Below are positions 1-64,000 of a DNA stretch of 64,000 nt, piece by piece. The notes beneath the pieces are model-generated. The model had not been told where the DNA came from, did no database searches, and worked only from the letters and a program-made list of their open reading frames with translations. Source of the DNA: Lachnospiraceae bacterium (GTDB lineage: Bacteria > Bacillota > Clostridia > Lachnospirales > Lachnospiraceae); assembly GCA_015057025.1 (NCBI GenBank), contig SVFD01000005.1, positions 1-64,000 on the forward strand, written 5' to 3'. Both the position numbers and the translations under genes were made by a program. Positions within the stretch are counted from its first letter, which is position 1; every line of letters begins with the position of its first letter.

Positions 1-317
<317 letters not shown>

Positions 318-494
318 AATTTAAATCATTTGTCCGTTCAAAATCAACATCTAGCTAATTTTTCCGTTTTACTTTGTTTAGGTTTCTTTCTCTGAATTTC
401 TCTCACACTTCAAAAGTGTTTTTAGAATTTTCAGGGTTGGATTGCTGTTTATTTGTCAAGGTACTTTGTTGCGTTTCGCAGTCGCAACGGATTT

Positions 495-523
495 ATATTA
501 GCACACCGTTTTGACCTTGTCAA
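495..523 (-). promoter_or_regulatory. rRNA operon promoter P2 (proximal)
   Basis: Read on the minus strand there is TTGACA (518-523), a 17-bp spacer and TAATAT (495-500). Transcription would start near 488, about 170 nt before mature 16S rRNA. This fits the housekeeping sigma factor consensus. Confidence 0.8.
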
Positions 524-570
524 CAACTTTTTTAAACTTTTTTTCGCCGCTTTTTCCGCGGTGGAATTTG

Positions 571-599
571 ATTGTAGCATTAAGCATTTTAAATGTCAA
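571..599 (-). promoter_or_regulatory. rRNA operon promoter P1 (distal)
   Basis: Read on the minus strand there is TTGACA (594-599), a 17-bp spacer and TACAAT (571-576), 76 bp upstream of the proximal promoter. Tandem promoters are normal for rRNA operons in Firmicutes. The stretch 318-832 holds no convincing gene: it is the rRNA leader, these promoters and an inverted repeat. Confidence 0.75.
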
Positions 600-655
600 T
601 GCCCAATTTGTTTTGTTTTTAGTATGATTTATTCATGGAAATTTTATACATTATA

Positions 656-703
656 TATAGAAGAAACTATTTACAAACGACATTGGAATGAGTTTCTTCT
701 ATA
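656..703. repeat. 13-bp perfect inverted repeat upstream of rRNA promoters
   Basis: TATAGAAGAAACT at 656-668 is repeated as its exact reverse complement at 691-703, with a 22-nt loop. There is no T-run after either arm, so it is not a standard terminator. It lies about 57 bp upstream of the distal rRNA promoter and downstream of the hydrolase remnant. Its role is unknown; a protein-binding site or RNA end structure is possible. Confidence 0.6.
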
Positions 704-832
704 AATAGTATAAGTGAGTAAATATCACCACAAGATTTATGAATCGCATCTTATATCGCCAAACTGCTGTGTTTCTTCATATATAATATAAGACGTTTTG
801 TAAAGGCTTTAATTTATAAATATTTTATTCTT

Positions 833-1264
833 TTATAATGAACTTTTATTGATAATATTTTTTAATTTTTTTACATATTCATTAGTAAATTCACAAGCGT
901 AGGTAATGTGCCCCTGTCCTTTTTCGACCCGGTAATTTGCATTTGGGTACGCTTTCTTAACATGCTTATAGCAGGTTTTATATGCCTTCTCATCCTCTCC
1001 ATAAAAGAAATATGTACATTTCTGCATTTCTTCACTTAATTCCGGAAAATCAAACGTATAGCAGCATTCTACTTCATTTTTAATAGTATTCTTGGTTAAA
1101 TAGGGGGCAATGGCTACCAAGGACTCAATCATCGGTCTTAAACTATTGACTTTATCTCCGGCAAATTGTTTCAAAAACTTCATATTCATAGCTTCATCTA
1201 TTGACTTATCTCGAAAAATCCGAATCATTGTACTAAACTTAAATCGCATAAAATCTTTTTGCAT
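833..1264 (-). pseudogene. 5'-truncated alpha/beta-hydrolase remnant
   Basis: The 143-residue product resembles the cap region and C-terminal third of an alpha/beta hydrolase: FFYGEDEKAY, a helix, then a candidate catalytic His in GQGHITY (about residue 117-123). The N-terminal half that should carry the oxyanion strand and the nucleophile elbow (GxSxG) is absent. The first ATG has no recognisable ribosome binding site and lies directly next to the terminator of the upstream lipoprotein gene. I infer that deletion or rearrangement removed the 5' half. It could still be a short expressed protein, but a catalytically active enzyme is unlikely. Confidence 0.55.
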
Positions 1265-1275
1265 AATTACAAATA

Positions 1276-1313
1276 AAATCCCAAGGTCTTCATCACGTAA
1301 AACCTTGGGATTT
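1276..1313 (-). terminator. terminator after lipoprotein gene
   Basis: AAATCCCAAGGT (1276-1287) pairs with ACCTTGGGATTT (1302-1313). On the minus strand the stem is followed by a T-rich stretch. It closes the 3298-1352 gene group and separates it from the hydrolase remnant. Confidence 0.7.
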
Positions 1314-1351
1314 CTTATGTAATTTATCCGACGTTTCTGTTGCCGCTATAT

Positions 1352-1876
1352 TTAAAATCCGCTCTCAATTTCCAACGTAAATTCATCGGGGATATCTTCA
1401 AACGGTACAACTTCACTTTCCCAGGATATAAATTCAACCTGAATATAATTACTTGAGTCCACTTCCATGAATACAACCGTAACCAACTCAATATCATCTA
1501 CATAAAAACTGCAAGGGTTATCCCAAAGCACACCTTCTGCAACTGCTATTCCCTCATTTTCTATTTCTGCTATTCTATCCTCCAAAGAACCTTCTTTGGA
1601 GTAAAAATCAACATTCACACTGGTTCCATCCTCTAATTTGCATCCTGTAGACCAATCTGAATCCATTGAACCGGATGGATGTCCCGCTTCCGGACACACA
1701 AGGTTAATCTGATAATCGCCGCACCAGAAACTGCCTTCTTTCCATGCGCCGGTGACATATTCATCATCGGAATGTGCATTCCCATTTGTATTATACAATA
1801 AACCACAGCCTGATAAACCTATGCTACTCATCAAAAGCGTAAGCAAAATAATAGCTTTTAAATTTGTTTTTGTCAT
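1352..1876 (-). CDS. putative lipoprotein, unknown function
   Basis: The 174-residue product starts with a Lys-containing n-region, a hydrophobic stretch and the lipobox LSGC (Cys about residue 24), so it is expected to be lipid-anchored on the outer face of the membrane. The rest is acidic and soluble, with no family I recognise. Its start is supported by AGGAGG a few bases upstream. The ATG overlaps the stop of the upstream membrane protein gene by 4 bases (ATGA), which implies translational coupling, so the two products may act together at the membrane. Confidence 0.7.
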   Translation of the reverse strand: MTKTNLKAIILLTLLMSSIGLSGCGLLYNTNGNAHSDDEYVTGAWKEGSFWCGDYQINLVCPEAGHPSGSMDSDWSTGCKLEDGTSVNVDFYSKEGSLEDRIAEIENEGIAVAEGVLWDNPCSFYVDDIELVTVVFMEVDSSNYIQVEFISWESEVVPFEDIPDEFTLEIESGF

Positions 1877-2568
1877 TTTTGCTCCTCCTGAAACAATTTT
1901 TCTTCCTCAGCTTCTTCTTGGGTCTTAAAAGCCATCATCGCTGAGAAATTGCCTTTGTACATAATAACATCATACTTTTCAACTTTAAGGGCAATCGCAT
2001 ATAAATTCGCCGTAATGGGAATTGTATGAATCCTGGGGCTTCCGTCCCGGTTACATACGCCAAGGTACATGGTCTGGCATTCAGTCGTAAGTTGACCGGT
2101 ATACCGTGGGATTTCCGGCGTATTAATTATCGTGGTATTTTCCGTACTAATCAATATTGCCTTCTTCTTTGTAAAATTCTGTCGTTCCTTATCAAAAATC
2201 TCACGCTTCTTGATATTTTTAATCACAAGAATCGCTGCAGCTACAACCAAAATCAACACGCTTATCACAATATGTATTGCTTCAAACTCTGTCATCCAGC
2301 CTACAACCATGGCCATAATTGCGGCAACCAAGAAGAGCAACGCATAAAAGGGCCGCGCGGTAAGCGACTTTTTATAAGATCTTTTAAGACGTTTAAAATC
2401 AATATCAGTCAAAGGTTCCTCCGGTCCGTCAATCTCTTTTAACCAATTGGCGGTAGTTTCGTCTTTGACAAGATTTCCCTTAGGACCTTTTACCATATTC
2501 ACGGAACCGATAATCACTCCGATAACAGAACAAATCAAAGTTACCAAAATACAAAGAATTTCGACCAT
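1873..2568 (-). CDS. membrane protein, unknown function
   Basis: This 231-residue protein has an N-terminal transmembrane helix (about residues 3-25), a soluble linker and two further helices near residues 75-115, then a soluble C-terminal domain of about 110 residues that ends in a Glu-rich tail. The start has a good AAAGGAG site. It lies between the CPBP protease gene (16-bp gap) and the lipoprotein gene (4-bp overlap), so the three are probably co-transcribed. I cannot assign a function. Confidence 0.65.
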   Translation of the reverse strand: MVEILCILVTLICSVIGVIIGSVNMVKGPKGNLVKDETTANWLKEIDGPEEPLTDIDFKRLKRSYKKSLTARPFYALLFLVAAIMAMVVGWMTEFEAIHIVISVLILVVAAAILVIKNIKKREIFDKERQNFTKKKAILISTENTTIINTPEIPRYTGQLTTECQTMYLGVCNRDGSPRIHTIPITANLYAIALKVEKYDVIMYKGNFSAMMAFKTQEEAEEEKLFQEEQK

Positions 2569-2584
2569 TTTTATCTCCTTTTAT

Positions 2585-3280
2585 CTAAAATACGCCCAGC
2601 ACAAAACATCCGATTGCATTAATTCCGATATTTGCTGCAATGTGAATCACCCAAGAACCAAGAAAACTGTCGCATTTCTCCGCTGCAAAATTCAAAATCA
2701 CTCCCGCTACATACAATAAGAAAATCACCAAAAGAAATACCCAAATGTTAAACCAACCGCTGACAATTCCGATGTGATACACCGCAAAGAAAAACGCACT
2801 TAAGTTGTAAGCAAGCTTGCGATAGCCTAATTTTTTGACCTGTAAAAACAGCAATCCGCGGAAGAAAATCTCCTCCAAAAAGGAATTTACTGCAGATATG
2901 TACAATGCCACATATAAAAAGTTGTCTACGCTTACCTTTTCCTTATTTAGCAGGCTGTCTTTGATCTGCGCAGGGTCCACATAGTCTTGAATCAGCGCGC
3001 AAGCGCCTATAATTACACCGATGGTGAGTAGTGCAATCACACTGCTCACAGCGAAAGCCTTTTTATTTTTAATTTTAAAATGATTTTTAAGCTTCTCATC
3101 CCTATATAAAAGGTAAAATAACACCACGCTTCCGAAAAACATAGTGATTTTTACTGCCGACTTCCAAACGTATCCGGGCTGAAGGATACTTTCCACTGTA
3201 CACATTACCGCAACGGCAATGATTGCGGAAATGATGATAGTGAGAAGTTTTTTGGTTTTATCAGTTATGGATTTACTCAT
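2585..3280 (-). CDS. CPBP-family intramembrane metalloprotease
   Basis: The 231-residue polytopic membrane protein carries the three CPBP (Rce1/CAAX-like) motifs: EEIFFRG at about residue 135, FAVYHIG at about 170 and WVIHIAAN near the C-terminus, which provide the glutamate and histidine ligands of the catalytic site. Members cut substrates within or near the membrane; in bacteria they often protect against bacteriocins or process peptides, but the substrate here is unknown. I chose ATG at 3280, 6 nt after AAAGGTG; an in-frame TTG at 3298 lies at that ribosome site itself. It probably heads the group down to the lipoprotein at 1352. Confidence 0.85.
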   Translation of the reverse strand: MSKSITDKTKKLLTIIISAIIAVAVMCTVESILQPGYVWKSAVKITMFFGSVVLFYLLYRDEKLKNHFKIKNKKAFAVSSVIALLTIGVIIGACALIQDYVDPAQIKDSLLNKEKVSVDNFLYVALYISAVNSFLEEIFFRGLLFLQVKKLGYRKLAYNLSAFFFAVYHIGIVSGWFNIWVFLLVIFLLYVAGVILNFAAEKCDSFLGSWVIHIAANIGINAIGCFVLGVF

Positions 3281-3338
3281 AAAATTCACCTTTATCAAAT
3301 CATACTACTTTGCTTTTAAAATATATCTGTCTCTATAA

Positions 3339-4196
3339 TTACCAATCTGTATCCCAGTCAGTATCATTATAATCCCAGGAATCGCCGGTATCCCAATCGT
3401 AATCATTGTCCCAATCGTCATCATAATCGTCATCGTAATCCGTATAAATCGGCTCCGTATACCAAATGCTGTCTTCAAATCTGGCACCGTCGTGACTGTA
3501 AATCTGATACTCTCCCTGCGAGTCCGAAGAAATTGCCTCAGGCACATCGCCACTATCCATCAGGCTCCAGTCATCATCAGCAGCATCATATTGATACCAT
3601 ATAGAATCCTGATAATAATAGGTATCGTCTTCGTACTCATAATAACCTCTTGACGGACCAAGGTCATCAATCCCGTATGCCATTTTGGATATGAGCATTA
3701 CTACACCCATATTTAACATGGGGAAAATCATCGCAAATATTATAACGCCAACAAACAAACCACGCTTACGGGACTTCTTTTTTTCAGTTATCACAGCTGT
3801 AGCCTCATTATACCGTTGTGTGCCGGTTTCGCTCTTTCTGTCAGCAATCTCACCCTTCAGTTTCTGATAGAGTTCATTTACCGCATAGGCCTCGTCCGCA
3901 CCCTGATAGCGGATTGCGCGCTGCCCATCACTTTTATTTTTATAAACGACAAAGTCACCCGTACTGTCCTGATAGATTCCGAACGCTTTGGGTTCCGTAA
4001 TATTTTTACCAATAAAAAAGCGTGTCACTTCCTCAGGGGGCAAATTATGTGCAACATACCACGCCTTCAGCTCTTCTATGGTACGTGGCTGCCCGCCTGC
4101 GAAACGGTTCACTCCATCCAAAGCAGCACCGCAATTCGGGCAGGTACTGTTTTGTTCCTCAATCATGCTTCCGCAATAATCGCATTTAATCTGCAT
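3339..4196 (-). CDS. zinc-ribbon membrane protein with Asp/Trp/Tyr-rich tail
   Basis: The 285-residue protein starts with a zinc ribbon (CDYCG, then CPNCG, residues 5-23). A soluble region of about 120 residues follows, with a segment that resembles a GYF-like or adaptor module (GIYQDSTGDFVVYKNK). A single transmembrane helix is near residues 146-170. The outside part is very rich in Asp, Tyr and Trp; the last 35 residues are almost only D, Y, W, N and T. The topology places the zinc ribbon in the cytoplasm and the acidic tail outside. The start has GAGGA 7 nt upstream. The function is unknown; a sensor or adaptor is conceivable. Confidence 0.7.
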   Translation of the reverse strand: MQIKCDYCGSMIEEQNSTCPNCGAALDGVNRFAGGQPRTIEELKAWYVAHNLPPEEVTRFFIGKNITEPKAFGIYQDSTGDFVVYKNKSDGQRAIRYQGADEAYAVNELYQKLKGEIADRKSETGTQRYNEATAVITEKKKSRKRGLFVGVIIFAMIFPMLNMGVVMLISKMAYGIDDLGPSRGYYEYEDDTYYYQDSIWYQYDAADDDWSLMDSGDVPEAISSDSQGEYQIYSHDGARFEDSIWYTEPIYTDYDDDYDDDWDNDYDWDTGDSWDYNDTDWDTDW

Positions 4197-4314
4197 AGTA
4201 TTTTCCTCTTAAGTGCTAATACGGTTAATAAAGTTACATGTATCTTCCAAACACCTCTAAGATATCGTGTTTAGCCACATTATAACATAAGGATGCTTTT
4301 TTAACAAATTTGTG

Positions 4315-5013
4315 CTAATCCTTCCAAGGACGTTTCTTCCCAAGCCAGCCGTTCTGCTCCCAATACTCTTTTTCCGCAGGTGACGAACCCATACCTGCCG
4401 ACTGCATTGCGCCCATTACTTTAAACATAAAACGGGTTTTTATACCGACCGAAGGTTTTTTACCTACGGAAAGTTTCCGAGCGAGTTTTGCTGTATCCTT
4501 CTCGATTTTTACTTTTTTCTTTTCATTCACACCGTCCCAGCTCATCGCCTGCGCTGCGACACCATAAGACTTAACATACGGCACACCCCAGTAAAAAAGC
4601 GTGTTTGTAATATCTTTCATCGCAGACTTCATACCGGTTCCGGCAGCGGTAGAAACCACCACCGCCCGCTTCGAGAACATACATTTCCTGGGTCTGTGCA
4701 CCATCCAATATGTAAAAGTCAAATCCATAAAAGACTTCATAGGCGCAGACGCGTGCATACAGTATGTTGGCGTTGTAAAAATCAGCACGTCGGCAGCTTC
4801 TACAGCATCCATAATCTTTCTTTTGTCATTATAAAAGGGGCACTTGGCATCATCTTCAATGCAGTTATAGCAACCCAGACAAAAATGATTCAAGTCCCTC
4901 GGCAGAAAGAATTCCGTAATTTCGTTTGTGCCCTGCATTTTATCCGCAATCATTCTTCCGATATGATAAGAACTACCCTTATGATTCTGACCGTGTATCA
5001 GTACTACTTTCAT
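4315..5013 (-). CDS. flavodoxin-fold NAD(P)H-dependent oxidoreductase, iron-sulfur flavoprotein type
   Basis: The 232-residue protein has the flavodoxin-like fold of NADPH-dependent FMN reductases: an N-terminal strand with GQNHKGSSYHIG for the FMN phosphate, and TPTYCMHASAPMKSFMD. Residues about 48-61 hold a compact cysteine motif (C-x2-C-x2-C-x6-C), the pattern that binds a [4Fe-4S] cluster in archaeal and clostridial Isf proteins. I therefore favour an iron-sulfur flavoprotein that passes electrons to small substrates such as quinones or oxygen species. It has a strong ribosome site and lies 12 bp downstream of the TetR gene, most likely in the same operon and under its control. Confidence 0.8.
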   Translation of the reverse strand: MKVVLIHGQNHKGSSYHIGRMIADKMQGTNEITEFFLPRDLNHFCLGCYNCIEDDAKCPFYNDKRKIMDAVEAADVLIFTTPTYCMHASAPMKSFMDLTFTYWMVHRPRKCMFSKRAVVVSTAAGTGMKSAMKDITNTLFYWGVPYVKSYGVAAQAMSWDGVNEKKKVKIEKDTAKLARKLSVGKKPSVGIKTRFMFKVMGAMQSAGMGSSPAEKEYWEQNGWLGKKRPWKD

Positions 5014-5025
5014 TTGTACCTCCTC

Positions 5026-5637
5026 CTAAACCTGATAATTTCTGTTAAACTGACGAATATGTTGCTCTATAAGTTTCACTGCCTCAGCCTCTCTCTCAGG
5101 GTGACGGTCGCAAAGCGTCAACAACATATAAATCGGTGCATAAAATTGTATTGCCATCACGTTTACATCGCCTCCGGCAAGAATCCCTCCGCTGGTAAGC
5201 ATTGTAAACATCATCGCCTGATACGATAGCGGACCGTCCACATATTGCCGAGTATACAATTGCGATAATTCCGGGTTGTGGAACTGCTCAATGGTCAACA
5301 TTTTACGAAAACGCCTTGCATAGTCATCGTGTAAAAAGTAGGAAAACAAGCCGATACCCATTTTGACCAATTCGTCTTCGGATATTCCGGCAAACATCTG
5401 AGCATCAGCGGCCGCATCATTACCATTCATATTAAGGGCACCTGCCTGCGCATCATATCTCCTTTTCATTTCATCAAGAATTGCATTAAAAATATCCTGC
5501 TTGCTTTTATAATGCTTATAAAGGGAAGGTGCCTTGATTCCTACCGCTTCGGCAATCTGTCCGACATATACGTTTGCATAGCCTTTCTCCGCAAATAAAG
5601 TTAAGGCTTCATCTAAGATTCGTTGTTTTGTATTCAT
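5026..5637 (-). CDS. TetR/AcrR-family transcriptional regulator
   Basis: The 203-residue protein has the N-terminal TetR helix-turn-helix (ILDEALTLFAEKGYANV, then IAEAVGIKAPSLYKHYKSKQDIF, residues 7-50) and a helical ligand-binding domain. It starts 6 nt after GAGGT. It is the first gene of a two-gene unit with the flavoprotein. Its promoter (5672-5700) is covered by two copies of a palindrome (5653-5668 and 5679-5694), so it very probably represses its own operon and is released by a ligand linked to flavoprotein activity. The ligand is unknown. Confidence 0.88.
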   Translation of the reverse strand: MNTKQRILDEALTLFAEKGYANVYVGQIAEAVGIKAPSLYKHYKSKQDIFNAILDEMKRRYDAQAGALNMNGNDAAADAQMFAGISEDELVKMGIGLFSYFLHDDYARRFRKMLTIEQFHNPELSQLYTRQYVDGPLSYQAMMFTMLTSGGILAGGDVNVMAIQFYAPIYMLLTLCDRHPEREAEAVKLIEQHIRQFNRNYQV

Positions 5638-5652
5638 ATGTTTACCTCGTTG

Positions 5653-5700
5653 GCTAATTCTAATTAGCTTTATTGTAGGCTAATTCCGATTAGCTGTCAA
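5653..5700 (-). promoter_or_regulatory. tetR promoter with two tandem operator palindromes
   Basis: The minus-strand promoter is TTGACA (5695-5700), 17 bp, TACAAT (5672-5677). GCTAAT-N4-ATTAGC occurs at 5679-5694, filling the spacer, and again at 5653-5668 just after the -10 box; the centres are 26 bp apart. This arrangement would block RNA polymerase directly. Confidence 0.8.
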
Positions 5701-5795
5701 GAGTGCTTCTTTTTTATAATATTATTTAAAAAATCGTATTTCTTTTGTCACAATTTGTCGACGTCTTATGTCTTTTGTCAACAAGAACTTTTCAA

Positions 5796-5801
5796 TATAA
5801 T
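5796..5801 (+). promoter_or_regulatory. promoter of type I toxin mRNA (-10)
   Basis: TATAAT at 5796-5801 is preceded by TTGTCA at 5775-5780 (15-bp spacer). Transcription would start near 5807, at the foot of a 9-bp GC-rich hairpin (GCCGGTAGC/GCTACCGGC, 5805-5828) that would cap the mRNA 5' end. Confidence 0.55.
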
Positions 5802-5884
5802 AAAGCCGGTAGCATTTTTGCTACCGGCAATCGTGTTACAGGATGGTTGGCCTCCTATCTACATAGGATAAGGAGGTGATGCTT

Positions 5885-5971
5885 ATGAGGAATCATTTTG
5901 ATTTCAAGGACATGTTAACTTTTGGCATATTTCTTCTGGCATTGCTCACATTTGTTTTTACATTTTGTTAG
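5885..5971 (+). CDS. putative holin-like type I toxin, 28 residues
   Basis: This tiny gene encodes a short polar N-terminus followed by one hydrophobic helix (MLTFGIFLLALLTFVF) and ends at TAG. That matches the putative holin-like toxin peptides of Firmicutes, which insert in the membrane. ATG 5885 lies 8 nt after AAGGAGG; an in-frame ATG at 5879 is too close to it. The ribosome site is sequestered in a hairpin (CCTCC-TATC at 5851-5859 with GATA-A-GGAGG at 5867-5876), as in type I toxin mRNAs. A convergent promoter at 6078-6105 and a bidirectional terminator complete the locus. Function is inferred from family resemblance and layout. Confidence 0.75.
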   Translation: MRNHFDFKDMLTFGIFLLALLTFVFTFC

Positions 5972-5987
5972 TAATGCTATATAAGTA

Positions 5988-6028
5988 AAAAACCTTCCCT
6001 GTACTTTGCCCGAGTCAGGAAGGTTTTT
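5988..6028. terminator. bidirectional terminator shared by toxin mRNA and antisense RNA
   Basis: AAAAACCTTCC (5988-5998) pairs over 11 bp with GGAAGGTTTTT (6018-6028). T-runs occur on both strands, so it can end transcripts from either side. A second hairpin on the plus strand (about 6039-6063, followed by TTTTT) may stop readthrough. Confidence 0.7.
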
Positions 6029-6071
6029 ACTTTCAACTTGGCCAACCACTCTGTGGCGGTTGCCTTTTTAT
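5988..6071 (-). ncRNA. candidate antisense (antitoxin) RNA of the type I locus
   Basis: A minus-strand promoter with TATAAT at 6078-6083 and TTGTAA at 6100-6105 (16-bp spacer) points at the 3' end of the toxin transcript. An RNA of about 85 nt would start near 6071 and stop at the bidirectional terminator. It would contain UUGGCCAA, able to pair with UUGGCC just before the masked ribosome site of the toxin mRNA. No expression data are available; readthrough from ptsH is an alternative source. Confidence 0.55.
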
Positions 6072-6077
6072 GATTGT

Positions 6078-6105
6078 ATTATAACAAATTTATAAAATAT
6101 TACAA
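6078..6105 (-). promoter_or_regulatory. promoter of candidate antitoxin RNA
   Basis: TATAAT (6078-6083) and TTGTAA (6100-6105) on the minus strand are separated by 16 bp and lie between the ptsI stop codon and the toxin locus. Confidence 0.6.
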
Positions 6106-6112
6106 GAGAATT

Positions 6113-7747
6113 TTATTGTGATAAATCCACACTTCTTACCGCCTCTCTCACTTTTAAAACAAAAGTAGGAGATACGGAAAGTTCGTCAATTCCCATACGG
6201 AGGAATCTTTCTGTCAGGCTGGTATCTGCTGCCAATTCGCCGCAAATTCCAATCCAAGCACCGGCTTTGTGTGCACTCTGTGCCGAAAATTCAATCAATC
6301 GTAAAATCGCTTCATGATGGGTATCGCAGAACTCCTCGATTTCGGGATTCTGACGGTCCACCGCCAATGTATACTGGGTCAAATCGTTAGTTCCCACGCT
6401 GAAGAAGTCCACCATAGGCGCCAGCAAATCGCTGATTACCGCTGCCGCAGGAGTCTCAATCATAATGCCCAATTCCACGTTATCTGAAATTTCGATGTTT
6501 TCTTTGACCAGTTCGGCTCTTACTTCCGCACAAATTGCAAGAATCTTCTCAAGTTCGCTAACACTTGTAATCATGGGGAACATAATACCCAAATTACCAT
6601 AGGCTGACGCACGGTACAACGCGCGTAACTGTGTCTTAAAAATTTCCGGTCTTGTTAAGCAGATACGGATTGCGCGATAGCCAAGGGCAGGATTTTCTTC
6701 CTTTGCAAGGTTAAAATAATCCACCTGCTTGTCGGCACCGATATCCAAAGTACGGATGATAACCTTTTTGCCCGCCATACTCTCAAGCACCTTTTTATAA
6801 GCGGCAAACTGCTGCTCTTCCGTAGGATAGTCATTGCTTTCCAGATATAAAAACTCGCTTCTGAAAAGTCCGATACCGCCCGCATCGTTTAAAAGTACTG
6901 CTCCGATATTGTCTACGCTTCCGATGTTAGCATAGATATTAATCTTTTTACCGTCTAAGGTAACGTTTTCCTTGCCTTTTAACTCTTGAAGAAGTTTCTT
7001 TTTCTCTTCATCTTCCTTCTGCTTCTTCTCCAGTCTGACCATAGTTTCCTCATCGGGACTGATAAAAATTTCTCCGGTAAAACCGTCTACAATTGCGCTG
7101 TCGCCATCTTTTATCTCCGATAAAAATGCATCGCCCAAGCCAATAATCGCAGGGATATTCATATTTCTGGCCAAAATTGCGGTGTGCGAATTAGAAGAAC
7201 CGTGTGCGGTTACAAATGCCAATACCTTTTCTTTATCTAAAAGCACGGTCTCGCTGGGGGCCAAATCGTCGGCGCAAATGATCACCTTATCATCGCCCAA
7301 AACATTGTCGCTTCCGCCGGCCTGAAGATTACGGATCAAACGGTTGGAAATATCCCGGATGTCAGCTGCACGTTCCTTCATGTATGCATCATCCATAGCA
7401 CTAAACATTTCCGCAAAGTTGTCAGATGTTACAGCCACAGCATACTCCGCATTCACAGACTGGGTTTCAATAATATTGCAAATAGAGTCATTGTAATCCA
7501 AATCCTCCAACATCATCATATGAATCTCAAAAATCTGCGCATTTGCCTCGCCCACTTCTTTTAGAGCCTTATCATAGATTTCCTGTAACTGCTCCGTTGC
7601 AAGGGCTTTTGCAGCTTCTACACGCTGCTTCTGCGCCTCTGTATCCTCAATTCGCTCTCTTTTTACAGAAACTTCCTGACGCTTGAAAATTGAAATTTTA
7701 CCCAGAGCCACTGCCCCGTAAACACCTTTACCAGTATATTTCTTCAT
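6113..7747 (-). CDS. ptsI: PTS enzyme I (phosphoenolpyruvate-protein phosphotransferase)
   Basis: The 544-residue cytoplasmic enzyme takes phosphate from phosphoenolpyruvate and passes it to HPr. The N-terminal HPr-binding and swivelling domains include the phosphorylated His188 in HGSSNSHTAILAR. The C-terminal barrel has GIGLFRSEFLY, the IRTLDIGADK motif, GIMIETPAA, SVGTNDLTQY and the C-terminal catalytic region with GICGELA. The length is normal to slightly short. ATG 7747 has GGAGG upstream. ptsH lies 100 bp upstream with a hairpin (7799-7821) between them that could lower ptsI relative to ptsH. Confidence 0.97.
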   Translation of the reverse strand: MKKYTGKGVYGAVALGKISIFKRQEVSVKRERIEDTEAQKQRVEAAKALATEQLQEIYDKALKEVGEANAQIFEIHMMMLEDLDYNDSICNIIETQSVNAEYAVAVTSDNFAEMFSAMDDAYMKERAADIRDISNRLIRNLQAGGSDNVLGDDKVIICADDLAPSETVLLDKEKVLAFVTAHGSSNSHTAILARNMNIPAIIGLGDAFLSEIKDGDSAIVDGFTGEIFISPDEETMVRLEKKQKEDEEKKKLLQELKGKENVTLDGKKINIYANIGSVDNIGAVLLNDAGGIGLFRSEFLYLESNDYPTEEQQFAAYKKVLESMAGKKVIIRTLDIGADKQVDYFNLAKEENPALGYRAIRICLTRPEIFKTQLRALYRASAYGNLGIMFPMITSVSELEKILAICAEVRAELVKENIEISDNVELGIMIETPAAAVISDLLAPMVDFFSVGTNDLTQYTLAVDRQNPEIEEFCDTHHEAILRLIEFSAQSAHKAGAWIGICGELAADTSLTERFLRMGIDELSVSPTFVLKVREAVRSVDLSQ

Positions 7748-7798
7748 AATCCGCCTCCAAACTGGTACTCCGCTCTTTGCAGAGTCCTATTTACAACA

Positions 7799-7821
7799 TG
7801 TGGCAGGAAAACCCTGCCACA
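7799..7821 (-). other. hairpin in the ptsH-ptsI gap
   Basis: TGTGGCAGG (7799-7807) pairs with CCTGCCACA (7813-7821). There is no T-run, so it is more likely an mRNA processing or stability element than a terminator. Confidence 0.45.
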
Positions 7822-7847
7822 CATTTTAACATTATCTCTTTTATAAT

Positions 7848-8114
7848 TTACTCTCCAAAACCACTCTCAAACATGCCTGCAATTTCATCAAGCACTGCCT
7901 GCTCATCTGCACCGTCACATACGATTTCTACTGTGCTGCCGCATTTGATGCAAGCAGACATAATCTGCATAACAGCTTTCGCATTTACACTTTTATCATT
8001 TACTTTTAAAGTTACGTTACATTCTTTATGAGCTGCTGCCGCCTTAGCAAGAAGACCCGCGGGACGCATATGCATTCCCTGGGCATTGATTACGTTTACT
8101 GTTTTTGCTACCAT
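7848..8114 (-). CDS. ptsH: HPr phosphocarrier protein lacking the regulatory serine
   Basis: The 88-residue protein is a full-length HPr. His15, in GMHMRPAG, is the residue phosphorylated by enzyme I and is intact, with the supporting Arg17. In Gram-positive HPr the regulatory Ser46 lies in the motif N-L-K-S-I-M; here the aligned motif is N-A-K-A-V-M, so the serine is replaced by Ala (residue 47). HPr kinase could not phosphorylate it there, and classical CcpA co-repression through this protein is not expected. It precedes ptsI and follows the fru operon. The start has GGAGG upstream. Confidence 0.95.
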   Translation of the reverse strand: MVAKTVNVINAQGMHMRPAGLLAKAAAAHKECNVTLKVNDKSVNAKAVMQIMSACIKCGSTVEIVCDGADEQAVLDEIAGMFESGFGE

Positions 8115-8193
8115 AATTTTCCTCCGTTTTAAAGCAATTTCACGCCAGATTCTTTTATATTAATATTATCCGTTTTTATTTGTATTATTTCAA

Positions 8194-8227
8194 CTATTCA
8201 GAACCATATTCACATGGCTCTGAATAG
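8194..8227 (-). terminator. hairpin after fruA
   Basis: CTATTCAGA (from 8194) pairs with TCTGAATAG (to 8227) with an inner CCAT/ATGG extension. The T-run on the minus strand is weak, so it may be a partial terminator between the fru operon and ptsH. Confidence 0.5.
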
Positions 8228-8236
8228 TTTTATAAC

Positions 8237-10150
8237 TTATTTCTGAACTTTCTTCTTTAACAATCCGAGTAAAAGCATGCCTACGATAGAACCTGCTGCT
8301 AATGCAAGAAGATAGAAAGGCCAGTTACCTACTACAGCGAATACAAAGATACCACCGTGAGGAGCCATAAGTGTACAGTTGAATGCCATTGATAAAGCAC
8401 CTGCCACTCCTGCACCAATCATACAAGAAGGAATAACTCTTAAAGGATCTGCTGCTGCGTAAGGAATTGCACCTTCTGTGATGAAGGAAAGACCCATAAT
8501 GTAGTTAACAGGACCGCTCTTTCTTTCTTCTTCTGTGAACTTATTCTTGAAGAAAGTTGTTGCAAGTGCGATTGCGATAGGAGGAACCATACCGCCAACC
8601 ATAACTGCTGCCATTACATCGTAGTTTCCGGAAGCGATTGCTGCTGTACCGAATACATAAGCTGCTTTATTGAAGGGGCCACCCATGTCGATTGACATCA
8701 TAGCACCTAATACACAACCAAGAAGAATCTTACTGCTGCCACCCATGTTAGTTAAGAAATCAGCAAGAGCTGTGTTTAACATACCCATAAAAGGATTTAC
8801 TGCACACATAACTACTGCAATTAAGCCAAGGCCTACGAGGGGATAAATCAATACAGGCTTGATACCATTTAATGCATCCGGCATCTTATCACAAAGCTTT
8901 TCAAGACCAAGCATTAAGTAACCGCCTACAAAACCTGCAAACAATGCGCCAAGGAAACCGGAAGGAATGTCGCCGCCAATGCTTGCGAAAGTACATCCTA
9001 AAGTTGCCATGTAACCGCCTACAAGACCAACTAAGAAACCGGGTCTGTCAGCAATACTCTTTGCGATGAATGCTGCAAGTACGGGAACCATGAAGTTAAA
9101 AGCAAATCCGCCCACATTCTTAAAGAATGCTGCTGCCGCTGTGTAAGTACCGAAGTTACCATCCTGGGGTGCACCTGCGATTGTATCGATTAAGAATGCA
9201 AGTGCGATAAAAATACCGCCTGCTACAGTGAAGGGTAACATATTGGATACGCCGTTCATCAAATGCTTGTAAATCTTTCTTCCGAAACCTTCTGTTTCTT
9301 TGGAAGATGCATCTGCTTTTGCTCCCTGGTGCTTGTATACGGGAGCATCACCGGATACGATTTTATTGATTAATTCTTCGGGCTTCTTAATACCGTCAGA
9401 TACTTTGGTTGCAATTAATTTCTTGCCATCAAAACGTGACATTTCAACACTTTTATCTGCTGCAACAATGATACCGTCACATTCTTCGATTTCTTTTGCG
9501 GTAAGAACGTTCTTAGCACCGCCGGAACCGTTAGTTTCTGCTTTTACGGTAATTCCAAGTTTCTTACCTGCCTTTTCAAGTGCCTCTGCTGCCATGTATG
9601 TATGAGCAATACCTGTAGGACATGCTGTTACGGCAAGTACGCGGAATGCAGCTTCTGACTTAGCTTCTGCTACAACAGTAGCCTCTTCGGGATATTTTTC
9701 TTTCTCTGTTGCATCAATGATATCCAGGAATTCTTTTGCATCCTTTGCTGCAAGTAATTTACCACGGAATTCTTCGTCCATAAGAATTGTCATTAATCTG
9801 GATAAAACTTCCAAGTGCACATCACCATCGTTGGGAGCTGCAATCATGAATAAAAGGTTAGAAGGCTGTTCATCAAGTGCTTCGTAATCCACACCTGCGG
9901 GAACAGTCATGGCTGCCAATGAAGGAACCTTTACCGCTTCACTCTTTGCATGAGGAATTGCTATACCCTCACCTACTGCTGTGGATCCCATTTCTTCACG
10001 TGCAAGAATGCCCTTTTTGTAAGCATCTGCATCTGCAATGTTCCCACTCTTAACCTGCAAATCAACCAGCATATCAATGGCTTCTGTCTTTGTTGCAGGG
10101 CTTGCGTTTAACGCAATACTATCTGTTTTTAATAAGTCAACAATACGCAT
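8237..10150 (-). CDS. fruA: PTS fructose transporter, IIABC
   Basis: This 637-residue permease imports fructose and phosphorylates it to fructose 1-phosphate. The domain order is IIA (1-145, active His67 in IAIPHAKSE), IIB (about 168-265, active Cys177 in VTACPTGIAHTYMAA) and a membrane-embedded IIC domain (about 290-635). The order A-B-C is common in Firmicutes. It follows fruK by 20 bp and starts after AGGAGG. It uses phosphate from the neighbouring HPr and enzyme I. Confidence 0.97.
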   Translation of the reverse strand: MRIVDLLKTDSIALNASPATKTEAIDMLVDLQVKSGNIADADAYKKGILAREEMGSTAVGEGIAIPHAKSEAVKVPSLAAMTVPAGVDYEALDEQPSNLLFMIAAPNDGDVHLEVLSRLMTILMDEEFRGKLLAAKDAKEFLDIIDATEKEKYPEEATVVAEAKSEAAFRVLAVTACPTGIAHTYMAAEALEKAGKKLGITVKAETNGSGGAKNVLTAKEIEECDGIIVAADKSVEMSRFDGKKLIATKVSDGIKKPEELINKIVSGDAPVYKHQGAKADASSKETEGFGRKIYKHLMNGVSNMLPFTVAGGIFIALAFLIDTIAGAPQDGNFGTYTAAAAFFKNVGGFAFNFMVPVLAAFIAKSIADRPGFLVGLVGGYMATLGCTFASIGGDIPSGFLGALFAGFVGGYLMLGLEKLCDKMPDALNGIKPVLIYPLVGLGLIAVVMCAVNPFMGMLNTALADFLTNMGGSSKILLGCVLGAMMSIDMGGPFNKAAYVFGTAAIASGNYDVMAAVMVGGMVPPIAIALATTFFKNKFTEEERKSGPVNYIMGLSFITEGAIPYAAADPLRVIPSCMIGAGVAGALSMAFNCTLMAPHGGIFVFAVVGNWPFYLLALAAGSIVGMLLLGLLKKKVQK

Positions 10151-10170
10151 TTAAAATACCTCCTTAAAAT

Positions 10171-11076
10171 CTATGACTGCAATTGTGCAAGCAGTCGGTC
10201 AATATCTTCTCTCTTTGCAAGGCCGTCCGCAAACGCCGTTGCTCCTCCTGTTGCCGTTCCCAACTTCAAAGCGAACTCATAATCACCGTCTTTGGATCCT
10301 GCAAGGAATCCGGCCACCATGGAATCACCGGCTCCTACAGAATTTCTTACGGTTCCCTTACATACATCGCAAAAATGCTCTTTGCCGTTTTCATCAATGA
10401 GCAACGCACCGTCTCCGGCCATTGAGACCAGTACATTTCTTGCTCCCATTTCCTGAAGTTTTCTTGCATACTGCGCAATTTCTTCATTGGTCTGTAAGGT
10501 TACATTAAATAACTCGCCAAGCTCATGATTGTTAGGCTTAACAAGGAAGGGTTTAAATTTCATAACACGGAGTAAAAGCTCTCCGGTTGCATCCACAACT
10601 GCTTTGATGTTTTTACCGCTTAAGTACTGCAAAATCTGTTCATAGATGTCTGCGGGCAGTGTGTTGGGAATGCTTCCTGCCAAAACAATGGTGTCGCCGT
10701 CTTTTAAGCAATCCAATTTGGCAAAAAGTGCTTTGATGGCATCCTCTGTAATGTGAGGTCCCTGTCCGTTTAATTCGGTTTCCTGTGAAGATTTGATTTT
10801 TACGTTGATTCTGGAAAAACCTTTTTCAAGATGTACAAAGTCGGTTTCAATCCCTGCTTCCTGCACTCCTTTTTCAATGGCAACTCCGGTAAAACCGGCT
10901 ACAAAGCCAAGGGCTATGGAAGGCATATCCAATTCTTTTAACACCATGGATACGTTGATGCCTTTACCGCCGAAATAAATTTCTTCGCTGTTGCTTCGGT
11001 TTGTTGCACCGATTGTCATTTCTCCGGTTCTTACCACGTAATCAATGGCAGGATTGAAAGTAACTGTGTATATCAT
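10171..11076 (-). CDS. fruK: 1-phosphofructokinase
   Basis: The 301-residue PfkB-family kinase phosphorylates fructose 1-phosphate to fructose 1,6-bisphosphate for glycolysis. It has the N-terminal sugar-binding motif FGGKGINVS and the C-terminal PfkB signature with the catalytic base in VGAGDSMVAGF. It lies between fruR and fruA; its ATG is 1 nt after the fruR stop, with the ribosome site inside the end of fruR, so translation is probably coupled. Confidence 0.96.
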   Translation of the reverse strand: MIYTVTFNPAIDYVVRTGEMTIGATNRSNSEEIYFGGKGINVSMVLKELDMPSIALGFVAGFTGVAIEKGVQEAGIETDFVHLEKGFSRINVKIKSSQETELNGQGPHITEDAIKALFAKLDCLKDGDTIVLAGSIPNTLPADIYEQILQYLSGKNIKAVVDATGELLLRVMKFKPFLVKPNNHELGELFNVTLQTNEEIAQYARKLQEMGARNVLVSMAGDGALLIDENGKEHFCDVCKGTVRNSVGAGDSMVAGFLAGSKDGDYEFALKLGTATGGATAFADGLAKREDIDRLLAQLQS

Positions 11077-11077
11077 C

Positions 11078-11827
11078 TTATAAAACCTCCTTCACGGATG
11101 CCTCCGTCTGATATTTCTTGTTTTCCAATTTATCTGTAATGATTTTACCTTCTGACAAAGGTGCGAAGGTAATTGCTGTAATTCTGTCAAATTTAGAATG
11201 GTCCGCAAGGAAGAACACTTCGCGACTGTGCTTCACTGCCGCTTTCTTCACTTCCGCTTCTCTTTTATCGGGAGTAGTAAGTCCTGCGTTAAAAGAGATA
11301 CCGTTTACGCCAAGAAAGCTCTTGGTAAAATTGTATTCACTTAAGGAAAGTACACAAGCAGCTCCGACTAAGGCTTCCGTAGTTCCTTTTACTTCCCCTG
11401 CAGGAACAAATACTTTAAAACCTTTCAGCGCTAATTTCTTTGCGTGGATAAAACCATTGGTCACAAAGGTTGCATCCACCTTAGGTATGTAAGGAATCAT
11501 TTTCTCGGTTGTTGTTCCGGCGTCCATATAGATAAAGTCGCCGTCTTCGATTAGGGAAGCTGCGAATTTTGCAATTGCTTCTTTTTCTTCTGCAAAAAGC
11601 TTCTCTTTCTCATCTATGTTACGTTCTGTCATGGCAAATGTGCTGTCTGTATTGGATCTTGCACCTCCCCTGACCTTAATCAACGCACCCTTTTCATCTA
11701 AATAAATTAAGTCGCGTCTGATTGTGGATTCGGAAGTATCCAACATCATACACAATTCTGTCAATGTTGCACTTCCCTGTCGATTGACAATTTCTAAAAT
11801 ACTTGAATAACGATCTTCTGTAAGCAT
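11078..11827 (-). CDS. fruR: DeoR-family repressor of the fructose operon
   Basis: The 249-residue regulator has an N-terminal DeoR helix-turn-helix (LTEDRYSSILEIV, then TLTELCMMLDTSESTIRRDLIYL) and a C-terminal sugar-phosphate sensing domain with the DAGTT motif. I chose ATG 11827, 6 nt after GGAGG, rather than an ATG 30 bases upstream that lacks one. It is first in fruR-fruK-fruA. Fructose 1-phosphate is the known inducer in related FruR proteins. Repeats of TGAAAG flank its promoter and are likely operators. Confidence 0.92.
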   Translation of the reverse strand: MLTEDRYSSILEIVNRQGSATLTELCMMLDTSESTIRRDLIYLDEKGALIKVRGGARSNTDSTFAMTERNIDEKEKLFAEEKEAIAKFAASLIEDGDFIYMDAGTTTEKMIPYIPKVDATFVTNGFIHAKKLALKGFKVFVPAGEVKGTTEALVGAACVLSLSEYNFTKSFLGVNGISFNAGLTTPDKREAEVKKAAVKHSREVFFLADHSKFDRITAITFAPLSEGKIITDKLENKKYQTEASVKEVL

Positions 11828-11874
11828 GGCCGGCCTCCATTTTATGTATCTTCCCATTCACGTCTGAATGATTT

Positions 11875-11962
11875 TGAAAGATTTTGATTGTTTATGATTG
11901 TATAATGCCATAAAAAAATAGATTTGTCAACACTAAATCTTTCATTTTCTTTCACTTTCATT
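11875..11962 (-). promoter_or_regulatory. fruRKA promoter with TGAAAG repeats
   Basis: On the minus strand TTGACA (11927-11932) is followed after 17 bp by CATTAT (11904-11909). CTTTCA (TGAAAG on the minus strand) occurs at 11941, 11951 and 11957 upstream, and TGAAAG in the opposite orientation at 11875-11880 downstream of the start site. They are candidate FruR sites on both sides of the promoter. Confidence 0.6.
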
Positions 11963-12068
11963 CATTTTCTTCCAATTTTGTTTGAAATAAGCAAGAATGT
12001 TTGACAGTTTTTGAAAGATTTGACGTAAAAAGCATCAAAAAACACAACCGACGAATTATTCTTTCATT

Positions 12069-13070
12069 CTATTCTTTCAAACTCTCCAAATACGGTATAA
12101 TCCAATTATTAATCAACTCCATCCTGGGCTTGGGATTGTACACCAGCGAGCACGCCATACTAATTACCGCGTTAAGCTCCGGAATCACCGCTACCAGCGA
12201 ACCGCCCACGCCGTTAGCGCAGTAAGAATCGTACTTGCCTGTATTATACTCCTTACGGATGATTTTAATAGTGGTATCTTTTGGATAAATCCACCAAAGG
12301 TAGCCATAGCCTTCCTCGTGCTCTGCAAGCATCGCATTGATATATTCTTCCGAAACAATTCGCTGTCCCTTATATTCTCCTTTGTTTAATACCATTACGC
12401 CAATCTTTGCGAAATCATCCGTGGTCATGGAAAGTCCCCAGCCTGCAGTATAATTGTCGTTAGGATCTTTTACCCATCCTCTATTATTGCGGGCCTTATA
12501 AAATTCTTCCTGGCTCTTGCGGTCGTATACATTGGCAATGGGCACTTCTTTGATGCCCAAGGGCTCAAACAGGTACTTTGTGGCAAAAGTCTTCATATCC
12601 ATGCCTGTAGCCACTTTTATTATATCGGATAAAAGATGCACGCCCAAAGTCGAGTAATGAAACTGCTCGCCGATAGCCTGTTTTCCACCGATTTGCGGTA
12701 AAATCGCCAGCCCCCAGTCTTCACTTGTACACACCTTGGTCCAGGGTTCCGATTTAAACTTATAAGGCACCGTCATAGTCAGGAAGTTTTCAATGCTCAC
12801 ATCTTTTAACTGTTCCTGATTTCTCTTTAACCGGTAATCCGGAAAGAAGTCCAAAACCCTCTGGTTTACACTCTTAATATAGCCTTTATCAATGGCGATT
12901 CCGATAAGAATGGCCACAATACTTTTTACAATGGAGAAAGTATGAACCGACTCCTCACGGTTTGCTCCATTAAAATATTCCTCCAGTACAATTTCGCCGT
13001 TTTTGTAGACCACCAGACCGAGAGTGTTTGCGTACTCTGCGGCTATGGCCTGTCTAATTTGTTTAACCAT
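12069..13070 (-). CDS. serine hydrolase, beta-lactamase/penicillin-binding fold
   Basis: The 333-residue protein belongs to the class C beta-lactamase-like family. The nucleophile motif S-x-x-K is SIVK (about residue 47), the second motif is YST (about residue 144), and a GxG-type motif occurs near the C-terminus. There is no signal peptide, so it is predicted to be cytoplasmic. Family members are esterases, peptidases or carboxypeptidases; true beta-lactamase activity is not implied. ATG 13070 follows AAAGGAG. It seems to be a single gene. Confidence 0.82.
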   Translation of the reverse strand: MVKQIRQAIAAEYANTLGLVVYKNGEIVLEEYFNGANREESVHTFSIVKSIVAILIGIAIDKGYIKSVNQRVLDFFPDYRLKRNQEQLKDVSIENFLTMTVPYKFKSEPWTKVCTSEDWGLAILPQIGGKQAIGEQFHYSTLGVHLLSDIIKVATGMDMKTFATKYLFEPLGIKEVPIANVYDRKSQEEFYKARNNRGWVKDPNDNYTAGWGLSMTTDDFAKIGVMVLNKGEYKGQRIVSEEYINAMLAEHEEGYGYLWWIYPKDTTIKIIRKEYNTGKYDSYCANGVGGSLVAVIPELNAVISMACSLVYNPKPRMELINNWIIPYLESLKE

Positions 13071-13299
13071 TTTTTCGCTCCTTTTATTTGTTTTTGGACG
13101 TCCTAAAATAAAGGCTAATTTAATTAGAAATTTATTTCAATAGTTTTTTTATAAAACTTATAAAAAGAGTTATTTCATATAGATTTACATCATTCTTTGC
13201 TCATGATATTATTATTCGTATGCTGACGTTTGATTAGCCAAGTTGCATTTTTTATTATAAATATGCACAATATATAACTCTATAACAAGGGGACTTATC
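13071..13299. other. divergent intergenic region with a small palindrome
   Basis: This gap serves the serine hydrolase (minus) and the membrane protein (plus). It contains CTAATT-T-AATTAG near 13114, which resembles, but does not match, the TetR operators at 5653-5694. No clear gene is present. Confidence 0.4.
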
Positions 13300-14844
13300 A
13301 TGGAAAAAAGTAAAATTAAAGAATTAATCTGCTATGCAAATATTGCTGTTTCCTGTTTAGCTATCTTTTTCCTATTTGCTTTTCAACATCTGTTAGATTT
13401 CGGCATGAAGGAAAATATTATGATAGATACCTTACACAACGGCATTTTCAGCGGTCTTGCCATAAAAGAGGATTACTACATATCCCGTGCCACCATGATG
13501 ATTTTTTTGACCGGACTTGTTGCTCTTGGATTTTATTGGCTTTTTAACCGCATCAAAAAAGAAGCAACTGCTTACGGTTTTCTTATGGCTGCCACTGCAA
13601 TCCATACTATAGCAGGCATCTATTATCTTGCAGTAAAATTTTTGTGGATAAATCGCCAATTTACAGACTCTGCTTTTGTAATTATTTTTTATATCGTTTT
13701 ATTACTTCTTGGTATCGCGGTTTGCGTGTGGGGCACCTTTTTTTATAAAAACAAAAGCAAAGGCCGCACCGGAAAGTGGATTCCCGTTCTGATTGACAGT
13801 GCTATGGCTATTATAATTGTTATTTCAATGGTGACTCCTTTTTATATGCTAGAAGAAGAGCATAATTCCGTAAATGAAGTGCGCCGGTTAGTGGAAAACC
13901 AGCCGGAAGGATATGATGAAAACATCGGTTACCAGATTAGTAATTATTGTCATGGTGAAGCAGTATACGGAGATGGCAAACTATATATCAACAGATATAA
14001 CAACGCAACCAAATCCGATGAAATCTGGTCAATTGATGAGCAAGGTAATTTAACTATGTTGTGGAATGATCCTCTGCAAAAAACAAATTTTCCGGTAGGT
14101 CTTTACTATTATGATGAACACTTATATGTACGAGCGTGGGAAAAGGGTGGTGTAGCAAAACTAATTCGCATATCAGTATCAGACGGAAGTACGGAAGTCC
14201 TTTATGAATGTGACAGTTTCATGGATATTCATGACTTCGGTATTAAAGACGACCAACTTTTGTTGGCATGGTGCGATGAAGATTTTAACATAGACGTTTA
14301 TTCTTATCCGGTGAATGGTCCTATCTCTAAAGAAGACGGCACTCTGTATGACACCGGAATTTATAATACGTATGCAAATCAGACTTTTGTCAATCGGTAT
14401 CTTTATAACAACCAATCTGCTTTTATGTTGAGTTTTGGTTCCAATGAGTGGCCCTATGCCAGTATTGAGGATTCCGTATATAATATCATTTATTACGGCG
14501 GTGATACGAACTACTGTGGTTCTCTTGTAAAAGAAACCCTGGTGTACAATGCCGAAGAGCCGATTCAGGAAACCTCAATTGACTCCTATGTATGGCGCTA
14601 CAATATCTTTGACGGCAAAATCTTTTATATCAAAGGGGAAGACACCTTCGAAGCCTGGTGTTGTGACCCGGATGGCGAATACAAGGAACTAATCGGAACA
14701 CTGCCCTACAGCGAATACGATTCCTGCTATCAGTTATATATGGGCGAAGATTATATGGTAGTTTATATTGAAGATAGAGAAACAAAAGTAGACAGTGCTT
14801 ACTTGATGTGGTTGGATGACGGAAGTTATGAGAAATTGTGGTAA
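13300..14844 (+). CDS. membrane protein with large extracytoplasmic domain, unknown
   Basis: The 514-residue protein has about five transmembrane helices in residues 10-185 and a soluble C-terminal part of about 320 residues. That part has repeated short strands with aromatic and acidic residues (ISNYCHGEAVYGDGKLYINR, EIWSIDEQGNL, GLYYYDEHLYVR), which suggests a beta-propeller-like fold such as the DUF5050 type. It starts after AAGGGGA. It is alone on the plus strand, head-on to replication. No function can be assigned. Confidence 0.65.
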   Translation: MEKSKIKELICYANIAVSCLAIFFLFAFQHLLDFGMKENIMIDTLHNGIFSGLAIKEDYYISRATMMIFLTGLVALGFYWLFNRIKKEATAYGFLMAATAIHTIAGIYYLAVKFLWINRQFTDSAFVIIFYIVLLLLGIAVCVWGTFFYKNKSKGRTGKWIPVLIDSAMAIIIVISMVTPFYMLEEEHNSVNEVRRLVENQPEGYDENIGYQISNYCHGEAVYGDGKLYINRYNNATKSDEIWSIDEQGNLTMLWNDPLQKTNFPVGLYYYDEHLYVRAWEKGGVAKLIRISVSDGSTEVLYECDSFMDIHDFGIKDDQLLLAWCDEDFNIDVYSYPVNGPISKEDGTLYDTGIYNTYANQTFVNRYLYNNQSAFMLSFGSNEWPYASIEDSVYNIIYYGGDTNYCGSLVKETLVYNAEEPIQETSIDSYVWRYNIFDGKIFYIKGEDTFEAWCCDPDGEYKELIGTLPYSEYDSCYQLYMGEDYMVVYIEDRETKVDSAYLMWLDDGSYEKLW

Positions 14845-14902
14845 AACTAATTTGTCTGTCTGCAATCGGAAAGAAATCCCGTAAATATTTTTAGTCCAAA
14901 CA

Positions 14903-14947
14903 AAAAGCAGTTAAATTCACTGGTATCCGTGGAATCTAACTGCTTTT
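14903..14947. terminator. bidirectional terminator between converging genes
   Basis: AAAAGCAGTTA (14903-14913) pairs with TAACTGCTTTT (14937-14947). It can stop both the membrane protein transcript (plus) and the nadBC-niaR transcript (minus). Confidence 0.75.
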
Positions 14948-14962
14948 ATTTTTATAATTTAA

Positions 14963-15499
14963 TTACTGCACCCCATTAGGCTCGTACTCCTGAAGCGGTG
15001 CCAAAAATCCTTTTTCTTTTAAATTCTTTTCGATTAAATCCAAGGTCTCCTCGCTATCTGCAAGAATGGTATGGTAATGATAGCCTGAAGTGACATTTTT
15101 TAAAAGACTGGACTTGCCGGAAGCGATATCGTCTAAAAACTGCTGTACATTCAGGCGGGACTTGATGCCCATCTCCCCGCGGACCAAGCCATAAACCTTG
15201 TGATAAACAAAAACATCATCCACAATACCACCCAAGTCCACAATCAGGTTCAGTTCTTTCTCAACATCCTCATCCGTATGTTGCACCTTAAAAACTCTCT
15301 TACAAACATCCTGCTTATCAATAACATAACCTCTGGCCAGAGAAGCAATCGGCACACCGGTAGCACGGATAATGGCAATATCCTGCACAATCACCTGTCT
15401 GCTCACATCATATTGCTCAGCAAGACGGGATGCGGAAACAGGACTCACGGATTTTTTAAGACACTCTACAATTTCCTTTCTTCTTGTTTCTGCGTTCAT
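14963..15499 (-). CDS. niaR: NiaR-type niacin-responsive repressor of NAD synthesis
   Basis: The 178-residue regulator has an N-terminal HTH_11 winged helix (VSASRLAEQYDVSRQVIVQDI) and a C-terminal 3H domain, named after conserved histidines that bind metal and nicotinic acid; here His75, His100 and the GYHYHTI histidines are candidates. NiaR (YrxA in Bacillus) represses nad genes when niacin is present. It is the last gene after nadB and nadC and probably controls its own operon and nadA through repeats at 17933-17964. GAGGAA precedes the ATG. Confidence 0.9.
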   Translation of the reverse strand: MNAETRRKEIVECLKKSVSPVSASRLAEQYDVSRQVIVQDIAIIRATGVPIASLARGYVIDKQDVCKRVFKVQHTDEDVEKELNLIVDLGGIVDDVFVYHKVYGLVRGEMGIKSRLNVQQFLDDIASGKSSLLKNVTSGYHYHTILADSEETLDLIEKNLKEKGFLAPLQEYEPNGVQ

Positions 15500-15558
15500 A
15501 ATTCCTCATTTCCGAGCGATTTTTTCGCTCTTTTCTCCAGTTACACCAATTCGCCATT

Positions 15559-16413
15559 TTACACTGCATGCAAATTCTTCAAGGATAAGTCAAGAATCGG
15601 TGAAGAATGGGTTAACGCACCACTGGATACATAGTCAACACCTAATCCTTTTAATCTTGCAATATTTTCTGCGGTTACATTACCGGAAACTTCCACTTCT
15701 GCTCTGTGATCGATATAGTCGATGGCTTCTTTTAACTGCTCTGTGCTCATATTATCAAGCATGATAATGTGTGCCCCGGCTTCCACAGCCTCTTTTACCT
15801 GGTCAAAAGTTTCAACTTCTACTTCAATCTTACGAACGAAGGGAGCATAAGCCTTTGCCATTGCTACAGCTTCTTTCACACCGCCTGCTGCCCCGATGTG
15901 GTTATCTTTTAAAAGAACACCGTCGGATAAGTTGTATCTGTGGTTGTTACCGCCACCTACACGTACGGAATATTTTTCAAAAATACGGTTGTTGGGGGTT
16001 GTTTTACGGGTATCAAGAAGTTTAATTCCAGTGCCTTCCAACATTTTCACCATTTTAGAGGTATAAGTTGCAACACCGCTCATTCTCTGCAAATAGTTTA
16101 ATGCAGTTCTCTCACCAGATAAAAGAACACGGATGTCGCCGCGAATTTTACCGATTAACTGGCCCTTAGTAATTGCTTCCCCATCTTCCACATACAATTC
16201 CACTTCTGTCTTCTCGTCTAAAAGCGTGAATACGCGGGAAAATACCTGCACTCCGCAAAGAATACCGTCTTCCTTACAAATTAAGTCTACTTCACCCATT
16301 GTTGCAGTCTGCATAACGCTGTTGGTGGATACGTCTTCGCTGGTGATATCCTCCTCTAACGCGCTTAAAATTAAGGGATCTACTTTCAATTTCATGGTTG
16401 CCTGATCAAACAT
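15559..16413 (-). CDS. nadC: nicotinate-nucleotide pyrophosphorylase (carboxylating)
   Basis: The 284-residue enzyme converts quinolinate and PRPP to nicotinate mononucleotide. The N-terminal domain includes GEVDLICKEDGILCG, and the barrel has ERTALNYLQRMSGVAT, LLDTRKTTP, LKDNHIG and the phosphate-binding end strand VDYVSSGALTHS. The length matches the family. It starts 2 bp after the nadB stop, with GGAGGAATT upstream, so it is translated from the same message. Confidence 0.97.
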   Translation of the reverse strand: MFDQATMKLKVDPLILSALEEDITSEDVSTNSVMQTATMGEVDLICKEDGILCGVQVFSRVFTLLDEKTEVELYVEDGEAITKGQLIGKIRGDIRVLLSGERTALNYLQRMSGVATYTSKMVKMLEGTGIKLLDTRKTTPNNRIFEKYSVRVGGGNNHRYNLSDGVLLKDNHIGAAGGVKEAVAMAKAYAPFVRKIEVEVETFDQVKEAVEAGAHIIMLDNMSTEQLKEAIDYIDHRAEVEVSGNVTAENIARLKGLGVDYVSSGALTHSSPILDLSLKNLHAV

Positions 16414-16415
16414 TT

Positions 16416-17867
16416 TTAATTCCTCCTGTTAATTTCATCTAAAACAAGTTGGTGGTTCTCTTCGTTCCACTTATCAATATCTTCGTATTTACTGTAATCC
16501 GGGGTAAGATATGTAGATTCTCTTGTAACCACTACCTGACCTTCCTTGTTTGTCTTTGTTTTTACCTTGGTTTCCATACTTTCTTCAAAGTCCTCGTCCA
16601 TATCCAAGGGTTCATATTTGATAAGGTCTCGGGCAGCGACCTTTCCAAATACAAGACTTTCCAAAAGAGAATTACTTGCCAAACGATTCTTTCCGTGGAC
16701 ACCGTTGCAAGCGGTCTCGCCGATAGCGTAGAGACGCTCCATAGATGTCTGGCTGTTCTTATCCACCTTTACGCCACCCATAAAATAATGCTGGGCAGGC
16801 ACTACCGGAATACATTCCTTGGTAGCATCAAAGCCATGGTCCTTACAATACTCTAAAATATTCGGAAAATGAGAAACCAGCTCGTCCATAGGAATGGTAC
16901 GCATATCTTCCCATACGTGCTCCGTATTATCCTTTGCCATCTGCTCACGGATTGCCGCAGTCAGCTTATCTCTGGGAATCAGCTCGTTAACAAAACGCTC
17001 CATATTTTTATTATATAATTTCGCACCCTCGCCTCTGACAGATTCGGAAATCAAGAAGCTTCGATCTTCAATATTTTCACTGTAAAAGGTGGTAGGATGA
17101 ATCTGTACATAATCCACGTCTCTGGTAGATATTCCATGACGCAATGCCAGTGCCACGCCGTCTCCCGTTAAATGGCGGAAATTAGTAGAATAACGATACA
17201 ATCCGCCCACACCACCGGTTGCAAGCACGGTAACATCCGCATAAATGGCATCTAACTTACCGTCTTCCTTGCGAATCACAATGCCGAAACACTCACCGCT
17301 TTTATGCTTCAGAAATTCTTTCGCTGCTGCTTTGGCTGCCAAAGTTCCTTCCGGGAACCTCTTAGCTCTTTCGTCCACACCTGCCTCGCCATCATGGGCA
17401 ATTAAATCCACCATTGTGGTATTCTCATAGATTTCCACGTTATCCAATTCTTTTACCCGGGCATAAAGCGTACTGGTAATTTCCTCACCGGTTATATCCT
17501 TGTGATGTAAGATACGATGTTTTCCGTGACCGCCCTCTCGGGTGTATTTTAATTCGCCGTTTTTATCACGACAAAATCTGACACCGTAGTCCAACAAATC
17601 ATTGATGGTATCTCGGGAATGGGAAATCATGATTTCCACACTCTCACGGGTATTCTCGTAATGACCTGCTTTCAAGGTATCCTCCATAAAAGGCTCAAAA
17701 TCATTTTCATCATGTTGGACGCAGATACCGCCCTGAGCAAGGTAAGAATCACATTCTTCTACTTTTGCCTTGGTAATCATGATTATTTTTTTGTCTCTTG
17801 GGAGATTCAATGCACAATATAAACCTGCACATCCGGTTCCCACAATCAAAACATCACATTTTCTCAT
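16416..17867 (-). CDS. nadB: L-aspartate oxidase
   Basis: The 483-residue flavoprotein oxidises L-aspartate to iminoaspartate, the first step of de novo NAD synthesis. It has the N-terminal FAD-binding GTGCAGLYCAL, TREGGHGKHRILHHKD for substrate and flavin contacts, and a C-terminal GETACNGVHGKNRLASNSLLE-type block. I chose ATG 17867, 8 nt after GGAGG; the upstream ATG at 17882 sits on that site. It is the first gene of nadB-nadC-niaR and divergent from nadA, whose product uses its iminoaspartate. Confidence 0.96.
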   Translation of the reverse strand: MRKCDVLIVGTGCAGLYCALNLPRDKKIIMITKAKVEECDSYLAQGGICVQHDENDFEPFMEDTLKAGHYENTRESVEIMISHSRDTINDLLDYGVRFCRDKNGELKYTREGGHGKHRILHHKDITGEEITSTLYARVKELDNVEIYENTTMVDLIAHDGEAGVDERAKRFPEGTLAAKAAAKEFLKHKSGECFGIVIRKEDGKLDAIYADVTVLATGGVGGLYRYSTNFRHLTGDGVALALRHGISTRDVDYVQIHPTTFYSENIEDRSFLISESVRGEGAKLYNKNMERFVNELIPRDKLTAAIREQMAKDNTEHVWEDMRTIPMDELVSHFPNILEYCKDHGFDATKECIPVVPAQHYFMGGVKVDKNSQTSMERLYAIGETACNGVHGKNRLASNSLLESLVFGKVAARDLIKYEPLDMDEDFEESMETKVKTKTNKEGQVVVTRESTYLTPDYSKYEDIDKWNEENHQLVLDEINRRN

Positions 17868-17921
17868 ATGTGTGTCCTCCACCTGATTTCATTCATATAT
17901 GTATCAAGTTACTTCGAGGCT

Positions 17922-17987
17922 ATCATAACATGTGTCTTGTCACCTGTCAACATATGTCTTGACACACTTTTACATACAACGTATAAT
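17922..17987. promoter_or_regulatory. divergent nadB and nadA promoters with NiaR-type repeats
   Basis: For nadB (minus): TTGACA 17945-17950, 17 bp, TATGAT 17922-17927. For nadA (plus): TTGACA 17959-17964, 17 bp, TATAAT 17982-17987. The -35 boxes are 8 bp apart. TGTCTTGTCA (17933-17942) and TGTCTTGACA (17955-17964) are direct repeats 22 bp apart, which match NiaR-type boxes and overlap both promoters. Confidence 0.85.
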
Positions 17988-18014
17988 AACATCAATTAGT
18001 AGGAGGTATCTCTT

Positions 18015-18932
18015 ATGTATAATACGAAAGAATTACAGGAAGCAATTATTAAATTAAAAGAAGAAAAAGACGTATGCATTTTGGCACATGCCTATCAAAC
18101 TCAGGATATTCTGGAAGTAGCAGATTTTATCGGAGATTCCTTTGGTTTAAGTGAGCAGGCACAGACCGTTCCTCAGAAGACACTGCTTATGTGCGGTGTT
18201 CGTTTCATGGCTGAGACTGCCAAGATTTTATCTCCCGATAAGAAAGTCATCCTCTCTCATCCCGACGCAGGCTGTCCCATGGCAGAACAGCTGACCGTAG
18301 AAGAATTAAAAGAAATTAAGAAGCAGCATCCGAAGGCAGCTGTCGTTGCCTACATCAACACTACTTCAGAATTAAAGACTGAATGTGATGTATGTGTAAC
18401 TTCTGCTTCTGCTTTGAATATAGTTAAAAATCTGCCTAACGAGGAAATTCTTTTTATTCCGGACTGCAACTTAGGTTCTTGGATTGAGAAACAGGTACCT
18501 GAGAAAACTTTTCATTTTATAAAAGGCGGTTGCCCCGTACATATGCGCATTACTCCGGAGGATGTTTTAAGAGCAAGAGCGGCTCACCCGGGCGCACCTC
18601 TTTTGGTCCATCCCGAATGCAAAAAGGAAGTCACAGACCTTGCCGACTACGCCGGAAGCACTACAGGCATTATGAAATATGCAGCAAACAGCGATGCTAA
18701 AGAATTTATTATAGGCACCGATAACAGCATTGTACAGCATTTACAATTTGAGCATCCGGACAAGAAATTTTATGCTCTGTCCAAATCGTGTGTATGCCAT
18801 GACATGCGTTTGACCACCTTAGTGGATGTATATAATTGTCTTGCAGGAGAAGCAGGAGAAGAAATTATTTTAAGTGATGATATAAGAGAAAAAGCTAAGA
18901 AATGTATTGATGTAATGCTTTCAATGTCGTAA
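18015..18932 (+). CDS. nadA: quinolinate synthase
   Basis: The 305-residue [4Fe-4S] enzyme condenses iminoaspartate with dihydroxyacetone phosphate to quinolinate. Seen motifs are AHAYQTQDILEVADFIGDS near the N-terminus, MCGVRFMAETAKIL (Cys about 60), INTTSELK, a KGGCPVH segment and SCVCHDMRLTTL near the C-terminus; the cluster ligands are expected among these cysteines. It starts after AGGAGG. It is transcribed opposite to nadB from the shared control region. Confidence 0.97.
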   Translation: MYNTKELQEAIIKLKEEKDVCILAHAYQTQDILEVADFIGDSFGLSEQAQTVPQKTLLMCGVRFMAETAKILSPDKKVILSHPDAGCPMAEQLTVEELKEIKKQHPKAAVVAYINTTSELKTECDVCVTSASALNIVKNLPNEEILFIPDCNLGSWIEKQVPEKTFHFIKGGCPVHMRITPEDVLRARAAHPGAPLLVHPECKKEVTDLADYAGSTTGIMKYAANSDAKEFIIGTDNSIVQHLQFEHPDKKFYALSKSCVCHDMRLTTLVDVYNCLAGEAGEEIILSDDIREKAKKCIDVMLSMS

Positions 18933-18993
18933 GGGAGTATAAATTCTTATTTTCTGAATATGCAATACATATAACTCTGTATTCTGTAAAAGT

Positions 18994-19026
18994 AAAAAAG
19001 ATTTCCGCCAAAACGGAAATCTTTTT
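18994..19026. terminator. bidirectional terminator after nadA
   Basis: AAAAAGATTTCCG (from 18994) pairs with CGGAAATCTTTTT (to 19026). It lies between converging nadA (plus) and the acyltransferase gene (minus), with T-runs on both strands. Confidence 0.85.
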
Positions 19027-19031
19027 ATTTA

Positions 19032-20978
19032 CTATTCACATCGTACCCACATAGCAGGTCTTACTCCTCCGGAACCGGTTGTAACATATCGTCCTGTATA
19101 ATCTACTTTCCCTTGCGTATCTGCAACAGCAGCCTTTTTCTCGGTTTCGCCCATGGTACGCAACCACCACCAGGTGTTAAAATCTTTTTCACTATTATTA
19201 ATACCATTTCCGGCATCTACGTTAACTCCCGCCATTTGTGCCGCATTCGTTGCTTTTATGCCGCCTTCATCGGATAAATATAACTCTGCCTCTTCTGCAG
19301 ATAAAATAAAAATTTTGTCATTAGTGATTTCACCGCCGGCTGTGCCAAACTGTACATTATCTTGTGTTTCTACTTCGCTTGTTACAATCAATTCCTGCTC
19401 ATATTTGCTGAAAGCATATTCAAGAAAATCTTCATTTAATATTTTTCTCAGATTAGAATCCGCCCAAGTCGTTCCTTTCTGACCATTATGATAATATCTC
19501 GGAGCTAAAACATGGGTACTTATCAAAAGAACCATATCATCTTTTTTATCGATAACATACCAGGTTATACGTTCATCCATATAGTTCGTGCTATCCGTAT
19601 CAAACGTCCCAAACAGGATTTCATCACCGATTTTAGCATCTGCCAGCATTGCAATCTCTTCTTTGTAATATTTAATAGGTAAAACATGTTTGGTGTAAAG
19701 CTCGCGGATTCCCAATACAGATATCGCTATAATAATGATACTTCCGTATATTCCTAATTTTATATTTCTCTTTTTCCTTGCTTTCTCCTTTAACTTTCTC
19801 TCTAAGGTCATTTCTTCCGGACTAACGGGTTTTAACCTCTGATCCAATAGTTCTATTAAATACTTATGTATCAGCTTCAAAACAACTGCTGCAAGAATTG
19901 AGCTTAATAATACTAACACAAAAATATTTATGTCATTTTTCGCATATTTTGAGAATGTAAAATGGACTTTAAAAATTTCGTGTATTATGTACAGTTCCAG
20001 ACTGATTTTACTAAGAAGTATAAGTATTTTATTGTTAAATTTTACTTTTAAAAGAATAAGAAGTACCATAATCAGCCATACAAAGCATACTACAACCTGT
20101 GAAAGTAAAGTAATTGCCTTGGCACCGTATCCGGGATGCCCTTCCCACTCCTGATAATATCCGAAATTTCTTATAATTAATTCTTCAAACGCAAATGCTG
20201 CCAAAAACATAACTGCCGATACCGGCATAAGCCATTTATATCGTTTCTTTAAAAACGCCAAAATCGGTTCATAATACTGTGCTGTAAGCATACCTGCTAA
20301 AAAGAAGATTGTGGTATTATACCACCATTCACCCATGAACCAATGTCCGCCGTATTCACTTTTATCATGGCCCAGTAGAAGGCTTATTGTTATAAGAATA
20401 GCAATAAATATCCCCATCACTGTCATTGCGCGCTTCGGCTCTTTAATAAAGCGGAATATAAAATAGAAAGCAAGATATAAAATCATGATTTCTACCAAAA
20501 ACCATGTGTTGGTATTAATCAAAACAACACCAAAAAAGTTAGCGACTCCCTCCAGCACACTTCCTATGCGGCCAAAATATATACCCACAAAAATGAAATA
20601 TATAATATTGGACAGCATAAAAGGAATGAATACCGACGGCATTCTCTTCTTAAAAAAGGTTTTCAGATAATCCGGCTTTCTCTTATGACTTATTACCAGA
20701 CCATAACCGGAACAGAAGAAAAATATAGTCGTAAAAAATATACCCATGGAGCTGTATATCGTTATGGGCCCTTTCCACTCATTACCATAATTTGTAATAT
20801 ATTGTGATAAATGATGGAAAATAATGCTGACCGCTGTTATTCCCTGAAGAATTTTACTTTGTTCTAAGGATAGAAAATCTTCATGAAAAAGGCCTTTTCC
20901 TGCGAATTTTACTTTCACTGCCATTATTCCCAATAAAACAAGCGGGAAAATGCAAAGCAGTAAATGCTCTATGTTCAT
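19032..20978 (-). CDS. acyltransferase-3 membrane protein fused to DUF6273-like domain
   Basis: The 648-residue protein starts with about ten transmembrane helices typical of acyltransferase family 3 (residues 1-360), including a histidine in SIIFHHLSQ, where the catalytic His of this family lies. A charged linker and a further helix (about 405-425) follow. The C-terminal 200 residues form a soluble domain with GDEILFGTFD, ITWYVIDKK, FILSAEEAELYL, WWLRT and SGGVRPAMWV, the pattern of DUF6273-type domains. The product probably transfers acyl groups to cell-envelope sugars with an extracytoplasmic accessory domain. It starts after AAGGAGG. Confidence 0.8.
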   Translation of the reverse strand: MNIEHLLLCIFPLVLLGIMAVKVKFAGKGLFHEDFLSLEQSKILQGITAVSIIFHHLSQYITNYGNEWKGPITIYSSMGIFFTTIFFFCSGYGLVISHKRKPDYLKTFFKKRMPSVFIPFMLSNIIYFIFVGIYFGRIGSVLEGVANFFGVVLINTNTWFLVEIMILYLAFYFIFRFIKEPKRAMTVMGIFIAILITISLLLGHDKSEYGGHWFMGEWWYNTTIFFLAGMLTAQYYEPILAFLKKRYKWLMPVSAVMFLAAFAFEELIIRNFGYYQEWEGHPGYGAKAITLLSQVVVCFVWLIMVLLILLKVKFNNKILILLSKISLELYIIHEIFKVHFTFSKYAKNDINIFVLVLLSSILAAVVLKLIHKYLIELLDQRLKPVSPEEMTLERKLKEKARKKRNIKLGIYGSIIIIAISVLGIRELYTKHVLPIKYYKEEIAMLADAKIGDEILFGTFDTDSTNYMDERITWYVIDKKDDMVLLISTHVLAPRYYHNGQKGTTWADSNLRKILNEDFLEYAFSKYEQELIVTSEVETQDNVQFGTAGGEITNDKIFILSAEEAELYLSDEGGIKATNAAQMAGVNVDAGNGINNSEKDFNTWWWLRTMGETEKKAAVADTQGKVDYTGRYVTTGSGGVRPAMWVRCE

Positions 20979-21070
20979 GTAAGTTCCTCCTTATCTGTTT
21001 TTTGATAAGTTCATAATACTATTTCTTCTATACACTTACTACCTCTTTATTCCTAAAATATATAACATTT

Positions 21071-21781
21071 TTACTTTTTTTGTCTCTTCTCCATTTTTCT
21101 CCAATTCAGATAACCATATAAATCATTAAACAAAAATGCAATAAAGCATACAACCACTGATACATATCGGGTATCTTCCATGGCTGCCAATACCCATAAA
21201 ATGATTAACACCACATCGTTCATTCCGTAGACCAAAGCAAAATAGGGGCTTCTTCGAAAAGTCAAATATGCTGCTGCAAAACTGGTGGCAACCGAAATAG
21301 TACCGGGCACTAAATTTGCCGTCTTAAAATATTTCAGTATGAAAAAAAACACCGTTGTCACCACAGCCGTAAGCAAGCACATAAAAATGGTCTCTTTTAC
21401 GGTAATACGATTTACTTTTACCTCAGAAGGCTTATCTTCATACGGATTACGCAACCAGGAAACCAACGAAAAAACTGCCATGGGCAAGGTCATTCCAAGA
21501 TAAGTAATCATTTCCCCGTAATAAGCAAAACCATAAGAAATGATTCCGTATAAAATACTAAAAACAATCATCAATATCTGGCCCACGGGGTTACCCTTGG
21601 CACAAAATATCAGAGAAGTCACACCAATTAGGGATGCAATTAAAGTCAAATAGTTGCTTCTGTCAAAAAAACAGAAAGACAAAATAATTACAACGGCAGA
21701 GCCCAACCAAAGAGCAATTTCCCTCTTTCTAAAATAATGGTTCTTTTTCTTATGGCTATGTAATTCAGTAACAGAAGTCAT
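21071..21781 (-). CDS. pnuC: PnuC-family vitamin transporter
   Basis: The 236-residue membrane protein has about seven helices and the family features: KGNPVGQILMIVFSILYGIISY early, GMTLPM in the middle and FLFNDLYGYLNWRKMEKRQ at the C-terminus. PnuC proteins take up nicotinamide riboside; relatives carry thiamine or riboflavin, and the sequence alone does not settle the substrate. The NAD genes nearby favour nicotinamide riboside. I chose ATG 21781 (AAAGGAG upstream) because an earlier ATG at 21853 falls within a leader terminator. It is preceded by an attenuator. Confidence 0.85.
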   Translation of the reverse strand: MTSVTELHSHKKKNHYFRKREIALWLGSAVVIILSFCFFDRSNYLTLIASLIGVTSLIFCAKGNPVGQILMIVFSILYGIISYGFAYYGEMITYLGMTLPMAVFSLVSWLRNPYEDKPSEVKVNRITVKETIFMCLLTAVVTTVFFFILKYFKTANLVPGTISVATSFAAAYLTFRRSPYFALVYGMNDVVLIILWVLAAMEDTRYVSVVVCFIAFLFNDLYGYLNWRKMEKRQKK

Positions 21782-21841
21782 TAAATCTTTTCTCCTTTTA
21801 TCTCTACTCTCTATACAATTTTTTTTAGCCCTTATCAAAAA

Positions 21842-21901
21842 AGGCATCCGCAAGTATATCTTCTAAGACCTAATGATACACTCACGAATGCCTCTGCATT
21901 C
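21842..21901 (-). promoter_or_regulatory. pnuC leader attenuator (terminator and competing hairpin)
   Basis: The arms 21875-21893 and 21842-21860 form 19 consecutive pairs (with G-U), followed by TTTTT on the minus strand, a strong terminator 60 nt before the pnuC start. The alternative hairpin GAATGC-AGAG-GCATTC (21886-21901) uses the same bases as the terminator's first arm. This is the form of a riboswitch-type or protein-controlled attenuator. I do not recognise the sensor. Confidence 0.75.
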
Positions 21902-21941
21902 TCTACCCGGTGGCAGAATTTTATATTCTCTTGTTTATTTT

Positions 21942-21971
21942 ATTATATACTGATCCGTTGTATTTTTACAA
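21942..21971 (-). promoter_or_regulatory. pnuC promoter
   Basis: TATAAT lies at 21942-21947 on the minus strand, with TTGTAA at 21966-21971 (18-bp spacer). The predicted leader is about 150 nt long, consistent with the attenuator. Confidence 0.6.
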
Positions 21972-21980
21972 TATACAAAA

Positions 21981-22006
21981 AGCGAAAGTCCATTTGAACT
22001 TTCGCT
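21981..22006 (-). terminator. tRNA-Ser terminator
   Basis: AGCGAAAGT (21981-21989) pairs with ACTTTCGCT (21998-22006), with a T-run following on the minus strand, directly after the tRNA gene. Confidence 0.85.
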
Positions 22007-22016
22007 TAATCTTCAA

Positions 22017-22104
22017 CGGAGAAAGAGGGATTTGAACCCTCGCGCCGGTTGCCCGACCTACACCCTTAGCAGGGGCGCCTCTTCAGCCTCTTGAGTATTT
22101 CTCC
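22017..22104 (-). tRNA. tRNA-Ser (anticodon GCT)
   Basis: The minus strand gives an 88-nt class II tRNA: acceptor stem GGAGAAA/TTTCTCC, anticodon GCT in CTGCTAAG, a long variable arm, and GGTTCAAATCC in the T arm. The discriminator is G and CCA is not encoded. It decodes AGC and AGU. Confidence 0.97.
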
Positions 22105-22167
22105 TTAGCCTGAAACTACCTTACCAATATGTGTATGTTTCACGTTACGCCTTCCGACGCAAATGTT

Positions 22168-22196
22168 ATTATACTAGTTGAGGTGTCGTTTGTCAA
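22168..22196 (-). promoter_or_regulatory. tRNA-Ser promoter
   Basis: TTGACA (22191-22196), a 17-bp spacer and TATAAT (22168-22173) on the minus strand are an exact consensus promoter about 60 bp before the tRNA. Confidence 0.88.
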
Positions 22197-22211
22197 CTGT
22201 TTTTATTATGT

Positions 22212-22254
22212 CCCCTTTGCTTATTTTTATATCTTTACCCGTAAGCAAATGGGG
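22212..22254 (-). other. hairpin after metF
   Basis: CCCC-TTTGCTTA (22212-22223) pairs with TAAGCAAA-T-GGGG (22242-22254). No T-run follows, so termination is uncertain, but the position just after the metF stop suggests a 3'-end structure. Confidence 0.45.
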
Positions 22255-22262
22255 CACAAACC

Positions 22263-23129
22263 TTATGCGTTACGAATCATCGCCACCGCATCACTAATCT
22301 TCTTTGCAACCTCAGGCTGATTCATGGTATACAAGTGCACACCATCCACACCCTGACTCATTAAATCCACCACCTGATCAATGGCGTAAGCAATTCCGGC
22401 ATCCCTAAGTGCTTCCGGCGAATGCTCGAAGCGGTTCATCATTTTAACAAATTTGGCAGGAAGACTGGCTCCGCAGGTTGTAACCATTCTTTCAATCTGA
22501 GCCTTATTTACAACAGGCATAATTCCGGCTTCGATAGGCACGTTGATACCTGCAAGACGGGCCTTTTCTTGGAATTCATAAAACATGTTATTATCAAAGA
22601 AAAGCTGGGATACCAGGTGTTCTGCACCGGCATCTACCTTTCTTTTCAGATTTAAAATATCATCTATCATATTATCCGACTCGGGATGTCCTTCCGGGTA
22701 ACAAGCACCGGATACATGGAAATCGCCTCGTTCTTTTATGTAGGTCACTAATTCATTGGCATGCATAAAGTCCGTCTGTCTGGGAAGATCCGGCACAATA
22801 TCACCGCGAAGGGCAAGAATATTCTCAATTCTATACTCTTTGATTAATTTCAGAACTTCTTCAACAGATTCCTTGCTGGAATTTACGCAGGTCAAGTGCA
22901 TCATGGCAGGAATATTATACTGCTCCTGAATTGCTTTACAAATATCAGCCGTAAGGACACTTGCTCCGCCACCGCCGGCACCATAGGTCACACTGATAAA
23001 ATCAGGCTTACACTCTGAAAGAGCACCTAACTTGGAATAAATACTGTCAATAGAACTTGTTTTCTTAGGAGGAAATACCTCAAAAGAAAATACCGTTTTT
23101 TTCTGTTCGAAGATTTCTGAAATTTTCAT
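22263..23129 (-). CDS. metF: 5,10-methylenetetrahydrofolate reductase
   Basis: The 288-residue flavoenzyme reduces methylenetetrahydrofolate to methyltetrahydrofolate for methionine synthesis or one-carbon metabolism. Seen motifs: FSFEVFPPKK at the N-terminus, SVTYGAGGG, LTCVNSS, LALRGDIV, CYPEGHPES and SQLFFDNNMFYEF. The length fits the family. It starts after AGAGGAG and appears to be a single gene. No S-box riboswitch was recognised upstream. Confidence 0.96.
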   Translation of the reverse strand: MKISEIFEQKKTVFSFEVFPPKKTSSIDSIYSKLGALSECKPDFISVTYGAGGGGASVLTADICKAIQEQYNIPAMMHLTCVNSSKESVEEVLKLIKEYRIENILALRGDIVPDLPRQTDFMHANELVTYIKERGDFHVSGACYPEGHPESDNMIDDILNLKRKVDAGAEHLVSQLFFDNNMFYEFQEKARLAGINVPIEAGIMPVVNKAQIERMVTTCGASLPAKFVKMMNRFEHSPEALRDAGIAYAIDQVVDLMSQGVDGVHLYTMNQPEVAKKISDAVAMIRNA

Positions 23130-23197
23130 CTTTTACTCCTCTTACAATGGATAACCACTGTTTTTCCACTTTTACATTAATTGTAAAAAATTCTAAA

Positions 23198-23225
23198 CGA
23201 CTGTGCCCCTTACGGAACACAGTCG
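23198..23225 (-). terminator. glgB terminator
   Basis: CGACTGTG (23198-23205) pairs with CACAGTCG (23218-23225); TTTAGAATTTTTT follows on the minus strand. Confidence 0.7.
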
Positions 23226-23286
23226 TGATTTCTTTTATTTTAAATACTTTATATTCGAAACTGCTTCCGGCAGTCTCCGGATATTC

Positions 23287-25269
23287 TTAAAATACAAACA
23301 ATGCTGCTCCGTAAGCCGGCAAATTAAACTCTAAATAATAAGGCTTTCCGTCACATTCACCCGTCTGTGCGGCAATTTCTGCAGGAATTGCACCGCCGTT
23401 ACCACCGAAACGTTTGTCATCACTGTTGAGAATTAATTTGTACTTCTTTTTTTGGGGAACTCCCACTCTGTAATTCTCACGACGCATGGGTGTCATATTA
23501 AGCACCACAAGAATGCGGTTCTTATTTTCTTTACCCTTACGGTAATAACTGTAAATACTTCTGTCGCCGTCGTCTGCATTAATCCATTCAAATCCGTCCC
23601 AACTGTTATCAATCTGATATAAAGAAGGATATTTACGGTAAATTGAAAGCAATTCTTTCATGTACTCCAGCATACCGCGGTTTAAGTGATTCTCAAGCAA
23701 GTACCAGTCAAGTTCTCTTGCTTCGCTCCACTCTCTTTCCTGAGCGAATTCCTGACCCATGAAAAGAAGCTTCTTGCCTTCGTGAGTAAACATAAAAGTA
23801 TAGCCTACTCTTAAGTTTGCATATTTATCTACCTGATAGCCGGGCATTTTATTAACCATAGAGCACTTTAAGTGAACTACTTCATCATGTGATAAAGGCA
23901 TAATATAGTTTTCGCTTGAGTTGTAGCTCATGGCAAAGGTCAGTTTATTGTGATTACCTTTTCTAAAATAAGGATCAAGCTTCATATATTCGCAGAAGTC
24001 GTGCATCCAACCCATATTCCACTTAAATGTAAATCCAAGACCGTCATCTTCCGGTGCTCCGGTAACCTTAGGCCATGCTGTAGATTCTTCCGCAATCATA
24101 CATACACCGGGATATGTACCGCGAACAACCGAATTTAAGTGTTTAAAGAATTCGATTGCGTCCAGATTCTGATTTCCGCCGTACTTATTTGCTACCCACT
24201 GGCCGTCCTGTTTACCGTAATCCAAATAAAGCATGGATGCAACCGCATCTACACGAAGACCATCGATGTGGAACTCCTTAATCCAGAACAATGCATTGGC
24301 AATCAGGAAGTTACGCACTTCATTTTTACCATAGTTAAAAATCTTGGTGCCCCAGTCAGGATGCTCGCCAAGGCGGGGGTCCGGATGCTCAAAAAGACAG
24401 GTTCCGTCGAACTCTGCCAAACCATGGGCATCTCTGGGGAAGTGGGCGGGTACCCAGTCAAGGATAACACCGATTTTATTTTTATGGAGAAGATTAACCA
24501 AATACTGGAAATCCTCCGGTGTGCCGTATCTTGAAGTAGGTGCATAGTATCCGGTTACCTGATATCCCCAGGAACCATCAAAAGGATGCTCTGCGATACC
24601 CATTAATTCAACGTGGGTATACTTCATTTCCTTGAGGTATTCTACAATTCTGTCAGCAAACTCTCTGTAATTGTAGAAACCTTCCTCTTCCTCGCGGGGA
24701 TGACGCATCCAGGAACCGATATGGCACTCATAAATTGCCATAGGCTCTTCGAAAACGTTCTTAGCATCTCTGGCTTCCATCCAAGTATTGTCGCTCCACT
24801 TAAACTTTGTAATGTCCGCAACCTTAGATGCATTGCCGGGTCTCATTTCTGCATGATTTCCAAAGGGATCGGCTTTATAAAGCTTCTTTCCTTCCGGTGT
24901 TTCAATGAGATACTTATACATATCTCCCACTTTGGCTTCTTTAATAAAAGCTGCATATACACCGCCGTCTCCTACTTCACCCATAGGATTAGCTGTTTCG
25001 CTCCAACCATTAAAAGAACCGATAACGTGTACACTTACTGCATTAGGTGCCCATACACCGAAGTGAATACCTGCCACTCCCTCTTCCACAGAAGGATGTG
25101 CGCCTAATTTTTTATAAATATCATAGTGTGTACCCTGTCCGAATAAGTAACAGTCTGCATCTGAGATAAAAATTCTTTCACCCTGCACAACTTCTTTTTT
25201 AGACTTTGTATTCGCTACCTTTTTGCTTTCAGCGTTTGCAACCTTTGTAGTCTTTGCCTTTGCTGCCAT
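23287..25269 (-). CDS. glgB: 1,4-alpha-glucan branching enzyme
   Basis: The 660-residue GH13 enzyme makes alpha-1,6 branches in glycogen. After a Lys/Ala-rich N-terminal extension (residues 1-30) comes a CBM48-like domain (VWAPNAVSVHVIGSFNGW) and the catalytic barrel with the nucleophile Asp in GLRVDAVASMLYLDY, the acid Glu in MIAEESTAWP and the third acid in LSHDEVVH; a C-terminal beta domain ends the protein. It follows the TPR protein gene by 17 bp and is probably co-transcribed with it. GGGGGA precedes the ATG. Confidence 0.97.
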   Translation of the reverse strand: MAAKAKTTKVANAESKKVANTKSKKEVVQGERIFISDADCYLFGQGTHYDIYKKLGAHPSVEEGVAGIHFGVWAPNAVSVHVIGSFNGWSETANPMGEVGDGGVYAAFIKEAKVGDMYKYLIETPEGKKLYKADPFGNHAEMRPGNASKVADITKFKWSDNTWMEARDAKNVFEEPMAIYECHIGSWMRHPREEEEGFYNYREFADRIVEYLKEMKYTHVELMGIAEHPFDGSWGYQVTGYYAPTSRYGTPEDFQYLVNLLHKNKIGVILDWVPAHFPRDAHGLAEFDGTCLFEHPDPRLGEHPDWGTKIFNYGKNEVRNFLIANALFWIKEFHIDGLRVDAVASMLYLDYGKQDGQWVANKYGGNQNLDAIEFFKHLNSVVRGTYPGVCMIAEESTAWPKVTGAPEDDGLGFTFKWNMGWMHDFCEYMKLDPYFRKGNHNKLTFAMSYNSSENYIMPLSHDEVVHLKCSMVNKMPGYQVDKYANLRVGYTFMFTHEGKKLLFMGQEFAQEREWSEARELDWYLLENHLNRGMLEYMKELLSIYRKYPSLYQIDNSWDGFEWINADDGDRSIYSYYRKGKENKNRILVVLNMTPMRRENYRVGVPQKKKYKLILNSDDKRFGGNGGAIPAEIAAQTGECDGKPYYLEFNLPAYGAALFVF

Positions 25270-25286
25270 TTTGTTTTCCCCCTAAT

Positions 25287-28190
25287 TTAATCAAAATCTT
25301 TTTCTTTTAAAATAATCATGTCGTTTTCATCATAACGCTTACGCATAATGATGCTTGCCATCTTGGAAAGTCCGCCTTTATTTGCGCTGTGCATTGCGTC
25401 TTCCATGATTTCTTTTACTTCGGCAATAGTTACGGTGTGGTTTCCTGCCTGCATTTCAGATACTCTCTTATACAATGCCAGACGCCCCATATCATCCACG
25501 CTGTAACCTTTTTCATTTACATACTTAATACCATAGCTTACTAACATATCCACATTCATGGATAGAATATCCACTCTTGCATTAAAGAATTCTCCGATAA
25601 CTGCCGCCCTTCCCATAAGTGTATCCATAGCGCGCTTCTTATCCATAAGAATAACAATAATGCCTGTAGAATCCTGATTTAATTCCTGAAGGAGTGAACG
25701 CATTGTCTGACTGGAAAGCTTTCCTGCGTCTTCAACCAATAAAGCGCCGTTTACAAGCTTAGCAAACACATTGCTTAAATCCTTCTTATTTAATTTCTCA
25801 GCATCAATCTTTGCAACATTACCTGAGAAATTATCATCACACATACGAATATATGAAACTATGAGCTTAGCAAGCTTCAATGCTGTTTCCGATGAATCTG
25901 CAGTAATTACCACATTACCAACATATGCGGCCAGTGAAATCTTCTCCAAAGTATCCAGAATCTGCTTCTTCATCTTTTTGGAATACAAGAACGGCTGGAA
26001 TAATTCTTTCTCTTCCTCTGTTAAGTCCTTATGCTCCACAGCCTCCTGCTCATCCTCTGAAGCTACATCATCCTGTTCCTGCATATTGTATTCTTCCACG
26101 GGTTCTTCCTCCTGTACCGGTGTTACCTCCGATTCTTCTTCGCCAACACCATCAACTTCTTTCCATATACCACCGGGAATCGCCTCGGTAACAGAGCCAT
26201 AGAAGTTTCCTTCTCCGGCAGATGCAAAACTTGAAACCTCCGGTTCATCCGGAATTACCTCTGCCGCTTCGCTCATTATCTCTGCTGTTGCTTCTGTAGC
26301 CATCATTTCTGCTGCCGTCATCTCTGCTTGGGCTACAACCGCTTCTACTGCAATACCTTCTGCAATAACCGCTTCCGCAACCAAAGTTTCGGTAGCAGCT
26401 GCTGCCGATACGGCACCTGCCGCAGTTGAGAGCTCACCTGTAAATTGAGAAACAATGGTCTCTTCCGTTGCAGGAATTTCTTCCGCCGCAGCTTCAACCA
26501 ATTCTTCCGTAAGTGCTTCAACAATCGGTTCCTCTTCAACCGGCATAATTTCTTCCATGCTTTCTTCTGCAATTTTCTCCACACTCTCTTCAACAATGAT
26601 TTCTTCATCGCCGGTTGATGGTAAAATTACCTGTTTAGCATGATTCTCAAGCCCCTTCATAACCGTTTCACTGACAGGAGCTTCCAATGTATCAAGAATA
26701 GACGGGTCTTCCAAGGATGCAAGAATTCCGGTTTTAGATGAAGCGTCAAACTGTGTAAAAATCTGACCGGTCTGCTGAAGTACCTTCTGTCGTACTTCCT
26801 CCTGCATCTTCTGTTCTCTTTCCTTTTTCATCTTTTCCCAGTCTGCTAAAATATCCTGAATATTTAACTGACCTGTAATCTGCTTTTCCACGACTTTTTC
26901 TTCGGGCAGTGTAGCCAAACTGATTTGTCCGTCTTTCTCCTGTGCAAGAAGTCTTTCATAGGCCCCCGTAGTCTTTTGTGTAGCTACGTTTTCCTGTGTA
27001 ACTTCCGCAACCGCTTGTTCTTCTAACACAGGCAACTCACCTGTTTCATCATCAAAGCGGATTTCCTGCACGTCCCTTGTATGTACGCGTGCAGTTTCTC
27101 CATTTATAACAGCAGCTTCTTTCGGTTCTGTAGCCTCTTTTATCGAAGGAATTTCCTGTGTGTCTCCTTCTCCTAAGTCCTCAATCAGCTGTCCCATTGA
27201 CTGAGGCGGCTCTATTCCTACATATTCCTGTGAAAAACTTTCTTTAAATGCCTCCATTTCAGGAGTTGCCTCTGCCGCACTTACCGGCGTAGGAATCTGA
27301 TAACGCATGTCTGCCGTCTGGTCCGCAAAGAATACTTCCTGAGCATCTGCCGGAATGGTATTGTGATATACCTGCTGGTTTTCACGATTCATTCCTACTG
27401 ACTGAATAGGTTCCGGTTCATCGTTGATGTATTCCTTCAGATTCTCTGCAAGCTCTGCCTGAAGATTCATGGTATTAAACTTACTCATATCAATGGTTTT
27501 TACGCGGAAATCATCATCCAAATCCATCTCACCGGTGTTTCTTTCCATTGCAGCCTGGGCAGCAACCTGGATTTTCTCCTCGTTGCGCTTATCATACTTC
27601 TCCTGCTGACTGGGCGTTAAGGGTTCATGAAGCATCTTAAGTTCCATTGCTTTGATTACATAAGGGCCTTCACCAAACCATAAAATCAGCTCGTCACACT
27701 CTTCCACACACTTGGTTGCAAATCCTGCGCGGTGATAGAGATATGCAAGCTCATATTCCCATTCTTCTATTCTGTCTTTCTTTTTTAATTCCTCAAGTAA
27801 TTCAATTCTATCCTCATAACCTACGTTCTGAGCCTCATAAATACGATAGCGAAGGGTATATACCCCTGTATCTCTGGGTGCAAGCTTCGCATATTCCTTA
27901 AAATACTCAATTGCTTCTACAATATCTCCGAATTCCAGAGAAATTTCACATAACGCATAGACAACATTTCTGTTGCCCGGATTACGATCATATGCCATTT
28001 CTAAAATATCTCTGCACTCTTCAAAACGTTTATTAAGCTTATACAGTTCAGCAATTTTAGCTAAAGTGGATCCGCTTTTTACTCTGCGCCAATCTATGGT
28101 ATCTGCCAGACGTACGGCATCTGCGTACTTCTGTTGCTCCATTAACTTATCAATTTCTTCGGAACGAAGTTTAAATTCATACTTATCCAA
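25287..28190 (-). CDS. TPR protein with long acidic linker and degenerate AAA+-like domain
   Basis: The 967-residue protein has an N-terminal helical repeat region of TPR type (about 1-215), a long Glu/Ala/Thr-rich, probably disordered stretch (about 230-730), and a folded C-terminal domain (about 735-967). The latter resembles an AAA+ module: a Walker B-like strand NGALLVEDAGKL, then QELNQDSTGIIVILMD, but the place of Walker A reads GNVVITADSSETALKLAK and lacks GxxxxGK(T/S). I chose TTG 28190, well spaced after GAGGTGA; a GTG at 28199 overlaps that site. It sits upstream of glgB. Function unknown; a scaffold is plausible. Confidence 0.75.
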   Translation of the reverse strand: MDKYEFKLRSEEIDKLMEQQKYADAVRLADTIDWRRVKSGSTLAKIAELYKLNKRFEECRDILEMAYDRNPGNRNVVYALCEISLEFGDIVEAIEYFKEYAKLAPRDTGVYTLRYRIYEAQNVGYEDRIELLEELKKKDRIEEWEYELAYLYHRAGFATKCVEECDELILWFGEGPYVIKAMELKMLHEPLTPSQQEKYDKRNEEKIQVAAQAAMERNTGEMDLDDDFRVKTIDMSKFNTMNLQAELAENLKEYINDEPEPIQSVGMNRENQQVYHNTIPADAQEVFFADQTADMRYQIPTPVSAAEATPEMEAFKESFSQEYVGIEPPQSMGQLIEDLGEGDTQEIPSIKEATEPKEAAVINGETARVHTRDVQEIRFDDETGELPVLEEQAVAEVTQENVATQKTTGAYERLLAQEKDGQISLATLPEEKVVEKQITGQLNIQDILADWEKMKKEREQKMQEEVRQKVLQQTGQIFTQFDASSKTGILASLEDPSILDTLEAPVSETVMKGLENHAKQVILPSTGDEEIIVEESVEKIAEESMEEIMPVEEEPIVEALTEELVEAAAEEIPATEETIVSQFTGELSTAAGAVSAAAATETLVAEAVIAEGIAVEAVVAQAEMTAAEMMATEATAEIMSEAAEVIPDEPEVSSFASAGEGNFYGSVTEAIPGGIWKEVDGVGEEESEVTPVQEEEPVEEYNMQEQDDVASEDEQEAVEHKDLTEEEKELFQPFLYSKKMKKQILDTLEKISLAAYVGNVVITADSSETALKLAKLIVSYIRMCDDNFSGNVAKIDAEKLNKKDLSNVFAKLVNGALLVEDAGKLSSQTMRSLLQELNQDSTGIIVILMDKKRAMDTLMGRAAVIGEFFNARVDILSMNVDMLVSYGIKYVNEKGYSVDDMGRLALYKRVSEMQAGNHTVTIAEVKEIMEDAMHSANKGGLSKMASIIMRKRYDENDMIILKEKDFD

Positions 28191-28299
28191 AGTATTCACC
28201 TCTTACAATTGCAATTTGGTTATGTACATTATTAACCCATGTTACTATTTTAAAGTTTACCACAGCCCTAATACAATGTCAAAAAAAGAATGTAAAAAA

Positions 28300-28330
28300 G
28301 GACCGAAAAAGAATAAATTCTTTTTGGTCC
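28300..28330 (-). terminator. terminator after aldolase-like gene
   Basis: GGACCGAAAAAG (from 28300) pairs with CTTTTTGGTCC (to 28330); TTTTTT follows on the minus strand. Confidence 0.88.
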
Positions 28331-28353
28331 CTTCTTCTGATATTCCATTCTTT

Positions 28354-29331
28354 TTACTCCATATGATCTAACAATTCCTGATAAAATCTCGAGTAATCGG
28401 TTCTCCCTTCACCCATGAACTTAATGGCTGCAGAAGGGTGTGAGTTCATAATCCCCGTTAAAAGGTAGGGGATATCATATCCCCATAAACTCCCCTTTTG
28501 GATTTCCTCCTTGATGTAAGTCTGTACAAAATCCATAATTGGTACAAGATTGTAACGGGGATTACGTAAGAAGGATAAAAGGGATTCCATATAGCAGTTT
28601 CCTGCACCACGACCCATACCGCTTACGGTAGCATCTGCAAGGCTGGCACCGATACTTAAGGCTTCTATGGTATTAGCGTATGCCAACTGCTGGTTGTTGT
28701 GGGTGTGAACACCGATTTTCTTATTATGCTTTGTCGCAATCTCCATGTACTTGTGGGTAAGACGACGAATCTGCTCCGGGTAGAAAGCGCCGAAGCTGTC
28801 TACTAAGTAAATATAATCCACATCACATTCTGCGAGAATTTCAAGACCGTTATCTAACTCTTCTTCACGAACCTTAGAAATAGCCATAATGTTAACGGAA
28901 GTCTCATACCCTTTTTCATGAGCATCCTGAATCATTTCGATTGCCGCAGGAATCTGATGAATGTAGGTTGCAGTACGTACTAAATCAATAACGCTGTCTT
29001 TTTTATTAATAATGTCATTCTTGTAATCGGTTCTTCCCACGTCAGTCATAACTGAAATCTTCATATCAAAATCATTGGTTCCCACAACCGCACGGATGTC
29101 TTCTTCCTCGCAGAATTTCCACTTACCGTAGTCTTCCTTCTTAAATATATCCTTAGATGCCTTATAACCGAATTCCATGTAATCGACACCGGCTTTTATG
29201 TTGGCGCGATACAATGCTTTAACGAATTCATCTGAGAATCCGAAGTTGTTTACCAGACCGCCGTCACGAAGCGTACAGTCTACTACCTTAATGTCAGGTC
29301 TAAAAGAAATTAAGTTACCTTTGTTCTGCAT
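28354..29331 (-). CDS. DRE-TIM metallolyase (HMGL-like/aldolase) family protein
   Basis: The 325-residue protein has the N-terminal metal-site motif VVDCTLRDGG, the middle YLVDSFGAFYPEQ and the metal-binding IGVHTHNNQQLAYANT, followed by GMGRGAGN, all typical of the DRE-TIM family (4-hydroxy-2-oxovalerate aldolase, isopropylmalate synthase and HMG-CoA lyase relatives). The exact substrate is not clear; the lack of a regulatory C-terminal domain speaks against isopropylmalate synthase. It is a single gene with its own terminator. Confidence 0.82.
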   Translation of the reverse strand: MQNKGNLISFRPDIKVVDCTLRDGGLVNNFGFSDEFVKALYRANIKAGVDYMEFGYKASKDIFKKEDYGKWKFCEEEDIRAVVGTNDFDMKISVMTDVGRTDYKNDIINKKDSVIDLVRTATYIHQIPAAIEMIQDAHEKGYETSVNIMAISKVREEELDNGLEILAECDVDYIYLVDSFGAFYPEQIRRLTHKYMEIATKHNKKIGVHTHNNQQLAYANTIEALSIGASLADATVSGMGRGAGNCYMESLLSFLRNPRYNLVPIMDFVQTYIKEEIQKGSLWGYDIPYLLTGIMNSHPSAAIKFMGEGRTDYSRFYQELLDHME

Positions 29332-29540
29332 TTTTCCGCCCTTCTTTCTTATTTTCTTTATAAAATCGTTGCGTTGATAATTTACTCAAATTCACTTATT
29401 TGCTTTAAAGCGTAACACTTCAACGCGTTAAACTGTTATAAAGAATACTCCTTTTCAAAAGAGATGTCAAGGGCATTTTTTAAAATATTTTATATCTTTG
29501 ACAACGGGTGTATTTTATAATAATTATCTGTTAATTAAAT

Positions 29541-29566
29541 TCCCCGTAAACTTTTATATTTACGGG
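29541..29566 (-). terminator. hairpin after lipoprotein gene
   Basis: CCCCGTAAA (29541-29549) pairs with TTTACGGGG (29558-29566). The downstream T content is modest (AATTTAATT), so it is a probable terminator of the 29592 gene. Confidence 0.65.
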
Positions 29567-29591
29567 GATTGCAAGTCTTTTAATATAACAA

Positions 29592-30575
29592 TTACTCAAC
29601 TGTTGTAACATAAATTGTAAAGTCTTCTGATGTACCGTCTTCGTAATTAACTGTGAATGACACTTCTAAATCGGAACCGACCATTTCAATGTCTATATAA
29701 CAAGTATTTGTGAATTCGCTAGGTTCGGTTACAGTAATATAATCAACATTTGGTGTAATATCCTTTATCGTTCGACCTGTAGGTATAACTTCTATGTAAT
29801 ATACTACCGGCACGTCAACTTCTCCGGCTAGTATGGCCGTTACGTCACTTTTACCTTTTAATGTATATTTTGCACCATTGGGAATAATTGCTTGTTCTAT
29901 CTTTTCATAATTATAGTCTGCAATTATGGTTTGATGAAAAGGTTTCAAATATTCCATGAAAGCATCGTAATTCTCAAAGTTTAAAATCTCGACTTCCTGA
30001 GGTAATAATACTTCCTCTCCTCTGGTCACATAGATAATGAATTCTTCTTCTGTACCATCTTCATATACTGCCGTAAATGATACTTCTAAATCTGTACCAA
30101 CTGTTTCTAAATACATTGTCCATGTACTATCAATAAGAGGATTCTTTTCAAAAGATATATAATTCACATTTGTTTTAAATTCACTTATATCTTTCGCTGT
30201 TGACATTATACTTAAGCTATATATGTCGTATTCATTCTCTTCCATTGCATACTTTGCTCCGTTAGGGATAATTGAAACCTCTGTACTTTCTGAAAAATCA
30301 AAATCTACGATAACCGTTTTATTTAAAGTTTTCACGTACTCTAACAAAGCATCAGGGGGACGAACACCGGTAGTATCAATATTTACAATCTCTACTTCCG
30401 GTTCGGTATTTTCAACAGCCTCTTCGGATATAGGTTCTGATACTTCTTCGGAAACCACTTCGGATTCTACTTCTGATGCAGATAATTCTGATGTTATTTC
30501 CTCTTCTTTTTCACATCCTACTAATAATACCGCTAACATCACGCATAATATTATTAGAATATTTTTTCTTATCAT
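29592..30575 (-). CDS. lipoprotein with two tandem repeat domains
   Basis: The 327-residue protein has a lipoprotein signal (lipobox LVGC, Cys about 21), a Glu/Ser-rich linker (22-65) and two homologous domains (about 75-185 and 200-327). Both share the core IIPNGAKY and end with (T/S)DLEVSFT, then YEDGT and IYVT, which suggests beta-sandwich modules. It is expected on the outer face of the membrane. Its promoter is opposite that of a small HTH gene and overlaps a palindrome, so that regulator probably controls it. No function is recognised. Confidence 0.75.
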   Translation of the reverse strand: MIRKNILIILCVMLAVLLVGCEKEEEITSELSASEVESEVVSEEVSEPISEEAVENTEPEVEIVNIDTTGVRPPDALLEYVKTLNKTVIVDFDFSESTEVSIIPNGAKYAMEENEYDIYSLSIMSTAKDISEFKTNVNYISFEKNPLIDSTWTMYLETVGTDLEVSFTAVYEDGTEEEFIIYVTRGEEVLLPQEVEILNFENYDAFMEYLKPFHQTIIADYNYEKIEQAIIPNGAKYTLKGKSDVTAILAGEVDVPVVYYIEVIPTGRTIKDITPNVDYITVTEPSEFTNTCYIDIEMVGSDLEVSFTVNYEDGTSEDFTIYVTTVE

Positions 30576-30607
30576 TTTTATTTCCTCCTTCTTAATATCT
30601 TACGTAC

Positions 30608-30648
30608 ATTATAGTCATTTTAATAACCATAGTCAAGTACAAGACTAT
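30608..30648. promoter_or_regulatory. lipoprotein promoter overlapping a palindromic operator
   Basis: For the minus-strand lipoprotein: TTGACT (30631-30636), 17 bp, TATAAT (30608-30613). The palindrome ATAGTC-N8-GACTAT (30629-30648) covers the -35 box, and a further ATAGTC half-site lies at 30611-30616. It is the likely binding site of the divergent HTH protein. Confidence 0.7.
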
Positions 30649-30690
30649 ATTTTATCCTAAATTCATAGTACAAAAAAGGAGGTATGAATT

Positions 30691-30909
30691 ATGATAAGTT
30701 ATTCGCCGTTTTGGACAACCTTACAGAATTCTTCCGAAACCACATATACATTAATTCATAAATACCACCTTTCAAGTGCTACCATAGACAAACTGCGAAA
30801 AAACAAACCTCTTACAACCACAACCATTAATGATTTGTGCCGTATTTTAAACTGTCGCATCGAAGAAATTGCCGTATACGAACCCTCTGATATCGACCAG
30901 CCACTGTGA
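30691..30909 (+). CDS. small Cro/CI-type (XRE) transcriptional regulator
   Basis: The 72-residue protein is almost only a helix-turn-helix of Cro/CI type: LIHKYHLSSATIDKLRKNKPLT, then TINDLCRILNCRIEEIAVY, like YozG-class regulators. It starts 7 nt after AAGGAGGT. It diverges from the repeat-containing lipoprotein gene, and the palindrome between them is a natural target, so autoregulation and control of the lipoprotein are likely. Confidence 0.85.
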   Translation: MISYSPFWTTLQNSSETTYTLIHKYHLSSATIDKLRKNKPLTTTTINDLCRILNCRIEEIAVYEPSDIDQPL

Positions 30910-30986
30910 AATTGTGTTATTTTTGTCAATGCCTTTTCTTATAATTCCAAAAATATATTTTACAATCTGCTTAAACAAAGGAAAAA

Positions 30987-31010
30987 GGAGCAGATTTTGA
31001 CATCTACTCC
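30987..31010 (-). terminator. terminator after lipoprotein gene
   Basis: GGAGCAGAT (30987-30995) pairs with ATCTACTCC (31002-31010), and TTTTTCC follows on the minus strand. Confidence 0.75.
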
Positions 31011-31039
31011 TTAACTTAATATTATTTCTTTGTATTTCA

Positions 31040-32116
31040 TTAATACATATAGGGCAAAATATCCTGTTTCTCAGGTGCAACGTCGTCCTTTGAATATTCC
31101 CATTGTTCTATGGTAAAAAATTGTCCGGAATCAGAATCCGTGCTGACTCCCATAGACGGAACAATTTCTTCCCAACTAATCTCATGACCGTCCGTTAACA
31201 TTATAGTAAATACCACATCTTCATATTCCCATACCAAAGTATAGGAATCTACAGCCAATTTATCTTCATCTGTAACATCATATAAACTAAGTGTGCTGTC
31301 TAAATATGCTTTTGCCAACTCTTCTTTTCTGGCATAATCGAATAAATTATTAGACATAATTACTTTAGAAGGTGTACCTAATACATTATCAACCATATAT
31401 GTCATAAAATTAATTAAATATCCATCATCGCTTAAATCTTCATTATTCGGATTTGCAACTGCTTTCATTTCATCGTAATCATATCCGAACTGACCGTAAT
31501 AACTGCTCCATACAGAATAAGAATACCATTTATTTTCAAAGCTTTGTCCAATTGTAATATCCTCTTCCGAGTTATTATATAAAACGATTTTACCAACCTG
31601 GTTATCGTTATTGGACGCCTCTACAGAACTGTTATTGTAATACCAAAACGATTCTTTACCCTTGGCCGGAATTACATAAGTACTTGCTAAAATAGCCTCT
31701 TTATTCAACTTTTCCCATTCATCGGTTTCGTCGTTATGAACTCTTAAATATAGCTGTGATTCAAACGCATCTATTGTTAAGGGTAAATCTAAAACATGAT
31801 ATTGATCCTCAGCGCGATCTTCATATTTCGCATCAAAATCCGTTAAAGGCTTTTTAGCCGGTTCACCGGAAAAATCCCTGGCAGTTAACCATCTTTGAGG
31901 ATTGGAGTATGCCAAATGTCTTCCGTTTTCATCATAATTAGCGGAATCATCCGTCATTTCTGCATTTGCATCCACATCTGCTCCTGATTCATTATTGATG
32001 GATGCCTCTTGACCTGTAGAACCTGTTGAAGACGAAGTATCACTACCTCCTGCGCAAGCTACAATTGATAACATCATAGCTGAAACTATAAACATTGCTA
32101 ACATTTTTTTCTTCAT
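31040..32116 (-). CDS. putative lipoprotein, unknown function
   Basis: The 358-residue protein has a lipoprotein signal with lipobox IVAC (Cys about 21), then a Ser/Thr/Gly linker and an acidic, Trp/Tyr-rich extracytoplasmic domain. I find no family motif. GGAGGT precedes the start. It is followed by a terminator and preceded by the structured element at 32253-32396, so it is probably monocistronic. Confidence 0.7.
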   Translation of the reverse strand: MKKKMLAMFIVSAMMLSIVACAGGSDTSSSTGSTGQEASINNESGADVDANAEMTDDSANYDENGRHLAYSNPQRWLTARDFSGEPAKKPLTDFDAKYEDRAEDQYHVLDLPLTIDAFESQLYLRVHNDETDEWEKLNKEAILASTYVIPAKGKESFWYYNNSSVEASNNDNQVGKIVLYNNSEEDITIGQSFENKWYSYSVWSSYYGQFGYDYDEMKAVANPNNEDLSDDGYLINFMTYMVDNVLGTPSKVIMSNNLFDYARKEELAKAYLDSTLSLYDVTDEDKLAVDSYTLVWEYEDVVFTIMLTDGHEISWEEIVPSMGVSTDSDSGQFFTIEQWEYSKDDVAPEKQDILPYMY

Positions 32117-32252
32117 AATTTACCTCCATGAAAAATATTTACCTGTATGATAACATAAAGAAAATACCTTTCAACGACAATGCGACAGACGGCTTACTTT
32201 CTGTGACAAGCGGCAAATTTTAACAACAAATCTCCGGAATATATAACAAAGC

Positions 32253-32396
32253 AGGTCCGTAATATAATATATTTCATTCGACGGGTGTTTGTCTTCGTCG
32301 GCATTTGGATTGCGTTCTTTGCAATCCTACGTGCCGTTACGTTAAGACAACCAAGCGGAAGTGTCCCAAAGAATGTATATATTATATTACAGACCT
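32253..32396 (-). other. 144-nt rod-like inverted-repeat element (candidate structured RNA or MITE)
   Basis: The outer 20-nt arms 32253-32272 and 32377-32396 are complementary; the single difference is a G-U pair only if the minus strand is transcribed. Inside, nested on the minus strand, are CATTC/GAATG, GGG/CCC, TTGTCTT/AAGACAA, CGGCA/TGCCG and GGATTGC/GCAATCC closing a 7-nt loop. No reading frame or other feature explains it. It lies after the ksgA stop. It is either a structured RNA or a small palindromic mobile element. Confidence 0.65.
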
Positions 32397-32416
32397 ACGT
32401 CCTCTTTTTAATCCTT

Positions 32417-33274
32417 TTATTTTAATAAATCACTTAGAGTTGCAAATTCCTCCAAGGTAAAGGTTTCGCCCCTCACGCTCTCAGACTTGCCCATCTTACC
32501 CAAGGCTTCCAAAACCGCTTCTTTAGATATATTTAAGTCTGCCGCATGTGTCAGACCGTTCACCAGTGTTTTACGGCGCTGCTGGAAAGATGCTCTGATA
32601 ATACGGAACATAAATGCTTCATCCTTGACGCTTACAGGCGGATTGCCATAGACTTTCAAGCGGATGACCGCACTTGCCACATTGGGCTTAGGGATAAAAC
32701 AATTAGGCGAGACAACCGTCACAACTTCTGCCTTACAGTAATATGCCACCGCAAGAGACAAGGCACCGTAATCCTTAGTGCCGGGACCCACCTGCATACG
32801 CTCCGCCACTTCTTTTTGTACCATAATGGTAATGCTGTCTAAGGGCACGTGACTTTCAAGCAGTCCCATTACAATAGGTGTAGTAATATAATATGGAAGA
32901 TTTGCCACCACCTTAATGGGACGGTTATTATTATGCTCTTTTACAAGCTTTGCAATATCTACTTTTAAGACGTCCTCATTGATGACGGTTACGTTATCAT
33001 ATTCAGATAAGGTATCCGCCAATATAGGTATCAAAGCTTTATCAATTTCTACCGCAATAACCTCTCTTGCACGTTCTGCCAGATACTGGGTCATGGTTCC
33101 GATACCGGGACCAATCTCCAAAACACAGTCGTCCTTGGTAATCTCTGCACTATCTATAATTTTTTCCAAAATATGGGTATCGATCAAAAAGTTTTGTCCA
33201 AACTTCTTTTGAAAATGAAACCCGTGTTTATTCAGTACCGCGGCCGTATTGCCGGGATTTCCTAAATATGCCAT
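32417..33274 (-). CDS. rsmA: 16S rRNA dimethyladenosine transferase
   Basis: The 285-residue SAM-dependent enzyme (KsgA) dimethylates two adenines near the 3' end of 16S rRNA during small-subunit assembly. It has FQKKFGQNFLID, the SAM motif LEIGPGIGTMTQYL, NEDVLK and the catalytic NLPYYITTP. I chose ATG 33274 (AAAGGA upstream); a longer frame to 33418 adds residues without family support. The gene lies 166 bp downstream of tatD, a common neighbour in Firmicutes. Confidence 0.96.
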   Translation of the reverse strand: MAYLGNPGNTAAVLNKHGFHFQKKFGQNFLIDTHILEKIIDSAEITKDDCVLEIGPGIGTMTQYLAERAREVIAVEIDKALIPILADTLSEYDNVTVINEDVLKVDIAKLVKEHNNNRPIKVVANLPYYITTPIVMGLLESHVPLDSITIMVQKEVAERMQVGPGTKDYGALSLAVAYYCKAEVVTVVSPNCFIPKPNVASAVIRLKVYGNPPVSVKDEAFMFRIIRASFQQRRKTLVNGLTHAADLNISKEAVLEALGKMGKSESVRGETFTLEEFATLSDLLK

Positions 33275-33439
33275 ATATTTTCCTTTCGTTATAAATTCGG
33301 ATTGACATATAATATTTACTCTATGAAACAAATTTATCTTGGCTATATGCGACGGAATTGTCACAATACAGCCTTTTGATATTTTAGTTTGCAGGTAAAT
33401 CCTTTTTAATAAGATCATTTTAAATATAATGCGTTGATG

Positions 33440-34207
33440 TTACTTGGTAAGAAATAATTTCTTCGCATTCTCATAAGTTATACGCTCTACTTCTTCAGCA
33501 CTCACACCCTTAATCTCAGCTATCTTTTCCACCACGTAAGGCAGATATAGCGAGGAATTACGTTTTCCGCGGTAGGGCACCGGGGTTAAATACGGGCAGT
33601 CCGTTTCCAGCAAAATATGCTCCAGCGGAATTTCTTCCACAACTTCTACAAGCTTCTTGGCATTTTTATAAGTGCAGACACCGCCAACACCGATATAAAA
33701 ACCCATCTTTACAACTTCTTTGGCAACTTCCGGAGAATATGAGAAGCAATGCATAACGCCTCTGTAATTGCCTTGGTCATGTTCGTGAAGAATATCCATT
33801 GTATCTTTGGCCGCCTCTCTGGAATGAATAATTATGGGCAAATCAACTTCTCTTGCAAGCTGAATCTGCCTTTTAAACCATTTCTTCTGGATTTCTCTCT
33901 CCGGCTCGTCCCAGTAATAATCTAACCCTATTTCACCTATGGCTACCACCTTTTCATCTGCTGCCAGCTCTTTTAAACGATCCATATCCGCCTCTGTTAA
34001 AGGCAAGGTGTCCGAGGGGTGCACACCAACCGCCGCATAAATAAAAGGATATTTCTTCGCCAACGCATAGGTACTTTCTGTAGATTCCATGCTGGCTCCC
34101 ACATTGATGACGTACTCTATTCTGTTTTCCTGCAAGCTCCCAATCAGACTCTCTCTATCCTCATCAAAAGCATCATCATCGAAATGTGCATGACTTTCAA
34201 ATATCAT
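33440..34207 (-). CDS. tatD: TatD-family metal-dependent hydrolase (DNase)
   Basis: The 255-residue barrel protein has the family motifs: ESHAHFDD at the start (metal ligands), IGEIGLDYYWD, PIIIHSREA, VMHCFSYS and LLETDCPYLTPVPYRGKRN. Members are 3'-5' exonucleases or D-aminoacyl-tRNA deacylase-like enzymes. I chose ATG 34207, 6 nt after GAGGAG; the longer frame begins with a Lys-rich stretch that does not belong to the family. It lies upstream of rsmA in the usual order. Confidence 0.93.
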   Translation of the reverse strand: MIFESHAHFDDDAFDEDRESLIGSLQENRIEYVINVGASMESTESTYALAKKYPFIYAAVGVHPSDTLPLTEADMDRLKELAADEKVVAIGEIGLDYYWDEPEREIQKKWFKRQIQLAREVDLPIIIHSREAAKDTMDILHEHDQGNYRGVMHCFSYSPEVAKEVVKMGFYIGVGGVCTYKNAKKLVEVVEEIPLEHILLETDCPYLTPVPYRGKRNSSLYLPYVVEKIAEIKGVSAEEVERITYENAKKLFLTK

Positions 34208-34381
34208 TGGCCACTCCTCATTTTTACTTTTCTTACTTTTATATATAAAACATACTATCTTAAAAAGCAAGTTTCCCTCTCTTTTTCCTTGTTAAATCCC
34301 TCGGAATATTTGAAAAACTTACGCATATATGCCCAATTCACAACTTTTTTGCAAAAAATTAAAAAAATTTTAAAAAAATAC

Positions 34382-34410
34382 TTGCAAAGTTAAAAATCCT
34401 ATACTATAAT
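34382..34410 (+). promoter_or_regulatory. tRNA-Lys promoter
   Basis: TTGCAA (34382-34387), 17 bp, TATAAT (34405-34410), about 43 bp before the tRNA. Confidence 0.8.
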
Positions 34411-34452
34411 CAACAATGCACGTGACAAAAACACGTCGACATAATATCGCAT

Positions 34453-34525
34453 GCGCGATTAGCTCAGTTGGTAGAGCACCTGACTCTTAATCAGGGTGTC
34501 CAGGGTTCGAGCCCCTGATCGCGCA
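34453..34525 (+). tRNA. tRNA-Lys (anticodon CTT)
   Basis: The 73-nt cloverleaf has acceptor stem GCGCGAT/ATCGCGC, the D arm AGCTCAGTTGGTAGAGC, the anticodon stem CCTGA/TCAGG with loop CTCTTAA (anticodon CTT), and GGTTCGAGCCC in the T arm. The discriminator is A and CCA is not encoded. It decodes AAG. Confidence 0.97.
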
Positions 34526-34528
34526 CTT

Positions 34529-34571
34529 AAGCACTGGTTTTGCGGACATATGAGCCGTGGGGTTGGTGCTT
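34529..34571 (+). terminator. probable tRNA-Lys terminator
   Basis: AAGCAC (34529-34534) pairs with GTGCTT (34566-34571), followed by ATTTTATTT. The stem is short with a large loop, so it may be leaky and let transcription run into the membrane protein array. Confidence 0.5.
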
Positions 34572-34659
34572 ATTTTATTTGTGTAAACTTTACTTTTGTA
34601 TTTTTTTTCTGTATTATGTGAAATATAAAATTAACATTTATTTATGAGGGGGAATTACA

Positions 34660-35277
34660 ATGGCACTTGCATTGTCTGCTGTTCTTATTATAATTGTAAC
34701 TTTTCTTATTTGTTTAGTAACATCTGTTATTATTAACGCCGTTCTTGCCATCCCGTATTTTATCATGGGACGCCGCGCAGGATTTAAGCATGCTTGGATA
34801 GCCTTTATTCCCATGCTTAGTAAATATATTGCAGTAACAATACCTCATCGCTCTTTTAACTTAGGTATTCTCAAAACAAATAACAGAAAAATATTTTATT
34901 GGATTTGGTTAGGTCTTACTCTACTTATCTCTTTGAGTTATACTATTTTTTCACACATTACAAGTAATGCTTTTTCAGCATTATTGCTTAACGATTATGA
35001 ATATACAACATCTGTATATACAAGTCCGCTTTCTGTGATAATAGTGCTTATCAGTTTGTTGCTTTTTCTTATTTCCTCAGTCGTTTTATCGATTCTTTGT
35101 TGGCGTATAAACTACGATTTATTGAAAACCTACGGACTTGATAACCATGCTATGTGGGTTTCTGTTGTTAATATTTTTGTACCGCTTCTAATGATTGTCT
35201 TTTCTTTTATTATTATGAATAGAGAACCTGACTATGGATATGACGGATATTATATCTTAGAAAATCATCTTGAATAA
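34660..35277 (+). CDS. paralogous membrane protein, array copy 1
   Basis: The 205-residue protein has about five transmembrane helices. It shares the array signature: IPYFIMGRRAGFKHAWIAFIP, then NNRK, then WRINYDLLKTYG and, at the end, FSFIIMNREPDYG. The pattern of a conserved loop after helix 1 (membrane anchor, Lys/Arg-Ala-Gly, His-Ala-Trp, Ile-Pro) recalls DUF5684-type proteins, but I cannot assign it. It is first of five consecutive copies, with GAGGGGG before the ATG. Confidence 0.75.
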   Translation: MALALSAVLIIIVTFLICLVTSVIINAVLAIPYFIMGRRAGFKHAWIAFIPMLSKYIAVTIPHRSFNLGILKTNNRKIFYWIWLGLTLLISLSYTIFSHITSNAFSALLLNDYEYTTSVYTSPLSVIIVLISLLLFLISSVVLSILCWRINYDLLKTYGLDNHAMWVSVVNIFVPLLMIVFSFIIMNREPDYGYDGYYILENHLE

Positions 35278-35300
35278 AATAGTGAAAGGAAGACTTCTGT

Positions 35301-35969
35301 ATGGATTTCGGAATAATTTTTATTTTATTGCTGTTAGGTATTGGATTTTATTATATTTTTGAACTTTTATTTAAGGTTTTTATTTATCTTATTGTTAATA
35401 TACCTTATTACGTTATGGGTAAAAATGCCGGATTTGACCATTCTTGGCTGGCTTTTCTTCCGACAGGCAGAGATTACATAGCCTTTACAATACCCCATTA
35501 TGAATATAATCTGGGGATTTTTAAGACCCGAAACCGCAAGATGGTTTTTTGGATTTGGTTTGGCTTGGAAGCAATTTTTTATATTACTATGGTTGTTGGT
35601 ACTGTTATTATGTTTTTTGCCAGCGTCTATTTTTCAGAGAATTATACCTCTTCCCTTGACAGTGAAACCATGAATGACATAATCGTTATAATCAGCCGCG
35701 TTATTTCTTTTGGATTTTCCGGTATTATTTTTGTAATCCGCAGCATTCTTCATTGGCGTAAAAACTATGATTTACTGATTACCTATGATTTAGAAAAACA
35801 TGCGATATGGGCCTCTATTCTTAATATCTTCTGCCCGCTTATCATGTTCGTATTTTCTTTTATTATGGTAGGACGTTCCCCTGATTATGGTATGGGCGGC
35901 TACTATTATAATGAAATCTATGATGACGAAACCGATATGTATACTTCTTATGAAGATGCCTCAGAGTAA
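35301..35969 (+). CDS. paralogous membrane protein, array copy 2
   Basis: The 222-residue copy follows the first by 23 bp with its own AAAGGA site. It keeps IPYYVMGKNAGFDHSWLAFLP, RNRK, WRKNYDLLITYD, HAIWASI and SPDYGMGGYYY, and adds an acidic tail (YDDETDMYTSYEDASE). It is closest to copy 1 in the stretch IFKTRNRKMVFWIWFGLE. About five membrane helices are predicted. The function is unknown. Confidence 0.75.
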   Translation: MDFGIIFILLLLGIGFYYIFELLFKVFIYLIVNIPYYVMGKNAGFDHSWLAFLPTGRDYIAFTIPHYEYNLGIFKTRNRKMVFWIWFGLEAIFYITMVVGTVIMFFASVYFSENYTSSLDSETMNDIIVIISRVISFGFSGIIFVIRSILHWRKNYDLLITYDLEKHAIWASILNIFCPLIMFVFSFIMVGRSPDYGMGGYYYNEIYDDETDMYTSYEDASE

Positions 35970-36064
35970 TGTACTTTGGGGCTTTTTCTTGCATAAAACC
36001 ATAGTTTATGCTATATTATCTTTTAATAAAAATTTCTTATTTTACAAAAGAAAGGAGATTCAAA

Positions 36065-36706
36065 ATGGATCCTCTCTATAATCCGCAAATCAGCCAGGAT
36101 TTAGACAGTGCAGAAGGTATTCTTTATTCTATTCTTGGCTTAGGTACATTAGGTTTTACCGGTATTACTGCTCTTATTGCATTAATTAGTGCCATTGTAT
36201 CATTTTTAATTACTGTAGCATTTTATTTGTTACAATCCGTCCCTTTATTTTTGATGGCAAGAAAAGCCGGTTATAAGCATGCCTGGATGGCATTTTTTCC
36301 TTATACTAACGACTTTTTAACTTTTATTTTGCCGGCAAGGGAATTTAACATTTTTAATTGGATTAAGTCAAATAAACGTGACATGATGGCTCTCATTTAC
36401 TTAGGTCTGGTTATTTTTGGTTACGGTGCACTTGGTATTGTTACCACCATTACGGCCCCTATACCGGGACTTGGTGCATTGGTTGCCTCCTGTGGTGGAT
36501 TTGTATTGACATTTGCAATTTACATGTTTAAATGGCGTATGTATTATGATTTATTAATGACCTTTGGTCAGAAAAGTAACGCCCTTTGGGTATCTATTGT
36601 ATCTCTCTTTGTTCCTTGGTTATTTATGATTTTTACCCTTTTCTCGTGCAAGAATCCGCCCGAATATGGCGTTGGAAACTATTATATGTGTCATCAGAAA
36701 GACTAA
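36065..36706 (+). CDS. paralogous membrane protein, array copy 3
   Basis: The 213-residue copy starts at ATG 36065, 8 nt after AAAGGAG; a longer frame to 36008 lacks such a site. It has the signature with changes: VPLFLMARKAGYKHAWMAFFP, REFNIFNWIKSNKRD, WRMYYDLLMTFG, NALWVSI and NPPEYGVGNYY. It is the most divergent of the five at the end (SCKNPP instead of MNREP). Unknown function. Confidence 0.75.
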   Translation: MDPLYNPQISQDLDSAEGILYSILGLGTLGFTGITALIALISAIVSFLITVAFYLLQSVPLFLMARKAGYKHAWMAFFPYTNDFLTFILPAREFNIFNWIKSNKRDMMALIYLGLVIFGYGALGIVTTITAPIPGLGALVASCGGFVLTFAIYMFKWRMYYDLLMTFGQKSNALWVSIVSLFVPWLFMIFTLFSCKNPPEYGVGNYYMCHQKD

Positions 36707-36734
36707 CTTTTTATTTTGAAAGGAGAATTTTATT

Positions 36735-37298
36735 ATGGAATCTATGGACACAAGCGGTATGTATGAATTAATGATGTTGGGAACTATGGGTGCAAGTATG
36801 CTTATACCTTTAATCGTATTAGGCATCTGCCTCATTCTTACCTTAGCTTTGCAGATTATTTTCGGTATCCCTTACTACAAAATGGCTAAGAATGCCGGAC
36901 TTTCTCATGCATGGTTAGCTTTTATCCCTATTGGATGCTATTATATTATGTTGAACCTTCCGGCTCGTGAATTTAATATTTTTAACTGGATTAAAACAGA
37001 TGACCGTAACAAAGTATTTACATACTATCTTTTATCCTTCCTTGTTCCTGTTGCTTTGGCTGTTTTAGCAGTGATTCCCGGAATTAACCTTATAATAGGA
37101 CTTATTTCTCCTATTATTTCAACAGCATACAGCGTAGCCGTTTATATTTTCATGTGGAGAGTAAACTACGATATTCTTATGACATACGGAATGGAAGAGC
37201 ATGCAATGTGGGCTTCTATTGTTAGTTGCTTCTGTCCACTTGTTATGACGGTATTTTCTTTCATTATTATGAACAGAGAACCCAATTATAATGTGTAA
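36735..37298 (+). CDS. paralogous membrane protein, array copy 4
   Basis: The 187-residue copy follows by 28 bp, with AAAGGAG upstream. It has IPYYKMAKNAGLSHAWLAFIP, REFNIFNWIKTDDRN, WRVNYDILMTYG, HAMWASI and FSFIIMNREPNY, and lacks the extended tail of the others. REFNIFNWIK is shared with copy 3, which suggests a relatively recent duplication of that pair. Unknown function. Confidence 0.75.
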   Translation: MESMDTSGMYELMMLGTMGASMLIPLIVLGICLILTLALQIIFGIPYYKMAKNAGLSHAWLAFIPIGCYYIMLNLPAREFNIFNWIKTDDRNKVFTYYLLSFLVPVALAVLAVIPGINLIIGLISPIISTAYSVAVYIFMWRVNYDILMTYGMEEHAMWASIVSCFCPLVMTVFSFIIMNREPNYNV

Positions 37299-37317
37299 TT
37301 TATGAAGGAGGAATCTT

Positions 37318-37989
37318 ATGTACGGAAATTATGTTGATCCTAATGATGCCGCACTCTCGTTTGTTTTTATTTTCTTAGCCGCTTTTATGGCTATTGCTGC
37401 GATTTCACTTGTTTTTTCATTTATTTATTTTATCGTAGCCGCTATTCCCTATTTTATTATGGCAAGGAAAGCAGGCTTCAAACATGCATGGCTTGCTTTT
37501 ATTCCCTACGGCCAGTACTACGTTATTATGACACTGCCCCACAGGGAATTTAATATCTTTAATAAGTTTAAGACCAATAATCGTAAAAAAGCCTTTTGGG
37601 CCTATGTGATTGTAGCTGTTATCGCTACTGTTATAGGTATTGTAAACAGCTTTTTGGACGGCATTACAGAATTGCTTTCTACATTAGCGGAAACTGCATC
37701 TTCTGAAAGCATATTCATCTATTTGATTTTCATGCTTCTTTGCTTAGGCGTTGCTCTGATTATCATGGTAATAAGCCTTGCAAACAGCTTTGTAGCATAT
37801 CTAATCAGATGGCGTGCACATTATGACTTATTAATGACTTACGACATGCAGGATCACGCCATGTGGGCTTCTATCGTATCACTCTTTGTTCCTTTGGTAA
37901 TTGTGGTATTTAGCTTTATCATTATGAATAAAGAGCCCGAGTACGGTTTTGGCAACTACTACGTTGATTCAGATATTTATCTTTCATAA
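37318..37989 (+). CDS. paralogous membrane protein, array copy 5
   Basis: The 223-residue copy is last in the array, 19 bp after copy 4, with AAGGAGG upstream. It has IPYFIMARKAGFKHAWLAFIP, REFNIFNKFKTNNRKK, WRAHYDLLMTYD, HAMWASI and FSFIIMNKEPEYGFGNYY. A strong bidirectional terminator follows. Unknown function. Confidence 0.75.
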   Translation: MYGNYVDPNDAALSFVFIFLAAFMAIAAISLVFSFIYFIVAAIPYFIMARKAGFKHAWLAFIPYGQYYVIMTLPHREFNIFNKFKTNNRKKAFWAYVIVAVIATVIGIVNSFLDGITELLSTLAETASSESIFIYLIFMLLCLGVALIIMVISLANSFVAYLIRWRAHYDLLMTYDMQDHAMWASIVSLFVPLVIVVFSFIIMNKEPEYGFGNYYVDSDIYLS

Positions 37990-38000
37990 AAGAAAATAGT

Positions 38001-38042
38001 AAAACCCCTTTTGTTAGTTTTTCCTAACAGAAGGGGTTTTTT
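38001..38042. terminator. bidirectional terminator at array end
   Basis: AAAACCCCTT and TGTTAG (38001-38017) pair with CTAACA and AAGGGGTTTT (38024-38040). It separates the array (plus) from the convergent YwaF-like gene (minus). Confidence 0.85.
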
Positions 38043-38772
38043 CTTTTCCCATCTTAATAAATTTAACTATCAGAACAGGCAAATACATAATTACCATAAT
38101 AATTGGCAATAGTACCGGAATTCCAATCAAATGATTTCCAAATTGCTCTTCAAAAAAATACAAGGGATTTCCTGGTGAAGCACTCATGAGAAACATAAAA
38201 TTGGTATCCAACCAAAAGTTAATTCCCAACACCGGCAATGCCAGACATAATAAAATAAGCAATGCTTGGGGCAGTCTTTTTATTTCGGGCTTAATATCGC
38301 CTCCTAAAGTTACAACAATTGGATAAGCAGCCAAAAGAATATGTATCGTAAAACTATGAATATGCATAAAATTGCCTATGGGCAACTTGACCCAGGTGGG
38401 AAATAAAAGCCCTAATAACGCCGCAGGAATGGCTATGGCGTACAAATAATTATCCAATGCCTTAAAAGGCTTAATCGCATGCCAGGTAATCATGAAAATA
38501 TTGATACTGCATAAATGAAACGGCAAATACTTAGGTGTATATAAATCCAGGGCAAACAACATGGACATCTTAAAAATTTCATCCGCTATAATTAAACCGG
38601 CAAAAATCCACCGAAACACTTTTCTTTTATTCTCCGGCAATTTTCTGTAAATAACTGTACAAACTGCCGTAAAAACCACAAAAGCAACCAGCCAGAATAT
38701 ATGTGTCACATCAAAATGCTTGAAACCCACACCTCTTTCAATGGTTTCTACCGTTTCCAAAAAATAGTTCAT
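38014..38772 (-). CDS. YwaF/TMEM164-like membrane protein
   Basis: The 252-residue protein has about seven helices and the conserved features of the TIGR02206/YwaF group: FDVTHIFWL near the start, LPFHLCSINIF in the middle and FMHIHSFTIHILLAAYPI. Human TMEM164 is an acyltransferase for ether phospholipids; a lipid role for bacterial members is an inference. I chose ATG 38772 with GGAG 9 nt upstream. The end overlaps the array terminator. Confidence 0.75.
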   Translation of the reverse strand: MNYFLETVETIERGVGFKHFDVTHIFWLVAFVVFTAVCTVIYRKLPENKRKVFRWIFAGLIIADEIFKMSMLFALDLYTPKYLPFHLCSINIFMITWHAIKPFKALDNYLYAIAIPAALLGLLFPTWVKLPIGNFMHIHSFTIHILLAAYPIVVTLGGDIKPEIKRLPQALLILLCLALPVLGINFWLDTNFMFLMSASPGNPLYFFEEQFGNHLIGIPVLLPIIMVIMYLPVLIVKFIKMGKEKTPSVRKN

Positions 38773-38806
38773 CTTCTGTTTCTCCATCTAAAATGTCAAC
38801 TTATAT

Positions 38807-39196
38807 CTATGGTATGGCATCAATGGTACCCATAGTATATACTCTATTATCGTCTCCGCATTCTATATAATAATATCCACTCCAGCTATGGGGAGCTCTC
38901 TGATAATAAGCCGTTGGCCAGTAAACCCACTCTCCTTCATATACATCATCAACCTCTGTCGGGGTTTTTCCAAGAATCCACCAGTCCACATAAGGAAATG
39001 CTGTAGGAAATAAAATATTGAATGCTATGGCAATTACCGCAAACAGTGTAGCAGCTATAGTACTTATTTTTAGTATACTTTTTTTACCTTTTTTTAATAA
39101 CAACTCCGTAAAAAGAATAGGGACTAGGATGATTAAAAAAGGCGGTATATTGATAGCAAGAAAAAATATGACTATATGTATAATAGCTTCCGGCAT
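38807..39196 (-). CDS. small membrane protein, unknown
   Basis: The 129-residue protein has two transmembrane helices (about 5-30 and 45-65) and a Trp/Tyr-rich extracytoplasmic tail (VYEGEWVYWPTAYY, SWSGYYYIECGDDN). GGAGG precedes the start. It lies 34 bp upstream of the YwaF-like gene and is probably co-transcribed with it. No function recognised. Confidence 0.55.
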   Translation of the reverse strand: MPEAIIHIVIFFLAINIPPFLIILVPILFTELLLKKGKKSILKISTIAATLFAVIAIAFNILFPTAFPYVDWWILGKTPTEVDDVYEGEWVYWPTAYYQRAPHSWSGYYYIECGDDNRVYTMGTIDAIP

Positions 39197-39316
39197 CCTT
39201 TAATCCTCCCTCTTATCTTTTTCTACATTATACTTCCCTTTTTATAAAATGCAAGTATCCCTTTTTGCATCTGTAGTAAAAATGTATTATAATCAAACTA
39301 CATGGAGGGGATTCTT

Positions 39317-39874
39317 ATGATTTATATTGCCTATATATTTCGTGTTTATTTTATAATTACATTTATCTTATCTTTTCTTTCTCTTTCAATGGTTGGAGAA
39401 ATTTTTTATAGTATTGTAAAGAAAAAAGAATATAAACGACCTTGGATATGCTATATTCCAGGTCTTAATTTCTATCCCTTTTTTATAGTTGCCCACAGAG
39501 AATTTAAACTATTCGGATTAATAAAAATAAAAAAGCGTAAAAATGCGGTACTCTATTATTTTATCAGCAACGCATCCTTAGCTTTTTTATGCATTCTGGG
39601 AAGAATCCTGTTATTTACAAAAAACGGTCCTCTATGCTTATATGCAAACATTCACTTTATTTCACTGATTTTGTTTATTATTCAATTTATATATTTTCGA
39701 ATTCGGGCTTACTATGACTTTTTTATAGTCTGTCAAATGGCTGATACTGCATTATATTTGGCAGTTCTGTCTGTTTTTTTTCCTCCTGTATTCCTTATAA
39801 CAGTGTATGAGCTTAAAAAAAATGGCAGGCTGGTTCTTTTGGAAGAACCGTCACCTGCCAATAAAATCTCTTAG
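39317..39874 (+). CDS. divergent sixth copy of the array membrane protein family
   Basis: The 185-residue protein matches the array layout in a degraded form: YKRPWICYIPGLNFYPFFIVAHREFKLF aligns with the H-A-W-A-F-I-P to REFNIF block, followed by KKRKN, RIRAYYDFFIV and LAVLSVFFPP. The last third (MNREPDY) is lost. It starts at ATG 39317 after GGAGGGG; its promoter is TTGCAT (39265-39270), 17 bp, TATAAT (39288-39293). Its stop overlaps that of the convergent ABC gene by 3 bases. Confidence 0.7.
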   Translation: MIYIAYIFRVYFIITFILSFLSLSMVGEIFYSIVKKKEYKRPWICYIPGLNFYPFFIVAHREFKLFGLIKIKKRKNAVLYYFISNASLAFLCILGRILLFTKNGPLCLYANIHFISLILFIIQFIYFRIRAYYDFFIVCQMADTALYLAVLSVFFPPVFLITVYELKKNGRLVLLEEPSPANKIS

Positions 39875-41706
39875 CTCGCCTGTTCAAACTGGCTGTTATA
39901 TAATTCAGAATAAAATCCGCCTTGCTTCATCAGTTCGTTGTGGCTACCGCTTTCAATAACGTCACCGTCCTTCATAACCAGAATCATATCTGCGTTACGA
40001 ATGGTAGATAGACGGTGGGCAATTACGAAGGACGTTCTGCCTTTGGTCAGGCGGTCCATAGCTTCCTGAATCAACACTTCCGTTCTGGTATCAACAGAAC
40101 TGGTCGCTTCATCTAAAATAAGCATGGGGGCATTCTCTACCATGGCTCTTGCAATAGTCATAAGCTGCTTTTGGCCGGCTGACAAATTCACCTTATCGTT
40201 TAGAATCGTGTCATAACCCTTAGGCAAAGTGCGGATAAAATGATAAATACCTGCTGCCTTACATACTTTATCCAACATCTCATCTGTAATGCCTTCCTTG
40301 CCGTAGACAATATTATCGCGGATAGTTCCCTCGAACAACCAGGTATCCTGAAGCACCATACCGAATAGATCATGGATATTTTCACGGGTCAGCTCACAAA
40401 CCGGTGTGCCGTCAATACTGATGGAACCGCTGTTTACCTCATAAAAGCGCATCAATAAGTTTACCATGGTGGTTTTACCCGCACCGGTAGGACCAACAAT
40501 GGCAATCTTCTGGCCGGGCTTAATTTTCACAGAGAAATCTTTGATAATAATCTTCTCCGGGTCATAGCCGAATTTTACGTGATTAAATTCAATTTCCCCC
40601 TTGATGTCTTCGCCCTTAAGCATTTTTGTTTTATGGCTTTCATCTTCCATGGGCGGTTCTTCCAAGAATTCGAAGATTCGCTCGGACGCTGCTACCGTGG
40701 ACTGCATACTGTTCATAGACTGGGCAATCTGGGATAAAGGCTGGGTAAAAAGTCGCACATACATGGTGAATGCCACAATAACAGGGAAATCTATTTTACC
40801 CATCATAACAAGCACTGCACCGGTTACGCAGACTACTACGTATCCTAAGTTACCCACAAAGCCCATAAAAGGCTGCATAAGACCGGATAAAAACTGGGCC
40901 TTAAATGCGCTGGTGCAAAGCTTTGCATTAATTTCTTCAAACTCTTCCTTGGCCTTACGCTCGCCGTTGTAAGCTTTTAACACATTGTGTCCGGCATATA
41001 CTTCTTCCACATGACCGTTAATCATACCCAAGTATTTCTGCTGTCCCACAAAGTACTTCTGGGACTTGCCAAGAATCAGACTCATAAAAGCAAAACCAAT
41101 CAAAGACGAAAGAATTGCCGCAATGGTCATAGTCACATCAGTAATTAACATCATAATAATGGAACCGATTAACATGGTAACTGCCATAACCAGCTGGGTA
41201 ATACTTTGGCCTAAGCTGTGTCCTATGGTATCCACATCATTGGTTACACGGCTTAGCACATCACCGAAAGTAGTTGAATCAAAATACTTAAGCGGCATAA
41301 TATTAATCTTTTCGGAAATGTCTTTGCGAATCTTTTTGGACATTTTCTGGGTCATAGTCGCCATCACAAGACTCTGAAAATACTGGAAGACAACGCTGAT
41401 ACCATAAATGATGATCAAAAGAATTGCTACATCTTTGACCGCTTCCATGTCAATTCCGGTAAGAATACCGTTCTCAATAACCGCTGTCAAATCCTTAATC
41501 ACATCCGGACCTACAACCGCCAAAATACTGCTGATAAAGGACAGTAGCAGTGACAGCACCATAAATGGTAAAAACTTCTTTAAATACTTAAATAACTTGA
41601 TAAAAGTGCCTCTAAAATCCTTGGGTTTCTCTACTATACGCCCGGCACCGGGACCTCTTTTTCTTCCATTGTTTGCAGAACCCATTTCATATTCTTTATT
41701 TGCCAT
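39871..41706 (-). CDS. heterodimeric ABC exporter, catalytic-type subunit (pair A)
   Basis: The 611-residue half-transporter has six transmembrane helices (about 45-330) and an ATP-binding domain with Walker A GPTGAGKTT, Walker B LILDEATSSVD with the catalytic Glu, but a variant signature LSAGQ. In TM287/TM288-type heterodimers this is the expected mix for the subunit that supplies the working Walker motifs while its partner gives LSGGQ. It overlaps the partner's stop by one base. The substrate is unknown; drugs, peptides or lipids are usual. Confidence 0.93.
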   Translation of the reverse strand: MANKEYEMGSANNGRKRGPGAGRIVEKPKDFRGTFIKLFKYLKKFLPFMVLSLLLSFISSILAVVGPDVIKDLTAVIENGILTGIDMEAVKDVAILLIIIYGISVVFQYFQSLVMATMTQKMSKKIRKDISEKINIMPLKYFDSTTFGDVLSRVTNDVDTIGHSLGQSITQLVMAVTMLIGSIIMMLITDVTMTIAAILSSLIGFAFMSLILGKSQKYFVGQQKYLGMINGHVEEVYAGHNVLKAYNGERKAKEEFEEINAKLCTSAFKAQFLSGLMQPFMGFVGNLGYVVVCVTGAVLVMMGKIDFPVIVAFTMYVRLFTQPLSQIAQSMNSMQSTVAASERIFEFLEEPPMEDESHKTKMLKGEDIKGEIEFNHVKFGYDPEKIIIKDFSVKIKPGQKIAIVGPTGAGKTTMVNLLMRFYEVNSGSISIDGTPVCELTRENIHDLFGMVLQDTWLFEGTIRDNIVYGKEGITDEMLDKVCKAAGIYHFIRTLPKGYDTILNDKVNLSAGQKQLMTIARAMVENAPMLILDEATSSVDTRTEVLIQEAMDRLTKGRTSFVIAHRLSTIRNADMILVMKDGDVIESGSHNELMKQGGFYSELYNSQFEQAS

Positions 41707-43466
41707 TATGCCAATTCCTCCTTTGAAAGCTGAGAATAGGCAATCTGCTGATAAACCTCACAGGTTTCCATCAGCTCCTTGTGGGTGCCTAAGCCCACAA
41801 CTTTACCGTCATCCAAAACCACAATTTTATCTGCATCCAGAATCGTTCCAATTCGTTGGGCTACCAAAAGGGTAATGGCATTATCGGTTATTTTAGCTAA
41901 CTCACCACGTAATACGCGGTCTGTTTTATAGTCCAATGCTGAAAATGAATCATCGAAAATGTAAATATCGGGCTTACGGCAAATTGCTCTGGCAATGGAC
42001 AGACGCTGTTTCTGACCGCCGGAAAAATTAGTTCCGCCCTGAGCCACATCAGCATCCAGCTTTTTATCCAGTTTGGATACAAAATCTTCCGCCTGAGCAA
42101 TGCGCAATGCTTCCCAGATTTCCTCATCACTATATTCTTCCTGCTTGCCGTTTTCTCCATAAGCAATGTTGGAACGTATGGTTCCGCCAAACAAAACCGC
42201 ACGCTGAGGCACAAGACCTATTTTATTGCGGAGAGCTTCTTGTGTGTATTCGCGTACATCTACTCCGTCCACAAGAATACGACCCTCGGTCACATCGTAA
42301 AAACGGGGCACTAAATTAATCAAAGTAGACTTACCGCTACCGGTTGAACCGATAAAAGCAACGGTTTCGCCGGATTTGGCCGTAAAAGAAATGTTTTCAA
42401 GCACTGCATCTGATGCATCGGGATAACGGAAAGACACGTTTTCGAAAATAACTTCGTGGGTGTCACGGTCCGAACCTTCTACCTCACCATCCGCAATCTT
42501 CGTCCCGGTGTCCAAAACTTCTTTAATACGCTTTGCAGATACGCTGGCTCTTGGCAATATGATAAAAATCATAGTAAGCATCATAAAAGACATTACCACC
42601 TGCATTGCATAGGAGGAGAATACCACCATATCCGAAAACATCATAATCTTTTCATCCGGTGAGCCGGCTTCATTAATCAAATATGCGCCAATCCAGTAAA
42701 CCGCCAGAGAAAGACCGTTCATAATAATAGACATTCCCGGTCCCATAATGGCCATAGAACGCTGAGTAAATAAGTGGGTCTTTGTTAAAGCCTCATTGGC
42801 TTCTTCAAACTTACTCTCTTGAAAATCTTCTGCATTATATGCGCGAACTACGCGGATACCGGTAAGATTTTCACGGGTAACACGGTTTAAGTTATCAGTA
42901 AGAGTCTGAATAATTTTAAATTTCGGAAGTACCACAATAATTAAAGATATAATCAAAAGCAGTAACAAAAGCACTGCAATTGCAGTACTTAGCGTCCACT
43001 GCCAGCTTTTACTGTAAATTTTACCGATGGCCATAGATGCCATAATCACCGCACGGAACATAATTGCCGTACCCATCACCAAAAACATCTGTACATGCAT
43101 AATATCATTTGTAGAACGGGTAATAAGGCTTGCAGTTGAGAATCCGTTAATCTCTTCCATCGAAAATCCGGTAACCTTATCGTACACCTTACTGCGCAGT
43201 CTCATGGAAAAACCGGTTGCTACCTTAGCACAGAAAAACCCTACAAAAATGGACGCTACCAAACCGCCGAAAGAACAAAGAAGCATCATTCCTCCGGCTC
43301 TCCAGATTTCCGACATTGGGCTACCCGGCGTGATAACCGTTGTGGTTATTGCATTCATATAATCCGGCAATTTTAACTCCAAAAATACCTGTACGATGGT
43401 AACCAATATGGTTCCCAACATAAAAAGCATTTCTCTTTTACGTAAATATTTTAGAATACTGAACAA
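41706..43466 (-). CDS. heterodimeric ABC exporter, degenerate-site subunit (pair A)
   Basis: The 586-residue partner has six helices and an ATP-binding domain with Walker A GSTGSGKST, the canonical signature FSGGQ, but Walker B IYIFDDSFSALD, with Asp in place of the catalytic Glu. It therefore forms one degenerate ATP site, as in BmrC or LmrC. The start is TTG 43466, 8 nt after GGGAGG. It is the first gene of pair A. Confidence 0.93.
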   Translation of the reverse strand: MFSILKYLRKREMLFMLGTILVTIVQVFLELKLPDYMNAITTTVITPGSPMSEIWRAGGMMLLCSFGGLVASIFVGFFCAKVATGFSMRLRSKVYDKVTGFSMEEINGFSTASLITRSTNDIMHVQMFLVMGTAIMFRAVIMASMAIGKIYSKSWQWTLSTAIAVLLLLLLIISLIIVVLPKFKIIQTLTDNLNRVTRENLTGIRVVRAYNAEDFQESKFEEANEALTKTHLFTQRSMAIMGPGMSIIMNGLSLAVYWIGAYLINEAGSPDEKIMMFSDMVVFSSYAMQVVMSFMMLTMIFIILPRASVSAKRIKEVLDTGTKIADGEVEGSDRDTHEVIFENVSFRYPDASDAVLENISFTAKSGETVAFIGSTGSGKSTLINLVPRFYDVTEGRILVDGVDVREYTQEALRNKIGLVPQRAVLFGGTIRSNIAYGENGKQEEYSDEEIWEALRIAQAEDFVSKLDKKLDADVAQGGTNFSGGQKQRLSIARAICRKPDIYIFDDSFSALDYKTDRVLRGELAKITDNAITLLVAQRIGTILDADKIVVLDDGKVVGLGTHKELMETCEVYQQIAYSQLSKEELA

Positions 43467-43582
43467 ATTGGTTTCCTCCCTTTTTTCCGGAAAAGAATAT
43501 TTTTTCTACATATATCAAACAGTTTTATGTTATGCATTTTATTTTTTAATGTCAATAAATATTTAATATATCATAAAAAAAA

Positions 43583-43614
43583 CACAATCTCCGGATGTAA
43601 ATCCGTTGGTTGTG
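43583..43614 (-). terminator. terminator after MATE gene
   Basis: CACAA and CGGAT (from 43583) pair with ATCCG and TTGTG (to 43614); eight T residues follow on the minus strand. Confidence 0.75.
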
Positions 43615-43704
43615 CTTTTCATTCATATAAATCATCCCTTGAAATTATTATACACTTTTATTTCCCAAAATTAATATTTTTTCATTTTTGGGAAATATAA
43701 TATT

Positions 43705-45033
43705 TTAATATCCATACTTCTTCTTATTTGCCATTAAAAACACAACCGTGACAACCGTTGCCAGCAATTCAGCTACTATCACAGCACACCAAATACCTTC
43801 CAAATTTAAAAACAGAGGAAGTATAAGTACTGCTGCCACCTGAAAGAGAAAGGTTCTTAAAAATGATATAATTGCTGACGTCAATCCATCATTTAACGCG
43901 GTAAAAAAGGCCGAACCAAAGATTCCTACTCCGGTAAATAAAAAGGAAAAGGAATAAAGAAAGAATGCCCTCTCTGTCATATCAAACAGTTCCGGGTCAT
44001 ATCCAACGTATAATTTAGAAAGGGGCGTTGCCAGCAATTCCCCCGCAATCAACATGACTATGGAAAAACCTGCGATAATAATACAACTCTTCTTTAAAAG
44101 ATTTTTTAGTTCCTTAGGATGCTTTGCCCCGAAATGGAAACTTATTACCGGTGCTACTCCTACGGAATACCCTAAGAAAATCGCTACAAAAACAAAACTG
44201 ACGTACATTAAAACACCATATGCCGCTACACCGTTTTCACCGGCATAACGCATCAGCTGGAAATTATAGAGCATGCTCACTAAGGACATGGATATATTGG
44301 TTACAAATTCCGATGCTCCGTTGCTGCAAGCTTTTACCAGTGCCTTAATATCAAGTCCGGTAGCCGTTAGGCGCAACAGACTTTTATTAGGAAGAGCAAA
44401 ATATATCAGTGATATGAATCCGCCTACAATCTGACTTCCGGCGGTAGCCCATGCCGCTCCGGGCAGACCCCAGTCAAAAACCGCAAGAAAAACATAATCT
44501 AACACCATATTGGTAACACCGGAAAAAATGGTTACAAACAGCCCAAGCCCCGGTTTCTCAGCCGTAATAAAAAAGGTCTGAAACTCAAATTGTAAAATAA
44601 AAAAAGGCAAGGCAACCAATAAAATCTGACCGTAAGTAACACAATAATCAATCAACTCACCTTCCGCACCCAAAAGCACTGCTATGGGGCGAAGACAGAA
44701 GAAGCTTACCCCCATGATAACTAAGGCCAGTATAATGCTTACATAAATAAACAGCGAAAACAGCTTTTTAGCCTTTATCCTATCTCCTTCGCCCAATGTT
44801 TTGGCAATCAGGGCACTGCCACCGGAACCAAACATAAAACCAAAGGCACCCAGAAGCATTAAAAAAGGATATATTAAATTTACCGCCGCAAAAGGCGTTT
44901 TACCCACATAATTAGACACAAAAAATCCGTCCACCACGCCGTAAACGGATGTAAAAATCATCATAAAAATAGGCGGTAGGGTGAAGCGGAATAATTTGCC
45001 GTATGTGAAATGATCGGACAATTGTACACTCAT
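43705..45033 (-). CDS. MATE-family multidrug/cation exporter
   Basis: The 442-residue protein has about twelve helices in two halves, with N-terminal FRFTLPPIFMMIFTSVYGVVDGFF and GSGGSALIAKTLGEGD typical of MATE (NorM/DinF) transporters. They export organic cations against Na+ or H+ gradients. It lies between two ABC pairs, which suggests an envelope-export cluster. GGAGGT precedes the ATG. Confidence 0.92.
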   Translation of the reverse strand: MSVQLSDHFTYGKLFRFTLPPIFMMIFTSVYGVVDGFFVSNYVGKTPFAAVNLIYPFLMLLGAFGFMFGSGGSALIAKTLGEGDRIKAKKLFSLFIYVSIILALVIMGVSFFCLRPIAVLLGAEGELIDYCVTYGQILLVALPFFILQFEFQTFFITAEKPGLGLFVTIFSGVTNMVLDYVFLAVFDWGLPGAAWATAGSQIVGGFISLIYFALPNKSLLRLTATGLDIKALVKACSNGASEFVTNISMSLVSMLYNFQLMRYAGENGVAAYGVLMYVSFVFVAIFLGYSVGVAPVISFHFGAKHPKELKNLLKKSCIIIAGFSIVMLIAGELLATPLSKLYVGYDPELFDMTERAFFLYSFSFLFTGVGIFGSAFFTALNDGLTSAIISFLRTFLFQVAAVLILPLFLNLEGIWCAVIVAELLATVVTVVFLMANKKKYGY

Positions 45034-45074
45034 AATTGACCTCCATTCAATACTTTTATAAATATAATATTTGT

Positions 45075-45419
45075 TTACGAATTTTCCTTACGGATGCACT
45101 TCCACCAGTAAACCGGAAAGGAAAAGCACACTAAGCCTATAAGAGAAGTCATCCATACGCTTCTGGCATTATTGTCCAAATTCGGATTATTTTTCGCGTG
45201 AATGGTAAATACAACAGCTCCGACAATACACAATAGGATTCCCAAAACGATACCGGCAATACCTACCCACAATAAAACACTTGGCAAGGCTGCCGAAATA
45301 TTCATGCTTCCAAAGGCTGCCATCACCATCATAACAATACCGGCAATCATCGCCACTAAACTAAGAATTACTTCAATTAACGGCACAAATGCCAGTATTC
45401 CGTACAATAATTTCTTCAT
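45075..45419 (-). CDS. small membrane protein, unknown
   Basis: The 114-residue protein has three predicted transmembrane helices: about 5-35, 45-70 and 90-110. AAGGAGG precedes the start. It lies between the ABC pair B and the MATE gene, probably in the same transcription unit. No conserved motif is recognised. Confidence 0.6.
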   Translation of the reverse strand: MKKLLYGILAFVPLIEVILSLVAMIAGIVMMVMAAFGSMNISAALPSVLLWVGIAGIVLGILLCIVGAVVFTIHAKNNPNLDNNARSVWMTSLIGLVCFSFPVYWWKCIRKENS

Positions 45420-45474
45420 ACAATCCTCCTTACTGATAGACTGTCAACACATAATCTCTTTTAAACAATATTTT

Positions 45475-47301
45475 TTATGCCCACTGACTCTGATATAACT
45501 CGTAATAGAAGCCTTTTTCTTTTAAAAGCTCCGCATGTGTTCCCTGCTCAATGACGTTACCGTCCTTCATAACAAGAATCACGTCCGCACTCTGAATGGT
45601 AGACAGTCTGTGTGCAACAATAAAACTGGTCTTACCCTTCATAAGTCTTGCAAAAGCATCCTGCACCTTCATTTCGGTTCGGGTATCAATGGATGACGTC
45701 GCTTCATCAAGAATCAATATGGGCGGGTTCATCAACATAATACGGGCAATACACAAAAGCTGCTTTTGGCCGTTTGACAGATTACCTCCATCCTCAAGAA
45801 TTTCTGTGTCATACCCTTTAGGCATACGCGTAATAAAGCTGTGAGCATGGGCCTTTTTTGCTGCTTCTTCTATCTCTTCCATACTCGCGTCCGGATTACC
45901 GAAAGCAATGTTTTCGCGAATTGTACCATTTTTTAACCAAGTTTCCTGAAGCACCATTCCGTAGGAATCCCTCAAGTCGTGTCGGCTTTGCTCATCTATG
46001 GGTACGCCGTCTAAAATAATATCTCCTGCATTAATATCATAAAAACGCATCAATAGGTTAATCAAAGTAGTTTTACCGCAACCGGTAGGTCCTACGATGG
46101 CCACACGCTGGCCTTGTTTTACGTGAAGATTAAAACCTTCTATCAACTTCCGTTCCGGAACATATGAGAAAGATACATTCTTAATGGTAACATCACCAAT
46201 GAGTTTAGCACCATTCGTAATCGCATACCTTGTCTCTGACTCTGCTGCTTCTTTGTCAGCATACTCTTCTCTGTCTTGTTTTTCTTTCTGCCCAACTTTC
46301 ACAAAGGAGTCTATACTTACCGCATCTTTTTCATCTTCTTCACTTAAAAACTTAAAGAAATTCTCTGCGCAAGCAAGCGCATTCTGAAATTCCGCTATAA
46401 CACCGGAAATTTCATTAAAAGGCTTCGTATACTGGTTTGCATAGCTTAAAAAGCAGGACAATTCACCAACAGTAATGGCCGTATCAACATCCATAACAAT
46501 AATCGCTCCAAAAACACCTACTGCCGCATACACCAAGGCATTGATAAAACGTGTAGCCGGATTTGTTAATGATGAGAAGAAAATTGCTTTTACGGATACA
46601 TTCTGAAGCTTACCGTTAATTTCATCAAAACGCTTCATTGTATCTGCTTCCTTGCCGAAGGCTCTGACAATTTTCTGGTTTCCTACCATTTCTTCAATAT
46701 AGGCAGTCTGCTCTCCTCTGGTAGAAGACTGCTTGGTAAACAGGTTAAAAGTCTTCTTGGATACAAAACCTGCCACAAAGAAAGACAAGGGTGTAACCAG
46801 GACTACAATTAATGTTATTTTTACATCAATCACCAGCATAAATCCTAAGGTTCCAAGAATCGTTAAGATACCGGTAAATAACTGGGTAAATCCAAGAAGC
46901 AAGCCTTCCGAAAAAGTATCTACATCTGCAATAATACGATTTACCAGCTCCCCGTAAGACTTATTATCAATATAACGGATTGGTAATTTTTGCAGTTTAC
47001 GGATTGCATCCTTACGCATTCTTGCAACAACGTTGGCTGTCATGCGGTTATTGCACAGATTCATGATAAACTGTGCAGTCATGGTAATTGCAATTACAAT
47101 AATGCCGATTACTAGCAACTGTCCGATTGCTTTAAAATCCACCAGTCCGGTACCTAAACATAAGTCCACACCTTTACCGATTAAAATGGGAAGATAAAGC
47201 GTTCCTACCACGGAAAGCAAGGCACAAAACAGGGATATTATCAAAAGTACCGTATTCGCTTTTATATACTTAAAAATCTGTCGGAGTGTTTTTTTACGCA
47301 T
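45475..47301 (-). CDS. heterodimeric ABC exporter, catalytic-type subunit (pair B)
   Basis: The 608-residue subunit has six helices and an ATP-binding domain with Walker A GPTGCGKTT, Walker B LILDEATSSID with the catalytic Glu, and a variant signature LSNGQ. An insertion (about residues 335-370) rich in Glu/Lys lies between the membrane and ATP-binding parts. I chose ATG 47301, 6 nt after GAGGAGG; it overlaps the partner's stop by 8 bases (ATGCGTAA), so translation is coupled. The substrate is unknown. Confidence 0.92.
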   Translation of the reverse strand: MRKKTLRQIFKYIKANTVLLIISLFCALLSVVGTLYLPILIGKGVDLCLGTGLVDFKAIGQLLVIGIIVIAITMTAQFIMNLCNNRMTANVVARMRKDAIRKLQKLPIRYIDNKSYGELVNRIIADVDTFSEGLLLGFTQLFTGILTILGTLGFMLVIDVKITLIVVLVTPLSFFVAGFVSKKTFNLFTKQSSTRGEQTAYIEEMVGNQKIVRAFGKEADTMKRFDEINGKLQNVSVKAIFFSSLTNPATRFINALVYAAVGVFGAIIVMDVDTAITVGELSCFLSYANQYTKPFNEISGVIAEFQNALACAENFFKFLSEEDEKDAVSIDSFVKVGQKEKQDREEYADKEAAESETRYAITNGAKLIGDVTIKNVSFSYVPERKLIEGFNLHVKQGQRVAIVGPTGCGKTTLINLLMRFYDINAGDIILDGVPIDEQSRHDLRDSYGMVLQETWLKNGTIRENIAFGNPDASMEEIEEAAKKAHAHSFITRMPKGYDTEILEDGGNLSNGQKQLLCIARIMLMNPPILILDEATSSIDTRTEMKVQDAFARLMKGKTSFIVAHRLSTIQSADVILVMKDGNVIEQGTHAELLKEKGFYYELYQSQWA

Positions 47302-49096
47302 TGCCCGCCTCCTCTCTATCCTCAGGGAATTGAGAATAATAGATTTCGGCATAGACATTACAGGACTTCAAGAGCTCTTCATGAGTTCCCATTCCTGCCA
47401 CTTCACCCTCATCTAAGACAATTAAAAGGTCTGCATCCATAATGGAAGCCGCACGCTGAGACACAATGAAGCAAATTGCATCCTCGGTTAATTTACGGAT
47501 TCCCTGACGCACTTTGGATTCTGTAGCGTAATCCAACGCACTGGTACTGTCATCCAGAATTAAAACATCCGGCTTTCTTACAAAGGCTCTCGCCATGCAA
47601 AGACGCTGACGCTGACCGCCGGAAAAGTTTTTACCACCCTGTAAAACAGCTTCTTTTAACTTATTAGGCTTCTGCTCCACAAACTCTTTCGCCTGGGCAA
47701 GTTCCAATGCTTCCCACATTTCTTCTTCAGTGGCATCTGCCTTACCCCATTTTAAATTCTCTTCAATCGTACCCTTAAAAAGCACCGCCGTCTGAGGAAC
47801 AATACCGATACATGCACGCAAATCCTCTGCATTACATGCTGTAATATCTTTACCATTTATAAGCACGCGACCTTCTGCAGCTTCATAAAAACCTGCTAAA
47901 AGATTAATCAATGAAGTTTTACCGGAACCTGTACCACCGATAACACCGACAATATCACCCTTCTTCGCATTGAAAGACAAGTTGCTGATAGAAGGCGAAG
48001 CCGCACCCTTGTAGATGTAGGATACTTTTTGAAATGCAATATCATTAATTGCAGGCACCGGAATATCTTTTTGCTCTCCGATACTTTCTTTTTTGTTGCA
48101 TTCCGAATCTCTCTTTTCTGATGTGACTGCATTTACATTCTTAGATTTTTCTTCCTCATCCCCATAAAGCATATCTGCAATGCGAGCCCCTCCTGCCATT
48201 GACTTAGTTATGGTAATAATCAGATTTGCCAGTTTTACTAATTCAACAAGAATTTGTGCCATGTAATTTACAAGGGCAATTAACTGGCCTTGAGAGAGAA
48301 ACCCTGCATCAATTTCCACGGCGCCTTTATAAAGAAGCACTAATGTTGCCCCGTTTACAACGGCAAAAGTCACAGGATTCATAAACGCGCTGACACGACC
48401 TGCAAACAGCTGATATTTCTTCAAAATATCCACAGATGCGTCATAACCTTCCACTTCCTCCCTTTCCATGGAAAAAGCACGGACTACTCTCACACCGGTA
48501 AGGTTTTCACGGGTTTTTACCACAACCTTATCCAAGGCACGCTGTACCTTTTTATAAAGAGGAATATTAATCAAAAGAATAGCAAAAACAACCACTGCCA
48601 AAATAGGAATGGTCACCACAAATATCATGGCACCTTTTACATCCACGGTAAAAGCCATAATCATGGCACCGAATACAATAAAAGGCGAACGCAGTAAAAG
48701 ACGTAATGTCAGGTTCACACCGGTCTGTACCTGATTTACATCACTGGTTAACCGGTTCATCATGGTTGAAGTACCGAACTCATCCATTTGAGCATAGCTT
48801 CTGGTCTGAATGTGCTCAAAAATAACATGACGCAAATTCGTAGCAAATCCAACGGAGGCCTTCGCAGCAAAAAACTGGGCCGTAATCGCACAACCAAAAC
48901 CTACTGCTGCCAATAAGAATAAAACTCCGCCCATGGCAAAAATATGTTTTTTGTCAGCATTCTGAATGCCCACATCAATAATACTTGCCATAACCAGAGG
49001 AACTAACAACTCAAAAGAGGCCTCCATTAATTTAAACAGAGGCCCTAAAACAGTTTCTTTTTTATAAGTTTTCAGATACTTCAGAAGTCGAAACAT
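47294..49096 (-). CDS. heterodimeric ABC exporter, degenerate-site subunit (pair B)
   Basis: The 600-residue partner has six helices and Walker A GGTGSGKTS, the signature FSGGQ and Walker B LILDDSTSALD, with Asp instead of the catalytic Glu. Like the pair A partner it gives the degenerate ATP site. A charged insertion (about 320-350) lies before the ATP-binding domain. Its start overlaps the end of the RDD gene by 35 bases. RDD protein, ABC pair and MATE gene appear to form one long unit. Confidence 0.92.
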   Translation of the reverse strand: MFRLLKYLKTYKKETVLGPLFKLMEASFELLVPLVMASIIDVGIQNADKKHIFAMGGVLFLLAAVGFGCAITAQFFAAKASVGFATNLRHVIFEHIQTRSYAQMDEFGTSTMMNRLTSDVNQVQTGVNLTLRLLLRSPFIVFGAMIMAFTVDVKGAMIFVVTIPILAVVVFAILLINIPLYKKVQRALDKVVVKTRENLTGVRVVRAFSMEREEVEGYDASVDILKKYQLFAGRVSAFMNPVTFAVVNGATLVLLYKGAVEIDAGFLSQGQLIALVNYMAQILVELVKLANLIITITKSMAGGARIADMLYGDEEEKSKNVNAVTSEKRDSECNKKESIGEQKDIPVPAINDIAFQKVSYIYKGAASPSISNLSFNAKKGDIVGVIGGTGSGKTSLINLLAGFYEAAEGRVLINGKDITACNAEDLRACIGIVPQTAVLFKGTIEENLKWGKADATEEEMWEALELAQAKEFVEQKPNKLKEAVLQGGKNFSGGQRQRLCMARAFVRKPDVLILDDSTSALDYATESKVRQGIRKLTEDAICFIVSQRAASIMDADLLIVLDEGEVAGMGTHEELLKSCNVYAEIYYSQFPEDREEAGNA

Positions 49097-49628
49097 CTTC
49101 TACCCTTTCTGCTTTTTCTGCCACAGCAGAATTAATATTACGTGAAGGCGATACATATACTTTCTCAACCTTCTCTATAATACGGAATTTACAGGTATAA
49201 ATTACCAGCGAATCACAGAGATAATCATGAAAAGCACGGTTGTCCTTATCAATAAAAATCATGATGTATCCGAAGTAGAAAAATCCGCTTAAGTATTTTC
49301 CTACAGTTTCACGATAAACGGCATTCCAGAAAGTAAGTTTATTTCCTTCCTTATCTACTACCGCAAGATTAAATAATCTTTTACCGATGGTTGTTCCCGT
49401 AAAACAGGTAAAAAGCACGAAATAAGCCACGGTTAAAAGATAAAATAAAATATCAAAGATATCAAAATGGAACAATATATTCGAGAAAATAAACAAATCA
49501 GGAAAACAAAGTTCCATTATTCCAACAGGTATTTTCAGACACAGAATCACAATTCCTAATATACAACTGTCTACCAGGTAAGCGCCGAGTCTGGGAAAAA
49601 AGCCTGCCTTACTGACAGATTGATTCAT
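49062..49628 (-). CDS. RDD-family membrane protein
   Basis: The 188-residue protein has the RDD pattern: FFPRLGAYLVDSCILGI (Arg and two Asp-type positions), GTTIGKRLFNLAVVD and DKDNRAFHDYLCDSLV. Three to four helices are predicted, with a soluble C-terminus. Some RDD proteins have Na+ or H+ exchange activity, but most are uncharacterised. It overlaps sppA by 20 bases and the ABC subunit gene by 35 bases. Confidence 0.85.
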   Translation of the reverse strand: MNQSVSKAGFFPRLGAYLVDSCILGIVILCLKIPVGIMELCFPDLFIFSNILFHFDIFDILFYLLTVAYFVLFTCFTGTTIGKRLFNLAVVDKEGNKLTFWNAVYRETVGKYLSGFFYFGYIMIFIDKDNRAFHDYLCDSLVIYTCKFRIIEKVEKVYVSPSRNINSAVAEKAERVEDVSTSEVSENL

Positions 49629-50598
49629 AATGATTTACCCCACTTTCGTTGCTCTCGATAAATTCGAGAATTGCCTGGTTATCTGACTTGGGAAGAGATT
49701 CTAAAACAGTACCGAAAAGGTATGAAAGAGAATCCATCTGGCTGGGCTGCTCATAATAAACAACACCTTCGCCCATATATGTAAGTACCTGTTCTTTATA
49801 ATCTTCATAACGGCCAATACCATCGATTAAATCTGCGTCCAAAGCCTGACTTGCAGTATATGTTCTTCCGTCAGCCAATGCATAAATTGTGTCTCTGTCA
49901 AGACCACGACCTTTTTCAATAACATCTACAAACATCTCATAATACTCATCAACCTGGGCCTGTTCAATTGCAAGATATTCTTCGGTCACAGCCTGTCCGC
50001 CACCGCCGATACCTTTGTTATCACCGCTCTTAATCATATATTCGGTAATTCCAAGTTTCTCGTATAAACCTGTCATATCCATAATTGTCATATATACACC
50101 AAGAGAGCCGGTAGTTGTCATACGATTTGCATAAATCTCATCTGCTGACATAGATGCATAGTATGCTGCACTTGCTGCAATAGAATCAAAATATGCATAA
50201 ATAGGACGTCCTGTATCCTCTTTGTACTCCATTAATTCCAGATATAAATCATCTCCGATATATGTATAGCCGCCGCCGGAATTAACGTAAAGTAAAATTC
50301 CTACATTGTTCTCAGCTGCTGCCAAGGCTTCAATATATTCAATGGTAGCATCATGATTATATCCTGCTGTAGTAAAGTAAGATGAACCGCTTGCAGAATC
50401 CATCATATCTCCGTCAATCTTAACAATACCTACAAAATCTCCCAAAGGAAATCCGTATGCATAAGAGCTATCCATCATAGCAGTTTCTGTTCCGGCTGTA
50501 ACTACTTTATCCAAAATGTTCATACCGACGCTTGATGCACCGATAAAAACAAACAGAATGGCAGCAATTACGCCTGCAATAACTTGTTTCTTTTTCAT
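49609..50598 (-). CDS. sppA: signal peptide peptidase SppA-type S49 protease
   Basis: The 329-residue protein has an N-terminal membrane anchor (about 6-25) and an extracytoplasmic S49 domain: VNSGGGYT, the nucleophile Ser in DSIAASAAYYAS and the general base Lys in IKSGDNKGIG. SppA degrades signal peptides left in the membrane; some members give resistance to lantibiotics. AGGAGG precedes the ATG. It leads the tightly overlapping set of genes down to the ABC exporter. Confidence 0.93.
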   Translation of the reverse strand: MKKKQVIAGVIAAILFVFIGASSVGMNILDKVVTAGTETAMMDSSYAYGFPLGDFVGIVKIDGDMMDSASGSSYFTTAGYNHDATIEYIEALAAAENNVGILLYVNSGGGYTYIGDDLYLELMEYKEDTGRPIYAYFDSIAASAAYYASMSADEIYANRMTTTGSLGVYMTIMDMTGLYEKLGITEYMIKSGDNKGIGGGGQAVTEEYLAIEQAQVDEYYEMFVDVIEKGRGLDRDTIYALADGRTYTASQALDADLIDGIGRYEDYKEQVLTYMGEGVVYYEQPSQMDSLSYLFGTVLESLPKSDNQAILEFIESNESGVNHYESICQ

Positions 50599-50666
50599 TT
50601 CTTTTCCTCCTAAGAATCAATAATCCCTTTTACTATTTCTTTTGTATATATTTATGTTTTTCTAAA

Positions 50667-51872
50667 TTATGCCTTTGCAGGCTCTTCACTTGCTAAAGCC
50701 TCCTCCGGATATTTAGAATACAACAATTTTAACAGAATAGGTGTTAAAATGGAAGATATAATTATAAGCAAGATAACGGATGTAAAATAAACAGGGTCAA
50801 GTAAACCGACGGACATACCCTTCTGGGCTACAATCAAGGCTACTTCACCGCGGGTCATCATACCTACACCAACCTTAACAGCGTGCTTTGGCGGTATCTT
50901 ACATAATATGGATACCAGTCCACAACCGATAATTTTAGTAAGAAGTGCAACTGCAACAAAACCAAGGGAAAACAGTAAAATTGACCAATCCATATTTTGA
51001 ATATTGGTTTTTAAACCGATACTTGCAAAGAAAATCGGTCCAAACATAACATAAGAGTTAATATCCAGTCTTCTTGCAATGTATTCCGAATCACGGATAT
51101 TACAAAGAATAATACCTGCAACATAGGCACCTGTAATATCAGCAATACCAAAATAATGCTCTGCCACATAAGCCATAATCAGACAAAGAGCAAGTCCTGC
51201 AATAGTAATTCTTCTTGTATGAGGATATTTCTGATCAACCTTTTTAAATATCTTGTATGCAACGTAACCGCCTACAAGAGCAAGGCAGAAGAATAACACA
51301 GTGTTTCTTACAACTAACCAGGGCTGGGCTTCCGGATCGTTAAAACCAATTACTACCGTAAGAACAATCATACCGATTACATCATCTATAATTGCCGCAT
51401 TGAGAATGGTAGTTCCGATTTCACCTTTTAAATAACCCATTTCACGCAGGGATTCTACCGTAATACCTACGGAAGTTGCCGTCATAATGGTACCGATAAA
51501 AATTGCTTTGAAAAATTCCGGAGTACCGATTGCGGAGAAACCATAAAAACACATGTATAATATAGTTCCACCTACTAAGGGAACAAATACGCCGGCACAA
51601 GCAATAATCAAGGCCTTAGGACCGGTACGAATCAAATCTTTCAGATTTGTTTCCAAACCTGCAGAAAACATTAGTAAAATTACCCCGATTTCCGCCATCT
51701 GCAGAATAAATTCCGTAGGCTGAACCCAACCTAAAAGACAGGGGCCGATAATTAAGCCGGCAATGATTTCACCCACAACCATAGGTGCCTTGCATTTACG
51801 TGCTAGGATACCGAAGACTTTGGCAAAGATAATGATAATTGCCAAGTCTTTAAATACTAAATACGCTTCCAT
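50667..51872 (-). CDS. CPA2-family cation/proton antiporter
   Basis: The 401-residue protein has about twelve helices and the Kef/NapA-like features GEIIAGLIIGPCLLGW, MFSAGLETNL and the ion-binding IDDVIGM (Asp pair, about 160). It probably exchanges Na+ or K+ for H+. It lacks the cytoplasmic RCK domain of Kef channels. GAGGAG precedes the start. It is 68 bp upstream of sppA and may be in the same unit. Confidence 0.92.
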   Translation of the reverse strand: MEAYLVFKDLAIIIIFAKVFGILARKCKAPMVVGEIIAGLIIGPCLLGWVQPTEFILQMAEIGVILLMFSAGLETNLKDLIRTGPKALIIACAGVFVPLVGGTILYMCFYGFSAIGTPEFFKAIFIGTIMTATSVGITVESLREMGYLKGEIGTTILNAAIIDDVIGMIVLTVVIGFNDPEAQPWLVVRNTVLFFCLALVGGYVAYKIFKKVDQKYPHTRRITIAGLALCLIMAYVAEHYFGIADITGAYVAGIILCNIRDSEYIARRLDINSYVMFGPIFFASIGLKTNIQNMDWSILLFSLGFVAVALLTKIIGCGLVSILCKIPPKHAVKVGVGMMTRGEVALIVAQKGMSVGLLDPVYFTSVILLIIISSILTPILLKLLYSKYPEEALASEEPAKA

Positions 51873-51942
51873 TTTTCATATCTCCTCTTCTCTATATAAA
51901 ATCTTTTCTCTTTCGTAAATCTGAAAGCTTAATTTATATCTT

Positions 51943-52695
51943 TTATAATATTACGCAGAATAAAAACACTGCAGCATAACATATAGGCTGATGCAACAAA
52001 TACACAATCAACGAATGTCTGCCTAAAAAGGATAAAACCGGTACTTTTATAACTAAGGGATTTTTTAACCATTCTTTATTGCCAAAAATCTTCCAGAAGA
52101 AATAACCGCACAAATAAAGAAAAAACCAGGGAATTAACGGATAATAATCTCCGGAAACAAATCCTTTCGGAGGAAATCCTAAATATGCGGTAAGATAATT
52201 CTGATATAAAAAGTCCGGTAAATCCATAAATACCAAGCCTTCAAATCCTAAATTGCCAAGGTAAACATTTCTAAATAAAATGAATAATATTAAAGATATT
52301 AATAATCCCACAGGTGCATATTTATCTTTTATTATTTTTTCCAAAGGAATCATAATAAGCATAGATGAACCAATCAAGGCCAAAACCCCGAAATTAATCC
52401 CCATACCGGGAGTAAAAGTATAAGTTACAAAAGATACAATGGCTGCTGCCCCAAGTACAATCAAACCGCGGCTAAGATGCTTTTTACCAATAGCACGGCA
52501 CATTCCAGATAAAAAGATGAATCCCCAGCCGATAGACTGCTGAAAAATATAACCTGCAGTATTCAAAACAGAAAACCTACCATCTCCCATAACCGTAACA
52601 TCAAACATAGTGTGATAGACAATCATCATAATCAGTAATAATCCTCGAATACTGTCCAATAAATGATATCTTTCTTTTTTTACAGCTGTATCCAT
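51943..52695 (-). CDS. HGSNAT/DUF1624-type membrane protein
   Basis: The 250-residue protein has about seven helices and the heparan-alpha-glucosaminide N-acetyltransferase-like pattern: LLDSIRGLLLIMMIVYHTMFD near the start, FLSGMCRAIG, GINFGVLALIG, YPLIPWFFLYLCGYF and LSFLGRHSLIVYLLHQPI at the end. A transmembrane acyl transfer is the inferred role; the substrate is unknown. AAGGAGT precedes the ATG. Confidence 0.85.
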   Translation of the reverse strand: MDTAVKKERYHLLDSIRGLLLIMMIVYHTMFDVTVMGDGRFSVLNTAGYIFQQSIGWGFIFLSGMCRAIGKKHLSRGLIVLGAAAIVSFVTYTFTPGMGINFGVLALIGSSMLIMIPLEKIIKDKYAPVGLLISLILFILFRNVYLGNLGFEGLVFMDLPDFLYQNYLTAYLGFPPKGFVSGDYYPLIPWFFLYLCGYFFWKIFGNKEWLKNPLVIKVPVLSFLGRHSLIVYLLHQPICYAAVFLFCVIL

Positions 52696-52851
52696 GATAC
52701 TCCTTAACTTTTCAAATATTTATTTAATATCAAATTCTTAATAATAAACGTATTATATCCCTTATTCTGTACCATTCAATATATTGCTACAATTTTTTAT
52801 AATTTGCAAGTGCCTTTTCTTACGAAAAATATAGGATTTTAAGGAATTCTT

Positions 52852-52860
52852 TGTTATAAT
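52852..52860 (+). promoter_or_regulatory. extended -10 promoter giving a leaderless mRNA
   Basis: TGT-TATAAT (52852-52860) is an extended -10 element. Only six bases separate it from the ATG at 52867, so the predicted transcription start falls on the start codon. No convincing -35 box is seen. Confidence 0.65.
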
Positions 52861-52866
52861 TCCCCT

Positions 52867-53610
52867 ATGAAGTCTTATGTTGATGATAAATTATTTGAAG
52901 AAGCAAAAAACAGAATGTACGGAAAGGTTCAGGGCGAGAAAGGAATCGGTACCTTAAGTGAAAAATCGGTGCACTCGGTTCTTAAATATTATTTTGCCCC
53001 GGATGAGAAATATCATGAGCAGAAAATCGGTACTTTTGTAGCAGATATTTGTATCGATGGTGAAATTTATGAAATCCAGACAAAGCAGTTTTATTTGATG
53101 AAACGAAAGCTTGAATATTTCTTAAAAGAACATGATGTAACCATTGTCTATCCGGTTTCTCTTGAGAATACTCTGCATTGGGTGGGAGATGAGAGAATTA
53201 CCTCCAGTCGAAAAGTACGTAAAAAAGGTATGCCCTATTTGTTTTTTCACGAATTATACGGCATTAAGGATTTTTTACACCATCCGAATTTACATTTTAT
53301 ATTGGCGATTATGTCCACGGAGGAATACCGCCTTTTAGACGGCTATGGTCCGCAAAAGAAAATCCGCGCCACCAAAACCGACAAAGCACCAATCAAATTG
53401 CTGGACTTAATCAGTATTTGGAATCCGGAGGATTACAAGCAGTTAGTTCCGGAAGGACTTCCTGAGGAATTTACTTCTGAAATTTTCGGTAAAAAGGCCG
53501 GCATTGGCAGAAGCCTCGCCGGCACAACTTTGAATATTTTATATGAAATGAAGGTTGTGGACAGAGTAGGGAAAAAGGGGAATGCGTATGTGTATCGGAT
53601 TAATATATAG
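52867..53610 (+). CDS. PD-(D/E)XK-like protein with C-terminal winged helix, leaderless
   Basis: The 247-residue protein has an N-terminal domain (1-110) with a candidate nuclease core: G-T-F-V-A-D-I, then DGEIYEIQTKQF, i.e. an Asp and an E-x-Q-T-K motif that resembles the PD-(D/E)XK fold. The C-terminal 70 residues (IGRSLAGTTLNILYEMKVVDRVGKKGNAYVYRI) look like a winged helix. No Shine-Dalgarno precedes the ATG. The function is unknown; DNA binding or cleavage is an inference from the two modules. Confidence 0.7.
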   Translation: MKSYVDDKLFEEAKNRMYGKVQGEKGIGTLSEKSVHSVLKYYFAPDEKYHEQKIGTFVADICIDGEIYEIQTKQFYLMKRKLEYFLKEHDVTIVYPVSLENTLHWVGDERITSSRKVRKKGMPYLFFHELYGIKDFLHHPNLHFILAIMSTEEYRLLDGYGPQKKIRATKTDKAPIKLLDLISIWNPEDYKQLVPEGLPEEFTSEIFGKKAGIGRSLAGTTLNILYEMKVVDRVGKKGNAYVYRINI

Positions 53611-53717
53611 TGATTTATAAATAAAGTATTTTTAATATTAAAACATATTACCGTATCCTTTGTCGATTATTGTCGATGTGTTTTGATTGTAAACAATAAG
53701 AATAAATGTTACCATTT

Positions 53718-53744
53718 GAGCATGCATATCGCATGCTCTTTTTT
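53718..53744 (+). terminator. terminator after the PD-(D/E)XK-like gene
   Basis: GAGCATGC-ATATC-GCATGCTC (53718-53738) is followed by TTTTTT. Confidence 0.9.
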
Positions 53745-53805
53745 AATTTCTATTATTCAACGGCAATCGCCGAAAGAATCCAAAATGTTTGTGCATTTTG
53801 CTAAA

Positions 53806-53835
53806 TTGACAAGAAAGGAGGTATATATCTATAAT
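53806..53835 (+). promoter_or_regulatory. promoter of the 46-residue gene
   Basis: TTGACA (53806-53811), 18 bp, TATAAT (53830-53835). The predicted mRNA starts near 53842, right before AAGGAGG at 53844-53850. Confidence 0.8.
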
Positions 53836-53859
53836 CCTTTTATAAGGAGGATTTAGATT

Positions 53860-54000
53860 ATGGAAGGAATGACAGGAAAAGAAATTTTAAATCTTATTGA
53901 CTGGCTAAAGAAGCAAGGTTTTGACAATGATAAAATTGTCGAATGCATTGAAGCAGTAGAAGGTAAAAAACCTGAAAATAATACAGAAGATGAAGATTAA
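53860..54000 (+). CDS. 46-residue protein, unknown function
   Basis: The short gene starts with ATG 53860, 9 nt after AAGGAGG, and has its own consensus promoter and terminator. The product has an amphipathic helix region (GKEILNLIDWLKKQGFD, then DKIVECIEAVEG) and an acidic tail (KKPENNTEDED). It has no membrane segment. The helix-turn-helix-like pair of segments suggests a small protein-binding or DNA-binding module; nothing more can be said. Confidence 0.75.
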   Translation: MEGMTGKEILNLIDWLKKQGFDNDKIVECIEAVEGKKPENNTEDED

Positions 54001-54012
54001 ATTAACATAGAA

Positions 54013-54060
54013 AAGCACTTAGATTTATAGATGACTTTCATCATATAAATCCAAGTGCTT
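54013..54060 (+). terminator. terminator after the 46-residue gene
   Basis: AAGCACTT and GATTTATA (from 54013) pair with TATAAATC and AAGTGCTT (to 54060); TATATT follows. Confidence 0.75.
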
Positions 54061-54133
54061 TATATTATTATAATTCTATAGATTTTAAATCAGATTTTTA
54101 ATTATCTTTTCGTTCATAGAATCATATATTTTT

Positions 54134-54766
54134 TTATTCTTCCCGAATAATATAAGGAAATACTTCTATATCCGTAAAACCCATCTTCTGTAAGATTTGA
54201 ACTGAAGATTCCATATCCTCTTTGGTGTTAAATTCAGGAATCGCCGGTACGCGAACGCGAATTTGTTCCGGAGATTTCTCTTTGATTAATATTTTAAGAT
54301 TATCAATTACTCTGTCATTACTACGTCCGGTATATGCCTGATAAATTTCAGGATTCATATCCTTAATATCCACAATGTAGGCATCTGCCACAGGGAGAAT
54401 AGTAAGAAGCTTCTCGGTAGGTACATTTAAGGAAGTCTCCACGGTAATCTGCCATTTGCTTCCGCAAACCTCACGGAATGCCGCAATAAAATCCGCATGT
54501 AAAAGAGATTCACCGCCACCAAAGGTAATTCCTCCACCGGTAGCAATAAAATAAAGGTCGTCTATTTTTAATTTGTCATATAATTCTTCCGGTGTCATAT
54601 GTACACACTTAGATAACATCGCCGGGTCCCAGGTCCTTTTATTAATGCAGTATTTGCAGGTTAAAGGGCAACCGAAAGAAGCTACCAGGGTGGTAACGCC
54701 TACACCATCTGTCTTTAGCCGGTGCCTGTTTAAAGAAACCACCGGCATTGTTATATTATTCTTCAT
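54134..54766 (-). CDS. radical SAM protein, PFL-activase-like
   Basis: The 210-residue protein has the radical SAM cluster motif C-x3-C-x2-C (CPLTCKYC, about residues 33-40), GGGITFGGGESLLH, and further barrel motifs (VETSLNVP, DAYIVDIKD) like those of pyruvate formate-lyase-activating enzymes. It is shorter than a typical activase and lacks the ferredoxin insert. There is no glycyl radical enzyme nearby; instead the gene overlaps the Cys-rich protein gene by 11 bases, so that protein is a plausible partner or substrate. GGAG precedes the ATG. Confidence 0.85.
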   Translation of the reverse strand: MKNNITMPVVSLNRHRLKTDGVGVTTLVASFGCPLTCKYCINKRTWDPAMLSKCVHMTPEELYDKLKIDDLYFIATGGGITFGGGESLLHADFIAAFREVCGSKWQITVETSLNVPTEKLLTILPVADAYIVDIKDMNPEIYQAYTGRSNDRVIDNLKILIKEKSPEQIRVRVPAIPEFNTKEDMESSVQILQKMGFTDIEVFPYIIREE

Positions 54767-55361
54767 CTAAATACTCCGGATCAATAACTACATCGCCTTC
54801 TAAAATATATTCGTCGATTTCCGCATCATCACTTGCAGATTCATTTTCCGTATCCCACTCATAATTAGGATCACATTCTATTGCACCGGCCAACTCTTCT
54901 GAATCTTCTTCAGAGGGAAGAATTGCATCTAAATCATCTTCTTCCAAACCTCCGTCAATATCCTCAGGTGCAGGTCCTTCCATACCCTGAACATCTTCAG
55001 GAATATACTCTACCTCCCCTGTTAAATCCTGCTCAGGAGGAATATATTCTTCTGCACCGGCGATAGGATTAATGGTATAATATACATCTGCAATCACATC
55101 TCCGATTGCTTCAATGGGATTACAAGCTGTTAAGGGTGCACAGATTCCTGCTGAAATTCCCGCAACCACTACGGCTTTTCCTAAGTTTTTACGAATTTCA
55201 AGCTGACGCTCTAAGTAACGAAGCTCTGCCTCACATTTCGGACAGGTTCCTCTGCAATCACCCTGATGGGTACACTCAGATACCGCAAAAGCAATATCAT
55301 TCTGCTCTGCAATTTTCTGGCGGATTTCTTTTAATGCCTTACATTTCTCTTTTCCTTTCAT
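54756..55361 (-). CDS. Cys-rich protein with membrane segment and acidic tail, radical SAM partner
   Basis: The 201-residue protein has an N-terminal cysteine cluster C30-x-H32-x3-C36-x3-C40-x2-C43 (CTHQGDCRGTCPKC), a likely metal or Fe-S site, then an amphipathic helix, one membrane segment (about 62-80, VVVAGISAGICAPLTAC), and a strongly acidic tail of 120 residues. The ATG follows GAGGAGG. It is directly upstream of and overlapping the radical SAM gene. I do not recognise the family. Confidence 0.7.
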   Translation of the reverse strand: MKGKEKCKALKEIRQKIAEQNDIAFAVSECTHQGDCRGTCPKCEAELRYLERQLEIRKNLGKAVVVAGISAGICAPLTACNPIEAIGDVIADVYYTINPIAGAEEYIPPEQDLTGEVEYIPEDVQGMEGPAPEDIDGGLEEDDLDAILPSEEDSEELAGAIECDPNYEWDTENESASDDAEIDEYILEGDVVIDPEYLDEE

Positions 55362-55385
55362 AATGAATTCCTCCTCAATTTTTAC

Positions 55386-56075
55386 CTATTTTATTGTAGA
55401 ACGATAAAATACAATAAATTTCCTGTTTTCTTCATCTACAATGAATCCGGAAGTTCTTGAACCGGTAAGCGTTGGATAATAATATAAAATCGTGTAGTTT
55501 TCAATACTTCCTTCTTCCACACTTTTAAAAATCTCCAACGATGGAAATTCCGCAAGTGTATAATTCATATTGGTATAATCTTTTACTTTTGCCCCATATG
55601 AATCATAAAATCCGAATTTATGGTCTGTCATAGACAAAATTTCTTCATAATTCATCTCCGGATAATGTTCTTCTACATACGCCATTTCTTCCAATTCTTC
55701 TTCGGTATATGTTGTATTTTCACCGGTACTGTACATTTCCCATTCCGGTGATGGTGTATATGTACTTCCTTCCGGAACACTTAAAATATCATCTTTTATG
55801 GATTCCATAAAAGTATCGTATTCTTCTTCATCGCTTACAACATAAGAAATGACACTGGTATGAACAAGCATACTATCTTCCAGATAAAATTGTATGTCCG
55901 TTGCACTTTGTGGCACATCCGTATAAATAAAACCGCCGGCATCCACATAATCCTGTACAGAAGTGAAATTTGTTTTTTTACCGCAACCTGCTAATACAAT
56001 TAGAGAAATACAACCTAAAAGAATAATACTTAATTTCATAAACTGTTTTGCCGGAATTTTCTTACTTTTTTTCAT
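55386..56075 (-). CDS. putative lipoprotein, unknown
   Basis: The 229-residue protein has a signal sequence with lipobox VLAGC (Cys about 30) and a soluble outer domain of about 195 residues with no recognised motif. I chose ATG 56075, 5 nt after GGAGG; an adjacent ATG at 56078 is too close. It lies 24 bp upstream of the Cys-rich gene and may be its operon leader. Confidence 0.7.
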   Translation of the reverse strand: MKKSKKIPAKQFMKLSIILLGCISLIVLAGCGKKTNFTSVQDYVDAGGFIYTDVPQSATDIQFYLEDSMLVHTSVISYVVSDEEEYDTFMESIKDDILSVPEGSTYTPSPEWEMYSTGENTTYTEEELEEMAYVEEHYPEMNYEEILSMTDHKFGFYDSYGAKVKDYTNMNYTLAEFPSLEIFKSVEEGSIENYTILYYYPTLTGSRTSGFIVDEENRKFIVFYRSTIK

Positions 56076-56307
56076 CATTACCTCCGTTATTATTACATTA
56101 AATTCCTCTTTTTACACTTTTTGTAATTGTAACATAATCTTTTTATATATAAAAGATAAGTGTAAAATTCTTTTATGTATTACCCTTATAACTAAGATAC
56201 GATTTAAAAAAGTAATTTTATGGAAAAAGATAAATTTTTTTGTATATATTTTTTAGATAGTCCTTTATATTTATAAAATTTATTACACTTTATAAAGATT
56301 ACAAAAA

Positions 56308-56328
56308 ACCCCGCCGTTAAGGCGGGGT
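56308..56328 (-). terminator. gyrA terminator
   Basis: ACCCCGCC-GTTAA-GGCGGGGT (56308-56328) is followed on the minus strand by TTTTTT. Confidence 0.92.
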
Positions 56329-56373
56329 CACGTAACTTTAAAATATTACAGAAGCAAATTGTTATGTTGCTTC

Positions 56374-58944
56374 TTATTCTTCAGAACCTTCCTCTTCCGA
56401 TTCTTCTACATCCTGAACCGGAATCATATCAAGTTCTTTGGGTTCTTCTTCCATTACTTCGCTGGTTATATCTTCTACCGCAACTTCTCCGTTTTCATCG
56501 GTTACTTTTTCACGAACCTTTGCAATCTTGGCAACAGCTACCTTATCATCAAGATTAATTAACTTAACACCTGAAGTAATGCGGCCTAAAATAGATACGT
56601 CTTCCATACGAATCTGGATAATAATGCCGGCTGTGGTAATCATCATAATTTCATGATCATCATTTACAGCCTTAACACCTACAACATAGCCTGTCTTTTC
56701 GATAATCTTGTAGCACTTCACACCCTTACCGCCACGCTTCTGAACAGTAAATTCATCAAGATAAGTACGTTTGCCGTAACCCTTTTCGGAAGCAATAAGA
56801 AGTGAATCACCCTGATGATCAAGCTGCATACCAACGATTTCATCCTGATCAGCAAGATTCATACCGATAACACCCATAGAGCTGCGTCCGGTTGCACGTA
56901 CATCAGTTTCTTTGAAACGAATACACATACCCTGCTTGGTTACAAGGAAGATATCAGTATCCTTATCGGTGGATTTTACTTCAATTAATTCATCATCATC
57001 TTTTAAGGTAATTGCAATCAAACCATTCTTACGGATATTTTCATATTCTGTAATATGTGTCTTCTTAACAATACCCTTTCTGGTTACCATGAAAAGATTT
57101 CTGTCTTCTTCATATTCCTTAATAGGAATAATAGCGGAAATCTTTTCACCGGGATTTAATTGAAGAAGATTAATAATTGCCACACCTCTGGCAGTTCTTC
57201 CTGCCTCAGGAATTTCATAAGCTTTCAGACGATAAACTCTACCGTAATTAGTAAAGAACATAATGTAATGGTGAGTTGTAGTCATTAATAAATCTTCAAT
57301 ATAATCATCCTCAATGGTCTGCATTCCCTTAATACCGCGGCCACCGCGATGCTGTGATTTAAAGTTATCCACAGTCATTCTCTTTACATAACCTAAGCTT
57401 GTCATAGCAATTACGGTATTTTCATTAGGAACCAAATCTTCCATAGAAATATCAAATTCATCAAAACCAATTTTGGTTCTTCTGTCATCACCATATTTCT
57501 GAGCAATTAAAGTAATTTCTTCTTTAATTACACCAAGAAGCTTCTTTTCATCTGCAAGAATTGATTTATAATAAGCAATTTTCTCTAATAATTCCTTATG
57601 TTCATTCTCAATCTTTTCACGTTCCAAACCGGTTAACGCACGCAAACGCATATCTACGATAGCCTGAGCCTGAGCTTCTGATAAAGCAAAACGTTCTATT
57701 AATGAGATTTTTGCAGTCTGTGTATCCTTACTTCCGCGAATAATTGAAATTACTTCGTCAATATTATCCAAAGCAATTAACAAACCTTGTAAAATATGGT
57801 CTCTTTCTTCTGCCTTATTCAAATCATACTTAGTTCTTCTGGTAACAACTTCTTTCTGATGATCCAAGTAATGAGTCAACATTTCAAGAATATTAAGAAC
57901 CTTAGGTTCGTTATTTACCAGAGCAAGCATAATAACACCGAAGGTATCCTGTAACTGAGTATGCTTATAAAGGTGATTTAAAACAACGTTAGGATTTACA
58001 TCTCTACGAAGTTCTACTACCACGCGCATACCTTCACGGTTGGATTCATCACGTAAATCTGTGATACCGTCGATTTTTTTATCTTTTACAAGCTCAGCAA
58101 TCTTTTCGATTAAACGGGCTTTATTTACCATGTAAGGTAATTCGGTTACAACAATTCTGTTTTTACCGTTCTGTAGTGTTTCAATGTTAGTTACCGCACG
58201 AACTCTAATTTTACCACGACCTGTACGATATGCTTCTTCAATACCTCTGGTACCTAAAATCTCTGCTCCCGTAGGGAAATCAGGTCCCTTAATAATATTA
58301 AGAATTTCTTCGATTTCAGTTGCGCGGTCTTCTTCTACGCGGTTATCAATAATTTTAACTACTGCATTAATGGTTTCACGTAAGTTGTGAGGCGGAATAT
58401 TTGTCGCCATACCTACCGCAATACCGGTAGTACCGTTTACTAAAAGGTTAGGATAACGGCTGGGTAAAACAACCGGTTCTTTTTCCGTTTCATCGAAGTT
58501 TGGCATAAAATCAACGGTATCTTTGCCAATATCAGCCAATAATTCTACGGAAATCTTTGATAATCTTGCTTCGGTATATCGCATAGCCGCAGCACCATCA
58601 CCGTCTACGGAACCGAAATTACCATGACCATCTACGAGAGGATATCTTGTAGACCAATCCTGAGCCATATTAACCAAAGCACCATAAATAGAGCTGTCAC
58701 CATGAGGGTGGTATTTACCCATGGTATCACCGACAATACGGGCACTCTTTCTGTGGGGCTTATCCGGTCCGTTATTTAATTCAACCATGGAATAAAGAAC
58801 ACGTCTTTGTACCGGTTTCAAACCATCTCTTACATCAGGTAAAGCACGGGCGGCAATAACACTCATGGCATAGTCGATGTAACAGGTTTCCATAGTTTTC
58901 TTCAAATCGACTTCTTGCACTTTATCAAAAATTGTATCATCCAT
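56374..58944 (-). CDS. gyrA: DNA gyrase subunit A
   Basis: The 856-residue subunit cuts and rejoins DNA with the catalytic Tyr in [10 protein letters not shown]. It has the N-terminal [16 protein letters not shown] and the GyrA box-type C-terminal beta-propeller repeats ([10 protein letters not shown]), ending in an acidic tail. I chose ATG 58944, with GGAG 8 nt upstream and the usual start MDDTIFDKV; an ATG at 58986 has no ribosome site. It follows gyrB. Confidence 0.97.
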
Positions 58945-59028
58945 TGTAGTGGCTCCAATCTTTTTGTCTAAATAAGACTTATCCATTTAAATTCATTTAA
59001 TATTACCCAATTCTTGGGTATCATAAAA

Positions 59029-60981
<1,953 letters not shown>

Positions 60982-61010
60982 TTATAAAAATATTTAATAA
61001 AAATCTTAAA

Positions 61011-62090
61011 TTACTCTTCCACAGTACCGTTTACAATCTTATAAACTTTATCAATCTCAAATCTGTTATTTACAAATTCATCCAAACCGGTACATGTAAT
61101 AACTGTCTGAATATCTCCTATGCTATTTAAAAGATAATTCTGACGGTTACTGTCCAGTTCCGATAAAACATCATCTAATAAAAGTACAGGACATTCTTTA
61201 GTAATTTTTTTAACTAATTCAATTTCTGCAAGTTTTAAAGATAAAGCTGCAGTTCTTTGTTGTCCCTGAGAACCGAATTTACGGATATCAATACCATTTA
61301 CCATAAAAGCAAAATCATCTCTGTGAGGACCTACTGAAGTCATTTTGGTTTTAATATCTCTTTCCTGCTCTCTTTGAAGCATTATACCTATATCAGATGC
61401 TGATACATTAGGCTCATAAATAATTTTAATTTCTTCTTTACCGCCGGACAATTTCTGATGAATATCATAAATAATTTCATTTAATTGTTCACAAAATTGT
61501 TCTCTTCTTTCAATAATTTTACTACCAAAAGATTCCAACTGGGTATCCCATATCATTAAGGTTTCCCGCAAAGAAGGATTAAAATACAAATCTTTTAAAA
61601 GTTTATTTCTCTGATTTACAATTTTATTGTAATTATTGAGATTATAAATATAAAATTGATCCAACTGACATAATTCCATATCTACAAAACGTCTTCTGTA
61701 TGCCGGACCGTCTTTTATAATATTCAAATCTTCAGGTGAAAAAAATACGACATTTAAAAGACCAATCAATTCAGAAGCTTTTTTAATCTTCTCACAATTG
61801 ATTGCAATTCCCTTGGATTTTGCTTTCCGAAGATGCATATCAATACGATAATCCAAATCATCTTTTTCTAAAATGGTTCTGATATGGCCTTCTTCTTCTT
61901 CAAAATTTATAATTTCTCTGTCTTTACTTCCTTTATGGGATTTTGTTGTTGCAGAAACATAGATAGCTTCTAAGATATTAGTTTTACCTTGAGCATTATC
62001 TCCATAAAGAATAGTTGTCCCTTTATCAAAAGACAAATTTAAAGACTTATAATTTCTGTAATTTTCCAGTTCCAGTGACTTTATATACAT
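61011..62090 (-). CDS. recF: DNA replication and repair protein RecF
   Basis: The 359-residue ABC-type ATPase helps load RecA at gaps. It has Walker A YGDNAQGKTN (about 31-40), the signature region GSQGQQRTAALSLKLAE and Walker B CPVLLLDDVLSELD. The length is normal. It lies between the S4 protein and gyrB in the standard origin order. Confidence 0.97.
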   Translation of the reverse strand: MYIKSLELENYRNYKSLNLSFDKGTTILYGDNAQGKTNILEAIYVSATTKSHKGSKDREIINFEEEEGHIRTILEKDDLDYRIDMHLRKAKSKGIAINCEKIKKASELIGLLNVVFFSPEDLNIIKDGPAYRRRFVDMELCQLDQFYIYNLNNYNKIVNQRNKLLKDLYFNPSLRETLMIWDTQLESFGSKIIERREQFCEQLNEIIYDIHQKLSGGKEEIKIIYEPNVSASDIGIMLQREQERDIKTKMTSVGPHRDDFAFMVNGIDIRKFGSQGQQRTAALSLKLAEIELVKKITKECPVLLLDDVLSELDSNRQNYLLNSIGDIQTVITCTGLDEFVNNRFEIDKVYKIVNGTVEE

Positions 62091-62133
62091 AGTTCTTATT
62101 AACCTGCCACTTTTAAAATAAAATTTAATAAAA

Positions 62134-62343
62134 TTACTTCACAATTTTAACTTTACGACCTTCATATTCCACAATATCACCATCATAAAGTTTTTTACCA
62201 CGCTGTAATTCTACTTCACCGTTTACTTTTACTCTGCCATCCTGGATTTCAAACTTTGCATCTGCTCCGTTAAATACAAGATTTGCAGCTTTTAAAGCCT
62301 GGCCTAATTTAATAAAATCATCTCTTAATTTTAATTCTTCCAT
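62134..62343 (-). CDS. yaaA: S4-domain RNA-binding protein (YaaA-type)
   Basis: The 69-residue protein is a single S4 domain: LRDDFIKLGQALKAANLVFNGADAK, then VKVNGEVELQRGKKLYDGD, a small RNA-binding fold. It is known at this position between dnaN and recF in many Firmicutes. Its exact role is unclear, possibly ribosome-linked. Confidence 0.92.
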   Translation of the reverse strand: MEELKLRDDFIKLGQALKAANLVFNGADAKFEIQDGRVKVNGEVELQRGKKLYDGDIVEYEGRKVKIVK

Positions 62344-62398
62344 CTTACATCCCTATCAGAAGTTTTTTTTATAAGCTTCTGAATTTATTTTTTATTAA

Positions 62399-63508
62399 TT
62401 AACTAACAGTTGTAAAATTAACCGGCAAAATCAAATAAACATAATTCTGTTCTTCATCTCTGATAAAGCAGGGAGCTTTAGGATTTACCAAATAAAGAGT
62501 AACTTCTTCGTCATCGATTACACGCAAAGCATCAATTAAGAATTTAGGATTAAATCCAATCATTAAATCCTTACCTTCTTTGGTAATCATAATTTCTTCA
62601 TTCATGCTGCCTACTACAGAATTAATCTTTAATTCCATTGCTTCATCATTAATCGTAATAATAACCGGCTTTTTATCTCCTTCTTTTACAAGAAGAGTTG
62701 CTCTGTCGATACAATCAAGGAAAACCTTACGGTTTACTGATAATTTGGTTTCATAATCTGTAGATAACATCTGGTCAATCTTAAAATATTCACCTTCAAT
62801 TAATCTGGAAACCATAATGGTATTATCAAATTCAAAAATAATATGCTTGTCTGTAAAATAAATGGTTACATCCTTATCGGCATCTCCGCCAAGAATTTTC
62901 ATTAATTCAATTAAACTCTTACCCGGAACAATTACCTTTTTAGGTTCATAAGAATTCTTTAAATAAACTTTACGAATTGAAATTCTATGGCCGTCTAATG
63001 AAACTACTTTCAGACAGTCTTCATTAATATCAAATAATTCACCACCCATAGCTTTATTGGTATCATTATCACTGATAGAGAAGATGGTTTGACGAATGGT
63101 TTCTTTCAAAGTAAACTGAGAAATCATTACTCCTTCCTGTCTATCAATTTCAGGAATATCAGTAAATTCTTCTGGATTTCTTCCTATAATGGTAAATTTA
63201 GCTTTTTCACAAGTAATGGTTGTTTTATAATTATCTTCTGTTTCAATTACAATATCACTATCCGGAAGTTTACGTACAATTTCTGAAAAAACCTTGGACT
63301 CTAAAGCAATAATACCTCTTTCTGCTATTAAACCTTCTACTATAGTTTGAATTCCAAGTTCCATATCATTTGCAACCAAACGAATATTTCCTTTCGTTGC
63401 ATCAATTAAAATACATTCAAGAATAGACATGGTAGTTTTAGAAGAAACTGCCTTTGATACAATCTGAACTCCTTTTAAAAGATCTGATTTTGAAATGATA
63501 AGTTTCAT
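62399..63508 (-). CDS. dnaN: DNA polymerase III beta sliding clamp
   Basis: The 369-residue protein has three clamp domains and typical segments (SKTTMSILECILIDA, LVANDMELGI, LDGHRISIR, the C-terminal AP-CFIRDEEQNYVYLILPV). It forms a dimeric ring around DNA. AAGGAG lies upstream of the ATG. It is the first gene downstream of the origin-containing gap. Confidence 0.98.
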   Translation of the reverse strand: MKLIISKSDLLKGVQIVSKAVSSKTTMSILECILIDATKGNIRLVANDMELGIQTIVEGLIAERGIIALESKVFSEIVRKLPDSDIVIETEDNYKTTITCEKAKFTIIGRNPEEFTDIPEIDRQEGVMISQFTLKETIRQTIFSISDNDTNKAMGGELFDINEDCLKVVSLDGHRISIRKVYLKNSYEPKKVIVPGKSLIELMKILGGDADKDVTIYFTDKHIIFEFDNTIMVSRLIEGEYFKIDQMLSTDYETKLSVNRKVFLDCIDRATLLVKEGDKKPVIITINDEAMELKINSVVGSMNEEIMITKEGKDLMIGFNPKFLIDALRVIDDEEVTLYLVNPKAPCFIRDEEQNYVYLILPVNFTTVS

Positions 63509-63806
63509 AATGTGTATAAACTCCTTCCTTCATTGAGGTTAAATTTTTAAGCCTCTTTTAATCATATTATTTATAAAGTAATTAGTATTATTAGTATTAA
63601 TAGATGTTTAAATGTGGATAACCTTATTTATTATACTAAATTTAAGGTAAAATTGGAATGGATAACTTTAGAAAAAGTAAGGTATAACTTAACTTTTTTT
63701 AGAAAGTTTTACACATTCAATTTAACTGAATAAAAAAATATTTGTAAGAATAAAAATTATAAACATTTTATCCTTTTCATTATCAACTGCTTATCCACAC
63801 AAAATA
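63509..63806. other. putative chromosomal origin region (oriC) in the dnaA-dnaN gap
   Basis: The 298-bp gap is AT-rich and contains two exact DnaA boxes: TTATCCACA at 63791-63799 (plus) and 63613-63621 (minus), plus a near match TTATCCATT at 63657-63665 (minus). A region of nearly pure A/T at about 63720-63775 is a candidate unwinding element. Between dnaA and dnaN is the usual place of oriC or of one of its parts in Firmicutes. Confidence 0.8.
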
Positions 63807-64000
63807 TTAAATAGGATTAATTTTTTTCTTTATAATATCAATTTGATTTACCAAATCAGTATTGGTTTTAAGTCCTTCTTCAATTTTACTAATGCCGTGC
63901 ATAATAGTTGTATGATCTTTTTTATCCAGTATTTTAGCAATATTGGTAAGAGATACTTCTGTTAATTCACGACAAAGATACATAACTACCTGTCTCGGAA
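63807..64000 (-). CDS. dnaA: chromosomal replication initiator DnaA, C-terminal end (partial)
   Basis: The last 63 residues and the stop are inside the window; the rest lies to the right. The translated end reads VVMYLCRELTEVSLTNIAKI, then KKDHTTIMHGISKI, the domain IV helix-turn-helix signature that reads the DnaA box. The stop codon is at 63807-63809. dnaN is downstream in the same orientation. Confidence 0.95.
   Translation of the reverse strand, partial: PRQVVMYLCRELTEVSLTNIAKILDKKDHTTIMHGISKIEEGLKTNTDLVNQIDIIKKKINPI

Follow-up and report, generated by a model that had tools for sequence, protein, structure and literature searches.

A 144-nt rod-like structured element follows ksgA in the window analyzed here (the whole stretch of 64,000 nt from a Lachnospiraceae bacterium). 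Is it a new non-coding RNA (ncRNA) or a palindromic mobile element? Both possibilities were raised by a first-pass annotation of the sequence. Signs of both were found, and the element was neither a single ncRNA nor a classic MITE. We assign a probability of roughly 0.6, the proposed mechanism included, to the reading that the rod is one member of a non-autonomous repeat family of the BOX/ERIC kind, which is dispersed in Lachnospiraceae genomes, forms hairpins and carries a putative RNA core between site-specific arms.

Structure and surroundings of the rod

The rod is located at positions 32253-32396. Its predicted minimum free energy (MFE) was -58.4 kcal/mol on the plus strand (z -7.55) and -58.9 kcal/mol on the minus strand (z -8.84), and on either strand none of 200 shuffles was as stable. 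The fold and its complementarity define a left arm (32253-32272, plus strand) with site-specific sequence and a right arm (32377-32396, plus strand), which together form the outer inverted repeat of 20 bp and are 95% complementary. The 144-nt rod with a 20-bp outer stem was therefore borne out. A chance hairpin was ruled out by the fold z-scores on both strands and by covariation above that of shuffles.

Between the arms lies a conserved core of about 97 nt (32277-32373), defined by alignment and covariation, whose RNA strand was placed on plus by its wobbles. Its apical hairpin (helix 5; 32307-32327, plus strand) consists of GGATTGCG, a loop of 5 and TGCAATCC, and 99.5% of its cells were paired among the copies. 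A GNRA-capped mini-hairpin, GC-GGAA-GT with a two-bp stem, is located at a three-way junction (helix 6; 32355-32362, plus strand). The rod fold containing a 14-nt asymmetric strand was thus retained, but that strand is not plain, since it contains this conserved mini-hairpin.

The borders were read by eye and carry no strand assignment. The left border is AAAGC (32248-32252), and the related AAAAACAGC or ACAG(C) was seen by eye at this position in about 10 of the first 25 copies. The right border is ACGTCC (32397-32402), and several other copies displayed GCGTCC or CGTCC there, again judged by eye. A short run of five T on the plus strand, read from the sequence at 32405-32409, begins 8 nt beyond the 20-bp stem, contrary to the earlier statement that there was no T-run. 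The gene ksgA (32417-33274, minus strand), whose name was taken from the earlier annotation and whose start codon is a choice made within a longer ORF, has its 3' end towards the right side of the rod. The other neighbour is a gene at 31040-32116 on the minus strand with its start codon towards the rod. No ORF of at least 60 aa overlapped the rod in the ORF list, in agreement with the claim that it has no reading frame; spurious ORFs cross some other copies.

Over the whole window, Rfam at the gathering cut-off identified only a 3'-cut 16S rRNA fragment at the window's edge (1-317) and two tRNA genes (22017-22104 and 34453-34525). For the rod itself the best sub-threshold match was rliE on the minus strand (25.6 of 90 bits), which did not appear in eight other loci. 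A known RNA family was rejected because no Rfam 15 family reached its gathering cut-off. The suggested lack of similarity to known features was upheld in this respect, and a match to a known Rfam family, which had been named as an outcome that would refute the proposal, was not obtained. Judged from its absence in Rfam 15 and from a limited literature search, the repeat is apparently uncatalogued; the candidates in a study of structured RNAs of human microbiomes (PMC8040213) could include the core-bearing repeat.

Copy number and distribution

With a 171-nt region as the query, blastn detected eight further places in the own genome (E 8.8e-22 to 0.0087). A covariance model was then built from an alignment of 25 copies (A1). 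It matched 40 places in the own genome (G000; weakest E 5.8e-4) and 46, 35 and 16 places in the compared relatives G001, G006 and G020, respectively. Matches at E 0.01 or better were present in 27 of the 31 genomes of the genus. In a sample of the order, for which up to 10 candidates per genome were scored under stricter filters, 28 of 295 genomes (own included) had a match; all belonged to one family and were distributed over 13 of 130 genera. An exact degenerate pattern retrieved 79 stretches in named species genomes. The titles of 76 of these were Lachnospiraceae, Clostridia or Clostridiales, and the other three were Mogibacterium, Acetatifactor and 'bacterium'. Lachnospiraceae bacterium G41 and NC2004 were among the genomes retrieved.

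The plasmid and phage collections gave no match by distant blastn, and viral contigs gave no exact match to the degenerate pattern; divergent relatives could escape both searches. A phage or plasmid element was rejected on the lack of a match in the plasmid, phage and viral-contig searches.

After removal of two matches cut off at the locus end (L029 and L013), 105 of 107 matches were analyzed as copies. In a MAG labelled Mogibacterium (L271:114-632), three full matches were arranged in tandem, 23-34 nt apart, with part of a further unit at the contig end. Contig L234 of MC2017, which has a core match, also contains a Clostridiales-1 RNA (RF01699, 128.5 bits) at L234:1494-1651.

Conservation and RNA strand of the core

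RNAalifold predicted 45 pairs, and 34 of them were changed on both sides in some copy. The inner stems therefore covary, and inner stems devoid of compensatory changes, the other outcome that the first-pass annotation had named as refuting, were not what the family displayed. Paired cells amounted to 92.3% vs 75.7% in shuffles (0/500 as high) and 35-46% in slid controls. There were 222 doubly changed cells vs 78.6 in shuffles, none of the 500 shuffles being as high. One measure of covariation gave a weak signal: further pair types numbered 69 vs 64, with 31 of 500 shuffles as high.

Three observations bear on the strand. First, G.T cells outnumbered A.C cells by 51 to 11 over all pairs and by 41 to 3 within the core, and this wobble bias places the RNA on the plus strand. 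Second, the MFE was lower on the plus strand in 92 of the 105 copies, with a mean difference of 6.2 kcal/mol. Third, the junction mini-hairpin was capped by GAAA, GGAA, GAGA or GGGA in all 25 rows of A1, and its two stem pairs covary. A script requiring G at loop position 1 and A at position 4 found the cap in all but four of the 105 copies, and the 101 loops all had a purine at position 3; three of the four exceptions were shortened copies and one had the loop on a mismatched stem. An RNA from the minus strand had been proposed from one change in the outer stem, which is G-U on that strand only. The description is correct for that single pair, but the wobbles of the whole family point to plus, and a minus-strand RNA was rejected on the GNRA cap, the wobble bias and the stability together.

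These comparisons show that the core encodes a structured RNA, as predicted from its sequence, on the plus strand of the window, whose fold combines a long, irregular stem with a three-way junction and the GNRA-capped mini-hairpin. Core identity between G000 and G001 was 94.7%, compared with 81.6% for ksgA. Such conservation speaks for a function of the core in its own right, which would most simply be recognition by a protein.

Uncoupling of arms and core

The arms of different sites were often unrelated in sequence, yet self-complementary. A core identity of 90% or more was shared by 36 pairs of copies. Mean arm identity was below 0.6 in 12 of these, six of which had cores of 93-97% identity; the null for arm identity had a mean of 0.525 and a 95th percentile of 0.655. 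The remaining 24 pairs were not under the 0.6 limit; among them are orthologues and recent duplicates with arms in common. L017 was 96-97% identical to L022 and L012 in the core, with arm identities of 0.41-0.55. Further clear cases were L184 and L185 from one genome (cores 94%) and L205 and L183 (cores 94%). The core borders TTC and GAA are the points where near-identical cores cease to match. In the class A alignments, the match ended near TTC at the left border and near GAA at the right one; class B had a like end point. L146 and L147 share both arms and borders.

Similar cores are thus found between unrelated arms, and the arms represent an inverted repeat peculiar to each site that, by the predicted pairing, stays complementary despite sequence change. 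This uncoupling may have come about by core transfer, gene conversion or very fast change of the arms. At one site shared by three species (L193:2084-2227, L156:4064-4207 and L177:959-1102), arms and core were largely kept; this copy is a candidate for one with a local function.

Substitutions in arms and core

Base pairs kept in both species were compared at orthologous sites of G000, G001, G006 and G020, using the first-listed pair at each of 22 loci. Two-sided transitions, two-sided transversions and one-sided changes numbered 27, 37 and 5 in the arms and 44, 10 and 24 in the cores, respectively. The contrast was supported for the transversion share (Fisher 1.4e-5) and the one-sided share (3.4e-4), and a locus bootstrap gave 0/5000 for both, although it depends on MFE pairing and pairwise alignment and weakened to p 0.0015 and 0.017 once the three strongest loci were removed. 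An earlier, after-the-fact choice of one pair per locus, with one locus omitted, gave the same picture. At the window copy, 3 of the 20 arm pairs were replaced on both sides in the G001 orthologue.

Core pairs, with mostly transitions and with one-sided steps, evolve like pairs of a selected RNA. In the arms, both members of a pair changed together, in many cases by transversion, as if one arm had been copied from the other as DNA. We infer that such copying may have occurred, as in quasipalindrome-associated template switching, in which a single event extends the identity between imperfect arms (PMC7202029, PMC3820800). The likeness is suggested by the arm substitutions; what is described there is a mutational process in E. 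coli and yeast and not the upkeep of a repeat family. Selection for pairing alone, combined with fast change, could also account for the arms. A caveat to arm copying is the LysM site, where the arms of G001 pair poorly.

Presence and absence of copies

The gene names ackA, lysC, dnaJ, uppP, S4, LysM and spoVG were assigned by eye from protein sequence and are presumed here. At the spoVG-like site, G000 and G006 have 30 nt and 3 nt between the aligned flanks, and G001 has about 300 bp more. The G001 insert consists of a core and 89-nt arms of 71% identity beside an intact native terminator, and an 8-nt direct repeat was observed there. For G020, whose right flank cannot be aligned at this site, no core was present within the 350 nt viewed. 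The element at the L161 site is present in three relatives but missing from G000, and in G001 a 12-nt sequence recurs on either side (L171/L161). The apical part was lost with the stem retained at L151, L168 and L170 of G000 and at the S4-like site of G020. In G006 the lysC-like site is occupied by a plain hairpin that is flanked by A and T runs and has a related stem base. Copies thus appear to come and go, and the stem can apparently outlast the core. After ksgA and ackA, an outgroup comparison gave no result because the flanks of more distant species do not align.

Many copies had been expected to mean a MITE, and a single conserved one an ncRNA. The 40 matches in the own genome agree with the former and the compensatory changes in the structure with the latter, but terminal inverted repeats are generally not common to the copies. 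A classic MITE, for which a resident insertion sequence would supply a transposase that recognises such repeats, would account for short, non-coding, palindromic, multi-copy elements with variable presence, for the direct repeats of 12 nt and 8 nt at two insertion sites and for the arms and borders that some copies share (L146/L147). However, besides the unshared terminal repeats, the direct repeats are unequal in length and could be due to chance, and the search for a partner covered Y1 transposases only. We consider this origin very unlikely.

Position relative to genes

Mechanically called ORFs were available on both sides of 102 copies. Among these, 34 copies were located between convergent genes, 34 were antisense to both neighbours, 29 were sense to both and five were between divergent genes. 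In 68 of the 102 the 3' end of a gene was on the right, with the edge of that gene at a median distance of 28 nt. The copies lie at the 3' ends of genes. Twelve pairs of adjacent copies were less than 700 nt apart; two of them are from the L271 array, and the other ten were back-to-back with their 5' ends inward. Such close pairs were found in L091, L146, L185, L196, L213, L217, L221, L237, L257 and L262, with L185 and L196 being orthologues. Short lipoprotein-like proteins with similar N-termini were encoded beside or between copies in G000 (L147:4418-5236, L150:4361-5167, L150:13702-14433 and L160:3307-4035). Three of the four genes were located between back-to-back copies, and none of the four proteins matched a Pfam family above its cut-off.

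An upstream promoter with a preferred position was not found (8.36 vs 8.14 in shuffles, sd 0.06), and the opposite strand scored 8.47; small RNA (sRNA) genes with a fixed promoter were rejected on these two results. For the 34 copies with both neighbours on the other strand, a plus-strand RNA would need its own promoter. More generally, the copies might be a family of trans-acting sRNA genes, independently transcribed regulatory RNAs spread by gene duplication. The RNA-type covariation of the core with its plus-strand signature, the conservation of the core above that of the adjoining ksgA and the tandem array of L271 would fit such genes. The absence of a promoter at a preferred place does not, nor do about 40 copies per genome with locus-specific arms, presence that varies between close species and apical deletions that spare the stem at three G000 sites. 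We consider an sRNA gene family unlikely.

T-run tails were mildly enriched (25 and 17 of 92 copies vs 12 and 6 for the opposite base), and for this reason a general role as terminator is not established. The location of the copies and the survival of their stems nevertheless suggest a use as a 3'-end hairpin for the neighbouring genes. A stricter version holds that the element belongs to the host, as a non-mobile bidirectional terminator or stabiliser with a gene-specific stem, to which the core was added in the terminator loop. This agrees with the position at gene 3' ends and with the stems retained without a core (lysC-like site of G006, S4-like site of G020, L168 and L170). It conflicts with the spoVG-like site, where the entire palindrome is located next to a native terminator that is still intact, with the mildness of the T-run enrichment and with near-identical cores between unrelated arms, and we regard it as unlikely. 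The idea that every insertion enters the loop of a pre-existing terminator was also rejected: it fits the lysC-like site and is contradicted by the spoVG-like site.

Comparison with known repeats

The dispersed repeat that we favour resembles the BOX/ERIC kind in having many dispersed intergenic copies without a long frame and a secondary structure common to the copies. The likeness to BOX, RUP, ERIC and Bcr1 is one of description; the sequence search covered Rfam 15 only. BOX, RUP and SPRITE of Streptococcus pneumoniae are likewise small, interspersed and non-coding, have an extensive RNA structure by prediction and are thought to affect co-transcribed genes; one of them, apparently SPRITE, is reported as enriched near the 3' ends of convergent genes (PMC3049150). 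Those families are defined by repeat modules and ends, whereas the Lachnospiraceae repeat has a shared centre and ends that are often site-specific. ERIC, YPAL and Bcr1 are described as multi-copy stem-loop families of roughly 70-200 bp, and the Lachnospiraceae repeat is likewise multi-copy and folds as a stem-loop; the word Lachnospir is absent from the text that describes them (PMC2267715). The features given for MITEs in PMC3049150, namely short, non-coding, base-paired and multi-copy, are also displayed by the repeat, but its inverted repeats are generally not common to copies and it has no known partner IS.

REP/RAYT elements share with the repeat the character of dispersed extragenic palindromes, but the tabulated REPs are short with conserved sequence, unlike the Lachnospiraceae repeat (PMC2817692). 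Y1 transposases (PF01797) were absent from G000 and G006, with one match in G001, the third genome searched. Reverse transcriptases (PF00078) were absent from G000, G001 and G006, and G020 gave one match under the cut-off. A mobilising protein of these two families was thus not found in G000 and G006. Some copies have a GGAC-like border on the minus strand, a feature linked to REP elements. On the protein searches, REP/RAYT elements and retroelements (group II intron, retron or DGR) were both rejected, and a REP/RAYT-type or reverse-transcribed element is largely refuted and hardly credible.

Proposed mechanism and significance

For the BOX/ERIC-like repeat, we propose that one arm serves as the template for the other when the hairpin DNA is replicated or repaired, which would be the likeliest cause of the arm substitution types. 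Where transcribed, the element may form a large hairpin at the 3' end and so impede transcription or exonucleases. A trans-acting protein, for which no candidate was found, might recognise the core and keep or spread the repeat.

A bolder extension would make the repeat a new class of mobile element. Such an element would inherit its RNA-structured core alone, while each insertion would generate new terminal inverted repeats by fold-back copying, which self-templating would then keep palindromic. A second copy is located just upstream of ksgA (window 33275-33440) in G001 and G006, while G000 has right-arm sequence only. In G000 the left flank is joined to this right-arm sequence, and in G006 an inverted copy of the right arm together with the core lies between the left flank and the right-arm sequence. 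This is the arrangement predicted by fold-back copying, although G000 may equally well have lost the copy. The 89-nt arms of G001 at the spoVG-like site match at 71% over nearly their whole length, as those of a decayed fold-back would. We consider such a new class unlikely on present evidence.

If the repeat is correctly read as BOX/ERIC-like, tens of RNA-bearing copies per genome would be carried by a family of bacteria common in the gut and rumen. Arms and core would maintain their pairing by different routes, so that the repeat would be a natural system in which to test hairpin self-templating at the DNA level against selection at the RNA level. A protein that binds the conserved core with its GNRA junction is predicted and could be isolated directly.
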